Positions 1 through 64,000 of a stretch of DNA of 64,000 nucleotides are shown one piece after another. The stretch's first letter is position 1. Every line of letters starts with the position of its first letter. Under the pieces are notes generated by a model. That model saw only the letters and a list, made by a program, of their open reading frames with translations, had not been told where the DNA came from and did not search any database. A program made the translations under genes and the position numbers. The DNA is taken from assembly GCA_039619475.1 (NCBI GenBank), contig CM077115.1:105870393-105934392 (forward strand), in the 5' to 3' direction. The DNA is from Icerya purchasi (Eukaryota > Arthropoda > Insecta > Hemiptera > Monophlebidae).

Positions 1-688
1 GAATTCGAAGGACTGGATCCCACGCCACACCCAAAATTGATTTACGAATCGATTTTTTCTGTGGTTCGCTGAAGAGGTGCGAATCACTACCGAAAAAATG
101 TTTAAATGTAAATAAGCGAAAACTTAAATATATCATCGTAGGTCGCTGTTTTTCTCAAATTTTGCAAACTGAATACGCGTTATATTTTTTATTTCTGCTT
201 CCGTCACTGATCGAAAGTTTTATATATATATATATATATATAGCCATACATATGCTAGGTATAAATAAAAAGACGAAAAAGATATTAAAAAGGGTGTTTA
301 ACAACTCTATAAAAGAAAACCTATAGAAAAAAATTAATCATTTTTTAAATTTTATTTTCGAGAATGAATATATATATATTGATCATTCTAGCCAGGTAAT
401 AACGTATATTAATTCGTATTCTGCATGATAAAAGGTAATTCTATAAAAATTACCAGCTTAAATGTACGGGCGGGTATTCAAAAATAACCGGAATTGTACA
501 GAAAAACATAGTTTAAATTATTGTTGCTTACTGAAACGTTTGCCTCCCCTTCAAAGTCCTCTCCGTGCGACCGAATGCGCTTGCTCCAACGATTTCTCCA
601 CTGTTGGAAAAACGTCTTTTTACTCGACTTGTACAGAGATGTAATCCAATTTCAGTCGCGATAACAAAACTTCTCCCCCAACTTCTTT

Positions 689-722
<34 letters not shown>

Positions 723-3700
723 GACGCCAATAAGAAAAATTCGTACGAAACACAAGGTGAGTAACGACCATTTTGTTTTTTACCACAGGTGCTTTCTGAT
801 CTTCCGCGAGCAGCTTGAGCATAAAGTTTAGAATATGTTTAAATCTTCAGTTGCGCTAACAATTCTGAAACGTCTTCAATAGCCCGACGACACCCCCCAT
901 AAAACGAACTTTTTCAATAATTTCACTATCAACGACAGTGTGATGATGTTGACCACCAGACCGAGTGTCATTTTTCCTCTGTGAAAAACGCTCGTGAATC
1001 TCCGTTTCACTTAAACCCCTCCTCTTTAAAGAATATGTTTTTTGAAGTAGCAGCCGTGTTTCAGCAACCGTTTACCATTATCAGAGTTAACGTGTGAAGT
1101 CTTTGTTACTACACTTGTCCATTTAAAACCATTGCAGATACTTTCTTTGCAGGTGTAGTAGCCTGCGTTGTAATTGCTCCTTTTTTACCGGTTGTAATGT
1201 CACACTGGGAATACTGATGTGCACCCGGTTAAAAGACGGTGGTATCTTTATTCGAATAGTATTAATGGTGATGATTTGTTTTTAATTATTACACGATGGA
1301 GCACTGTATTTTCGATATTTCATTTTCCGTTAGTTTGAATTTTTTAAAAGAGAATAAATTGTGTAATTTTTGTTTTAAAACTTGTAGAAATAATAAAATT
1401 TTTAACGCTATCGTGTAGGACATAATTATTTTATTTAGTTGTTGCAAATATTTACTTACAATGAACGCAATGATAATTTTACGTCTAAAATTGAAATTTA
1501 AAAAAAATACCAGTTAAAAACTCATTTCTTAAATGTTAAACAATTAATATGGTTTTTCTTTTAAATACGTTAGTTAGCTTGTTTGTATCTTTTTTTAATT
1601 CGATCAAGATAAGCATTAGTTTTTCTCTTAAAAACCCGTTTATTTTTTATACCTATTTTTTGTCGACAATAATATTTCTTTAACTTCATTAACAAATTCA
1701 TAACGTTTTTCTTTTTTTTTAATTCTTTACAATTAGTTGTAAAAGCTTTACCCCTAATTAACTTCCCTATAATTACTAAATTGTGCATTTAAAAGTGCTA
1801 CTAATATGATGCCTTTTTTAATGTTCAATGGAAATATCCTTTCTTCCTTGTTTTTAAACATATATATATATATATATATATACAATAGCTATTGATACTA
1901 AAAACAAATTACGATTAATACTACAATCGTTTGAAATACACCATCAACAGTGCATGTCGGTATCATGCGACGACGACAATGACGACTACTGCTGAGTGCT
2001 TTGGACGAGATTCGTAGCAAAAATATCTGTATCGAACGTCTTGTCTTATCAGCACAAAAAAAAAAAAAAAAAAAAAAAAGAAAAGGCGTAAGCGCGATTC
2101 AATATTTTCCCAAAAATCGTGGAGAAAAAAACAAAACTTTTGCCGGAGCTTTTTTAAAGTTTACACTTCTGCAATTGTTTCATTACTTAATCGTATGCGT
2201 TTCTTTCCGTTAATTCGGAAACGCTTCATTGATACAGTGAAACCGATTATAAACAAATTGAAAAATATTCATGTACGAACAGTGTGCCGACGCAAAAGAC
2301 GCTTCCTATAGTAAGATTTATATTTTCTTCGTAATTTGCACTTTTTAACACGTAACATATGTCTAATTTACCCCGACCATTTAGTCCCGTTTTTTTTTTG
2401 TTTTTTTTCTTAAAGAAATAATACGGGACATCATACTGCCAACATCCGACATATAACATGTGAGAGATATCTATTTGTTTATTAGAGAATAATATCGTTT
2501 CACATGTTAAATTGACGTAATCATCGTGCATTAAGTTTTTCGAGGTTTTTTTATTTCTTTTTTAAAGGCGCCGACATCATTTCGAGAAATAATAAAAAAT
2601 CAATAAATAAGAAGCCTCGTGTGTCTTTCTCAAAAAACCACACTTCCACCATAAACATAAAACGCAAAATGATATTCTAACGTAGTTACGCAAAAAATGT
2701 TTATTGAGTAAATAAAAAAATTACAATAGTGAAAAATTTGCGTACAAAAAAATATTATTTTTTACATATTAGTATTCGCGATACCTTTTTTTTTTTTTTT
2801 GAGGCACGGCCAGTTGCATTTATCGTAAAAGTACGTCGTCTCAACCCCCCTTTTATCTCACGCCACGCCTCTTTCTATTGCATAATGATGCCAGGTATTA
2901 CTTACTTTTGAACTGCTAATTCTGTCGTTTACGATGAGTAAAAAACTCCACGATGAGATTCCGTCCAGGAAATCTTTTTTTTGCTCGGCTACTGCTTAAA
3001 TAATAATACGGATCATTTGGGGAAAAAAATCGATGACGACCTATTATTTTGTAGACAAGTTTGAGAAAGAAGAAGAAGAAAAAAACTCGACAGTTTTTAT
3101 TTAATTTTTTTTTTTTTTTCATGGGCACATTAACAAAGCGCAACAGCCCAATCAACCAAGGAATCAAAGTAATAGCTCAAAAGAAGCATAACATATTAGA
3201 TTTTAATCTGGTGCGAGATTGGTTGAATGAAAGAAGCTAGAATAGGAACAAGTGACAAGGAAGGAAATGAGAGACATAAGGGTGTGTCATTCTATGGAGT
3301 AGGAAGACCAAGATCGAAAAGCTGAGAATAGAAGAGAGAACGTTCTAAAGAAAGTATGGGAACATTCAAAGAAGATGATATTGATATTGCGCAGAAAAAA
3401 AACAATCTTCTGGGTGAAGAGGACACCGCGGGGAAGAGACGAAGGAAAACTAAAAAGTGACAAAGGGAGAAAACTATGACACCGAAACGGAGGCAGCATA
3501 TGACAGTGATCTGGCGACGACAAAGAGAAGGAAACTTGTTAAATCAACTGGTCAGAGAAGGTAAGGGCTGGACAGAAAGGTAAAAGGAATTCGGATTTTT
3601 ATTTTTATATAAGAAATATTTGTAAAATCAATGATAAAATACAAATCAAAAATATAGTAGGCGGATGATAACTTACCGGTTCGGTAAAAACTTGGGAAAA

Positions 3701-4107
3701 ATGTTCCGAACTCGGAGCCAAGATAGATCTATAAACTTGCTTTTGATGGTCAAAAAATCAGAATGCTTCGTGCCGATTTTTGGAAAAAAAGTCTTGCCCC
3801 GCCTTGTCGACGATCGCCGAAGAAAGAAGCGTGATTACAATCGATATACAGAGCATGAAATGTACATTTTAAACCTTTGTAGCTTATTTCTTTTTCTTAT
3901 AATTGCTTCGCTTATTTTTAAATTCTTTAGCGAATTTTAGGAATCGGTGAAGCCTGCTGGCGATAATTTTACATTTTCAGAATACTACAAATACGAGTAC
4001 GCCCTATATATGTTTCGACCTATTATTTAAATATCGTGCATTTTTCGAAAATATTAATTTCACGGGGGAAGGGCTTATTCTTGAGTCTTAATACGTAATT
4101 TATCGGC
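1..4107. other. Non-coding AT-rich stretch downstream of the last zinc-finger exon
   Basis: No gene is recognised here. It holds (TA)n tracts near 220-242 and 1859-1882, a long T run at 691-719, an A run near 2046-2080 and a purine-rich stretch at about 3180-3600 with no family I can name. The open frames are short, are driven by homopolymers, and show no conserved motif. It probably lies in the 3' flank of the last lola exon or in continuing intron. Confidence 0.5.
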
Positions 4108-4283
4108 TTATATAATACTGTGCGTATTGATACGATGTCTCTTCAAACTCCAAGGTACTGAATAGGTTTTGCCACATACAAAACACTCGTATTTGCTCTT
4201 TGTACCACATTCGTACTTCAAGTGGTTATATAAACCGGATTTCGATTTGTAAAGCCGGCCGCATTTATTCGGACAAGGAGCAC
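4108..4283 (-). CDS. lola: lola alternative 3'-terminal exon, divergent two-finger type (last in array)
   Basis: This exon would supply the DNA-binding end of one lola isoform, a nuclear BTB transcription factor. It reads in from the acceptor tttgtag at 4284-4290; the first two bases (gt) finish a split codon, and 57 residues follow before TAA. Finger 1 has C3, C7, H20 and C25 (CPNKCGRLY then NHLKYEC). Finger 2 has C33, C36, H49 and H54 (CFVCGKTY then KRHRINTH). It is the shortest exon of the set. The linker is G-T-K-S-K-Y rather than G-V-E-P-K-F, and the tail after the last His is only S-I-I, with no basic residues. The helix residues differ strongly from the main group. This looks like an older isoform that did not take part in the local expansion. 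The lola assignment rests on the paired C2HC and C2H2 architecture and its place in the array. Confidence 0.85.
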
Positions 4284-5440
4284 CTACAAAACAAAAAGCC
4301 TACATATGGGTACACAAATATAAAAACTTCGCAATAAAGAGAAAAACACAGATAAAAGTGCGTCAAGTAGCTTTCCCGGAGCAAGAATTAAATGCGAACT
4401 TAAAATATTCATGCGCACTGTAAAAGAGCATTCCATCGATAAAGAAGAAATGAAATAAAAACGAAATAAAGACGAAATAAAGAAGTAACTGTGTTTTTTT
4501 CCATTTATTTCTATTTCTTCGCTTTTAAGTCACACGTAAAATAAATCTGCAAAATATTTTTTAACATTATCATTCTAATAGAATTACAAAAAAAAATCTA
4601 ATCGGAATTGACCTTTTTACGTATTGTTCATACGTGTTAATTTGCGGCAAGATTTCTAAAGAACGCATCCGAAATGTCAAAAAATAGTAGAATAAAAATA
4701 TTTGAAAGAAAATTCACCCTTTCGTAGCGTAATTATTTAGCCGAATCCGTATGGTCGAACGAATTTCATTTATAGTTGAATCGTTAATAGCAGAAGAAAA
4801 AAAAAATCTGCGTTAATTATTTATTTCTTTAGATGCGGATTTTAATATAAGCCAATATCGTTTTGTAATCGGGACGAATTTTAGCCTTTTAATATCGATC
4901 ACGAAAAACCATCCATTAAGGTCCAAGTGTAAACTTTCTTAATGAAATTTTCACGAAGAAAATTAAACAATAGTCTTCGTACAGACCAAGAAATGAAAAA
5001 AACATAATAATAATTACATATGCGTTAAGAAAGTAAGAGACCTCAAATTTTATCTGCTAAGTTTGTTTGTTTTTGTTTTTTTTTTTTTTTTTATAAAAAT
5101 CATCAACAAGCAAAACAAAACAGAATGTATCGGAAACGCTCCATTTCAGAAATATCTAGTTACCTCGAAATTAATGAAACGCAGAAAGTGGTCAGCGACC
5201 GTTTTATTAAAACCCATATGTGCCAGTGTACAGTACAGACACGCATGCACTTACTGCACTTATAATACAGCATAGTATAATAATACTGTGGTATTATGTT
5301 AATTACCCTGTGCCATACTCAGCGACATGCTTACTTACACGGAATCTTATAGTCTACACGATTTCTCCTACTGGTTACACAAAAAGGTGTCATCTCTGTG
5401 TTTTCTGATTCGTTTTTTTTTTTTTTAAAGTGCGGCTATA
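4284..5440. other. Intronic or intergenic stretch, nothing recognised
   Basis: AT-rich sequence upstream of the 4108-4283 exon on the minus strand. It contains a short T run near 5077-5092. No protein motif, RNA gene or transposon end was recognised. Confidence 0.4.
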
Positions 5441-6140
5441 AAATATTATTCTGCCAATATAACACACGCTATTCCTACGTCGAGTAAGAGAAGAGGGAAA
5501 GAAATAAAAATTTACACATAATCAACTCATAAAATAAAATTTTTTAATTTAATACGTCGCTATAAGTTAAAATTTGAATACACATAAATCAACGGATAAA
5601 ACAAAAGGCATTAATGTTATCATTTAAAAAAAATTTATACATCATCATCAACAAAATTCGAACTTAAAATAAAATAAAAAATTATGTAACCTCAATAATG
5701 AGGAGTAATATTAAAAAAAAAAAAAAAACCATATGCCCTTAATAATACAAGATTTAAATGTGAATATATCGTAAAATAAAAAAATAAAAACAAAAACAAA
5801 ATTTTAAAATGAGACTTGAAAAAATTAAATAATCAAAAACGAGATAATATAAAAAATAAATAAATAGTACTCGTAATGAAATTTAATCGAAAATAAAAGC
5901 AAATACTTGATATATATATTTTTTTAAAATGAGATCTGAATGAACATAAAATAAAATAAAAGTATAACACATAATCGCAATAATAGAGGCTTAAGTAAGA
6001 AAAAAAGAAATAAAAATAAATCGCACGGTCTGAATAATACGATTTCAGCAGTATTAAAATAAAAATACACATACATAATATACTATTTTTCGAAATGAGA
6101 TTTGAATGGAACAAAATAAAAATATACGTAACATATATTT
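5440..6140. repeat. A-rich degenerate tandem array
   Basis: A strongly strand-asymmetric block in which the plus strand is made of aaaataaaa-type runs. Diverged units recur roughly every 120-165 bases. The clearest anchors are aaaatgagacttgaa near 5807, aaaatgagatctgaatg near 5927 and gaaatgagatttgaatgg near 6091, each next to an aaaataaaa run, with weaker relatives before them. It does not look coding. The exact period and number of copies need a self-alignment. Confidence 0.5.
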
Positions 6141-6819
6141 TTTAAAAATTAATATTTAAAAACATTACTTCCTCCATCTTTTTTTTTTTTTTTTTTTTTT
6201 TTTACTCAACCCGTTTCTTCTTTTAGCTGTAATTTTCGACCTTGCTTCGAAAACTCTGTTTCACATGATACGGAAGGTGCCATCATACACATAGCCTCCT
6301 TTCGACTAATTTAAATAAATCCGGGAAGAACACTTTATTTTCACTACACCATTTTAATGCAGTTTCATTTCGATCTTACTCAAATATTTATCCAATTTTT
6401 CGCGAAGCCATCAGAAGTCGGTTACGTGGTACACTTCTCACAGGTTTATCAAACTGTTGACAAACACATGAATTTACACAGTTTTAATCTGTTGTTTTGT
6501 TAAGTTGGAAATTTCATGCACTCTTCTTTCCGATGGAAGCACACTTTTTCGGTAATTTCGCTTTTTGTTTGGTGGTAATAATTATTCCCAGAAAAAACTG
6601 AAACCATATATATTTTTTAAGCCTTAGCCGATATTATTTTTGCCATAATATTCAGTTCACTATTAACCAGTGCTTTTCCATCACGGGCTTTTTTGTCATT
6701 ATTCACTTTCAAACACTAACTGAATATGTTGGCAGTAATCCGAAAGGTTTTTTTTTTTTTTTACATCACCATGTGTCTGTCTTCAACTGCCCGGGCTATT
6801 ATGAAATACAAAGAGCTTT

Positions 6820-8105
6820 GCGAATTATACGTGTACATATGTAATTTGGTTTCCTCGGCAAACGCCAGAATTTTGACTATAGCACCAGAAGTGTTGCGAG
6901 AGAATCTTGTGCACAAGGACCTTCATATTATGCGCTCCTCTCCGGTGCTGCGCGAGATTCTTACAGTTATAAATCAGATGTGTCACAGATAGTTCGTTTG
7001 GCCACCTGCATACGGAACAGCTCATTGGTGGGGGCTGTTGGTATAACGATAACTATTCCAGAGCCGATTAAGTATTGAGTATTCTTTCCAGCTTATGCAA
7101 TCGGGAGGCCACCAGGGGTCGCTGGTTGGTTTAAGGCTTCTTAGGAAAGTTCTTTACGCCATCCACTCAGACCATCACTCTTGTTTGCACATGCTCATTA
7201 ATAGTATATGGGATAATGTCATAGGGGAAGGCAGATTCTCTGACATTGGTAAGTATATTGCAGAGCGTCGCTCTTACGTATTCCGACATGGCTCGGAATC
7301 CATGAGAAAGATGCTTCGCATCTCCCTTTTATACAGCTAACACAAACCAACCTGGATTTTTGCAATTACCGGGTTTTCCTACCTCGACGACATATTAGAT
7401 GCAAAATGGGTGCGTGATGAGCAGTACTCGCTGGTAATGGTGTCTATTTAATTCGAAGTGCTACATTACATGATTCTACACAATTCTGCATCTAAGAATG
7501 TACAACCATCATTTAATCAGGCCGCGCGCCCATTAAGTTCTCTATTTGATAGGGGCAGGCTGATGGTACTCTACCGCCAGCTGTGATGGATTTTGCTCCG
7601 TCTGTGTATACACGTGTATGGTCTTTGTATTTCTTGATGATCTCTAATGCAGTTTGCCATATATTCTCACGCTGTGGATGTCTACTATACTCAAGGAGAG
7701 ATAAGTCAATATATATATATATATATATAAAGTCCAAAGGCTCTCAGGGTGGCATCAGCGTTGCATAACTCTAGGTGGATTTCGAAATGGAGCCTACGTT
7801 ATAGTCTGATAATATTCTGAGAATTTCTGGCAGGAGGTTGCTGAGCAAAATAGAATTATACGGTGAACATTTCCCATTACATGGAAAGAGTTCGCTACAA
7901 CTCGGTAGATGGCTCAGATATAAGTAAGTGTAATACTTCTTATAATAGGATAACGGAAGACGTCCTGGCAACAGATGCAGATGGCGAGGAAGGTTATACT
8001 GCGAGAATATATCGAAAAGCGGAGTGGTGGATCATATCTAAGGATTTTGCTGAGTTTACTGGCTATGGAATGCGCCTACCACCTGTAATTAATTCTTATT
8101 AACGA
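6820..8105 (-). mobile_element. Decayed non-LTR retrotransposon (LINE), RT thumb, RNase H and C-terminal Cys/His domain
   Basis: Read on the minus strand, the fragment starts near 8105 with a peptide like the end of a LINE reverse transcriptase (AKSLDMIHHSAFRYILA, as in the L-D-x-V-H-N-x-A-L-R-L element of R1/Jockey-type LINEs). An RNase H start follows at about 7513-7630 (HTRVYTDGAKS, with the first catalytic Asp). The C-terminal zinc-binding region is at 6825-7025 (CSVCRWPNELSVTHLIYNCKN and then RR). Stops, frame changes and a (TA)n tract at about 7711-7730 break it, so it is dead. It is the only LINE fragment in the window in the same orientation as the zinc-finger exons. The assignment rests on motif order; I cannot say which clade it belongs to. 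Confidence 0.7.
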
Positions 8106-8111
8106 TTTATA

Positions 8112-8178
<67 letters not shown>
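8106..8178. repeat. Compound microsatellite (ACAT)n / (TA)n
   Basis: Tetranucleotide acat repeats run into a long ta tract. They directly adjoin the dispersed repeat at 8178-8416. The other copy of that repeat at 32194 is preceded by the same kind of acat/ta sequence, so the simple repeat may belong to the element. Confidence 0.85.
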
Positions 8179-8416
8179 TAATGACAATGTAATTCTTAGG
8201 CTACCCCCATTAGAAAAAATGTCCCAATTTTATGCAACGTTTGTTATATTTTATAGAATTTTTGTGATTATGTTATTGTATTCATATGGACCGATTTAGA
8301 ATTACGTTGTAAATTTTGATCATTTTATACAAAATATAGAAGAGAAAGAGACAAAAATGTAAACAAGAGGGGTCAAGGGGCACAGCTCCTTGCGAGGCCG
8401 AAATGGCCGAATATAG
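8178..8416. repeat. Dispersed repeat, copy 1 (MITE-like, inner 15-bp inverted repeat)
   Basis: About 230 bases nearly collinear with 32194-32419. Shared landmarks include ggctacccccattagaaaa, attttgatcattttataca and aaatggccga. A 15-base inverted pair sits at 8182-8196 (degraded here) and 8298-8312 (agaattacgttgtaa). Copy 1 has roughly 15 extra bases (ggggcacagctcct) relative to copy 2. It has no coding capacity. It could be a MITE with flanking shared sequence, or a SINE-like unit; I do not recognise the family. Confidence 0.65.
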
Positions 8417-9164
8417 GAAAGCTTTGGATTTTACATTTAGAGCTAGATAAATATTTTATGGTTGAGAGGAGTTTAATATATCTTTGTTTTACTTCAATGT
8501 TTGAAATCAAAATTAACTTTTCATGTAGCGATATTTTGTTCACTGCATATTTCACAAGTACTTAAAAGCAACTTCCAGGACAATCTTTCATAATTTACCA
8601 GCCCAACTCATTTAATAACTCAATTTTGTACGTAAAATATGGTTAGTGTACTTTAAATTGCATCTTTTATTTTTAACATACGCATAGATATTTTTACACA
8701 ATCATCTTAAGTAATTACCCGTTGGATTGCTTTTCTTTTTTCATTCAAAAAACAAATTCATAAAGATAACCGGTAATTTTTTAATTTTTTTTGAGTTGTT
8801 CCAATGGCCCTTGGGGAATATTACGTGATTCTGTTTGATCGGTAGATAATACTGCATCTTCATTTTCACTATCATCAAAATATATTTCTGCCGGACCAAT
8901 CTTTGCCCTATCGACTGCGGAGTGTTTAGATCTTTCTTGTAAGCGTCGATTTTAAAAACCTTTTATAAGCTAATATATATGAACGTAAATTTCATTCGCC
9001 GTTTCGTTGATTATTGGAATGAAATAATCTCGGACAATGCTCAATTATGAATTTACGGACTTCAACTTAATTAAGCGTTCACTTCAAATTACTTAAAACG
9101 GAATATGCGACTCTCAAACATGTCGGTTTTATATAGTTTTGTAAACTACTTAGGTAATGTAACC

Positions 9165-9770
9165 CACTTTTTTAGAAGAATTGAGGGAAATGTTACTAGA
9201 GCTGGACACGAAGGAAGCAAAAGTTGGATTATCTATTAACACCTGAAAAACAAAAATACTAACCAAGACTATATAATCTAATAGAAGTAGTGAGCGAAGC
9301 GACATATTTAGGCCAACAATTAGCATTCGAAAATAAGATAGAAAAAGAAGTAAACGTGAGAATTACTAAGACATGGAGTAAGTACTACTGGTCACTAAAA
9401 AGGATATTTAAAGGACCTTTCAGTAATTACCATAAAAGTCAAATTTTTAACATGTGTATATTACCCCCGTCTTAACTTATGGTTGCCAAACTTGGACACT
9501 GAACACAAATATTATAAATAGACTAAGGACAACACACACTAACTAGAAAGATCAATGCTTAATATAAAGATAAGAGATCGAATAAAAATAAAAGAAATAA
9601 AGAAGCTTCTAAGATATGTAATATTGACGTGGTACACCATGTTAGAAAGAGAAAATGGGAATGGGCTGGCCATGTAGTAATAAGATTAACAGATGACCGT
9701 TGGACATATAAGACTACTTCTTTCTGGTGCCTTTCACATTACAGACGGAAAAAAAAAAAATCGAGTCCAG
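9165..9770 (+). mobile_element. Decayed LINE, C-terminal reverse transcriptase region
   Basis: Plus-strand frames give EELREMLLELDTKEAKVGLS, then KTKIL, then ATYLGQQLAFENKIEKEVNV and SKYYWSLKRIFKG near 9290-9420. Next come a CILP element, TYGCQTW in a shifted frame near 9475, and KWEWAGHVV near 9655. This order (K-T-K, Y-L-G, W-x-L-K, Y-G-C-x-T-W, W-A-G-H) is that of the thumb and C-terminus of RTE/CR1-like LINE reverse transcriptases. Frameshifts and stops show it is a relic. It is antisense to lola. Confidence 0.7.
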
Positions 9771-10182
9771 TTACGAATACATTAAAAATACAAATCTAAA
9801 CATACATCAAGTTGCGAAAAACCATATATACCTTATTAAACATTAACTAACGTTAAAATATCGCGATTCTCTGCTATATAGTAACCAGAGCACACACTCG
9901 TACGACAAAAAATCTATAGTATATAACATTAATAATAAGGTATCGTAAGAAATGTTTTTTATTTATTGTTTTTTAATTAGTATTATTTAAGAAGACGCCT
10001 TAAGGAATTTGTAATTTTTATAAAAAAAAACAAATGAATAGAACAAATTTAATATAAATAAAAACTGATAGGCAACCTATTTCATACGACTAATTTCCCG
10101 CTTCAGTATGATTATTTTTATTCTTATTACAAAAAAAAAACAAAAAAAACAACAAAACTGAAACATCTAATATTTGCATTAG

Positions 10183-11828
10183 TAGGGTAGAGCGGGGCCA
10201 GCTGAGCAATTTTTCACTTGATTGGTCATAGCTCCTAAACGATAACTCAAAATTGCTTAATATGTATTGTGATGGATAAGCAATTTATTCCTTCTTAATA
10301 CTTTCTTTCTCAGAAATTTGGTTTAAGAGCTACAGTCGTTTGAATAAAAAGGATCGGACATGCTCAACTTACCCCATAGGTGGGATAAGTTGAGCAAAGG
10401 TATGGGGCAAGTTGAGTAATTAAAAAATTAAGTTACGCAATGACATGAATATTTACTAGGCATGTAATGATATTGCTACGATCAACTTTTCATTCATATT
10501 ACAATTCGTGGTATAATAGTGAAACAAAACTTATTCTTTTTTCATGAAATATTAAGAATAAAAATATAATCAACATAAGTGGAACATTGCATACGCTTAA
10601 TTTTTGGAATAGGCTCAGTGTCTTTCTGCTTAAAATCATACTTTTACAGTTATGTAATGATCAATGCGGTTTAAATATAAAGAAAATATTAATGCGACAC
10701 ATAGGAAATTAATCATCGTTATCGCTGCCGCAATTAATATAAACGTAAGTTTAGCATTTAGTGTATATTTTGTATCGCCTATTCCTCACAAACTTGGCAC
10801 TGAATCTCTTTTTCCCTCGGTGTAAACTTTTGGAATAGTCTTTGCAGCAAAACCAAGCAAGCATAGTCAGCTACATTGCTTTCATTACTTGACTAAAGAA
10901 CGTTTTTAGAAACACTTTTTTTTTTCTTCTTTTCATCAAGCTTTTGCTTTTATTTTGATTTTTTTTTGCTTTGTTCCTTTCTGAAGTGTCTGTTAGAATA
11001 GGCGTTTTCCTCTTTCTTTTGATAGGTGTGTCCATCTTTCTTGGACCTGCTTTTGGGTATGCTCTTCTTCAGGTTGACTAGTAGAGGTTGCAGCACAATA
11101 CCGGGGTTCACTAACGTGCATTTGCTCTGAAGGATCTTTTTCCAGCTGAACAGATTCTGGATCTGGATGGTTAGTTAGACAAATGACAATGAAAACTCAT
11201 CGTTGCTAAAAATGTCCGCATTAAGTGGGGAGATACCCATCTTTTGAAAACCATTCATGATGATTTATACCGGTGTTTGAGTTAAGGGCGGCGAATCTGC
11301 AACAATTATTGATATATATCGTAGGTAGTTATTGTCTTTCCCGGCTTATTTCGTAGTCAAGTATCTTGTGAAGAAGCGCGATACTTCTGTCTACATCCTA
11401 AAATAACAGAGAAAAAAACATACTGCTTTTGTTTCAAACCGTGGGGTTAGCTGAGCAACAATTGCTCAATTAGCCCCAACCGAAATATTTGAAAAAAAAA
11501 TTGAGGCTACGAAAATATCGTTTGAATAAGAACCAAATCATTTTTTTGATATCATAAATACAACAGAGATTTATGAAAGTTTAATACTTACGCGACCGAA
11601 AACGGATAATTTTTAACGCGTACCGAAGAAAAACGAACCGAAACTAATCTTTTACTTTTTCGTCGCAAAATAAACAAAACGTGCATATTAACGTCACTCG
11701 ACTTACAACTGTCGGTTGTGTAATGAGTTCCTCGCCCCGATCGCCTGAGTCAACGTGAAGTGCGTAATTTTCGAGATATTTCGATTGCTCAACTTATTCC
11801 TATGCTCAACTAGTCCCGCTCGACTCTA
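10183..11828 (-). mobile_element. Pogo/jerky-like DNA transposon, internally decayed, with 26-bp TIRs
   Basis: Terminal inverted repeats of 26 bases lie at 10183-10208 and 11803-11828 (tagggtagagcggggcc... against tagagtcgagcgggact..., both ending ttgagca or ctgagca), with five mismatches. The motif a/gttgagca recurs inside both ends (near 10370-10420 and 11450-11475). On the minus strand, frames near 10985-11290 read NHPDPES, PEEEHTQKQ and, in another frame, TPIKRKRKTPILTDTSER. These resemble the C-terminal tail of pogo/Tigger/jerky-type transposases (PDPE, then a basic stretch, then a P-I-L-T-D-T motif). The catalytic DDE core was not found, so the copy is non-autonomous or internally deleted. 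It lies between the two 3'-most zinc-finger exons. Confidence 0.65.
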
Positions 11829-11964
11829 TCGTTGGATTTTGCAAAAACAACAATGACGGACAACAATAGCAATATTTGTAGATTTGTTATTTTATTGAAT
11901 TTTTCAATATCCGTGACGACAAATTAAAAGAATATTCATTAACACCGACTTAGTAAAACAAAAT

Positions 11965-11970
11965 TTTATT
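11965..11970 (-). terminator. Candidate polyadenylation signal for the 12098-12300 exon
   Basis: AATAAA on the minus strand about 130 bases after the stop codon of that exon, followed by an AT-rich stretch. A plausible site for 3' end formation, but based on the hexamer only. Confidence 0.3.
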
Positions 11971-12097
11971 GCGAAAAAAAAATAACATTACATACGTCCG
12001 TATACTTTTAAATTCTAAATACAGTAGTAACAAGTGGATACATCATTCCGCGCTAGAAGCATGAAAAACTTAATAATAAAACACTTAATGCGCACGG

Positions 12098-12300
12098 TCA
12101 CATCACATATTCGTGACGCAACAGATAGTGTCTTTTGAGGTTGCCCTTCTGATTTATTCTTTTACCGCAAAATTTACAGACAAACTGCGGCTCTACACCG
12201 CATTCGTATTTCAGGTGCCGATTCAAAATATGGCGCCACTTATAGGACCGCCCGCAATTATTCGGACATGACAGATCATTCCGCTGGAATGGACATAGTC
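12098..12300 (-). CDS. lola: lola alternative 3'-terminal exon, divergent two-finger type
   Basis: Acceptor cgttttag at 12301-12308. The exon begins ga (Gly if the preceding exon ends in G), and 66 residues follow before TGA. Finger 1 uses C11, C15, H28 and C33 (CPNNCGRSYK then NRHLKYEC), and the linker is GVEPQF. Finger 2 uses C41, C44, H57 and H62 (CKFCGKR then KRHYLLRH). An extra segment of about ten residues, LCPFQRNDLS, precedes finger 1; it carries a stray C-P that does not fit the finger spacing. Finger 2 is Q-G-N-R at helix positions -1/2/3/6, unlike the D-S/T-N/S-K of the main group, and the tail is E-Y-V-M with no basic run. With the exon at 4108 it forms the divergent 3' pair of the array. 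Confidence 0.9.
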
Positions 12301-13919
12301 CTAAAACGTAACGGATTTCATTAAAACGATTAAAATTAACAAAACTAAAATTCCAGTCACCGAAGCAAATCTGAGGCAACATTAAGAAAAACTAGGAAAA
12401 ATTTTAAAATAGAAAAAAAAAAAAAAAAAAAAAGCGTGACGTATGGCAAGAGGAATATTTTTTGGCCTTTTCAGTGTTTTTTTGTGTATTTAACAAGAGC
12501 AGATACTTATTCGAAACAGCTACGTTTAAAAACTTATTTTCCTAAGTGCAGTTACCACTACGGGACCCCAGCTTCGTTTCAGATGTATGCTCTGTCAAGT
12601 CGTCAGATGGCTATTCTCGGCAACATACATATAGATCTATCGACTAATTAATTCATTTAAAAAAATGCGAATAATGAAGAACATTAAAAGATGCAAAATT
12701 TTAAAACTCTAGAACGCTCCGAAACACAAGAAGCGGATCTATAACGAATTTACAACGGTTGCAACAGATCTCAGTCCTGCTTTATCTCTATATCGGACTA
12801 CTAATTAATTAAATACATTTATGCGAGATCGCATAGTTACGAATAATGAACAACGCCCCCAACGGCAGAATTCATAGCAACAGATTTATGAAATTCCGTC
12901 ATTAATCATAATTTTTTTGGTACCTTATAAAAGTTCTTTTTTTTTCCCCCTTGTCCCATTTATATGCGTACAGCGTAAACCTAGAACCGCTAGCGCATCG
13001 CTCCGAAATTGTAATGATTCGCCATGACAAAACATTTAAATTAATAAACTACTCCGTTTCCTTTTAGATTAACATGGAAATATTATAAACTGTCAGGTTG
13101 ATTTTTCGATGAAATATCCCCGTTGTAAAATGTGTATCGCACAGACAGAAATGACGCTGATTAAACTACCGTTTATCATATAGGTGGTCATATTAAGCAA
13201 GGTAAGTCATTCCATATGGGCAGAATTCCTCGTATGTTTAAAGATAACCGTAATTTACATTTTACCTAATTCGTAAAAAGATATCCAATTTTATATTTGT
13301 AAACTTGTATATATATATGTTATATATGTTATATATGTTATATATGTGTGTGTGTATAAATTTATACTGGCTTAAATATTTTTGAGACATTATTACTCTT
13401 TTTCGAAATCATTAAAACCTAGAAAGCTTCGTTAAGGAATCGAAGCATGGTTTCATAATCGGCAAATTTGATTATATTATTAAATTATTATAAAAAAAAC
13501 AAAAAAAACAACTATATACTTGATCTGCAATATGATGTTTGATTTCTTTTAATAAAAGATAAATACACATGCACATATACACACATACACACAAACAACG
13601 AAAGCAAACACATACAATCAAAATCGTAGAGTAAAAAAAAACAAACAAACTTTAAAGTATATTATCAAATATAAACTCACTAAATACGAATGAAAAAGAA
13701 AGATCAAATAAAGAATGTATATTAGATTCAATTAATTCGTGTTCGATTTTAAATATCGAGTTCATAACTTACTAAATATGATGACCGATTACACGTGTTA
13801 AGTAAGAAAAAAAACATTGGATAATAATGCTTCTGACCGATTATTAATATTAATCATCTTCATCTAAGAACTCTTTAAATATACGTCGCAAATGTCTGTT
13901 TATCTTTCACATAGAAGTC
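12301..13919. other. Intronic stretch, nothing recognised
   Basis: AT-rich sequence with an A run at about 12412-12433 and short (TATATGT)n and (TG)n tracts near 13307-13350. I see no coding or transposon motifs. Confidence 0.4.
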
Positions 13920-14061
13920 GTTGTTTCAAAACAATACCATGCAATGAAACAGGTCTCCTCTGTGTAATCGTTTTCCGATGCTGCTTAATTACACATCAAC
14001 TTCGCATTCGTATTTGTCTTTTCATCTCTTAATTCTTATCAAATATATTAGAATCGTCTTC
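13920..14061 (-). pseudogene. Possible dead lola zinc-finger exon
   Basis: On the minus strand, an acceptor-like ttttag is followed by ga and G-R-R-F (from 14061). K-Y-E-C comes at 14004-14015, and G-K-R-L-H-R-G-D-L-F-H at about 13976-13944. This is the landmark order GR...YEC...GKR...L..H of the intact exon 1.7 kb away at 12098. A frameshift lies between the first two landmarks, a stop follows YEC, and the finger 2 cysteines are missing. The match is short enough that chance is possible. Confidence 0.22.
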
Positions 14062-14959
14062 CTAAAACAGCGCCCTCAGACCCACTAAAGAAGGAGAAAT
14101 GTTCACGATAATACGCATGAACAGTTTATTTGAATTTATGGGGGGATGGGGAGGGGCATAAACCAAAGACAAGAGGGAGGAGTCAATTACATCCTGATCC
14201 GGTCAAATATTGTGAGAAGGAAAAAATAAATAACGGGAACGATATGCGGAGATGTTTCTATTTCAAGTTATTAAACCAACGCAACCCAACGCTTTTTTTT
14301 TTTTTTTTTTTTTTAAATTTCTACATATGTAAAACACAATAAGTGATAAATTCTGTTAATCCGTATTATATAATGTGTCAAAATGTGAACTTTATTATTG
14401 GTGAATGGTGAAAACAGAACTTTTGAAAAACATTTCGCCGAAAATTTTGTATTAACAGAAAAGTATGTTTGATGCCAATTCCTATCGATATAAAAATGAC
14501 ATGAAAGACGCAACCGAGGAAACTTCCGCGTGTCTACATGTACGGGATGGAAATCTTCCATCGGTAGACTCGGTACGGAGGAAAAGTCTCCTGCCGATTG
14601 TGTAGTCAGAGGACTCTGATGCATTAGCCGAATGCGCCAATAAATATCGCAAAACGTAAACTGCAATTAGGTTCGTGTAGACCAGCAGCGACAATTCACC
14701 CATAACCTGGACCGGATAAAACAAAAATTGAAACCGGGGTTATTCAGTAGAATTGTTTTGAAGCGATTAGATGAGTTGCCTTAAAACTGGACATTTTGGC
14801 TACGGAAGTAGTAAACACCGACAGAAAGTCACGATGGAAGGCAACGGAAAATGACCACTAATTCCAGTAAGATCGATGTTAGGCTTCGACTTCAGACAGT
14901 AACGTAACAAAAATAGAGAGTTGTTACCGAGAAATGGAAGTAACGAAAAGTATGAAAAG

Positions 14960-16570
14960 TAATGCAGTAATTATGATAATGGGAGAGTTCAACGCAAATA
15001 CTGGAGGCTATAGCAGCTCAAGGGCTGTGGTATATTTAGCCATTGGAAAGAAAACGGAAAAATGCTTACCGATTTCACGGAGAAACATAATGTAACAACA
15101 TGCAACACTCGATGTTCAAAAATTATCGAAGAAGATTATATACATAAGTGAGTAAGGAGAAACCAAAAATAAACTACTTAACGCGTATTCGTGGAAGATA
15201 CACTGAGAAGTAGGCCAATAGGATGAAGAGGTATAAACGTGAAACGAATGCACGCACAATAAGTTATTACGCTGATGATAAATATTCACAGAAAAAACAA
15301 ATGCAGCTTATGATAAAATTAATGACGCGGGAATGAAATATGGAATGAAAAGCTTAATCAGGAAATTCACACGAAACGACAATATTAAAATGGGAATAAA
15401 AGAAGTAGAAAACGTGTCCCCGAATTGAAATATCTCGGCGCGTTAATCGCAAAAGTCGGATGGAATCAAAAACAAAAAAAAAAATATGGACGAGAACAGG
15501 TACGGGTAAAGTAGGCTTTTAACAATCTGAATAATATACCAACTCCCGTGATCATGAGGAGCTTTGTCTTCGAAACGCGTCGGGTATTTAAAAAATTCAA
15601 TAATTGTTTATAGCGATGTGTTTAAATTTACTTACTATACGATAAACGTAAACAATATGTAATTATGCATTAAAAAAATGAGTACAATTCTAAAGAATGC
15701 CGCGTTGCTACGTACTAGTGATGAGTAGGTCTGGAAGAATACCCCACAGAGGGGTTGTTGATGATGTAATTCCGACTACGGTTTCGACAACACAAAAACT
15801 CCGACCCAGCAAATAGTGAATCGATGCTCGACTCATTCCGCTATAAAAGCTAATAGACCTTGAATAGAGACCGTCCGTCCTTTTCTACGTTCCTTATATG
15901 CAACGAATATCTGAGCACAAATGTGTACCAGATCAGCTGGAAAAGTGAAAAACTATTGCGCTGTATACCCTGCGTCGTCGACAACCGGTGTAAACTATTT
16001 CCAATTTTCGAATAAACTGTGTACGTAAACATCGCATGATGCCCATATGTAAGTTCAATTACATATCCAGGCTGCAGTTCTGGAACCTGCGATTCGGTTC
16101 CAGATATCCGAAGAAATAACCAACGTACCCCCATCACTATTATGTGCTGTACTACTATAGCAGGTTTCTGAAACAAGTACAATTAGCGCAGAAAAGGGGA
16201 AGAAGCTACAAACTTTCGAAATCACACGGTGTTACCGTGTAAAATCCTGTGAAAATCCTTTGGTCCGATTTTGTAACAAATCTAGACAGAATAAAGGAAC
16301 AGAATAACACGTTGATCACAGAGATAAAAAGAAGGGAAATAAAGTACACGCTGTGATATCAAATGTGATAGTAGAATACGTATGCTGGCCATGCAAGAGG
16401 AAGTACAGAGCAATCAAAGGAAAAGGAAGACAGTAAATGATAATGAATCTCTAGCGTACGATAATCGTAAAGGATATAATCGAGGCAGTCAAAAATGGAT
16501 AGAGGAATAAAATGACGATGAATGGAGATGTCTGCCACCTCCTGTTACAGGAGACACGCTACAACGACGA
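14960..16570 (+). mobile_element. Decayed LINE (endonuclease motif to C-terminus)
   Basis: Plus-strand frames give AVIMIMGEFNANTG near 14963-15005 (the G-D/E-F-N-A endonuclease motif), YYADDKYS near 15270 (the reverse transcriptase F/Y-A-D-D box) and PELKYLGALIAKVGW near 15420. Near 16330-16400 there are K-R-R-E-I-K-Y and Y-A-G-H-A-R-G, like the C-terminal region of RTE/CR1-type LINEs. Most of the RT between endonuclease and YADD is missing. At 15716-15800 it is interrupted by another repeat that is also found near 55110-55200. Antisense to lola. Confidence 0.6.
15716..15800 (+). repeat. Dispersed repeat, copy 1 (also near 55115-55200)
   Basis: The segment gatgagtaggtctggaagaa ... gttgttgatgatgtaattcc gacta is repeated with substitutions at about 55127-55197 (gatgagtagtagatccggaa ... 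gttgttgatggtgtaagtcc gacta). The family is not recognised. Confidence 0.45.
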
Positions 16571-16599
16571 CAACGACGACCCATATTTTACACCAGCTT

Positions 16600-18917
16600 A
16601 TTCTGCAATTTTGCCAAGTTCAGCGTTTTCGACGAGAAAATGAAACAGGTTTCATCATAAACAGCGAACTTTTCATCTAAATATTGCATTCTCAAAAAAA
16701 AAAAAATAATAAAAAAAAATAATTGGGGTTTGCTGAATCCGGATGTTTCAAACTAGAGAAATACCAGAGAATACACTTATTTATAACCTGGTTCGAAATT
16801 ATTAAATTCTCTCGTTACAAACGGGAGGAATACGTTGATTTTTGTGCTTTTTTTTGAACTTTCCTTAAGGAAGTGAAACATAATGCCGCGTTACCTTAAC
16901 GATCTTTCCATCAATAAAATCACCAGGCCTAAAGGGGAAAAAAAATATCTTCTTCCAAAATTTATGTTTTCCAGCTACCGTCAATCCAAATATAAAGTTG
17001 TAATATCGAATATATATGTATTTTTTTTAAAGCGCTCTTTCCTGTTCATATCTCAGATATTATATTTTGGTTTCTTCAGCTTTCTTATCTGGGTCACTGC
17101 TTGCAAGAATTAACTTTTTCTTTTTGTTTTATCGTTTAAATAGTTTTTTATCGGTAAATTTTTATTTTATGAAAAGGTTTTCAATTTCTGTTATATATTT
17201 CGAATTTCGTCGCGACAGCCTAGTTGCTAGAGCGCTTGACTTTTCCATATTATCGTAAGGAGCCCATTAACTGTAAAATCCATTTATTTCGTCTCGTCTA
17301 AGGGTTTCTCGTCGTGAGTCCTTTTAAACAGTATTGAATAAAATTATCTCTATAGCAGAAGTTAATATTTTTCTACATCTATTGCATTATTCTAAACGAA
17401 TTTGCCATTATTTTTTGTTTTTGAAAAGAAGCTTTTTAAATATATATATATATATATACATATATAGCTTAAATATCAAAATCGTAGCGTACTGGTTGTG
17501 CTCCTCCGCATTACTAATTGGCTGTTTTATTGGAAATGGCTCCAGCGATTTTGGTGGAATTCACGAATTGAAGATTTTAGAGGCTAGAAATTGATTGGTC
17601 AAGATTTAGTCTTCGAGAAAATCCGATAAAACGAGTAATTTTAAAAGAAAAGTGACCAGTGTTGGTTTTTTTTATTTTTTATTTTTTTAGGGTTCATTAA
17701 TTAAAAAGTAATGCGTTTATTTACTGTGATAAACAGCGCAAACTGAGAACAGATAAAGAGATAGAGAGAATCTTTCTTCGCTACGAAATATATTTTCTTA
17801 TGATTTACACGATTTAAAATATCACGGTCATTACAATATCGAAGACATCGTTGTAGATGATAATTTGTAATAATATTTCTGACCTAAAAAATTCCGAGTT
17901 TAATTCTATTTCATGTAATAACGCGAGAATACTTCAAAATAAAAAGATAATACGCAAAAGCAGTATACGAAAATGTTTGCTTTCATATTTAATTATTTTC
18001 GAATTTATCGATACAGTGATTGAAATTACAAGTTCAGAACAAATCCGAGTAAAGCTTAATCACTTGGTACTAAATATATTACGTATAAGAGAAATGAAAC
18101 TCGCCTTTCGAGTTTAATTACGCCAAATTGACGTCTCGCTAAAAAATTTTCTATAAGCTTCCATGATTCACGTTATGCCATTTTCCACAGTATTGTTAGC
18201 GTCGCACAAATAAATCTCACCCTTACGAATAAAAATTGACATCAGTAGTTTTCATAAGAACACGTTGTTGATTGAAATTAATTTGAAATGCCCCCGAAGC
18301 GAACAAGTAGATTTAACAAACTTAAAAAACAAATAAATGTGCACGCGTACGGGGTATAATCAACCCACAGATCTTACGGCATTTTCAGTTCATTCTTAAC
18401 TTTGACCCAAAACGCTGAAAGTCAATATAGTGCTTATTATCAAGTGCCGCACGGAACGAAATTTAAAGACTAGAGAACTTGCTGATATAAACCACTGAAC
18501 GAACCTTTCATATAACAGACGAAATTTCGGGTAAATCTCCCAATAAATACGTCACAAATGCGTTAGAGGTGAAATCGTATTCACCTTTATGGAAAACATT
18601 AAATACTATTGAAACTACAATGTCTATTTAACGTTAACTTTTTTTTTCTCCGCCGTTTGTTTCTAAAACTTCCAATAAGACTGATCAGATTGTAATACAG
18701 TAATTCTTTGTGAAAAATAGTCTACTGCGAAATATACGCAAACTATTTTATATACACACGGATATACATATGTACGTACAAAGTAAAAATGACAATGTTT
18801 AAATATTATGGAAAAATACACAAAGATTTGGAATAGAAAAAAATTGAACATTTCAGCTTTTGAACGATTATTAAATAAGAGCAAATGTTAACAAATTTAA
18901 TATTTACTCAATAATCA
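16600..18917. other. Intronic stretch, mostly unrecognised
   Basis: Contains a (TA)n tract near 17440-17465. At about 17215-17240 there is a sequence with a tRNA-like A-box look (agcctagttgctagagcgc), possibly the head of a SINE, but I cannot follow a body behind it. Nothing else was recognised. Confidence 0.35.
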
Positions 18918-19117
18918 TTATTGTTTTTGTCGATTACTAATAAACACACTATGCTGAACTGCGCAATGGGATTTATAATTTGACGGATCTGCGAACTTCC
19001 GATTGCAAATACTGCAGATGAACTTCGGTTCCGTTCCACATTCATACTTCAAATGACGCCGTAGACTCCGAGAATATCTGTATGATTTTCCACATTGATT
19101 AGGGCAACAAAAGTAAC
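18918..19117 (-). CDS. lola: lola alternative 3'-terminal zinc-finger exon
   Basis: Acceptor aaaatcag at 19118-19125; gt completes the split codon, and 65 residues follow before TAA. Finger 1 is C4, C8, H21, C26 (FCCPNQCGKSYRYS then RRHLKYEC), the linker is GTEPKF, and finger 2 is C34, C37, H50, H55 (CSICNRKFADPSNY then SHCAVQH). The tail is SVFISNRQKQ. About 340 bases of the intron just upstream (19118-19460) match the intron upstream of the exon at 25800-26011, and finger 1 of the two exons is nearly the same. Finger 2 matches the A-D-P type of the 33607 and 34366 exons instead. A frame runs on into the intron through the splice site; that part is conserved between the copies as DNA, and I do not regard it as coding. 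Confidence 0.92.
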
Positions 19118-19460
19118 CTGATTTTAACAATAAATTATAATGTAAGTAACAACTAAAGAATAAACAAAATCGCTTACGCATCACGATAATATCAGCGTAA
19201 TCATTGAAAAATTAATATCTAATAAATGTCGAAAAGTATTGAAAAAAATCATAATTACCGAAACCCCTTTTAATTAGTCTTCACCTTTTTAAAAAATAAT
19301 TTGTCCGATTTACTTAAATTATTTTACGTTTTTTAGCACATCTTCTGTTTTTAGTTTTTTAAACGGTAATTTTTTTTGTACAGTAATTCTTGACCAACTC
19401 TTATATACCTACGGTAGATTTAATCGAACTCATTTTTTGGATTTTTCAAAAACAGAGCTG
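19118..19460 (-). repeat. Duplicated intron segment, copy 1 (paired with 26012-26290)
   Basis: Sequence upstream of the 18918-19117 exon that aligns with 26012-26290, upstream of the 25800-26011 exon. The first about 60 bases are nearly identical (taataaatt ataatgtaagtaacaactaa agaata). Later shared words include ttttaatta near 19270/26150, and ggatttttc ... gagctg near 19440 against ggattttcc ... agctg near 26255. It is evidence that exon and intron were duplicated together. Confidence 0.7.
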
Positions 19461-21300
19461 AAATTTATAGGGTGAGAAACTATGTTACTACAGAAGCTTT
19501 TATAACTGCGATTTTACGGGTAAGGGTAGAGTACAATTTTTCGTTGTTTATTTTAAAATTACAGTCGTCTTCGGATGTTGTAATTTTTTCTCGTATTTTG
19601 GCTACACCGAACTTAACTTGTTTTTAATTTCCCGTCAGTTGCTATAGTCCAATAACAGTTGTCGTTTACTTATTGCTTCAAACTTGATTTTATTGGGATA
19701 AAATAGTCTAAATTTTCGAGATTACCGGGGTGACTAAGTACGTGAAACAATTATATTTATTTCGATTCATCTATTAAATATGCAGATACGATTTTAAAAT
19801 TTGAATTACGTAGTAAAATATAATATAAATTCACGTATAATAAAAGTAAAGACTCACAACACAATGAAGTATATACACATACACAATATTTGTCGAATAA
19901 AAATAAAATATTAAAAACCACGGTGCATGTACGCGCACAATATTAATTTTTAATTATAAGTTTTATAAACTAAATCTATTCCGTCTTTAACAAGTTCATA
20001 AGCGGGTTCGTGAAAGTTAAAAATATTGTTGAAGACATTTTCTTCTTAATCGAAAACAAAGCTAAAGCATTTAGCCGGTCTTCCGTCACCATGTTACACA
20101 AAAATGTTTTAATTCGTTTTAATCCCCAAGAACATCATTCAGATGCCACAGAGTATACTTCAGATAATAAGAAGCAATTTACAAGTTTCCAGAAAAAGGT
20201 TGCTGGTGAATTATTATCGTTGAAAAATTAGCACCATTTAAATTTCCGATGTCCATGATAAATTATGCCTCATTTTTTTAAATTATAAAACGATCTTTCA
20301 TTAAATTCTAATAAATAATTGTTGTTTGTTCAACAAGATCACAGGGAAACTATTGTTCGCAATGATTCAGTTGTGATTTAAGAAGTGAGTAGAAAATCAT
20401 ATCTGTTCTTCATTTGATACGCAATAACATCACAAATTCCTTTAGCTGCTGTTACTCAATTTACATAAATATCTTTTACCTTTTTCTTTTAGACGATTGA
20501 TTTTGTTTTCCACCGACCTGGAGTAAATCCATTCCTTTCCTGTCTTTCTCAATTAAACAAAAAAGTAATTTTACATTCTTCAATACGTAATCATTTGATA
20601 TTTCCTGACGCTGATTATTCTATCGGCTAGTGGCTTTTAACTAGTTTATAAATAACCCGATTGGTTTATAGATTAGTTTTCGTTTACTTATATTCAGTTT
20701 ATAATTAAAATTACTACATATATTGTGTCTTAAGACACTTAAATGTGAATATCAGTTGGCGCTATTTTAAATGTTCTTGGAAACAAACGAAAATTAAAAT
20801 TTTCTGAAATATTGATTGATGGTTTTTAAATCTAAGTAATGTTTAAGTTTTATTACCGACTTGCAAAAAGAAGAAGGTAATACCTTTATTAATGGTTTTT
20901 TTTTTTTTTTTTTTTTAATGTACTTGCATAACTAGTCGTAATGTGGACTGATTCCAATGACACTTTTTATTCATTCCAAAGTGTACCATTCAATGGTGGT
21001 ACCATGTGAGTATACCGTTGATTCTCAAATACTCAGTAGTTATCAAAAAAAATTGAAAAAACATGGGGTCCTTTTAGATAAATTTTTATTAATATAACGT
21101 ACGCGATTGATTTCGATCTGTAGCGCTAAGCCAATTTCTTCGGTAGATGAGAGCTCAAAAAAAAAAAAAATAAATAAAATAAAATAAAATAAAATGAAAT
21201 AAAATAAAATAAAATAAAAATTATCCATTTATCGTGGAAACGTAATTTGAAAAATTAAAAAAGTAAATAAACGAGCAGTTATCGATAATGAAGTTAAGTT
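19461..21300. other. Intronic stretch with one repeat end
   Basis: Near 20850-20885 the words accgacttgcaaaaagaaga and aggtaatacc resemble, in the opposite orientation, the end of the repeat at 28850-29210 (cctcctccttttttgaagtc ggtt). A T run lies at about 20898-20917, and an (AAAAT)n tract at about 21170-21220 precedes the LINE relic. No gene was recognised; the short frame near 20010-20231 matches nothing I know. Confidence 0.4.
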
Positions 21301-21309
21301 TATTCTGAG

Positions 21310-22870
21310 TCAATCCGTTCTGGTCTGTTTTCACGGACAGAGTCTACCGCGGCGTATGTTTTCCTTTGGAACGTGCGGTTTGTTTGCGAGCCTTTTGTCA
21401 GCAGAAACTGGCAATGTTTTCGACGTCTTAGATGTGACCACGTTGGTCGCCAGTGCAAAAGCGCAACAAGATGTGCCAGATGCGGGGGACCATATTTATC
21501 CGTAGCATGCGTATTTTGTGCAGAACATCACAAATCTACTGATCCTTCCTGTCCAGAGAAGAAGAGACAAATATACAATCGATGAATTAATGACCAATCA
21601 CAAGCTAGGTTTTCAAGAAGCGTCTCCAGAGATTCCTAAAATCTATCAGCAGAAACACACTTATGTTCAAATGCAATTAACAACAGATTTACTCTTCTAA
21701 CTGACTATAATGATTATCCTGCCTTAAACACTACCTTAACGGACCATGAAGAAATTAGTATTCCTACTTACAATCCTAAACCAATCTCCAAGATGAAAAC
21801 CGGTTTTATTGATGCAAAACAATTAGTATAAAACAATGATCGATCTCTTAAAAGATCCGTGTCTTTCTTTTCTCCTGATGTTGATTAGAATCAACTGATA
21901 TTGGAATCAGAGTTACGTCTAAAAAGAACAGTGTCATTTCTTTCATCGGATGAAGATAGAAGATGTTATAGTCAGAGCTCTAAGCATAAAAAAAAAAACA
22001 TTCATCCAGAAAAATTTAGATAACCCGGGCAAAAACGATCTGGCAGCTACAAACAAGCCGATAGTCAGTAAAATTAATAATCAAAATATAATTAGTATTC
22101 ATTTTACTAAGGATCTTTTTAAAATTAAGTAAAACCAACAATAAAATTAGTAAAACCAGTAAGCCGAATACACACAATAAAAAATAATCTTATTTCGTAG
22201 TAATTGAATTTTATTTGTTCATGTTATAAGTTTAACCGTTAACATCTTAGATTATGTATTTTCATTTTATTTTATTTTACAATGTGTTATTTATATTAAA
22301 CTCGTTCGTAACTTTTATGGCATTCATCCTGTTTCTTCTCTCTTTTTATCTTTCTTTTTCCATTGGTCCTTTTGATATTGCCTGTTCTTCCCTTTCCATT
22401 TATAATCCGTATGCTACAGTAGAATGCAAGAACCGTTGTGGCCAATAAATGTGACTTGAAACATTTTCTTAGTACCGATAGCTTTGATATAGAGATCTGT
22501 CATCGGAAACGTGGCTATCACATAAGAACCAATTCAATATTGCAAATTATAATTGCTACAGAAATTATAGAAGTGATAGGTTTTGTTAGGTTGGGAATTA
22601 GTCACCGGCCTATTCATATAAATTTGACTAATGAGAGTAACAGTACTATTTCTAATGCAGTTTGTATTAGAGCGCTACAATTGGTGAATTTTCCGGTACT
22701 TTCATATCTTATTATTCACCAAATCATTTCATTAACTCGCTTACCTTCTTAGAAGCCCTCGATAGTTTAGATAATAGACCTCTGTTACTTTAGGTGAAGA
22801 TTTTAATGCTCTGAACACATATTGAGGCTGTAGCAGGAATGATTTGTAATCTTTAACAAAATTCAGGTCC
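21310..22870 (+). mobile_element. Decayed Jockey-like LINE: ORF1 zinc knuckles and endonuclease start
   Basis: Plus strand. At 21410-21575 the frame reads CFRRLRCDHVGRQCKS, then RCARCGGPYLS and CPEKKRQI. This is the gag-like CCHC knuckle region of LINE ORF1, with the first knuckle's Gly-His pair altered to Asp-His. Further down, a shifted frame gives SETWLSHKNQFNIANYN and YRSDRF near 22490-22590, and EDFNAL near 22797-22815. These are the start of an ORF2 apurinic-like endonuclease (S-E-T-W-L, then Y-x-x-Y-R-x-D-R, then the G-D-F-N-A relic). Many stops and shifts. No reverse transcriptase follows, so it is 3'-truncated or deleted. Antisense to lola. Confidence 0.7.
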
Positions 22871-24318
22871 TGTAATAAAATAAAAATAATAAAATGGTGC
22901 GTAGAAATAGTATTATGACGTGTATAGGTATGTTCTTCATTTATAGAATGGGCCTTCTTTATGATTGTTCTTTACTTAAAAAAGAAAGTATTTTAAAAGA
23001 ACAACGAGATATAGCGGAAACTGTTGTTAGCTTAACTTTCCACTAATTTCTTTCTTATAATATCACTAACTAATCGCAATCATACTCTAGAGTCGACTGA
23101 GCGGTAAAATTCATATAACAGCAGCATAAGTTGTCAGTCAGATCGAGCGTTTAACTAACCAAGTACTTTTCTTCTTTGGCAGATTAGCTAGTGTGTTGTA
23201 CGATGTACATTTTTTACTGTAAGCTGTGACTACGCTTCCTGCTATTTCATTATTGCGAAATAATGTTCATACACTTGTGTTAATTTTTTTTCTATCATAG
23301 TGTTGATACATACCTGTGAAAATTACAAAAATATAAAAGAAACTAACCCATTCAGTGAATAAGAGTTTATAAATACGTTTACCGAAGTATAGTAGAAAAA
23401 TCTGTTGTGACAAACGAAAAGCACTACAAGCATTACACAGATGGTAGTACAGTGGAACAACGATTATTAGACAGACAGTTTAGAAAAGTTTCTTAATGTG
23501 GCTGTAGTTTTCTGTTCAATAATATATTCGAATTTTAATAAAAAATTCGAATATATTTCAATTTATAGTTCTTAAATTTGAGTTACTTAATATAATCTTT
23601 TTTACTTATTAATTTACTTTTATTTTTAAATTCATTTTACATTATGCTTTTTATGTAAATTTAAATATCTGTTTTCTATTAAATTAACTTGATTTTTTGA
23701 AATTTAAAAAAAAAAGTGGTTTTTTAATTTACTTTTTTTTTGTATAGTCACACGCATACAAGACTTATTTTTCTGGAGTGCCGGAAAAAAATCAAAATTC
23801 GTCACTGGTACACTTATATAAAGAATAATTAACGTAATCGAAACATTGATCTGAAATAGATAGACAGGTGCAATTTTGAATGAAGAATAAGGAGAAAATA
23901 ATTCCGCTCGGTGAAAAAATGTAGAGAAGTTACACGTAAAAAGTAAAAGAAAGTTTACTATGGGAGATTATATTAGAAGAATTTGTATTTAAAATGGAAG
24001 TTTCATTAAGGAAAGACCGCCAAATTTGAAAACAAGAAATCTGTACTTTAGGTATGAACGATAAAAAATAAATGGGGTGAATATTGAATTTTACAAGGAT
24101 AACCGAAGTAAGATATAATGGCCGTGTGCGTTGAATCTAATTTAGAGAAGATTTGCTGTATACGAGAAAAAATAGAAATCTAGCTTGGAAAATATAAGTA
24201 ATTAGTACACAGTATGATTAGGTTTTGAGGATCGCCGACATACTTTGAGTGTAAAAGAGATGGAAGAATTAGTTACAACTGTCATTTTTGGAAGAAAAAA
24301 AAATTTTCATTATACAAC
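22870..24318. other. Intronic stretch, nothing recognised
   Basis: AT-rich sequence with no motif that I can assign. Confidence 0.4.
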
Positions 24319-25226
24319 GGTTGGTCCAAAAATGTTGGCCACACCCTTCACATAGCGCGGAAAACGTCAGCGAAAGCTAAATTATATACACATTTGTAGC
24401 GTAAAATGTTTTACATTAATTTTGAAAATTTCAGCTCGATAGCTTCAAATGGATACTCGCATGCAGACTATCCGTGTGCAAAGTCGTATATCCGCCTAGA
24501 GTGGGATGGGAAATTCCCCATAGACTCGCGGTAACACTGTTGTCAATAAAAGAACAATATGATTAAACAGTAGACACTGAGCTGACGGATCAAAAAAAGA
24601 AAAAAAAAACCGTTTAAACGTTTTTTACGTGTGCACATGTATTGTATTGACGAAGTGATGCTTACGTCAGATTTATAATTCCGGTGTGTTTTCGTGAGAA
24701 TGGGCACCACGACAAAGCCGCATACGTCTAAACTTACGACCGAATTATTACGAAAACATAATATTAAGGTGTTGACGCATCTTCTGTGTACAGTCCTGAC
24801 ATCACAACTTGTGATTTTTGGCCCTTTCCAATACTCAAACAAACCTTACGTGGCGCAAGCAGTCTGCGCTTGTAAAAGCTTCCTTAAACGTGTAGTTTAG
24901 GCTTGAGAAAAATTTAAACGTGAAATGGGCAGAAAACAAATGTATGAAACATAAGAGACGGGATTTTAAGAAAGATATAAACGATAACTGAAATGCATTA
25001 TATATTAAAATTGCGTTTTTTTTTTTTTTTAACACGAAATCCCGTAGGCAGAAGTCGATATGACTTTGCGCGGATGGTCCGTACAGGCGTCTATATGAAG
25101 CCATCGAGCTGAAATATTTAGAATTAATGTAAAACATTCTACTCTACAGGCGTATGTAATTCGGTTTTCACCGACTTACTTTTTACATGCGACGCGAGGG
25201 GTGTGGATAAAATTTTTGGACTTACC
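24319..25226 (+). mobile_element. Mariner-like transposon relic with long inverted ends
   Basis: Starts ggttggtccaaaaatgttgg ccacaccc and ends with its inverted form (ggggtgtgg ... ttggacttacc). The inverted similarity runs for roughly 180 bases at each end (24319-24505 against about 25045-25226). Between them, plus-strand frames at 24698-24890 give H-H-D-K-A near 24703, then HTSKLTTELLRKHNIKVLTH and, shifted, YSPDITTCDF. This is the C-terminal part of a mariner transposase (H-H-D-N-A, then Y-S-P-D-L-x-x-C-D, where the Ds are catalytic). The N-terminal half is missing, and frames are broken in at least two places. The nominal TA target sites at the ends are degraded. Confidence 0.7.
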
Positions 25227-25799
25227 ATTGTAATCGAAAAAAATCCGAGAACTGATAGATAGCTAATATATAACTGGCGTAGATTTATTATACAACCTGC
25301 ACATTCGTAAGGCAACTTTTATAGCGGAAAAACGTCACACAATATGAAAATGTCATAAAATAAGAACATAAGCGAATTTCTTATTATCTATAATGCAGGA
25401 AGTAAGCAGAGGAGTAAAATTTAATTTAACGGAAGATACCGGTCATCGAAGAATGAATAGAGAAATAAACAGATTATTAAAGTTAGCTTATTAGACGACA
25501 ACTTTAAACATTAGCTTAAAATTGCGATTTGTGTAGTGGAATACACGTGAAAATACATCGGTTAACTGACAATTAAATCGAAAGCTATGAAATCGTTATC
25601 TGATTACTGCAACATCGAGCAATTGTGTAGGTAATGTTAAATAAAAAATGAATCAGTTTTATTTCAGCGAAAATTACACACAACGTACCATTTGTCTAAT
25701 GTAAAGAAAATCATAATACCGATGATGCAAATAAATGTATTATATCAAAAATGAACAATGAGAATATTGATAAAGCTATTTAACTTTAATATTAAAAAA

Positions 25800-26011
25800 T
25801 CAATATTTTGCTCTTCTCCCGCGCAGATAACTAATAAATACTCCATGCTGGACAGCGCAATGTTTTTTATAACTCGATTGATCAAAAAACCTTCTTTTAC
25901 ACGTGTTACACGAGAATTTTGGTTCTACTCCACACTCGTATGTCATATGACGCCATAGATTCCGAGAATGTCTGTATGATTTTCCGCATTGATTAGAGCA
26001 ACAAAAGTAAC
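25800..26011 (-). CDS. lola: lola alternative 3'-terminal zinc-finger exon, mosaic
   Basis: Acceptor gaaatcag at 26012-26019; 69 residues after the split Gly, ending in TGA. Finger 1: C4, C8, H21, C26 (FCCSNQCGKSYRHS then WRHMTYEC). Finger 2: C34, C37, H50, H55 (CNTCKRRFFDQSSYKKHCAV). The basic tail ends YLRGRRAKY. Two changes stand out in finger 1: Ser replaces the usual Pro after the first Cys, and Trp replaces the usual Arg or Gln before R-H. The zinc ligands are intact. Finger 1 and the upstream intron match the 18918 exon, while finger 2 and about 400 bases of 3' flank match the 27951 exon, so this is a recombinant of its two neighbours. ATTAAA at 25785-25790 could serve as poly(A) signal. 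Confidence 0.92.
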
Positions 26012-26290
26012 CTGATTTCAACAATAAATTATAATGTAAGTAACAACTAAAGAATAAATAAAATCGCTTACATAATCGTTGAAAAATCAATATCCAAAGT
26101 TCTGAAATGTAATAAAAATATCGAGAAAAACCGCAATTGCTGAAGCCTTTTAATTAACTTTTATCTTGTTCGGTAAAAACAGTCTCATTCGACTTACACT
26201 CTATCGCGACAATTAAATATCTACAGCAAATTTAACAAATCCCTTCCTCGGATTTTCCAACAAAGCTGTAATTCAATTTTAAAATCCGAA
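26012..26290 (-). repeat. Duplicated intron segment, copy 2 (paired with 19118-19460)
   Basis: The upstream intron of the 25800-26011 exon, alignable with 19118-19460 and best in the first about 60 bases from the acceptor. The two then diverge through indels. Confidence 0.7.
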
Positions 26291-26369
26291 TAATCTTAAT
26301 AAAACTATTTTTATTCCGCTTTCGGCCGCTTTTGTTGGGGCTCCTAAACGCATGAGTAATCGTGAGAAT

Positions 26370-26562
26370 ACAGAGGCTGAAGCCTAACTTAGTCGCTCCT
26401 AAGTTTACACAGCCTGAAATAATTGGGTACCGGAGAAATCGAAAGGGGCCGAGAGAAACGAACTGGTCCCCCTACTGTCATTAGCGCCTTTGAGCTTAGT
26501 ACACTATGAACCTTAATTTCACAATCCCCGATGCCCCCTCAAGGTTATAGGACTTACTTTAC
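26370..26562 (+). mobile_element. SINE-like element, copy B
   Basis: The body gtcgctcctaagtttacaca gcctgaaataattgggtacc ggagaaatc ... cgagagaaacgaactgg matches, in reverse, 53622-53795, where a tRNA-like head is present. Here the head is missing or unrecognisable. The element ends in a (TA)n tract at 26563-26590. Confidence 0.55.
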
Positions 26563-26564
26563 TT

Positions 26565-26596
<32 letters not shown>

Positions 26597-26895
26597 GAGG
26601 TATATACCCACACACAGAAACACAAACAAACTCAATTCTTCAGACTTCGCTATCGGAACACCCTCTGAATCCCTGTATGAGAATCTTCTATATAATTGGT
26701 ATAGAAAAGTCAGTTTCAAACCCCCTCTTTTTTTTACATTGTAATAAAAAAACTTTAGAAGCGATAAATTTAATTGACGAGGCATGTCGGATTCGCTCAG
26801 TTATCTTCCTTTTTTGGTCGGTTTCTTCCCGTTTTTTCATCTTTCAATATTACTCTTCTATCTGCAGCTGCTCATTCCAAACTTTGCTTTAACTC

Positions 26896-27228
26896 TTATA
26901 TCCCCCTATTACCTAACCCGGATTCCTTTTTCTTGTCTATCCAGCTTTCCTTTCCTCGCTCCTCTGGTTTCTTGACTTTTCTTCTATACGTCGCTCTAAT
27001 CTCTCTACAATTTGCCGTCTGTATTTTTGGCACAGTTTGCTCACTTCTTCGCTTTTCCATGTTTCTCCTTGCCGTCCCCTTATTGTTCATTGCACCTCTC
27101 CAACATTCAATTAATTCGCGACCCCGATCACATAATGTTCGACTATTCGTCACTTTCCACTGCACAAACTTCTTTTTACTCCTCTCTTTTTCAAATGGTG
27201 TTTCCGCTCCAAACAATGCTTCGTTCAT
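26896..27228 (-). CDS. Uncharacterised lysine/arginine-rich open frame (110 codons)
   Basis: A 110-residue frame that is very basic and rich in E, K and R (KERSKKKFVQWK, ARRNMEKRR, YRRKVKKPEERGKE). The plus strand has a longer overlapping frame (26774-27268, 164 residues, rich in F, L and S), which is probably its shadow. I do not recognise a domain. It lies between the 27951 and 25800 exons, in the interval expected to have been duplicated between exons, but no second copy was seen. It could be a piece of a mobile-element gag-like protein or chance in purine-rich DNA. Low confidence that it is a gene. Confidence 0.18.
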   Translation of the reverse strand: MNEALFGAETPFEKERSKKKFVQWKVTNSRTLCDRGRELIECWRGAMNNKGTARRNMEKRRSEQTVPKIQTANCREIRATYRRKVKKPEERGKESWIDKKKESGLGNRGI

Positions 27229-27471
27229 TCTTTCCTCTCCTTCACCATGTGTTATCCAAACTCTTTAACCTTTTTTTGTCAGCTATCTCTGATCAAGTAA
27301 AGATTTGAGTCGACTCCCCCTCTTTTTCTCTGTTCTTGGGCACATGTTCATGTTGATGAGCCCATATAAAAAAAAAAAAAAAAAAAAAAGACAAATTATG
27401 TAGAAATTTCTATTAGAACTTACATTACCCACTTCATTAACATAAATTCTACATCGTGTAACAAACATTTC

Positions 27472-27518
<47 letters not shown>
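27472..27518. repeat. (ATT)n microsatellite
   Basis: About 15 uninterrupted att units, roughly 430 bases downstream (minus-strand sense) of the 27951-28156 exon. Confidence 0.95.
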
Positions 27519-27519
<1 letters not shown>

Positions 27520-27950
27520 TACATATTGCCGGTCCAACAAGTGGACGGTACAGATGCGATGCCGTACCAGACCCAAACATTTCTTAATACATCCAACGTA
27601 AAAAGTATAGATGACATAGAAGTAAAACTGAAATTAACAGAATGTACTGATCATCAATGAATGAATAGAAAAATGAATAAATTAAAGATAGTATATTAAG
27701 CGATAAATTAAAAAATTAGCTTAAAATTGTTATTTGAATACATATCAAAAAACATGACAGTTAACTGACAACTGAACAATTGTAGGAAATATTGTACAAA
27801 AAAAGTAAATCAATCTAGCATATTTTAACGAAAGTTAAACACGCACTTTTCCAATATAATGAAACTAATAATACAAATACAATGTAAAAAATGAACAATA
27901 AAAACACGCATAAAGCGCTATTCAACTTTAACACTAAACGATTTTAATGT

Positions 27951-28156
27951 TTAGACGTTTCTTGCACGTTGATTACCAATAAATATTCCATGCTGGATGG
28001 CGCAATGCTTTTTATAACTTGATCGATCGAAAAACCTTCTGTTACAAGTGGTACAAACAAACTTAGGTTCTACTCCACATTCGTACCTCAAGTGACGCTG
28101 TAGACTACCATAATGTTTGTATGATTTCCCGCATTGTTTTGGACAACAAAAGGCAC
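27951..28156 (-). CDS. lola: lola alternative 3'-terminal zinc-finger exon
   Basis: Its frame has no ATG-initiated run, so it is easy to miss. Read from the acceptor tacgcag at 28157-28163, it gives the split Gly plus 67 residues to TAA: AFCCPKQCGKSYKHYGS, then QRHLRYEC, linker GVEPKF, then CTTCNRRFFDRSSYKKHC. Ligands are C4, C8, H21, C26 and C34, C37, H50, H55. The tail FIGNQRARNV is mildly basic. Finger 1 resembles the exon at 53203 (KHYxSLQRH). Finger 2 and the 3' flank resemble the mosaic exon 2 kb further along the gene. A long fold-back repeat lies about 220 bases upstream in the intron. Confidence 0.92.
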
Positions 28157-28380
28157 CTGCGTATACAATACAAACAGGTTACTACATCATCATAAAGATA
28201 CGCTTACTTTTAAATAAAATTTACAAAAACTATGCGCATAAATTATGTGTAATACTATTTTGCATTATAACAAAATTAAAACAAATACTTGAAATCTGAT
28301 TATTTATTCATACATACAAAATAGAAAACAAATAATTCATATTATATGGTTAACCATATTTAAAATTAGAAGAAAAAAAT

Positions 28381-28785
28381 GCTTTTTTACAAAAAATAAA
28401 TACCGACTTCAAGGTTTATTATAAAAATTTAAAAATGCACTAAAAAGTAAAAAATAATTACTCCCGATAAAATATATATATCAGAGTGATATAACTTAAG
28501 GTGATATCGTAATTCTTATACAACATTAATTTTTTGGAGTTGGAATTAAATTCATGTTAGGAACAATTTAATCAACATTTAATGCAGTTTTTAATTATTC
28601 TTTTAATATGAATTTGATGCCAACTCCAAAAAATTAATGTTGTATAAGAATTACCATATCACCACTAAGTGTTATATCACTCTGATATATATATTTTATC
28701 GGGAGTAATTATTTTTTACTTTTTAGTGCATTTTTAAATTTTTATAATAAACCTTGAAGTCGGTATTTATTTTTTGTAAAAAAGC
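28381..28785. repeat. Long fold-back (inverted) repeat, about 165-base arms
   Basis: The left arm (28381-28543, starting gcttttttacaaaaaataaa) and the right arm (28620-28785, ending tttttgtaaaaaagc) are close to perfect complements around a loop of about 76 bases. The few differences include a 3-base indel and single changes near 28495-28510 against 28652-28672. A transcript of either strand would form a long hairpin. Part of the right arm (actttttagtgcattttt) recurs at 28798-28815. It has no coding content and is most likely a foldback MITE. It sits in the lola intron just upstream of the 27951-28156 exon. Confidence 0.85.
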
Positions 28786-28849
28786 TTTTTTTTTTTTACT
28801 TTTTAGTGCATTTTTATTCAATTAAATTAAAACATTTATTTCCACGGTA

Positions 28850-29210
28850 AAAACACCAAAAGCTACATTTCCATGGTAATTTGGCAAATTTATAGTATTT
28901 TAAGTCAAAAATCTAATCCGACGGTGAAAACAATCATGAATGAAAAGCATCCAAAAAGCTTCAATCTCCCGCATTATTAAGGATAACTCAAAAACTATCG
29001 GTCGGACCTTGATCAAATTTAAATGGGACCACATGACAAACGCCACCTTTCAAATAAAAGAAGAATCATCAAAATCGGTTCATCTAGAAAAAAGTTCTGT
29101 GGTAACACACATAAAAAAAAATAAATAAAATAAAAAAAAAAAAACAAAAAAAAAACAGTCGAATTGAATACCTCCTCCTTTTTTGAAGTCGGTTAAAAAA
29201 GAACCAAATA
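28850..29210. repeat. Probable dispersed insect repeat ending in a gaagtcggtt motif
   Basis: Contains aaaactatcggtcggacctt gatcaaatttaaatgggacc, then aaaatcggttcatctag and, after an A-rich stretch, cctcctccttttttgaagtc ggtt. From memory this matches a repeat family common in insect genomes, but I cannot name it. The fold-back element beside it also carries gaagtcggt, and the 20850-20885 site resembles its end, so three traces of one family may be present. Confidence 0.4.
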
Positions 29211-30832
29211 AATACAACCGAATTAAAAATTGGTTTCAAGTAATAAACTGAAATTTGTACTTCTTAGTGTAGAGAAGTTTAATATAATATTATATTTTAG
29301 GAGTATAGGATAGTTACTTTTATAAACAATAGCAACTAAGTTACTGTTATTTATTAATATAAAATGATTTTTCTTTTTCTTTTTTTAAAATTTTATCGCG
29401 GAAATATATTTAAATTATATTACATCGACTGCTGGTTTCTAGATATTTTAATCAACGATCATAATGCTGCGTGCAGTATGTAATATCGGTCAAATATGTA
29501 CGAAAGATCGTTCCCATTTTAATAAAACTCTTTTCGGAAAAAATAGAAAACAATGAAATACTTACACGTAAATTTAAAGAAAAGAGAAAAAAAAAAAAAA
29601 ATGTAGTGAAAAACAACTTTATCTAAGGATTTATTCACAACAAATAGTAGAAAGGTGAAAACGAATAATAAAATCCAATAAACAAAACTTGCTTGATCCA
29701 CTGTTAACGGCGACGAGTTAAAATTAAATGCTTTTTTTGTTTTGTTTTAAGAAATACATATTATACTTAAATTTTGTTGGAAGATAATGATCAAAAGTCA
29801 CAGATATCGATTTCCGACAGTTCTAGAAGTTTAATAAAAATGCAAGCAAGATTTTCACCAGTACGCTTATTACATATAATTACGTTAATAATCGTAATGG
29901 TTATGACGGTGAAATAATAACGACCTTTCTTTATTGCGTCACATTAATTTGTCTCCTATTTTCAAATGAACTGTAGCGAACATGATTTATAAGTGTTTAT
30001 AATGATTTTCCACGAGTAAAATAATCAATTATTCTATTTAAAATGAAATGTTTAAATTTACCGACTAAATTTTTTTCTCTACTTAACAAACTATTTTTTT
30101 TTAAAAATAAAACTATTTATTGAAAAATAACAAAAATAGAAGCAACTTTAATAGTTTAGTCTATAAGGCTTTACAATTTGAAATTTTTATTATATACATA
30201 TATAAATGGGGAAAAAAAAGCGGAAATCTGACACTCGGCCATATTGATTAGAAAATACCCACATAATAATTCATTTTTGTAATATTATTTTAAGCAAGCG
30301 TTTCATACAAAAACAGAACTACCATGAACAAAATATATGGTAAAATGACAAGGAAAATAAACTACTAAAATTCAACAGTGAAAATATTTTTTATTAATGC
30401 AGGTATAGCTAAATACCCACAAAATTTAAGAATTTAAAAATGAAATATGTCACAGCTGAAGCTTCTTTTTTATCTAAATTCAAATATATCAGCTGATCAT
30501 CTAATATCTCATGATGTAATCCCTTCATAAACCTATATACATGGGCGTCGCCAAGGAAGGCAGGGGAGAGCCGTTGCTCTCCCTGAAGCCTCGAAACTTT
30601 AGTATTCATAGGCGCGTAATCACGGAGACAATTTGGAAGACTTTTATAATAAAGTAGTAGAACAATTTGCCAGAAACCCGCGAAATTTATGCTTTAATTA
30701 AGATTTTATTCTTGTTTAATAGAAAATATTAAGCTTTTACAAATTATACACTTTATTTTTCCTACAACTTATATCCTCTTCCTATCAGCTTGCCCCCCCC
30801 CCCCCCTCCGCTGGTTCATCGGCAGGCGATGT

Positions 30833-30894
<62 letters not shown>

Positions 30895-31482
30895 ACGAAT
30901 TCTCACTTTTATGAATTCTCCAATTTTACGGAACTCTCGCCGATTTCTCGTATGTCCGTGAGGGAGAGACGACCAGCAGAAGAATACAAAAATACGACAG
31001 AGAGGGAAAACAAATAAATAAATACAAAAATAACTGCAATTGAAACGGTACCGCGGATAGAGTTCTTTAAAATATCGGTGGCATTAGGCTTTATATAGTT
31101 TTATATCGAGAAAAATTGAACGATTAGAAAAAAACATTGTTATTATTAAACGCGATTACTAGCTAGCATCTCACCGACCGTTGTACCAAAACTCGCACAT
31201 AGACAAAAGCCGTCCGTCGATGAAGATAACAAAGCCGAAGCCTTATCAGTTTAGATTTACCTGAACCGGCTTTGTCTCTTCATCACACGAAACGGTACAG
31301 CACAACAGCACGTGTCGCAAACAGCGCGCACACGCAATGTCGCCAGCCTGTACACAGCGACACCGACCAGAGATTATCGCCGATGAATGATCGCGAATCC
31401 AAATTAATATAAATAATAGGACAAGTTATTAAATAATCGATCACTGTCGATGAAAGATCGCGCCACCAACCCTGATTCGCAT

Positions 31483-31542
<60 letters not shown>

Positions 31543-31760
31543 TTATGTATGTATGTATGCACTGCAATCTAAATTTCAATTCTGTAAACTGCAGTAAGAA
31601 GTAATACCCACTTTTTTCAAAGATTGTACTACTTAATCAGTGAAAGTTGAATACCATAAAAAATACAAAACACAATCGTTTTAACGCAACAAAAATTAAT
31701 TACGACATAATAATTTTTCATGAAAAAACAGTAGACAGAAAAATAAAAGTTGAGGAAAAA
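29211..31760. other. Intronic stretch with microsatellites
   Basis: Holds a (TA)n tract at about 30839-30890, a C run at about 30792-30806 and a (TA)n(TATG)n tract at about 31485-31560. A small hairpin sits in a G/C-rich patch near 30555-30585 (ggggagagc cgtt gctctccc), next to gggcgtcgcca, which resembles transposon ends. No gene was recognised. Confidence 0.45.
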
Positions 31761-31975
31761 TTATAATTTAGTTATTCTTCTTCCCCGTCGATTACTGACA
31801 AGTATTCCATGCTGAATTGCACAATGTTTTTTATAACTGGTTTGATCATAAAACTTCTTGCTACAAACACGGCAAATGAACTTAGGTTCCACGCCGCACT
31901 CGTAGGTTAAGTGACGTCGTAGATTATTGTAATACTTATATGATCTTCCACATTGTTTTGGACAAATAAAACCAC
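31761..31975 (-). CDS. lola: lola alternative 3'-terminal zinc-finger exon
   Basis: No ATG-started frame marks this exon. From the acceptor tgcacag at 31976-31982 it encodes the split Gly plus 70 residues before TAA: GFICPKQCGRSYKYYNN, then RRHLTYEC, GVEPKF, CRVCSKKFYDQTSYKKHC. All eight ligands are present (C4, C8, H21, C26; C34, C37, H50, H55). It has a long basic tail, VSNRRGRRITKL, one of the longest of the set. The intron just upstream resembles that of the 33607-33806 exon (shared atgaacaac ... aaaatataattaaat words), and the finger 1 start FICPKQCGRSY is identical in the two. Confidence 0.92.
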
Positions 31976-32193
31976 CTGTGCATTTACAAATATGTTAAAT
32001 TACTATGTGGTGGTAAAATTACATCCGCCATGAACAACAGTAAAATATAATTAAATCAAGCGCATTACGATTAATATAAAAAGCAAAAAACAGTAACAAT
32101 ATTTAAATAATTAAATAAGGAATGAACATATATAACTGACGCGCACGCTTGCACTCACACACATACGCACACTTATTTATACATACATACATA

Positions 32194-32416
32194 TATATTA
32201 ATTACAACGTAATTCTTAGGCTACCCCCATTAGAAAAAATGTCCCAATTTTATTTAACGTTTGTTATATTTTATAGGATTTTTGTGATTATTTTTTTATA
32301 TTTATATAGAACGATTTAGAATTACGTTGTAAATTTTGATCATTTTATACAAAGTATAGAAAAGAAAGAGACAGAAATATAAGCAAGAGGGGTCCCTTGC
32401 GAGACCAAAATGGCCG

Positions 32417-32419
<3 letters not shown>
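32194..32419. repeat. Dispersed repeat, copy 2 (MITE-like, perfect 15-bp inner inverted repeat)
   Basis: The partner of 8178-8416. Here the inverted pair is perfect: ttacaacgtaattct at 32202-32216 and agaattacgttgtaa at 32318-32332. It is preceded by an acat/ta tract and followed by a (TA)n tract. Confidence 0.65.
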
Positions 32420-32447
<28 letters not shown>

Positions 32448-33598
32448 TAGGGAACCATTCACTTCACTGAGATCGTCTCGCCGTCTAGCGAACTCGGAGG
32501 GCAATCGAGTGGCCAACTGTCGAAGACAAACATTTCCAAAACTTTTTAAGACTATCTGTCGTGCGGTTCCGGAGTTTTTGAGTTGTATTCGATTTTTTTG
32601 TATATTCCAAATCGTTATATTAGCATTTTGTGTATTATTTGCATATGGAGTGCTGAAAACTTCAGTGCGAGAAGTGTCAGTTTATTTTCGTTGATGAATT
32701 CATTATGATAATGCGTACCAATAAGTAGGCTATAGATGGGTTTTTTGTTTTATGTAATTTATTTTTTACTGCTAAATTACTAGAAGAATAAGAAAGTTAA
32801 TTTGAATCGGTAGTAAATGAAGGCACGGTGTTGGTAGAACAAAACAGAAGGAGGTTGTTTAAACGGTATTCGAAATGTTCATCTTCAGCAGACAGCCATT
32901 CGATCAGTTCCTCTGACGACTAGTCAACCTACGACGATTCGATCTATAACGAACCGTAATGATAACATAAATGTACGCACACATATACATTCACACTAAC
33001 ATACATAAACTAAGAAAACTAAACTCCGGAAAACAAAAGGACATCGTGGTTAACAGAATATAAAATAAGATTATCAGGAAGGGAGCTTACTAATACTCTG
33101 AAACACATTAAGTTGAAAAATTGAGATAAAATCGTGTATAAATTTTCTTTTTATATTTCGATCACTGAAATTAAAAAATGTCGTAAAGCTAGTTGTAAAT
33201 TGTTACAAAAATAAATAAAAAAATCGTAATTTATAATGAAATATTTTTTTTTTAAAGAAAAAAAAAAAAAGATTGTATACAAATGATAACTAAAATTATA
33301 AATAAAACTACATTTAAAATGAAAACAAAAACAACCCATAAAGTCAATTTTCTTTTTAATTTTGGCGGCACTTTTTTCAAATAGCTTTTTAATATAATGT
33401 CTGTAAAGTTGAATATTATTTTTTTTTTATTTTAATAAACATAGGATTTGTAAAAACAGAAATTACAATGAAATATTTAATGAAATATATTCAAGTTGTA
33501 TGTTAATTTGAGGACAAAATAAAAACTAGATCAATAAAAAAATCGAAAAACGGAAAACGAAAAATAAACCAAATTTATCCGGGCGAATTAAAGTAATA

Positions 33599-33604
33599 TT
33601 TATT
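33599..33604 (-). terminator. Candidate polyadenylation signal overlapping the end of exon 33607
   Basis: AATAAA on the minus strand starting only two bases after the stop codon of the 33607-33806 exon. The neighbouring exon at 34366 has the same arrangement. If used, the 3' UTR would be only a few tens of bases; the hexamer may instead simply reflect AT richness. Confidence 0.3.
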
Positions 33605-33606
33605 TT

Positions 33607-33806
33607 TCATTTTCGTCGTCGAACACTGACAAAAATTCCATGCTGGACCGCACAATGTTTTTTATAATTCGTTGGATCGGCGAATTTCTTATTACAAGTG
33701 GAGCAAACGAACTTGGGCGCTATTCCACATTCATATAATAAATGACGTCGAACACCCTGAACATACCTGTACGATCTTCCGCACTGCTTCGGACAAATAA
33801 AACTAC
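33607..33806 (-). CDS. lola: lola alternative 3'-terminal zinc-finger exon, mosaic
   Basis: Not visible as an ATG-started frame. The acceptor is tgcgcag at 33807-33813; the split Gly plus 65 residues run to TGA: SFICPKQCGRSYRYVQG, then RRHLLYEC, linker GIAPKF (Ala in place of Glu), then CSTCNKKFADPTNYKKHC, tail FVSVRRRK. Ligands C4, C8, H21, C26, C34, C37, H50 and H55 are intact. Finger 1 has Val where a Leu (helix position 4) is normal. Upstream intron and finger 1 follow the 31761 exon; finger 2, tail and 3' flank follow the 34366 exon. An (ATT)n tract begins only about 20 bases from the acceptor. Confidence 0.92.
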
Positions 33807-33824
33807 CTGCGCATTTATAAATAA

Positions 33825-33825
<1 letters not shown>

Positions 33826-33855
<30 letters not shown>
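33826..33855. repeat. (ATT)n microsatellite close to a splice acceptor
   Basis: About ten att units (aat on the transcribed strand) lying at about -20 to -50 from the acceptor of the 33607-33806 exon, where a branch point and pyrimidine tract are expected. Confidence 0.9.
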
Positions 33856-33856
<1 letters not shown>

Positions 33857-34353
33857 ACGGTTGTTGTGTTGCGCATTCGATATGAACAACGGTGTAAAAC
33901 ATAATCAAATTAAATGCATCACGCTATAATTATTATAGAAAAAAGCGGGAAAAAAAGGAGGTCACACGATGGAGAACGACCAGGGACTGACATTGATAAT
34001 AATCAAATAAACCCCAAGAAGTAACAGTTCAAGTAAACAAGAAAAAACTACTATTTCAAATAGGTATAAAATGAGCTGATTAAAAAAGCTGATTTGTATT
34101 TGTACTGAAAATTAATATTCTTAAACACAACGGAAATATATTAAAATTTAGTAAGAAAATTATGTAGACGTTTTATATTTTAATGACATTTCGATTAATG
34201 TAAAAGTCGTAAGCGTATTAATATTGCAATAGGAACAAATTACAATTTTAAATATTTTGTTCACAATACATACTAAAAAAAATAGTGAAAAAATAGAATA
34301 CTAAAAAACGGCTAAAATGGAAAAAAAATTATTATAACGGATTAAGTTTAATA

Positions 34354-34363
34354 TTTATTTATT
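34354..34363 (-). terminator. Two overlapping candidate polyadenylation signals after exon 34366
   Basis: AATAAATAAA on the minus strand, starting two bases after the stop codon. The same near-overlap is seen at the 33607 exon, and the surrounding flank is similar, so the signal was copied with the exon. Confidence 0.35.
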
Positions 34364-34365
34364 TA

Positions 34366-34568
34366 TCATTTTCGTTCTCGTCGACCGCTAATAAAAACTC
34401 CATGTTGGACTGCACAATGTTTTCTATAATTCGTCGGATCAGCGAACTTTTTATTACAATTGGAGCAGATAAACTTAGGTTCTATTCCGCATTCATAGCG
34501 TAAATGACGCCGTAGATTCGAAATGTGCCTATACGACCTTCCACATTGATTCGGACAACAAAAGCGAC
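34366..34568 (-). CDS. lola: lola alternative 3'-terminal zinc-finger exon
   Basis: Acceptor gatatcag at 34569-34576; the split Gly plus 66 residues run to TGA. Finger 1: C4, C8, H21, C26 (FCCPNQCGRSYRHIS then RRHLRYEC). Linker GIEPKF. Finger 2: C34, C37, H50, H55 (CSNCNKKFADPTNYRKHC). The tail FISGRRERK is strongly basic. It is the closest to a consensus member of the local family. It lies only 560 bases from the next exon, the tightest spacing in the array, and looks like the donor of finger 2 in that exon. Confidence 0.93.
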
Positions 34569-37500
34569 CTGATATCAACAGTAATTACGTCATTAGTACA
34601 TTTAAGTAACGCATATGAGATGACAGATAATAACTGAGAGATCGAATAAATTAAGTTGTAGTTTTGTACTAAGAGATAGAGATAATAGAAAGGGGAGAAT
34701 TTTAGTAGGTTGGCATTTCAGTAATCCTGCCCTTACAATATCCAAGCAAATATTATGCTTACTGTGTAGTATTAGGAAAAAAATTATAATTCGTTAATTG
34801 ACTGTACACTACAGGGGCATAATCTACTAATGTTAATGCCGTTCAGAAAATTCTAAAAGAATCCATTTCAAAAAAAAAATATTTACACACTAGAGATAAT
34901 ATAAAAAATCATATATATATTTTTTTTTTTTTTACGTATATATTACGATGCCCTTACAGAAGCTGTAATGGAGGTGAAATGACGATAAATAAATACTGTA
35001 ACACAAAACCGTAATTTGTAATCAACTCTTCCTATAAAAATCATAGGAAACTATTTTTTTAGGGGTCCAGGAGGTGTTTCCATGGCAAGGTCTAAAAGAT
35101 CGAGTTTTATAATAAATATATTCATGACTATGTGATTTTTATGTCGAGGATAATATGAAAAACTATGTATCGTTTTTGTATCAATTATATGTAACGCTTA
35201 AAAATTACACAGTCAATTAAAACCAACTCTTCTTGTATATACATACATATATATATATATATATGTATATATGTCAGTGGCGAATCCTGATTTTGTTCCT
35301 GGTACTTCTTTGAAACAAACAAACGGTGAATAGAATTCACATACATTGTATGACAAACACAAATTAAGAAAACGTTTTTTTTTTTTGACTTTTTAATTTT
35401 AAAAAATATAAAATTCGCTTTAAAGAAATTGATAAATTAACAAATCCATTACAAATAATAAATCATTTTAAATTATTTTATGTAAAATCCATTAAAAAAA
35501 AAAGACCAAACCAAAAATTTAATGTTTCAAAACTCTCAAATGTTTTTCAATTGTTTAACGTAAAATTATATTATACTAGGGAAAATAAAATGTAATCAGA
35601 AAAGACAAAAAAAAAAAAAAAAACCGCCGAAAATTGCGGTAGACCTGTCTATTGCGCAGGCAAATTACAAACGGCTGCGTAAACCTCAAAGCCAGCCGTG
35701 TGTCGTCACAGTAACATTCTACAAATTTTTTGTTATGTCAGGTCGCGCTCAGTAGAACAAGTGCCAAAAATCATACTAGTCTGGTTCTCTTTATCGCGAC
35801 TTGATTACGCTGCAAATAGTAACTAATCGTGTCGCAGTGTAAATCCCTACCATTAAGTCTGGCAGATGGAATCTGGCCATACATAGAATGCCATTACCCG
35901 AATCAAAAAAAAAAAAAAAAAAAAAGCAGTGTACAATGCGCTAGGATTTCTTCTTCTTATAGAAAATTAGATAGGATACACGATGTCGTATATAAATATA
36001 ATAATACATGAGTTCTAAAACATGTTTATTTGAAACAAATTAATTTAATAATTTTCAGATTATCGGCAGCGATGTTGATTGGTTAGGTTTTTTTGTTTGT
36101 TCGTTATTTAGTAATTTCACATAGAATAATTCGAAATTATTTAAAATTTTAAATTGTTTATTATTTAATAATCATTTAATAGACCGGCTAAATTAAAATT
36201 TCAAAGCAACAGGTTTTTAGTTAGGCCTTTTTTTTTTAGTATTTTAAGAAATGCGCGTGTTTATTATAAAATAAATCGCTAATCACAATTATCATATAAC
36301 GGTATTTTAGAAATCGCATTCTATTTAAACATGACATATGGGGATTCAACAGGCTTTTCTGGATAATGACAAGAAGTACAATGTGCTGGTCGCTTTGTCA
36401 AAGTACAGACGTACTATACTTTGTCAGTTAAACACTCGATTTGATTGGCTGTTTACATCATTGTAATGTGTGTGTGCATTTTTCAATACGTTATCAGTGA
36501 CTTGCCGAATACCAGAGAAGTACTCACAGCGCCTGTCGACTGCGTCAGAGTAGCTGGCACATCATCAAATCAGAATTCAACTATTACTCAACACCGATGG
36601 AACGACCAGCACCTTACACATTCAAGTGTACCTTTTGTCTTCGCATGCCCGAACGGCGGCTTTGCAGATTTCTGGTAGATATATACTTAATTTTTATTCG
36701 TGTAAATAAGCATTTCACTGTAAAGGATTTAGTGACTTGTTTTACTAGTCCCACATTCTTTTTTAAAATACAATTTTTTGCAAAATCTTAGAACTCTGCA
36801 GGCCACTAAAAATTTAATTTATCAAAGAATCGTCTGTAGAAGAAAAAAGTGCTTAAAATTGGCTAGTAACGTGGGTTTTGAGCAATAAAGAACTATATCA
36901 AAGCTGGCAAAACTGGCTGTCAATTGAAGGATAAAAGTAATCACATATTTCAGTAGGAGCAGGACATGTATCAAGGTTGAAAAATGAGAGGCTAAAAATA
37001 ACGAAAAATTGCATAATTTATCAAACTAGAAAAAGGGAAGACAAAAAATCAAGTTAGAAAGGTGTTATTTTCAGAGGACACAGATATTTTAAGTGTAGCT
37101 CAAGACCGACTCGAATGAGCTAGTGACCCCGTTTTCAGCGATCTAGGTATTAGATTTAATTTAATTCATGTTTTATATTTGAACTCTATAATAATTTTAG
37201 AAATAGATCTCGATGGCTTGATGAATAAATAAAGAAATCCTACACATTTACTTCACACAGAAGAGAAGCCTGGCCAGCCAGTCAGGTAGAAATAGAAAAA
37301 GGAAAAAACTTACAGAGAACGTCATCAATAGTTTTTGGAACGTACATCGCGAATCAGATAGAAAGATTATTATGGTCTTAAAAAGAGTTCTTAGATTGGT
37401 CTCATGTGAAAGTACTGAATAACGACTATTTTTTTTGTCCTTATGCAATAGCTGCTGGGAATAAATAGAAAATTAAGAACAAATGACGATGTAAAGTTTA

Positions 37501-40500
37501 CGATTTTGGTACAGGATTTTTTTGTAAAACAATGAAAACACTTTGCATACCAGTTCTATATTCAGTCGAAGAAAAAATTTGATTAGCGACGCGAAAAAAC
37601 GAAAAACGTTTAAAGCGAACGAAAAGTACACCGTTGTATTATACCCTCTTCTCCAGCTACTACAACTGCAACATTTTCACAACACGAACGATTGCAACAA
37701 TGTTTTGTTTACAGCTGCGTAGAGAGGAGACGCCCGCTTACAACGGCGTATCTTGCCAGGCGAACGCGAATTTGTGACCCTCCATTATATCATTAGCTTA
37801 TTTTCGTGTTTTTGTATTCCTTGCTTTTTTCTTAATTTTTCCCCATTGTGCAAATGTTCCAAAAATTTGTGCAAGTATCGCTCTTACATTCCATCATGCG
37901 AGATAGGTCGTCCAAGATATTTCATTATTTCACTTACATTTATTTCTAAAAGATGTCTACTTTCATTCTACGTTAGTTTCTCATATACTGTCCTGCCCAC
38001 TGAGTGGTACCCAGCCGCATTCAAAAACGCTACGCAGCTGTACTCGTACAGTACACGTTTATGATTTTTTCCCCGTAGATTATTAGCTCTAAGACATCCG
38101 TGATTTGTATACAATTATATCTAATTTTCAAGAAACTGAAATTTACAGACATAAAAACGAAAGCGGAATTGTTTTATTTTGTCACGAGAAGTACGATGAG
38201 GAGGAAATTACTTCCGAGGCCAAGAAATACTTTGAAAAAAACTACTTTTGGTGCTGCCTACCGACCATGGCGAGGGGTTTTAAAAAAACCTTCCAAGAGT
38301 TCATCTGGGAGTAAGGTGTTTTTCTGTAATAGAAGTACATAGTGTGACTGCACATATTGTATATAGAGTTTTTACTGTAATTTCTGTAGCTCTGAAGGCG
38401 GAAGTCCTTCAGTACCTGTCAAAGTGATTCTTTTCTTTTAGTGGGACATATTTAGAAAGAGAGAAAACAAAGGAATAATTTCTATCTGTAGCTAAGGTAG
38501 CACCACAGTCACTGTGTAGCATGATTACCGAGCAAAATACGTTTCATTTCAAAATGCGGCTATGATGGGAATTTCAGTGACTCGCACACATGCGTAGACC
38601 AAATTTCACCGTTAAAAGATGGAGATGTTTTTCAGACAACGAATTATTTTACAATGATATTCGTCTTGTGAGTAATCCTGAAATCGAAGAGAACCGGCTG
38701 TATTACAGCAAAATCTGCATGCATCTTTCACATAAAGGTACCCCAATAATAAAAATGCTCTTCTAGAAGGAGAGGCAGTAAAAATTCACCGAGGCTGAGG
38801 TTAAAGAAGAAGTCGTCAATCTGTAGCCACTTGAGACGTAAAATCGAAATCTTTCATTTTTTTGTAAATTCTACATACCTCTTACTACAGTAAATGGCAA
38901 GGCCATCAGTTCTGCAATAAAAATACTCAGAGCTAAAATTATCGTATCTGTGGGGCAAAATTGCAGGCGACAAACAACCGGGAACAAAAAATGCGAGATC
39001 TGAAATTGATGAGGGCAGATTGACACAATAACCATACTTGTAAAAATCAAATGGAAAATGGTATTTTACATTGATCATATTAGTCAATATTAGAGAGAAA
39101 ACCAACTGCTACAGGCGCCAACGATGGTAGAAGAAACTAAATAGAGAACAGGAAGAGGCGAAAAAGTAGCAAAAGCAACGATTGTGTTCATGCTGACCAC
39201 TTCAAGCCGAAATAAAGTAAATGTGGATCTGACGAAATTACAGCATGCGGTAGCCGAAATCACACGGTAATCGATAGTAATTTAATCCGAAGATTAATAA
39301 TGACTTTGTTATCGCGTGGGCAGCCATTAAAAAGCGATAGACTTACAAAAAAATTGACCACTGAAACCACACTATTGGTTCTTGCAAAATACGAATGCTC
39401 GTGCGTATTCGTAAGATTTTAACAGAGGCAATTGAAGTGGCAAAAGGGATGGCATTACTACTACTAGTTGGACTCGTGACGGAAGAAGCTTAAAAAAAGC
39501 CGGACAACAAAGTTTATCAACGAATTAAGCGACACTCTAAAAAAAACAAAAAAACAGCGTGCTTCTTAGTACTGCAGATGACCAATGATGTCTATTCGTT
39601 TTTTTTTGTTCCTTTTTTTTTTTTTTGGCTCATTAACCAGAGAGACTCAGAAAAAATTAAAAAAAAAAGAAATCAGATTTTAATCCGATTAATAATTTTT
39701 AATAAGACGCTCAGCGGGAATAACGTTTGAAAATGGAAAAGACAGAATAGACGCAATACGGAGGAAGAAAATCCAAGTTTTAGCAAACCGGAATACAGAA
39801 CAAAGCGCTCAACAGAAAAAGATAAACACTTAAAGAACACATGATTAGCGTTGAAAAAAAGGGTGCTTCGTTCGAGTGGAGAAGGCAATACGAGGAGGAA
39901 GCTAATAAAAAGCGAAAACCGATAGAAAGTAAATAGAGTATAACTTAAGAATGTCGGCGAATAATGGAAATAACAACAGAACAACGAAGTGAGGGAAACA
40001 AAAGTAACGATGGATTAATACAAAGACTGGGTTAAACAGATAGATGAAACGAACAATTGCTAAAAAAGAGAAAGCGTGGATGCCAAAATCTGAAATGAAA
40101 TCTTTCGCACAACGGAAGAAGATTAAATATGATGGGAGTTTTCTTAAGAAAGGCAGTGGGAAGAAGCGGCAAACCGAACTAAAGAATGCGCCGCCTAATT
40201 ACCGAAAATGCCCGTATAGCTAGGAATCTATATTTCCACGCACCACCGATTTACTTGTCCGATTTGGAATTTTTTAAAATTCCGGGTTCAAAATGTCGCG
40301 GTATCGACACGAAGATCTATTTATTTCATATTCAGTCGTGTATATGTGTCTTAACTTTACTGTAATGCATGTGATCATTTTATCGAGGAAAGAATTATTA
40401 TCAGTTTAATTAAATAAGTTAATAGGATCTGAAAATTATCTGAATAACATCGTAATTACATTAAAATCGCCGTGATAGAAGTAATGTGACAGTTACGTAT

Positions 40501-40590
40501 TGCGAATGCATTCGGGGCAATTACTCTAGACTCTTTTATTCGTCTAATATAGAAGTAACAACTGCAAGTTGTCAGCGTTTGAGTCTATCT
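34569..40590. other. Long intronic stretch, nothing firmly recognised
   Basis: Holds a (TA)n tract at about 35242-35270, A runs near 35608 and 35908, a hAT-like word cagtggcgaatcctga at about 35275 and a purine-rich stretch at about 39700-40180. Open frames near 36445-36790 (with a lone CTFC) and 38100-38340 have no recognised domain; the latter may be a scrap of a mobile element. No tRNA, ncRNA or zinc-finger exon was found. Confidence 0.35.
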
Positions 40591-40599
40591 GTTAAATGA

Positions 40600-41500
40600 G
40601 TTAATTCACACCGGAATTATCCCTGCTGTGCACTGAACATGTTTTTTAAACATTCCCGTACCACTAGCAAGTCTCAATTGCAAGCAACTTCTTACAAAAC
40701 TATTTCGCTGTGCCTTGAAAAGGCGTTGGATACTACACTTAAAAATAGGTTCCCGTGCTAATTCGAAAATTCGTATAGTTTCAGACATGGTTTGGGTGAA
40801 GTGAACACTGTATTGCACATTTTATTAACGATGTATACACTTATCCGTTACCGATGAAGAATATTTATTTCGGATGTTCCAGAAGCGTTTGATAATATTC
40901 ATTTGCCAATTCTTTTTGATCAGTTAATTAAGGCAACGTACTACTAGCTCAGCTGAATTCATCTGTAATTTGTTTATAAAAAAAAAAAAAAAAGATGTAT
41001 ACGTTTTAAATCCGATTTATAATTTAGCTGTTAAGTTCTTCGCTAATCAACGTGTATATTATTTTTAACAAACACGGTTCTAAAGTAAAAGTGCACAACC
41101 GGTCGGTCAGTTGTTGTTGCATTATTATTTATGTGTGATGGAGCGAGGGGAATTTTAAAAAAATCTAAGTTTTGGCCTATGTTGTCGATTTTAAACTGCC
41201 GAGCTGGTAGTAAGAGATAAGACATTAAGGATTATACTTAAGATAGGAAATTCAGGAAAAAAGTATTTGTTACGTACCGACAGTTTAAGTTCAGCTATAA
41301 CTTTGAATAACAATAATTTCAATTAAAAATACCATCTTCTTATCTATGAAAATCAAATGTTTTAACATTTCGAATAAATATATAACGGTACTTGTTTCTA
41401 CTGGGTACCTGGTCATTGTGGTATTGGTATCAGTGGATGTTGGGGAGAAGGGGACGATGTATTGTCATTATTTATGATCATACGTAAACAAGCGGTTATT
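40600..41500 (+). mobile_element. Decayed LINE: reverse transcriptase core plus RNase H tail
   Basis: Plus-strand frames between 40690 and 40930 give TSYKTISLCLEKALDTTLKN, then SFRHGLGEVNTVLHI and IFISDVPEAFDNI. These correspond to the Y-R-P-I-S-L, G-F-R-x-G-x-S-T and F-x-D-x-x-K-A-F-D-x-V motifs of LINE reverse transcriptases; the last carries a catalytic Asp. Near 41395-41440 a frame reads YWVPGHCGI, the end of a LINE RNase H (W-V-P-G-H-x-G-I). About 450 bases between the two are unreadable, and the YADD region is lost. Antisense to lola. Confidence 0.7.
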
Positions 41501-41855
41501 ATTTGCTAGTTACATAACTACAATAACTAGAAACATCACTGAAGTCGAAATTAATGTATTTTCTGATCTTTCCTCCTTACACTATTTATAGCTTTCTGTG
41601 TCATAATATTTAATAGTAGGTCAAATTCTTGATCCAATGTTTTCGTTTTTCTTCCTATTAATTTAATATATAGTCGTGCATATTTAAAAAGTTACAAACT
41701 AATCGCCCCCCGTTATTTAAAATGTAACATAAATTAACTGAATTCGGTACATTATTTGATTTTTCTTTTTCATTCGTTTTTAGAAAATTCATTTGGCGAC
41801 AAGTTCTTTGAAGTTTCTTTTTACATTTGTTGCTTATACGTATATTCATATATAA

Positions 41856-41918
<63 letters not shown>

Positions 41919-43174
41919 CATTGCTAAAAGAAGTCTGAACTCATCATATTATAGTATCAGATATAATATTATTTTTATTATAATGTAATAAAATAAGGTT
42001 TAGAGGTTGTGAAATCATACTTTAATCTTTTATCTCAGGTTTTAAAAAATTTCACATAAAGTCACAAAAATTTTTAAACGCATAAAGATATTCATAGGAA
42101 TGCTGCATGAAATTACAAATTTAATATCTTCGTTTTGAATTTAGTATTATGTAAATGTAAATTATAGTTGTCTTTAATTTAACGTACGGAATCTCCAGCG
42201 TATAAAACATCAAGCTTAACTCGGCTTGTTTTTATTATTATTATTATTTTTTTTAAAATATAAAATAATAATAATATTATTTTATATATTATCTTCTGGG
42301 CGCGCCAAAATGCACTATCTTAAAATAAATCCAAGTTATCCGCACATTTAATTTACAACGATAGTAAACACACACACAAATCTACGAACACACCTCCGTT
42401 TATATTTTAAGCGAAGAAAAATAAAATTTTTTGCCTAATAAGTACACAATTTTTAATTTAAAATATAGGGTCCAGCATAAGTCACATAACGACAACCGAA
42501 AAAACGATATTTAATTTACAGAATAGAACAAATTTTAGAATAAATGTTGAAAAAATGTCTGCGGCGCTGCTTAATGTACATTCTATCGTGCTTTAGGTCC
42601 CAACCTCACTCAACAGATTGATCAGAGACAGTTTTATCATATCAAACAACTTACAATGTTTTTGAGTGCGTACTAATATCATCCTGGGTGTTATCTGGTT
42701 GGCGTGACTTACACCCAACCGTGCATTATCCGACGTATGATACATACCATGTAACTATTATTAAATAACACAGCGTGAAGTAAAGCACGGTTTTTCCGGC
42801 GAATAATTTAAATTAAAATAAAAAAATCCGATTCACAATCAAATTTTATTGAGCTCATAATCTACATTTATGTATAAATTGGTTAAATTTTTTTTATACA
42901 GAATGCTCAATTTATGATTTTTTTTGTCGATATTATATCGATATTATTGTTCACCGATACATAATTCGAACGTAGTAGCCTTTTTTAATAAAGTAATTTT
43001 AAACGCGTTTTAGCCACTAATTGCCGAATAAGTTTAGTTATATTACAAAATTTTAAAACAAGTACATACTCAGGAGGAAAATAGTAGATATTCACCACAG
43101 AAAAACTGGAATTTATAAAAAGTAATCTATAATCGTACTAAAAAAATGTTCATAAAGATAATTCGCTATACGTA
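41500..43174. other. Intronic stretch with a (TA)n tract
   Basis: (TA)n at about 41860-41911 is among the longest simple repeats here. The sequence at 42230-42290 is a run of att and aat repeats with local self-complementarity. Nothing coding was recognised. Confidence 0.45.
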
Positions 43175-46100
43175 GGTTGGTCGAAAAATTTTGACCACAC
43201 CCTTCGCATTCCGCGGGAAAACAAGTCAGCGAATCGAATTCCGTCTACAAAATTTCATACTTAAAAAAATGCAATTTTTAGTACAAAATTTTTATGTACA
43301 CTTTAGTCATCGTTTTCATTTCTCTTTTTCACAAAATACCCCGTCCCTTATGTTTTATACATATATTGTTCCACTATTTATTTCACCTTGAAAGTTTTCC
43401 CAAACTCAACCTAAAGAACGCGTTTAAGGAAGTCCAAGCGCGGACTGCTTCCCGATCCGTCTCGAACTGTACACCACGTGTAAGGCTTGTTCGAGTATCG
43501 GAAAGAGACAAGACTGTACAAAGTGTGTAAACAGCTCAATATTATGTTATCGTAATAAGTTTCTCTAGTTTTTGTATTATGTTGTGCTATTGCGCTCTCA
43601 ATTGCCGAAGAATCTCTTGGTAAATACACTTCACTTATTTAACTTTATGTCGCTAACGGCTCGTTATTAACTCTTACCGCATCAATCGTTACCTCTTAGC
43701 ATCTTGACTAATCGACTTCAATGTGGGCATTCTACCGCAGTCGGTTTATCACAACCAGCTCTTTGTACGATGCTTCCTCCACACCACTCCAACATCAACA
43801 GCATGCAGCACACACCAACCTACGCCGCCAAAGCATCTCGTTAAATCACACCGATGGCCGATTTTATTTACCTCACCGACGAATAAGATATCATCTTTAA
43901 TCATGTCTACAAGCAATTAATGCACTCCTTAATAATCCTCGGCTAATTCTAGCAGTGTTAGAGGCAACCGGCGTATAATCATATATCTAGCTAACAAAGA
44001 AGCGGTCAACTCGCTCTTCAAACACGCAACCGGCTAAAACCCATCTCAACTAAAATAGTTTTTTCCACCGTCCACCAACTATCCCTAATAACGTGCTCGA
44101 CTACTATGTTCGGAATAGGCTAAAACTCGAATTAGCCTCTACGATCTCATTACTCCGTGTCAGTCTCCGTTTCATGAATTATTTTTGCATTGGCCGCAAG
44201 CAAATAATATACATTCAAAAAAGAATGGAACACTTAAATCTCTAACCTTCTTTTTTGCTCCAATACAACAGCAAGTTACAAAAAGCTTCTCTATTTCAAT
44301 AAACGACTTCACGTGATTTAACTGTCAATCCTGCAACCACAAAGCAGACCATTACGCACCGAGCACACCGCATTCTATAACTAGTTCAATTAAAGCGGAA
44401 TTTTCATTCCTGATAACAACAGCTGAAATTATTGAAACACCATTTAACTTTACCACAGCGACCAACATTGTTCTCATTAAATGATTCGTTGCTAAAGAAC
44501 CCACCATCGTACCTACACAGACGCCTAAGATACAAAGGTCAGAAACCACATCAAGGAACTCTTTTGTCATCAATTCCATCTGTTGTTGTGAAGTCACGTT
44601 CCTCTGAATCAATCTATTCTATCTGCGCAGCCGAGCAACATAGTAAACCAACTGTGACCGCCAATTATCATCGTAGGAGACTATAATGCGCATAACTCCA
44701 CATGGAGGAGTTCGCATTATAACAAGTTTTCCTGACGTTCAATACAAGAAATTTAACTTAGCAGTAAGTACGGTTCAGCTGTCAGGACGACTGGTCTCCT
44801 ACTATCACTCAGATCTTACGGGAAGGGATCACACATCAGTCATCATCACTGGTATTGACGGCAAACAACCTGCATTCAGCATGTCATCTACATGCAAATA
44901 CTACAAGATAAACTGAGAGAAATTTTTGGACCAATACAGCTCTCAAATTGAACGCGTCTCCGGCATAGCCGCACTAACCCAGAAGAAGATATAAACTTCC
45001 TCGCCCGATGTCTCATCAACACAACCTTAGAGCATGCTATCAGATGGCATTCTACCGCGATTCTCAAATAAGGAAGTTTACTCCTCGGTGGAATAAAGAC
45101 TGCTCAGCTGCCCTCGCCAACTATAGAAGAACTTTGCACAATCTTTAAGAGCCAATCCAACAACAGAAGCATTCATCATAAGAAAGCTAAAAGGGAGTTC
45201 TGGAGAAAATTCACACCTTAAATTACACAGACCACCCCACGTCATTTGGAAGAAAATTCATGCAATGGAAAATAAAAGATCACATTTCCTTCCGCAGACA
45301 ATTCAATTTAATAGTCTCTGTCTTATAAACTCGTCAGAGATCTCGGAAGCTTTTGTTAGCCAACCTCCCGTTATAAGTAACCTTCTCTCTTCAAACCATG
45401 AAGATACTGAAGATTATAACATAGATATTGTTGTTAACAAAGTGAGGGAAGCAATTTTGAAATTGTGCGCCAATAGTCCTAGTCTGGATGGGGCACATAT
45501 TTCAATGGTCAGAAATGCGCCTTCCGAATTAATTCAACACATAATCGAGCTCTTCAATAATTTATGAAAATCTGGCGGTAAGCAGTTATTTTCTCAAACC
45601 AATCAAACCAATACACTGGCCGGAGAACTATATCACTTACATCTGTTTTATATAAAGTTACGGAAAGAGCAGTAAACATTAGATTACAACGGATATTTCA
45701 CAGACGAAAATCACTCCGTCAGGAGCAAGCAGGGTTCCAGACACGACGTTCAATAGAACAACTATAGCGTTTCTTTCGGACGCAATCCTTGAATTGAATT
45801 CCTTTTGAACCAATAATATACACTCACAATATTTTTTGACTTAAACAATGCCTTCAACACAATATGCAAAAACCAAATCACTTTTCAACTTGAAACAATA
45901 TCATTTATCAATCGATTTCTCAACAATAGAAGTTTTTTTGGTACACTTTGGATCCGTTAACTCCAGTCGTTACTAATTGTGCAACAGAGTTTTTCATAAG
46001 GGTCTGTCATAAGCCATACATTAGTCAACATATAGCACATTTAGTATAGTCAATGAAATTTCATCTCCAGTACAGTCAGTTTTATTTGCAGATCACCCCG

Positions 46101-46417
46101 TCATATTTGTTCTGTGCAATACCGCCTCTCTCAGAGAACAGGTTTTACAAGAAACCATTAACCACTTAGTGGTTTGGGTATATAAACATGGCCTCGAATA
46201 TTCAGAAACAAAAACTAAGGCCATGCATTTTTACAAGCGGAGGAAATACGATTTTGTGTGGATGGCCTCTGTGCGAGCGTCCATATGAAAATATCGAGAT
46301 GAAACTTTCAGAACTAATGTAAAACATTCCCGGCTATAAGCGTGTGTAAATTAGTTTTTGCTGACTTATTTTTTTCTTCATGATGCGAGCGGTGTAGCCA
46401 ATATTTTCGGACCAACC
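43175..46417 (-). mobile_element. Mariner-like transposon, split by a LINE insertion
   Basis: The ends are ggttggtcgaaaaattttga ccacaccc at 43175 and its inverse (ggtgtagccaatattttcgg accaacc) at 46417, each with a flanking TA (43173-43174 and 46418-46419). Read on the minus strand, 46417-46250 matches the left end of the copy at 24319, and 43560-43175 matches that copy's transposase end and right terminus (LHTLYSLVSFRYSNKPYTW in one frame). The intervening 43700-46250 is an oppositely oriented LINE. The right terminus here lacks about 100 bases present in the 24319 copy. It ends 53 bases from the stop codon of the 46470-46681 exon. Confidence 0.7.
43700..46250 (+). mobile_element. Jockey-like LINE pseudocopy nested in a mariner element
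   Basis: The most complete LINE in the window, read on the plus strand with many shifts. ORF1 has a zinc-knuckle trace near 44320 (FNCQSCNHKADHYAP). The endonuclease has IIIVGDYNAHNSTWRSS near 44665-44715. The region leading into the reverse transcriptase has SPSLDGAHISMV near 45475, the RT has QEQAGFQTRRSIEQ near 45722-45765, and the box is FADHPVIF near 46090, where the second catalytic Asp of FADD is now His. It continues through VVWVYKHGLEYSETKTKAMH near 46165-46230 and stops abruptly at the mariner sequence. It is non-functional on these grounds. Confidence 0.75.
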
Positions 46418-46469
46418 TATGTATTTACAAAAAATGAAAATAAACCGAAAAAATCAATAAGGAAGAAAA

Positions 46470-46681
46470 TTATAATTTTGTCGTCCTCCATTTTATTACT
46501 TCGCCGATGATGCCATGCTGAACTGCGTAATGTCTTTTAAAAGCTGACGGTTGAGAAAACTTCTTATTACAAGTATAGCAAAAGAACTTCGGTTCTACTC
46601 CGCATTCGAACTTTAAATGCCGCTGCAAATTCTGATTGTATTTATAGGATCTTCCGCATTGTCTTGGACACTTGAAGCCAC
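46470..46681 (-). CDS. lola: lola alternative 3'-terminal zinc-finger exon
   Basis: Acceptor tgtatag at 46682-46688; the split Gly plus 69 residues run to TAA. Finger 1: C4, C8, H21, C26 (FKCPRQCGRSYKYNQN then QRHLKFEC, with Phe for the usual Tyr). Linker GVEPKF. Finger 2: C34, C37, H50, H55 (CYTCNKKFSQPSAFKRHYAV). Finger 2 is unusual within the family: Q, S, A and R at helix positions -1/2/3/6 instead of D, S/T, N/S and K, and Y-A-V-Q between the two His. The tail GIIGEVIKWRTTKL is less basic than in most. The 3' flank reaches a mariner end within 53 bases, with no AATAAA before it. Confidence 0.92.
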
Positions 46682-48960
46682 CTATACACACACGCACATG
46701 CACCATGTGTAATGTAAATAGGATAAAATAAATAAATATATTTTACAATTTCACTATTTGCCGGATATCGTGTAAGAGCAATAATTAAACAAATATATTT
46801 TAATAAATCAGGCACACGGAGCAGTATTTATACATCGATATTACAAAAACGCGGTAAAACCTAAATCAAAATGTATAAACAATAAACAAACCGAACTGAT
46901 AACATTATAAATTGCAGCACGTGTGTACATTTAGTTAAAGAGAATAAAATAAAAATAAAATTGCGAACAAAATATTATAAATACTTAGTGAAAAAATATT
47001 AGAATTTGAAATAATTTCCGTCCTAAATTAATTTCTAATTTCTAATTAGTATAATTTGACATTGTTTTCAATGTTAAAGAAGAAATGTACTTCAAACTGA
47101 GAACAGTAAGCATGTTAATAATCCGGAATTGTGACCTCCTCCCCCAACATCCTATAGCATGACAAACACGCATTCGCAAACGGGGATTCGACGACAATAA
47201 CGTAATCGAAAGGACGCAGTGATTTATTACTTTCGTTACGACGACGATCGCATCCATTTTTATTTCCGGTCTAATAATCTAGAAAAATTGTTGAATAATT
47301 AATACAGTATTAAGAGCGGTTTTTCTGATTATGCACAATCGTGAGACTACCGAATTACTTTTTACGTAAATGGTAACAACAATGATGGCAGATAGTTTCA
47401 GCGCGTTCCTCATTTATTAGCGTGTCGCCACTATCATCAGGAGTATATCTCTCACGAAATTACGAGCACTTATGTTCTTAATTTGCTAATTATTTCCTCG
47501 ACGGACATTTTGATATTTCATATGAAACGACTTTCTTTTTACTGCATATTATATCAAAGTAAAAAATCGAGTATTTGGATATTGGACATCGTCAAAAATT
47601 GAAAAATTCGCAATAACAGTAAATACGGTTGTGATACACGCGCAACGAAATATTTACATTGAAAAAAATAAACCTCGTTTTTTTTTTTAACTTCGTTTTT
47701 ATTTTACATCCAACTCCAGCGATAATGTGTATTTCGCGAATATCAGCGAAATTGTGTATTTCACGAATATAAAATAATTACACTTGATTAAGTATTGCCC
47801 AATATACAAATAACATATAGGAGAATGATTTCGGTTTGTCACTGCGACGGTATTTCTCACCTCATATATCAAACAGCAACTCGAACACAATTGAAATAAT
47901 GCCGAGCCTTACCAACACCGGTAACAATACTGCAGTTTCTTAAGTTTTTATCGGACTATTTTAACACATTATACGAAATCGTTAGGTAATATAATATAAT
48001 GGGAATTTATTTCTTTTTACACAATGCATATATCTTACTTGTTATATGAAACACCTGTGCATTCTACAGATTTACGGATTTTATATTTTGCCAATAACAT
48101 ATTTATTCGTTCATTATAGCGTCATACTCAGCGTCTAAGCGTGAACGACTATCCTTCGTACATTTCAGCTGTATGGAAATGGGCATAGTGTGTTCTAGGC
48201 AATGGTTATATGCAATGTGGAGCATATATGAAGAATAACATAAGTGCGCAGCGTTGTAGAAATAAAGTGACACTGCGATAGTCGCCATTATACAAGCAGT
48301 TAACAGTTTAGTGATTTTTCGTTCAGTTCCAACTCGTGTTACCGAAGAATATGTCTTATAGTAGACGGAAGTTGAACGTTTTAAAAATACGATTTTACAA
48401 ATAATTTAAAAATAATGAATAACAAATTTATAAATTTTAAAATTATTTGTATAACATTGTTGAAATGTTATTTCTTTGTGAATAATGAATGTAAAAAGTT
48501 TGGGGAACAAATTATAACGTTAAGTAAGCGCAAAAGGGCAGTTTTTATTTTTATTTTTATTATATTTTATATTAGAGGCGCAGATTACGTAGAAAACTTT
48601 TCATAGTAAACGTTATTATTTTCCATACAAAATTTTTTCGTGTTCTTTCATTTTATACCCTTAAATCGTATTTTTTTTGTTTATATATAGTTCGACTAAA
48701 GTTGGCGAGAGCTAGAGATGCGCAAATCAACTCCGCTAAAGGAGTTAAATATGTATGTGTCTTTTCCGACTACGGATATAGTCCGCTTCTCAGCTCCAAC
48801 TCGGCCGGAGTAACGTATCTCATATCTTTGGTGTATTGACAGAATTTTTGGATAAAACAAAATTATATTTAACCATCTTTCGACACAGAACCAGGAAACT
48901 TATTTAACGGCAGTTTTTTCAACGGACTTTTATTACAGATTGTTATGATTTTAAGAAGTA
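46682..48960. other. Intronic stretch, nothing recognised
   Basis: AT-rich sequence. A short direct repeat (tgtatttcgcgaatat and tgtatttcacgaatat) lies near 47727-47770. No transposon or coding motif was found. Confidence 0.4.
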
Positions 48961-49130
48961 AACAATTTTTCAAATTATCACCAATTTTTTAAATTACCAA
49001 CAGTTTTTTAAATTATCAACAATTTTTTAAATTACCATCAGTTCTTTAAATTATCAACAATTTTTTAAATTATAAACAATTTTTTTAAATTACCAACAAT
49101 TTTTTAAATTACTAACTACTTTTTAAGCTT
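48960..49130. repeat. Minisatellite, unit about 19-20 bases
   Basis: About eight tandem imperfect copies of a unit like atcaacaattttttaaatt, with variants accaacagttttttaaatt and ataaacaatttttttaaatt. Confidence 0.85.
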
Positions 49131-52100
49131 TTTTGTTTTCTTTTTTTGACCTCAGTAAAAAGTCCAAACTTGCGAAATTGGTACGTATTATGTAACAAAC
49201 AAAATTTGTCCATTTTTCTATATTTAATGCAGTTTCAATTGAGAAATAATTGAACTATGATAGAATGACTTTATATAAATGATTATTTACGAGATCTGTA
49301 ATTATTTAAAGAGAATCTTTTATAGCAAGTCAATTTTGTAATAATCTGCATATTCGTACGTTTCGTTCGAAAATGAATAATAATAAATTAAACCACGGGT
49401 GCAAATCAAGTTTTTAAAAAATTGTTCGCTATTTTTAATTACCGATTATTATTTCCAGTAACAACGTGAATTTCGAAAAAGAGCAAAAGGTCATAGTCGA
49501 TTTTTTCCCCTATATTTAATTATATTTTTTTCATCGTGAATTCCTTTTGTTGCGAAACAAAAGCAGCTTTTCAATAAAAAAAGAAGTTTTTTAAAACAAT
49601 ATTTCATTCGACTTTAATGTCAGAACGTTTAACTAAAATCTACGCTGTGACATTAATTAAAATTGAACCGAAAACTCCCGGAGTTGAAATTGGATCTGGA
49701 GCAGTTTGTAAAATAATTTGTTGTGAATTTAGTGATCAATTTTTTTTTTTTTTTTTTTTTTTTGGTGAAAAACTAATTGTAACTCTGTTCGGCAAAATCT
49801 TGGCCAGGCCCGTGCCCAAAATTTTGGCGGGGGTGAAAATTTTCTTCACATATTTATTTTATAAATAACAATACATTTTTCACTAATATTCGTACTATTA
49901 ATAATTTCCATCATTCTGATTTATATATTAATAATTTACATAAATGAATTACCTCGCATAGACACAATAAAAATTACATATGTTATTCATCATACTCGAA
50001 TAAATTGTTGTACGTTGTTTTAAAGGATAGAAGAACAGGGAAATAACTCGAAATGGAAGACCGACAAAGTTTATAAACTGCGATAGACATGTCCAAAGAA
50101 GTCACGAGTTTAAAGAAGCTTCGTCGAACTGCAATATTCTAAAAAGTACTTTACATGAAAGATGTCCGCATTGAACCGTTGGGAACCGACGTGTGGCAAG
50201 CAAAAAATTGTCGCCATTACTAGGTGCTGCCAAAAAGCAATCAGCGACTCGAGAGATAAAATGTGAAAAAAGTGAAATTTTAACACCACCACCATACAGA
50301 ATTACTGTCGAAGAAAAAACGAATAAAAAGAACGTTGAAAAAAAAAAGAGAAAAGAATGAGAGCTAATTTCAAAACAGCAATATAAGAGAAGGGAAAACA
50401 AACCAAAGGTGAGAAGGACAAAAAGAAAGTGGAGGATAAAGCTAAGAAAAAGGAACCATTAACATCTGACGTAGGAAAAACTACTACTCAGATAGCGTGC
50501 TCAGAAGAGCACGACAAAGACTAGTATCCCAGCTGTAATGGACAGGCTTATGAAGAGCATGTGCAGATGCCTACACATATGCGATCGATGCAGCATGTTT
50601 CGAAAATGTCCAGTGCCCCAGGATCGAATTTAACCCCCTTAAACGCCCCCACGTAGAAAGAAGCAAAATGAAAATTATTTTGTATATTTTATTTAGAAAG
50701 CTTTTGAGCATGCCCAGAAATCCCAAACTTGAATATATTTAAAACAAAATATAACATTGTATATTACTATAATTTTTTCCTTATCAATTTAACACGAAGT
50801 ATATTTAAAAATGACTTCAAAGTTGATGTGCATTATAATGCACATGGGACGTTTAAGGGTTTTAAGTCTATTTTAGGTGTCATTTGCAATGATTGCATTT
50901 TTCTTTACCAAAGTTTGATTTAGGTTTTCAAATATGTTTATGCGGAAGTTGCATTTTTATTCATCTATTTTGATTTTAAATTTTTTTGACTTCATTAATC
51001 CGTAAATAAAGTTACATTACTCGAAGTAGTTTTTAATTTAATTTTTTGAAAACCTTAGGTGTCCGCCACTAGGGGACTTCCCCCTAATCAGTAAAATACC
51101 AGAAATTATGTGAAAAAAAGGAATTCATTTCTATATACGCTCTTAATTAATTTCAAGTAATATTCTAAATTAATGTATTCTCAAACAACTGAATTTACAA
51201 CTTTTAAACAATTTGCCTATAGAAGCAATGCCTGTAAGTAAAGAAAAAATATTGATTTTTCCATATATTGCCTAAAACAGTTTTGTATTATATAAAATGA
51301 CTAAGGATTATACATACCGTTGGTAAAATACGCATAATATATAATACGAATTTTTATCAAATGTGTTAAAATAAATAATTAGATACATAATAATATTACA
51401 TATTGAAATACTGATAAAAATACGTTTTTCACTGAAGAATGGACATAATGAGTATTTTTATGAGTATAAATAGAACTAAGAAGTTTAAAAAAAAAAAAAA
51501 AAAAAAAAGAAAAAAGAAATACACAAAAGTGATTGTGAACGTCTTGTTGACTCATAATCTATGAAGTCACATTGTATGATGCCCTTCAAATTTAATGGCG
51601 ATTTGGATTTTACCAAAAACACGATAATGGTAAACCCGTAATTTCGACAGATCTGTTTTTGGTTTTTGTTTATGATTTAATTGCAACTTTTTTCTTCTTA
51701 ATTTTATATTTTCCACCTGTATAGAAATCATAGAAAAAATGTAAAGTTATATTGTTTATAAAAAAAAATCATATTAAAATCTTATATGAAAAAAAAAAGA
51801 AAAAAAAGTAATAATAGTGTATTAATAAAATAATATAAAACCAAGTTCTCAGGAAAATGCAACAGAATGATTTCGAACATTTAAATACATACGAAATTAT
51901 GATGTATTTATGATTATCGCAAAACGTATTTTTTTAACAACAAAAAAAAATTTAAGAGATGGCATATTATTAATGATTGTGCCCAATGGAAGAAAAAAAA
52001 ATTAAATAACAATTCTCTGGATACAAAAAAAGTTCTATTTCGCAAAACTTCAACGGCACGTTATGTAACATATTAATTATGAAACAACCGAAACTGCGAT

Positions 52101-53066
52101 AGTAGTAGTAGAATTTACTCATTAATATATTATGTCCACTAGGATCACTTTAACGGAATTTCTTACTTTCGTAAAAATGCAATTTCAATGAAAGCAAATT
52201 ACCACTTTTCATCAAAAATCGTAATGCAAATTAATTTCTGCACGATTAAAAACGACGATACCTACAATGTTGTTCAATTCTGATTTTTACATTAAACATA
52301 TCGTTAATAATAGTTGACAACTAAATATTTAACCACGACGCAAGACAAGATTCCAAATTAAAAATGAAATGTATTTGACGCATAGCATTGAATTTTACTT
52401 ACGCGCGAAGATACGATTACTTAATTTATTATTATTCCACCCACGGTTGTTATGACAACTTCGGCGAAAAACAGAAAAACTTAATTTACAATAGGTAGAT
52501 TTTGCATTACAATTAAAACTCAAAATTTATTTTACTAAATTTAATTTTTACGCACATTTTACTGTTAATCAATTTTTATGAATTTTAACTTTAAGAATTT
52601 GATATTAATGCGAAAAAATTCTGTAAAATAAAAATATCGCAGCGTTCCCGGTACAACGAGGCACACATTTTGAGATAGGATAATTTTTTAATTGACAAAT
52701 CGTTAAAGGTATAAAAAAACATAAAATAACAATAACAGCATGTGAAAAAATGAAATATCATAGAAACCGCGCAAGTTACAATATCGAAAAATATTAATTA
52801 TTAAACTAATCGGAAAACTCTCGATGTTCCCACCGTTTTGTTTATTCATTTTTTTCAATGTATAATAGTTTTACACGAAGTTTTTATAAGAAATTCAACA
52901 TTTCACAAATCCCGCCAAGAAAGTTACAAAGATAAAGATAAGAAAAATTGTTCTATACTTGAATATTAATTTTTACACTTTTTGTTTTAATAACAACGAA
53001 AGATAACTGTAAGAATATTCGTAATATCCGCTCAATTATAAGAAATGATACAAGCAGCATGTCACG

Positions 53067-53130
<64 letters not shown>

Positions 53131-53202
53131 CCCACGCACACATATATACACACACACAAATATGTATACAAACGAAAAGATGAAAATAACCATAATATTT
53201 AG
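49131..53202. other. Intronic stretch with simple repeats
   Basis: Contains a T run at about 49740-49763, an A run at about 51487-51508 and, at about 53074-53131, a compound (CA)n(TA)n tract. The sequence at 49806-49840 (aggcccgtgcccaaaatttt ggcggggg) and the word gtccgccactagg near 51061 resemble hAT transposon ends but could not be paired. A basic frame near 50100-50480 is broken and unrecognised. Confidence 0.35.
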
Positions 53203-53408
53203 TCAGTCCTGTTTCCCCTTCCGGTTGCTAACAAAATGTCCATGTTGAGTTGCGCAATGGCTTCTATAATTTGATTGATCGAAAAACTTCTTGTTACAAG
53301 TAAAGCAGTTGAACTTGGGTTCACGTCCACATTCATACTTTAAATGACGCTGAAGACTACTGTAATGTTTATACGATCTTCCACACTGCTTAGGGCAACT
53401 AAAATCAC
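53203..53408 (-). CDS. lola: lola alternative 3'-terminal zinc-finger exon
   Basis: Acceptor gatatcag at 53409-53416; the split Gly plus 67 residues run to TGA. Finger 1: C4, C8, H21, C26 (FSCPKQCGRSYKHYSS then QRHLKYEC). Linker GREPKF, with Arg in the usually hydrophobic second position. Finger 2: C34, C37, H50, H55 (CFTCNKKFFDQSNYRSHCAT). Tail HFVSNRKGKQD. The KHYxSLQRH helix of finger 1 is shared with the distant exon at 27951. The acceptor context (tgatatcag) is shared with the exon at 34366. A (CA)n(TA)n microsatellite begins about 70 bases after the stop codon. Confidence 0.93.
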
Positions 53409-54404
53409 CTGATATCACAAGTAAACGGTATTATTATGTAGAACGCACCGATTAAGTACTGAGCGTAAAAAAATGCTCATAAATAGCAAAACCCATGTCG
53501 ATATATAAAAGACTAAAGAAGTAAAGTAAGTACCATATATATCCTTGATAAAGTATGACGGGCATTGTAAAGTTAATCTTTTCATAATGGTACTTGAGGA
53601 TCTAATGGATCTGATGAGAATACTACGGCCAGTTTATTTCTCTCGGGCTCCCCGTGACTTTCCCAGATTTCTCGGTACCCAATTACTTCAGGCTGCGAAA
53701 ACCTGGGAGCGACCTGGATCCGGAACGAGACAAGTCTCGATAACCTATGACACCTCTGATTTGGTAGCCAAGCTTAACCGCTAGGCTAACTAAATAAAGA
53801 AATTACGTTGTGTGAAAAAGAAAAATCGACACGAAAGGAAAATGTTCGTTGAAAATGGAACTAGTTCGGAAAAACGGTCATTTGTCATTTAGACAGTATG
53901 ATGAAATAATTGAACGAAACGCGCTAATGATTTTAATAGTTTCATACTTATTAAAATGTTTCGTAAAATACAGAAATCGCGGATTTACTAATATCTGAAA
54001 CAGTAACAATAACACAAATATATAATAAATCGCAATAAAACGTTTACAAAAGCGATGCAGCTTATAGAAAAATACGGTATGAAAAATTTATGAACTAATC
54101 AGTCTATATATGTCATATCGGAGAGCCGTTCTCATGAATGCGGGAAATTTTTCACTGGACGTTTGATTTATTCGGAAAGGGCTATGGAATAGACAACGAT
54201 TACATCCCCCACCGGCTCCAATAATGAAGATAGATAAAAATTAACGTTATTAAAAGTGCGAACGAACTAAACGTAATAGTACATTAATTAAAATAAGCAT
54301 TGGTGTTTACAGAAAAGATAAATTAAAAACGCATTCCGATAATCGAAAATGAAAAACAATTCATTAAATTTACACTAAGACCGTTAATTTAAATCGTTTT
54401 GAAA
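53409..54404. other. Intron between exons 54405 and 53203
   Basis: About 1 kb holding the SINE-like element at 53622-53795. The rest is unrecognised. Confidence 0.45.
53622..53795 (-). mobile_element. SINE-like element with tRNA-like head, copy A
   Basis: Read on the minus strand it begins gttagcctagcggttaagc, which fits a pol III A box. About 50 bases on, the stretch ctcgttccggatccag is a possible degraded B box. The body gtcgctcccaggttttcgca gcctgaagtaattgggtacc is shared with 26370-26562. In this orientation it is sense to lola. Confidence 0.55.
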
Positions 54405-54607
54405 TTATTTCCAGCGCCGTCGATTACTGACATAGATTCCATGTTGCAATGCGCAATGCGTTTTATAATTTGTTGGGTAGACAAATTTTCTGTTACAAAT
54501 GTAACAGATAAATTTAGGTTCAACTCCACATTCATATGTTAAATGTCGCCTCAGATTACAGTTATAGGTGTACGATTTTCCACATTGCTTCGGACAACTA
54601 AAACCAC
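54405..54607 (-). CDS. lola: lola alternative 3'-terminal zinc-finger exon
   Basis: Acceptor atacgcag at 54608-54615; the split Gly plus 66 residues run to TAA. Finger 1: C4, C8, H21, C26 (FSCPKQCGKSYTYNCN then RRHLTYEC). An extra Cys in the helix (position 2) is unique in the set. Linker GVEPKF. Finger 2: C34, C37, H50, H55 (CYICNRKFVYPTNYKTHCAL), with Tyr where most exons have Asp at helix position -1. Basic tail YVSNRRRWK. It lies 1 kb upstream of the 53203 exon in the gene. Confidence 0.93.
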
Positions 54608-55880
54608 CTGCGTATATTATAATAAACAAAGCACATTATTATGAAATACGTTGCTTCCCGGTACGTGCGGGGTAACTCTAAACGACATTCCAAACTGTGA
54701 GTGTGCATGGAACGGCGCTAGTCGTATGATTAGCGTAAATAATACTGCAGTTAAGCAAAATCCGGCACTATAAAAATACAAGCAAATGTAACAAACGTAA
54801 ACAGTGTTAAAAAGCGTGCTGGATACAAAAAATATCGATGTTGTCCGATATTTTCCGAATTCGTAATTGGTCATTTTAAATATGTGCTAAATTCCATTCG
54901 GTTACATCCCCCACTTAACGTGTTTAGTTTCTAAAAATTTAATGGTCCACTCAATTTTAGTAATGAAAAAAAATAAATAAATTAAACATTTCAGTATATA
55001 TTTCAATTATTGTACTCGGTGCGAAAATAACGTTATGATCACAGATATAACGCGAATTGTAGTAATACAAATTCATATACGGAGATAAATTCATAAAACG
55101 TAAGAAATAATAATGTGCAGTAATGGATGAGTAGTAGATCCGGAAGGATATGTATCCACGGATATCCTGCAGCGTTGTTGATGGTGTAAGTCCGACTAAA
55201 CCGCTAGAATTCACTTATTCATTTAAAATACTGCTGTTAAAGTAACAATTTTGGCCAAATCTAACCCCGTTATTTTAAAAATTTCGTTTTAAACATTTAC
55301 CTTCCGACATATGTATTTTTTTGTACTTAGTTTATTAGATGAGGTTTCAAATTTATTTTTGAATTTGAATATTTTTTAATTGGCGAGTTAATTAATAAGC
55401 AGTTCTGAAACTGAATAAAATTTCAATCCATTCCAATATGAAAGTATTCTCTTTTAAATATTCGGATATTCGATTTCAAAAAAAAAAAAAAAAAAAAAAA
55501 AAAAAACGAAAAGGATAACGCGTTATCCAACGAAGCAACCTATTCTTAATCGACAAAAATAAATTAATTTACGCTACATTTTAAACGATTAAAAATATGT
55601 GCTAAAAGCAACATGATTCTTTTTTTCACTTTACTCCGTTTGTTTTTTAGCATTTATTAAATTTTCAGCTCTAGCTTAATCTTCGACTTATTTTTTGGCC
55701 AGTTGCTAACGTTTATTCCGTTAAAAAATAAATAAAACAGTAATATTTTTATTTAAAGCAGTTTTTTTTGTTTTGTTTTGTTTTGTTTTTTTTTTTTTTT
55801 TTTTTTTTAATTCTAATTTTTAGTCCCAAAATTGAATTCCATCTTCGGCTTTGACTTTAAAATTTATACTTACATTTAGA
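54608..55880. other. Intronic stretch with one dispersed repeat
   Basis: At about 55115-55200 lies the second copy of the repeat seen at 15716-15800. Long A and T runs occur at about 55479-55506 and 55784-55808. No coding motif was recognised. Confidence 0.4.
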
Positions 55881-57600
55881 ATTTGCCATCGATACTGCTG
55901 CTGTGGAACCACCGCGCAATGCCTCAGTGGACTTGTCTAGATTCGATAGCGAAACTTCTGCTAAATAATCAACCTGATATTGTTCTTTTTTCTGAACATT
56001 TCACTGAGTGAGAATGATCATTAACGAGTTTAGCAAAAATGTATCAACAGTTCTAATGCGTTCGTGAATTGTTTTTCAACAATTTTTTAAATTCAGATAT
56101 TTTATTCCCCCCCCCCCCTTTTTGTTGTTCTTGCTCTATAAAGCTTAATAAGAATTTTATTTAAATTTATTATATCAAAAGATTTTACGTTTTACATCAA
56201 ACTGTACGATCAATTTCTCTGAACGCGAGTTAGATTAAATTGCCACCTTGATTTCAATCTATAATTAATGATATTTGCAATCGCCCACAGAGAGCGCGTT
56301 TAGTCAGGCCGCTACTAATAAATTTTTATTCACGTCTACTCGTTAATATTTCAAAAATCCATATTAAATAAGAGCTGCGAAAATTTTTTATGATAGAGAA
56401 TATATTGTTAATTTTATAATACTTCTGAAAACATAACAAAACATCGACTAGGTTCCGATCAACGATCCACATAAAATGTGTTGGCTATTGCCTGACAGAT
56501 CCATGCACCCCACAAAAAAAAAAAAAAAAAAAAAAAAAAAACTGCTTTAATTGCAGTGACGAACGCACTAACAATTGGAGAAGTTTTTTTGTTTTTTTTT
56601 TCAAATATAATATTGAACTAAAAAAGAAGAATAACCAATCAGCCGTTAATAGAATAATACGATCATCGGAACAAAACGAAAGATATTTACGTGAAAAAAG
56701 GTGATTCCAGAATTATGCGCGAATTGCTAAAGCGACAGCCGATGCTGATTTTGAACGCTCCGAGTTAACAGAAATGCAATTTTACAGTTATCAAACGAAG
56801 TTATTAGTAGGTTTACTGATGAATTATATAATATAGTCTATGATTAATAAATTATTAAAACTGGAACTACACAGTCACTGGTAGTCTAACATACAAGAAC
56901 TTCAAGTGACTAATTTTATAAACCTAATCACCTGAAATATTAACTGATTAATTGATAGAAAAAATGAATCAAAGTTACACCTTCATGACAAGAACATTTT
57001 AGCATAAGCATCATTTTGAAGACCCATCTTACGGGTAAAATACTGCATTTAAGAGATTCAAAGTTCATCAGTGTGACCATCCTAATAGCAACCGGCGGCT
57101 CTGCTGTTTTAATTAAATCCAATTTCAAGCGGTAGCAATATAGAAATATTGTCACATTCAAATTGTAACAGTAACGACTACAGTTAACAATGTTTCAATA
57201 AATATTTCAGCGATCTATCGTGCTCCTAGACATAATACTAAATCAATTTGTTCAATTTTTTAAAAATCTCGGACAAAAATTTATCATAAGTGATGATTTT
57301 AATAGTAAACATCAATATTGCAGATCTTATTTGGCAACTGCCAAGAGAACTATCTTACAATAATTTCAAATATATCTCTTCAAGAGAAATAATTAACCAG
57401 ATTAACCGTCAATTATTAAAATTTAAAAAAAAAAAGATATTAAAACCGAAACATGAAAAACTTATTATTTCATAGTTTTTGACAATCCCTTTTGCAAAAA
57501 AGAACCCGTAAGGTTTAACGGGCTAGAAATGAAGAAGAGAAGTGTAGTCTTGCGGACAATGGAAGATTTAAATCACGGCTAATTTTTTGTTAAAAAGAAA
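55880..57600 (+). mobile_element. Decayed LINE endonuclease region, in two pieces
   Basis: Piece one, near 55902-56010, reads WNHRAMPQWTCLDSIAKLLL and then PDIVLFSEHFTE. This is the start of a LINE endonuclease (W-N-x-R, then D-I-x-L-x-S-E-T). Piece two, near 57085-57340, gives GGSAVLIKSNFK, then SAIYRAPRHN and, shifted, LGQKFIISDDFNSKHQ (the G-G-x-A-x-L-I, Y-x-P and G-D-F-N-A/S-x-H motifs). Between them are about 900 bases with poly(A) and poly(C) runs and no LINE match, either an insertion or decay. Whether both pieces come from one insertion is an inference from order and orientation. Antisense to lola. Confidence 0.65.
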
Positions 57601-58779
57601 CATAAATTCCTCTAATAATTAACAATCTTACATCTAGCCGCGCCGAACACATAGGTGCCTATTTGGATAAAAGCTCGAAAATCGCAAGTTAAAATTAAAA
57701 AAGAGAGCAAATAGATTATAGGATAGGGAATTTGTATTAGTTATTGGAACGTAAATCCTAACTCAGTTTAGCGAGCAAAGTAATCCGGCAAATGTACGGG
57801 GCTACTGTATCAAATAGAAAGTTGATTCGGTTCGCCCAAAACCGAAAAAACGATACTTTGCACAGTGGAAACCTTTCACCAAACCTTCGATGATAAAGCA
57901 GCTAAAGGTCACAAAAGTCGACTTTTAAACCAGCTGAATTCAGTAGTGATTCAGCTGTTCGAGAATACCAACGAATTTAGAGAGTAAAATGCCTGAAGCC
58001 TTTAGATCTATCTATGTAGATAATATTTTTTCATTTTATTAAGCTAATGGTTTGCATGGAATATTGACAATGGCTGAGTTTTACTACTACGGTGATGTAT
58101 GTAGTATGTTTGGTTACGTTTGTATGATTTGTTTGTGCTTTAATCATTAATATTGTTGGTTAATTACTAGTCGAAAAGGTTAGTCCGGTTTAAAAGAAGA
58201 AGAAAAAAACTTAACTTATTAGGAACCTTAGAAATTTTAATTTTTATTTCCATAGTTACCGTAATATTTATTATTTTTTGGAAGCAATCATGTTTATTTT
58301 CTCGTAAGAGATCTTATACATTTGACATAATATTTTGTATAATATATGAACTTTAAAAATTTAGCAACGAAAAAAAAGTTTGTCCGCTTGGCTTTGATTG
58401 AATATTTTTTTGTAAAATATGTTGAAATATTCATGCGTAAATGCGAATACAATTTTTACGGGTGTCTTCTTAATTCTCCATATGAATGGTGAAATTCGCC
58501 GTGTATATTTCTACTTCTATTTATTTCGTACACATTACGTTTTCTTGTACTTTTTCTATTTTTCGTTGAATAGAATAATTTTAGGGCAGAATTTTGGTTC
58601 AAAACGGCATTAATTTTTAATTTATATCAACTGGTGAAATACAGAAACGCTTTATCGTTCTTCGCTAATTGAGAGGTCACTATGTGTTGATACTCTCTCA
58701 TCGACTCTATATTCCTTTTCGCTTTGCTCGTTTGCTAGTATCGCAGCTTTCTTTGACGCGCCACTATGTTCTTAGCCTT

Positions 58780-59300
58780 AATAAGACAATTGCGAAAGAT
58801 CATAAAGAAACTGCGACCAAAATTGCAATAGTAAAAGCAGCATTCATGAAAAAGGAACTCCTGATCACACAACAAACTATATCCTTGCACCCTTTAAAAA
58901 AAAAAAAAGGTATACAATAAAAGCATATGTTTGGCCAGCGACCTTATACAGAATTAAAACATGGGCGACACTGTCCGTAAATGATAAGCAGAAATTAAAA
59001 GACTTTTGTGACGTCGCTTACTCAAAGTTTCATTAACTGACAAAATGACCAATCAAAGCGTATTTGATCAAGTAATGAAACAACGTTTTCATCTATGAAT
59101 TATAAAAATACGAAGGCTAATCAGGATCGGACAGACACTGCGACACAGAGGAATACTTGTGGAGGCGTCGGAAAATGAAATAGAACAGGAAAAGACCAAA
59201 GCCAACGATAGTGGACCTACAAACCAGGATGCAGCGGTACAAACATATGTGCAATTGACAAGAATGACACTATGCACCGTGGACGTCAGACGACAGAAAT
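58780..59300 (+). mobile_element. Decayed LINE C-terminus (RTE/CR1-like)
   Basis: Plus-strand frames give KIAIVKAAFMKKELLITQQT near 58828-58890. A shifted frame then gives KAYVWPATLYRIKTWATLSV near 58920-58980, TKMTNQSVFDQVMKQR near 59038-59085 and RLIRIGQTLRHRGILVEASE near 59115-59175. This follows the known C-terminal order A-x-x-A-F, K-x-x-V-W-x-x-x-L-Y-x-x-x-T-W, T-N-x-x-V, I-G-H-x-L-R-H of such LINEs, with the G-A-E-T-W and I-G-H motifs mutated. Antisense to lola. Confidence 0.7.
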
Positions 59301-60389
59301 AGTGATGGCGAACCAGTCCTAAGATAAAACAACCGAAAGAAGAAAATACATGAAAATTATTTTAATCGAACATTTTAGAAACATAAATTACATGGAAATT
59401 ATCGAAGAATCGTGCAGTAGGAAATTCTATCGTTGTTACTAGAAATATTATTTACATTCAAATCGTAAAGTCTCGGCAACGGTTGCAGTTTGCTACTATG
59501 AGCTCTACTTAAAGTTTGTTTTATTATGTCCGAAATAAAGAAAAAATTAACAGCGGAAATAAATCTTTAGCGAAAATATACACTTCACTATACAAAAATC
59601 GAAAGAACATTAAATATTAGAATTGGTATTTGTGAACAAGACGTGGAGCAACACAGCTACTATATATATATGAAAAATAACAGCTTATTCACATAAAATG
59701 TTTTAATTGTAATAAATGAAATGTAAAAATGTTATAATTTGGTAAAATCAGAATCGCAAGTTTGAAATTATTAACAGACAATATGAAATAAAAAAATAAA
59801 AAAAAATGTCTTTCATATTAGAGTAAATCTGATTTTTTTTTTTTATATATTTATAACCAAACCAAAACAAAGAATAAAAAATAAATTTGAACATGCACGA
59901 AATGCGAATAAAGAAATTAGCCCACTCAATGTATTATAGAAATTTAATGATACATTTATTATAAGCAATATGCAAATAATTTTAAGTATAAATGTAAAAT
60001 ATAAGATTGAATATTCTACTTGTAATTACGAAACAAGAAAGAAATAACAACTCCTTTAACTTAAAATGCATGTTCTCAATGAAAAGTACAGATGAAATTT
60101 TCTTCTTAAGTAGAAGATAATATAAAAATTTTTTCACATTTACTCGGCAAAAAAAAAAATATTTAGTTCATCACTATTTTCTCGAAAATCATTGAAAGAA
60201 ATTAATCATTCTATCATACCATTTTTCATAATTATAATTATATCAAATCAGTCTTCTTTATGGTTATGTATATATAAAACAAAAAAAAACAACAAATAAA
60301 CAAATGGAAGACTTTGAACAAAATATGTTCCAACAGCAAATAATTTCGTCTTTCGTCTTCACTAAATATAATTGAACGACTTTTACCAT
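59301..60389. other. Intronic stretch, nothing recognised
   Basis: AT-rich sequence. A possible AATAAA on the minus strand near 59950 could serve the 60390-60604 exon, but it is about 430 bases from the stop codon. No other feature. Confidence 0.35.
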
Positions 60390-60604
60390 TCAGGTCAAAA
60401 GTAAAAAGTGTTGTAATACGCAGTGTTTTCTGTAATTTGATGGATCATTAAATTTTTTGCCGCAGTTATTGCAAATAAAACGCGGTTCTATACCACATTC
60501 GTACTTTACGTGACGCCGTAAACTGGCCTGATGCCTGTACGATCTTCCACATTTCTTGGGACAGTAGAAACTAGAAAATTTTGACGAACTGTTCATTTCT
60601 TCAT
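60390..60604 (-). CDS. lola: lola alternative 3'-terminal zinc-finger exon (first in array), atypical ends
   Basis: Acceptor tatgcag at 60605-60611. The exon starts at, so the split codon is Asp if the preceding exon ends in G; 70 residues follow before TGA. A spacer of about 13 residues (EEMNSSSKFSSFY), acidic then Ser-rich, comes before finger 1 (C14, C18, H31, C36: CPKKCGRSYRHQAS then RRHVKYEC). Linker GIEPRF. Finger 2 is C44, C47, H60, H65 (CNNCGKKFNDPSNYRKHCVL). It ends LQHFLLLT: the glycine and basic tail of the other members are replaced by a hydrophobic end. The open frame extends further upstream through (ATT)n and (TTTA)n tracts, which I take as intron. Confidence 0.9.
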
Positions 60605-60646
60605 CTGCATATAATGTAACAAATACAAAATAATAAAATAGCATCG

Positions 60647-60684
<38 letters not shown>

Positions 60685-60807
60685 AATAAATAAATAATTG
60701 GAATAACATATGGGGGTCGCCGTTTTTCTTTTTTCATCGCAGCAAAACTCAAAATTTTAAACTTTAGCCGAATTTATTTAAATAGCCCCTGCGTATAATT
60801 TCTTCCT

Positions 60808-60860
<53 letters not shown>

Positions 60861-61500
60861 AATACGATATACATAATGTAACAAGTTTAATTCGCCGTCC
60901 TGTTGCACGTGAAACAAACAATTTTAGTACATTCGCCTAATGTAGACTACGTTACTTTAATTACATGCTACGAGCAGCGGATAAGGTAGTAGTAAAAATG
61001 AGTCCCGCTCCGAAAATAGATGCAAAGAGATTGAAAATAAAAGCACTAACAAAGACGGATCGATACAAGTTATATGCTGATCATGAAAAAGAGTGAATTA
61101 TATCCGTATATAGTAAAAAACCGAAATCAATAAGAAGCAGTCAAATTATGAAATTACACCCGAATGAATCTGCCATCGCGGACTGGAACAAACACTAAAA
61201 TAATACAAAAATAACACAAAAACAAAATCAAAATATAGAAAGGTAAATAAAAACTCGTTTAAAAAACCTCCTAATAATCCGGTAATTTGACTGAAATAAA
61301 ATTATTTAACATTCTATTAAATCCCGAATATAACCGACTACGCTTTTCGTTAATACTAACGATCGAAACTCTAATATTCGGTAATTCGAATAATATTTTG
61401 GAATATTTTTTTGTACTTGAAATTAACGAAAAAGAATTGATAGAGTTCAAGAACAATATTATCAAATAACGCGTGATCAGACTTCTGACCGAGTAGTATG
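60605..61500. other. Intron upstream of the first exon in the window, with microsatellites
   Basis: (AAT)n and (AAAT)n at about 60646-60696 lie roughly 42-92 bases upstream of the acceptor of exon 60390. A long (TA)n tract follows at about 60809-60857. Nothing coding was recognised. Confidence 0.55.
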
Positions 61501-61860
61501 GCACAACGGCCCCTTAAATACAAATTTAAAATATAGTAGGTTCAAAACACAAACGATACTTGCTCCTATTTCGAGGTACGGAATCAAAGTATACGGCTCA
61601 GCATCAAATAGCAACGCGTAAAGCGAATTCAGCAGCTGGAGTCAGAAATTCTCCGTATAATAACTGACCGTACTATCTGTCGAATCTTATCCTACACACC
61701 GCGATCTCCACATCCAATATATTCAAAAATATTACTAACAGCACATTACGTACGTCGTTTTTTCAACTACATGAGAGAAAATTACAACATCAGCGTACCC
61801 GAAATGCACCGACCGAGTCTTCTAGGAAATCCGACAAGAAAGCCAAAAAAGAAGTAGTTA
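61500..61860 (+). mobile_element. Decayed Jockey-like LINE C-terminus
   Basis: The plus strand gives TILAPISRYGIKVYGSASNS near 61550-61610, equivalent to the P-x-W-x-Y-G-x-x-L-W-G-x-A-S of Jockey-type elements. Matches to L-R-I-I-T and Y-P-T-H-R-D-L-H-I follow near 61655-61720, in shifted frames. Stops break it repeatedly. Antisense to lola. Confidence 0.6.
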
Positions 61861-64000
61861 ATTTAGGCTTTACCCAGCCACACTTCAGATACATCATCGT
61901 GCTCCAGCTCATACCTTATAAATATGTGAACACACTGTATAAAAAAATAAGCAACCATCGTATCACTTATCCTAATAAATTATTTAATAGTAGTAAATAA
62001 TGTATTATTATCTAGAATTTAGTTGGTGTTGTCTGTGTCCTGCTGAGGATGGTCAGCATAGAAATTCAAGTACCATGCGTCGTCAGCCGCGCCAATAGTG
62101 GTCGTGTCGGACCGGAGCGACGAGGAAAAAGAAAAAAGAAAGTTCTCAACGGGGTAAAATTCACGGAAAAAAATGTTTTCATTTATATACGTATCGCATA
62201 CATAAAACACACTTAAAAACAAGAATAACTAATAAATGCCAATATATAATTACGAGAATATGTTTAAAAAAACAAAAACAAAAGAAAAGAAATACATACA
62301 AAAGTAAAAGTTTTAAAAAGAAACGAAATTTAATCAACTTATTTATTTTATTTATAAAATTATTGCCGAATTGCGCTTTAATACCAAACACAACGCATGT
62401 TCAAAATCGAAAGAAAAACTTTAATATTTAATCTAAATAATAATGTACATTATATCCATATATTATTAGCTTACTATGGAAGAGCTTTTATTGTTCTATT
62501 TTATTTGATTCCAAGTATGTTGTTACTTTCTTTAGTTTTTTTTTTTTTTTAACATCTTTCTGATGATAAACGGCCATGCTACATATTAGAAATTCAGTTG
62601 GACGGTAAGAACTTAAAATACATATATATATATATATAGTAAATCCTCAACAATTTGATATTTTTCAATTTTTAAATGTATATAATTAAAAATGGTAACT
62701 CTTATATATAGGAAAGTAGACATTTTGTAAGGCAAAATTTATTTTTTTATTGTCCTGCAAAAATCTTGTTTTAATGTTTGCATTTATTTTCGCATTATGT
62801 ATAGTAGTAGAGTGAGTTGCGCGCCTAGCTTGTGTCTGATCAAAGAGATGTAATTTTAACTTGAGTCTAAAACGAGGAGTAACGAAAAATCGAAAATGTA
62901 TTAATAAAAACTTTCGTAGAAATTTATATCGTTTCGGTTAACAGCATAAAAATTTAAAATCGTTTAACACAATCACATCCACAAATTAATGGAAACTAGA
63001 ATGCTGTTGTCTGAGTGAAGCCAATAATCGAAAAATGACACCAGCCGACTCAAAAGTTATCGTGTCGTGGGCAAAAAAAAAAAAAAAAAAAATATCTAAA
63101 AGCCTATTATTACGATGTCATGCGACATTTTAGTTTCTTCGAAACAGAAAATTAATATATTTGCGTCAAATGAGAGGCACGCTAGTTTAATAAAGATATC
63201 TATCGAATAAACGTTTTTTTTCTTCTTTTAGACCATAATTCTCTTTTTTTTCCTCCGTGCAAAGTTCAAAATCAAATTTTAAATCTATTCCATTTTATTT
63301 ACTTTTTTTGGTACTCGTGTATTTCGTTTGATTTTTAAAAAAAGAAATAAAATAAATAAAATAAAATTCGAGTTTTTTCTCCCATTTCTCTGCAAAAATA
63401 CCGTAAATGTTGCTTTTCAGCACAAGACAACACGTCGTCCCACGCTAAAAAAAACTCTACGACTTTGTACAATAATAAAAAAAGTAAAAAGGTATATTTC
63501 GTTAAATAATCAGCAATGGTCAATTTCAACTCAGAGTCGAATCCTATCGTATACTAACATTTTTATTATCATGCTAATACTAACGAAAGCGCCTTAACTT
63601 GCAGAACGCTAAACGTAAAATTATTATTGGACGATATGACGAAATGGATGGAAATAATTCAAATTTACTGCCGACAACTGGAAAAGAAAAAGTAAAAATA
63701 TAAACGAAAATGCGAAATACCGAAATAACATAAAATTAGTTTCATTTAGCGTACTGAAAAATAATTGTCGTCATCCGGTTTTTGTTTTCCTTCTTTTTAT
63801 AGTAAAAATTTATGAGAAATTAAACAATTAGTTTTGCGCGCGTAATTTCCGACATTCAATACGAATTATTTGTGGGATTTATACTTTAGGTGAAAAGTTG
63901 TTCTCGTAAGCGAAGTGAACGGCGAAAGGAACGTTGCCCGGCAGATTCATAAAAAGAAAATTTCTATCGTCGTACAGAGATAGTACGCGGTTAAATTAAC
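61861..64000. other. Intronic stretch, nothing recognised
   Basis: AT-rich sequence with a (TA)n tract near 62621-62638 and an A run near 63073-63091. No BTB-domain coding sequence or further zinc-finger exon was seen up to the window end. Confidence 0.4.

Follow-up and report, generated by a model that had tools for sequence, protein, structure and literature searches.

Exon H (25800-26011, minus strand) is a two-finger alternative 3' exon in a lola-like array, and comparison with its neighbors strongly supports a mosaic makeup, with 5' sequence like that of B and 3' sequence like that of A. Exon A (27951-28156, minus strand) is the next exon upstream of H in the gene and is the source or sister of its second finger and 3' flank. 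Exon B (18918-19117, minus strand) is the next exon downstream and is the source or sister of its first finger and 5' intron. The founding event of H was probably a crossing-over rather than a conversion, with a probability of about 0.7. The window, which is the whole stretch of DNA analyzed, is 64,000 nucleotides long, and all positions refer to it.

Motif, frame, and tblastn scans of the window found 12 lola-like two-finger exons, all on the minus strand and each ending in a stop codon of its own. They lie at approximately 60.5, 54.5, 53.3, 46.6, 34.5, 33.7, 31.9, 28.1, 26.0, 19.1, 12.2, and 4.2 kb. Each exon consists of a first finger of the form C-x3-C...H-x4-C (C2HC-like), a short linker, a second finger, and the stop codon; the linker is GVEPKF-like in most of the 12. 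A phase-1 AG/GT acceptor motif precedes the first finger in 10 of the 12 exons scanned, including H, A, and B, and is absent at the 60.5 and 12.2 kb exons. Given this common acceptor phase, each such exon could follow the same upstream exon, and such splicing is predicted. The zf-C2H2 family was the best Pfam match for all six exons searched and exceeded the curated cut-off in five; the 12.2 kb exon scored 24.7 against a cut-off of 25.2. The name lola-like, for an array of lola-type alternative 3' zinc-finger exons, is suggested by this layout and by a likeness to lola exon motifs. Common 5' exons with a TTK-type BTB domain would be expected 5' of the 60.5 kb exon, probably beyond the window. 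A sequence search of the PDB matched 119 chains, and the 60 listed were generic C2H2 proteins, with no lola chain among them. In a prokaryote genome collection, 17 stretches fitted the pattern and none was confirmed. Eight fitted it in viral contigs, and one was confirmed over 15 residues; this sole confirmed viral match lacks a lola-like finger pair and appears by eye to be a phage HNH frame.

The exon coordinates of an earlier note on this DNA were found to be right. The phase-1 AG/GT starts of H, A, and B lie at 26011, 28156, and 19117, and their stop codons end at 25800, 27951, and 18918, respectively. The gene order A-H-B, with H in the middle, was likewise borne out, the gene lying on the minus strand. 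H retains an open frame, the zinc ligand residues of both fingers, and a stop codon at 25800-25802. No other exon or relic was found between A, H, and B by motif and tblastn scans; among the tblastn matches listed for the 12 exons against the two spacers (one per interval), the best had an E value of 0.18. The frame of H is also open upstream of the acceptor (26013-26153), as is that of B (19119-19211), through the tract of low H/B divergence treated below. An upstream acceptor is thus still possible by frame alone.

It is the flanks that settle the mosaic structure of H. With simple-repeat and AT-rich matches set aside, pairwise BLAST gave a single H/A match (25407-26014), ending at the acceptor, and a single H/B match (25826-26156), reaching into the intron; the A/B match was restricted to the exon. 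In the 5' direction, H 26015-26156 aligned with B 19121-19276 by BLAST. Extension of the flank homology was assessed by local alignment against dinucleotide shuffles. A weaker 5' extension paired H 26159-26322 with B 19349-19514 at a score reached by 0 of 500 shuffles, and approximately 72 bases of the B intron (19277-19348) are missing from H. The paralogous 5' intron of B spans 19118-19514 (minus strand), and the older B-like 5' intron of H (26072-26322, minus strand) corresponds to parts of ~19190-19514. For the far part of the 5' intron, beyond the gap near 26157, H and B were compared by local alignment, which tends to inflate identity. The earlier estimate of about 280 bases of shared 5' intron was about right, since about 310 bases of H match B. 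The claimed likeness of the 3' flanks also held: H 25407-25799 matched A 27615-27950 (both minus strand) better than any of 500 shuffles, and 86 of 321 sites differ in the global alignment.

The remaining flank pairs gave no homology above shuffles. For the 5' flanks, 449 of 500 shuffles were as good as the A/B alignment and 372 of 500 as good as the H/A alignment (399 of 500 for the far part of H/A alone). The 5' flank of A is comparable over only about 200 bases, after which a palindromic repeat begins. This repeat (28361-28805) is MITE-like, with 135-nt arms that are 96% complementary and additional inner 60-nt arms; it interrupts the 5' flank approximately 200 bases upstream of the A acceptor. 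For the 3' flanks, the shuffles as good as the alignment numbered 257 of 500 for H/B and 251 of 500 for A/B, and 352 of 500 for H/A past the end of the 3' match. Flank scores were then computed, with 60 shuffles per pair, for the 55 pairs that 11 of the exons form (all but the one at 4.2 kb). H/B was the sole strong pair in the 5' flank (z 22.2; next, 4.4), and A/H was the sole strong pair in the 3' flank (z 24.1; next, 2.8). Absent flank similarity had been named as an outcome that would speak against the mosaic; both flanks of H match.

The three-way alignment and breakpoint test proposed in the earlier note was run. The best single breakpoint, at which B-like gives way to A-like sequence, lies between H 25947 and 25938 (minus strand; LLR 50), that is, between the third (His) and fourth (Cys) ligands of finger 1. 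With flanks included, the sites before the switch were 71 B-like and 9 A-like, and those after it 36 and 120 (0 of 20,000 permutations). The corresponding B-like:A-like ratios were 12:2 then 8:25 in the exon only (32 of 20,000 permutations) and 10:2 then 2:19 in the fingers only (5 of 20,000 permutations). H is not uniformly like either neighbor, since its partner changes from B to A. The switch had been placed near the linker between the fingers. It is close by, but slightly ahead of the linker, after His18 and before Tyr21 of finger 1; consequently, the finger-1 recognition helix belongs to the B-like part, and the last finger-1 ligand, the linker, and finger 2 belong to the A-like part. The proposed match of finger 1 to B holds for nucleotides (89%) and for the intron but not for protein: B finger 1 is 74% identical to that of H and equally 74% to that of each of two other exons.

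Coding sequence alone is suggestive of the mosaic. In an array-wide scan, H with A and B as parents ranked first of 495 triplets from 11 exons (55 of 200,000 permutations). The triplet p value of 2.8e-4 becomes 0.14 when multiplied by 495, so that the coding sequence by itself would be inconspicuous in a blind scan. By the AU test, a topology joining H with A was not rejected for the 67-nt 5' coding part (p = 0.147), nor was one joining H with B for the 110-nt 3' coding part (p = 0.086).

The following origin is proposed. Exon A of one chromatid would have misaligned with exon B of its partner. Within or next to the exon, an old unequal (non-allelic) crossing-over would have followed. Its product, A - [B 5' / A 3'] - B, would have one exon-plus-intron unit duplicated in tandem. 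The new exon H would have received the acceptor, intron, and finger 1 of B and the finger 2, stop region, and 3' flank of A. Later, slightly more probably than not, gene conversion of H and B, in either direction, renewed the acceptor region and finger 1 over a short tract (~26071-25947). Spliced to the common 5' exons, H would add an isoform whose finger pair is new. An old crossing-over is supported by asymmetric noncoding homology: H matches B only on the 5' side and A only on the 3' side, and no other of the 55 pairs is strong. The single unequal crossing-over of the earlier note fits the mosaic, the middle place of H, and the polarity; the second layer of divergence may need another event.

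One observation runs against crossing-over: the duplicated A-B spacer that the model requires is visible at its ends only. The A-H and H-B spacers are alike at both ends, in the A/H 3' flanks and the H/B 5' introns, respectively. Their middles (26290-27614 and 19460-25406) gave only simple-sequence or trivial matches, with no collinear homology. Both spacers contain repeats, and loss of the spacer middle by insertion and decay would be plausible. The element at 24312-25244, which we take to be mariner-like, has inverted ends of approximately 180 bases that are 73% alike, and it has kin at 46239-46435 and in pieces within 43167-43558. The repeat at 26392-26564 is related to 53519-53713. The H-B spacer also contains a retroelement-like zinc-knuckle reading frame at 21415-21531 (CARCGGPYLSVACVFCAEHH), which has no Pfam match; the best E value for three spacer reading frames searched against Pfam was 0.05.

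Divergence between H and B falls into three parts: 16 of 78 sites differ in 26156-26072, 7 of 125 in 26071-25947, and 40 of 118 in 25946-25829. The additional H/B change point raised the log-likelihood by 5.2, which was equaled in 22 of 300 shuffles and is borderline. By three-way alignment counts, the acceptor-side intron (26015-26073) differs at 3 of 59 sites, against 16 of 76 in the adjoining stretch (p = 0.011) and 73 of 288 in the H/A 3' flank (p = 0.0002). Acceptor-side intron and finger-1 silent sites taken together differ at 4 of 73 sites, compared with 64 of 322 in the H/A flank (p = 0.0019). The finger-1 silent sites of H and B differ at 1 of 14, compared with ~11 of 21 in finger 2 of H and A (p = 0.0097). 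The older parts are of similar divergence: 15 of 76 sites differ in the H/B intron 26074-26156 and 64 of 322 in the locally aligned H/A 3' flank (Fisher p = 1.0). When the adjacent and far H/B intron are pooled, the intron is more diverged (61 of 227 sites) than the H/A flank by local alignment (64 of 322; p = 0.063). The low-divergence tract has a 19-base indel at its upstream edge.

The lower H/B divergence near the acceptor than in the farther intron would call for either a younger exchange between H and B or local constraint. On top of the proposed old crossing-over, we lean slightly towards a younger, short H/B gene conversion over 26071-25947. The candidate conversion tract (25947-26071, minus strand) comprises the last ~60 intron bases and finger 1 up to its His. 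If this younger conversion is right, the visible switch may be a conversion edge, and the original crossover would lie within ~26072-25938.

The strongest alternative shares the crossing-over and differs in the second layer: there would have been no later conversion, and purifying selection on splice or regulatory signals would have kept divergence low near the acceptor. We regard this as possible but less probable than the conversion. The tract does adjoin the acceptor, and support for a second change point is borderline (equaled in 22 of 300 shuffles). A common folding element is conceivable, although the predicted RNA fold of the H acceptor tract was no better than shuffles (z -0.37). Against constraint, the low divergence continues into the silent sites of finger 1 (1 of 14), and the acceptor region of A is unlike that of H (34 of 59 sites differ). 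In addition, amino-acid changes in finger 1 match silent ones in frequency (dN 0.081, dS 0.075), which is unexpected under constraint on the exon.

A different founding event, a plain tandem duplication of A or B after which the other neighbor replaced one half and its flank by ectopic conversion, is unlikely. The low-divergence tract already hints at H/B conversion, and with the outer homology lost, either parent may have supplied the unit. This history takes two events where one is sufficient. Judged by the match coordinates, the converted stretch would measure no less than ~375 bases if B were the donor, or ~530 if A were, and would be about as old as the duplication. Moreover, the DNA beside H shows neither a 5' flank of A type nor a 3' flank of B type (372 and 257 of 500 shuffles as good, respectively), with the caveat that A is comparable on its 5' side over only ~200 bases.

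Still less probable is that H is the older exon, and that A (in its 3' half) and B (in its 5' half) are partial derivatives that took their other halves from elsewhere in the array. The three copies cannot be rooted without outgroups. Finger 1 of A resembles that of the 53.3 kb exon (89% in protein), and finger 2 of B resembles that of the 34.5 kb exon (78% in protein). At least two partial duplications would be needed. Nucleotide identity is 75% for A and the 53.3 kb exon and 73% for B and the 34.5 kb exon. The best flank score of the former pair is weak (z 3.6, 5'), and the latter is outside the top pairs listed. These weak flanks and low nucleotide identities point to an old family resemblance. 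Finally, chance, convergence of finger sequences, or an alignment artefact, which the weak coding halves (AU tests) might suggest, was rejected as very improbable on the flank controls, since the noncoding flanks on opposite sides of H score z 22 and 24, and none of the other pairs among the 55 comes near.

The mosaic structure has consequences for the predicted protein. Helix positions -1, 2, 3, and 6 of finger 2 read DSSK in H and A and DSNS in B. The same positions of finger 1 read HRNR in H, YRSR in B, and HGSR in A; the helix of H therefore agrees with B at two of the four positions and with A at two as well. Of the five H/B differences in the exon as far as His18, four alter the protein (dN 0.081, dS 0.075), and three changes fall in the finger-1 recognition helix, at positions -1, 3, and 5. 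These numbers are too few for a claim of positive selection. In DNA-contact terms, finger 1 of H as predicted is not simply that of B. H may be expressed, and its DNA target may have changed. A more speculative extension, which we hold to be less likely than not, is that exons of the lola array swap whole fingers repeatedly: an old crossover and a younger finger-1 conversion would be followed by change of the contact residues at no less than the silent rate. If true, the splice array would be a library that assembles new DNA-binding specificities through finger swaps between isoforms.

Two further pairs of exons were observed in the array. The neighboring exons 33607-33807 and 34366-34569 are 82% alike in nucleotides and 83% in amino acids in finger 2, and 74% in nucleotides in finger 1, with no clear flank homology (3' z 2.4). 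From these identities, they are possibly another old finger-level mosaic. Exons 53203-53409 and 27951-28156 share a finger 1 that is 89% alike in protein and 75% in DNA, an old likeness conserved in protein.

The process is a known one, of which H is a new and well-supported instance; what is unusual is the swapping of fingers and the possible second exchange. In PRDM9 and the KRAB-ZNF genes, unequal recombination reshuffles zinc fingers. There, it takes place within the tandem fingers of one exon, whereas here it would be between separate alternative exons. Lee et al. 2010 reportedly proposed that the variable exons of Dscam were expanded by staggered homologous recombination, with the exon and its adjacent intron as the unit. 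The array described here would be like that of Dscam in that tandem alternative exons are multiplied through unequal recombination of homologous neighbors. It differs in that the gene is lola-like, two zinc fingers are encoded per exon, the switch point is inside one of them, and there may have been a younger conversion. According to PMC12431208, the number of Dscam1 variable exons can grow and shrink by such recombination.

In Drosophila lola, 17 of 20 isoforms carry different C-terminal C2H2 fingers (PMC11426971), and the layout of its variable 3' exons is described in PMC1947980 and PMC11426971. Like Drosophila lola, the present array is a row of alternative 3' exons, 12 here, and in each of them a second finger comes after a C2HC-like one; the comparison covers the terminal exons. 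Among the titles listed in searches of the open-access literature, none was on recombination among lola exons. If the history proposed for H is right, the number of lola isoforms and their DNA-binding repertoire can grow by finger-swapping recombination, beyond copying and point mutation. The possible H/B conversion would also contrast with Dscam arrays 4 and 6, for which PMC3236188 reports no evidence for gene conversion between duplicated exons.
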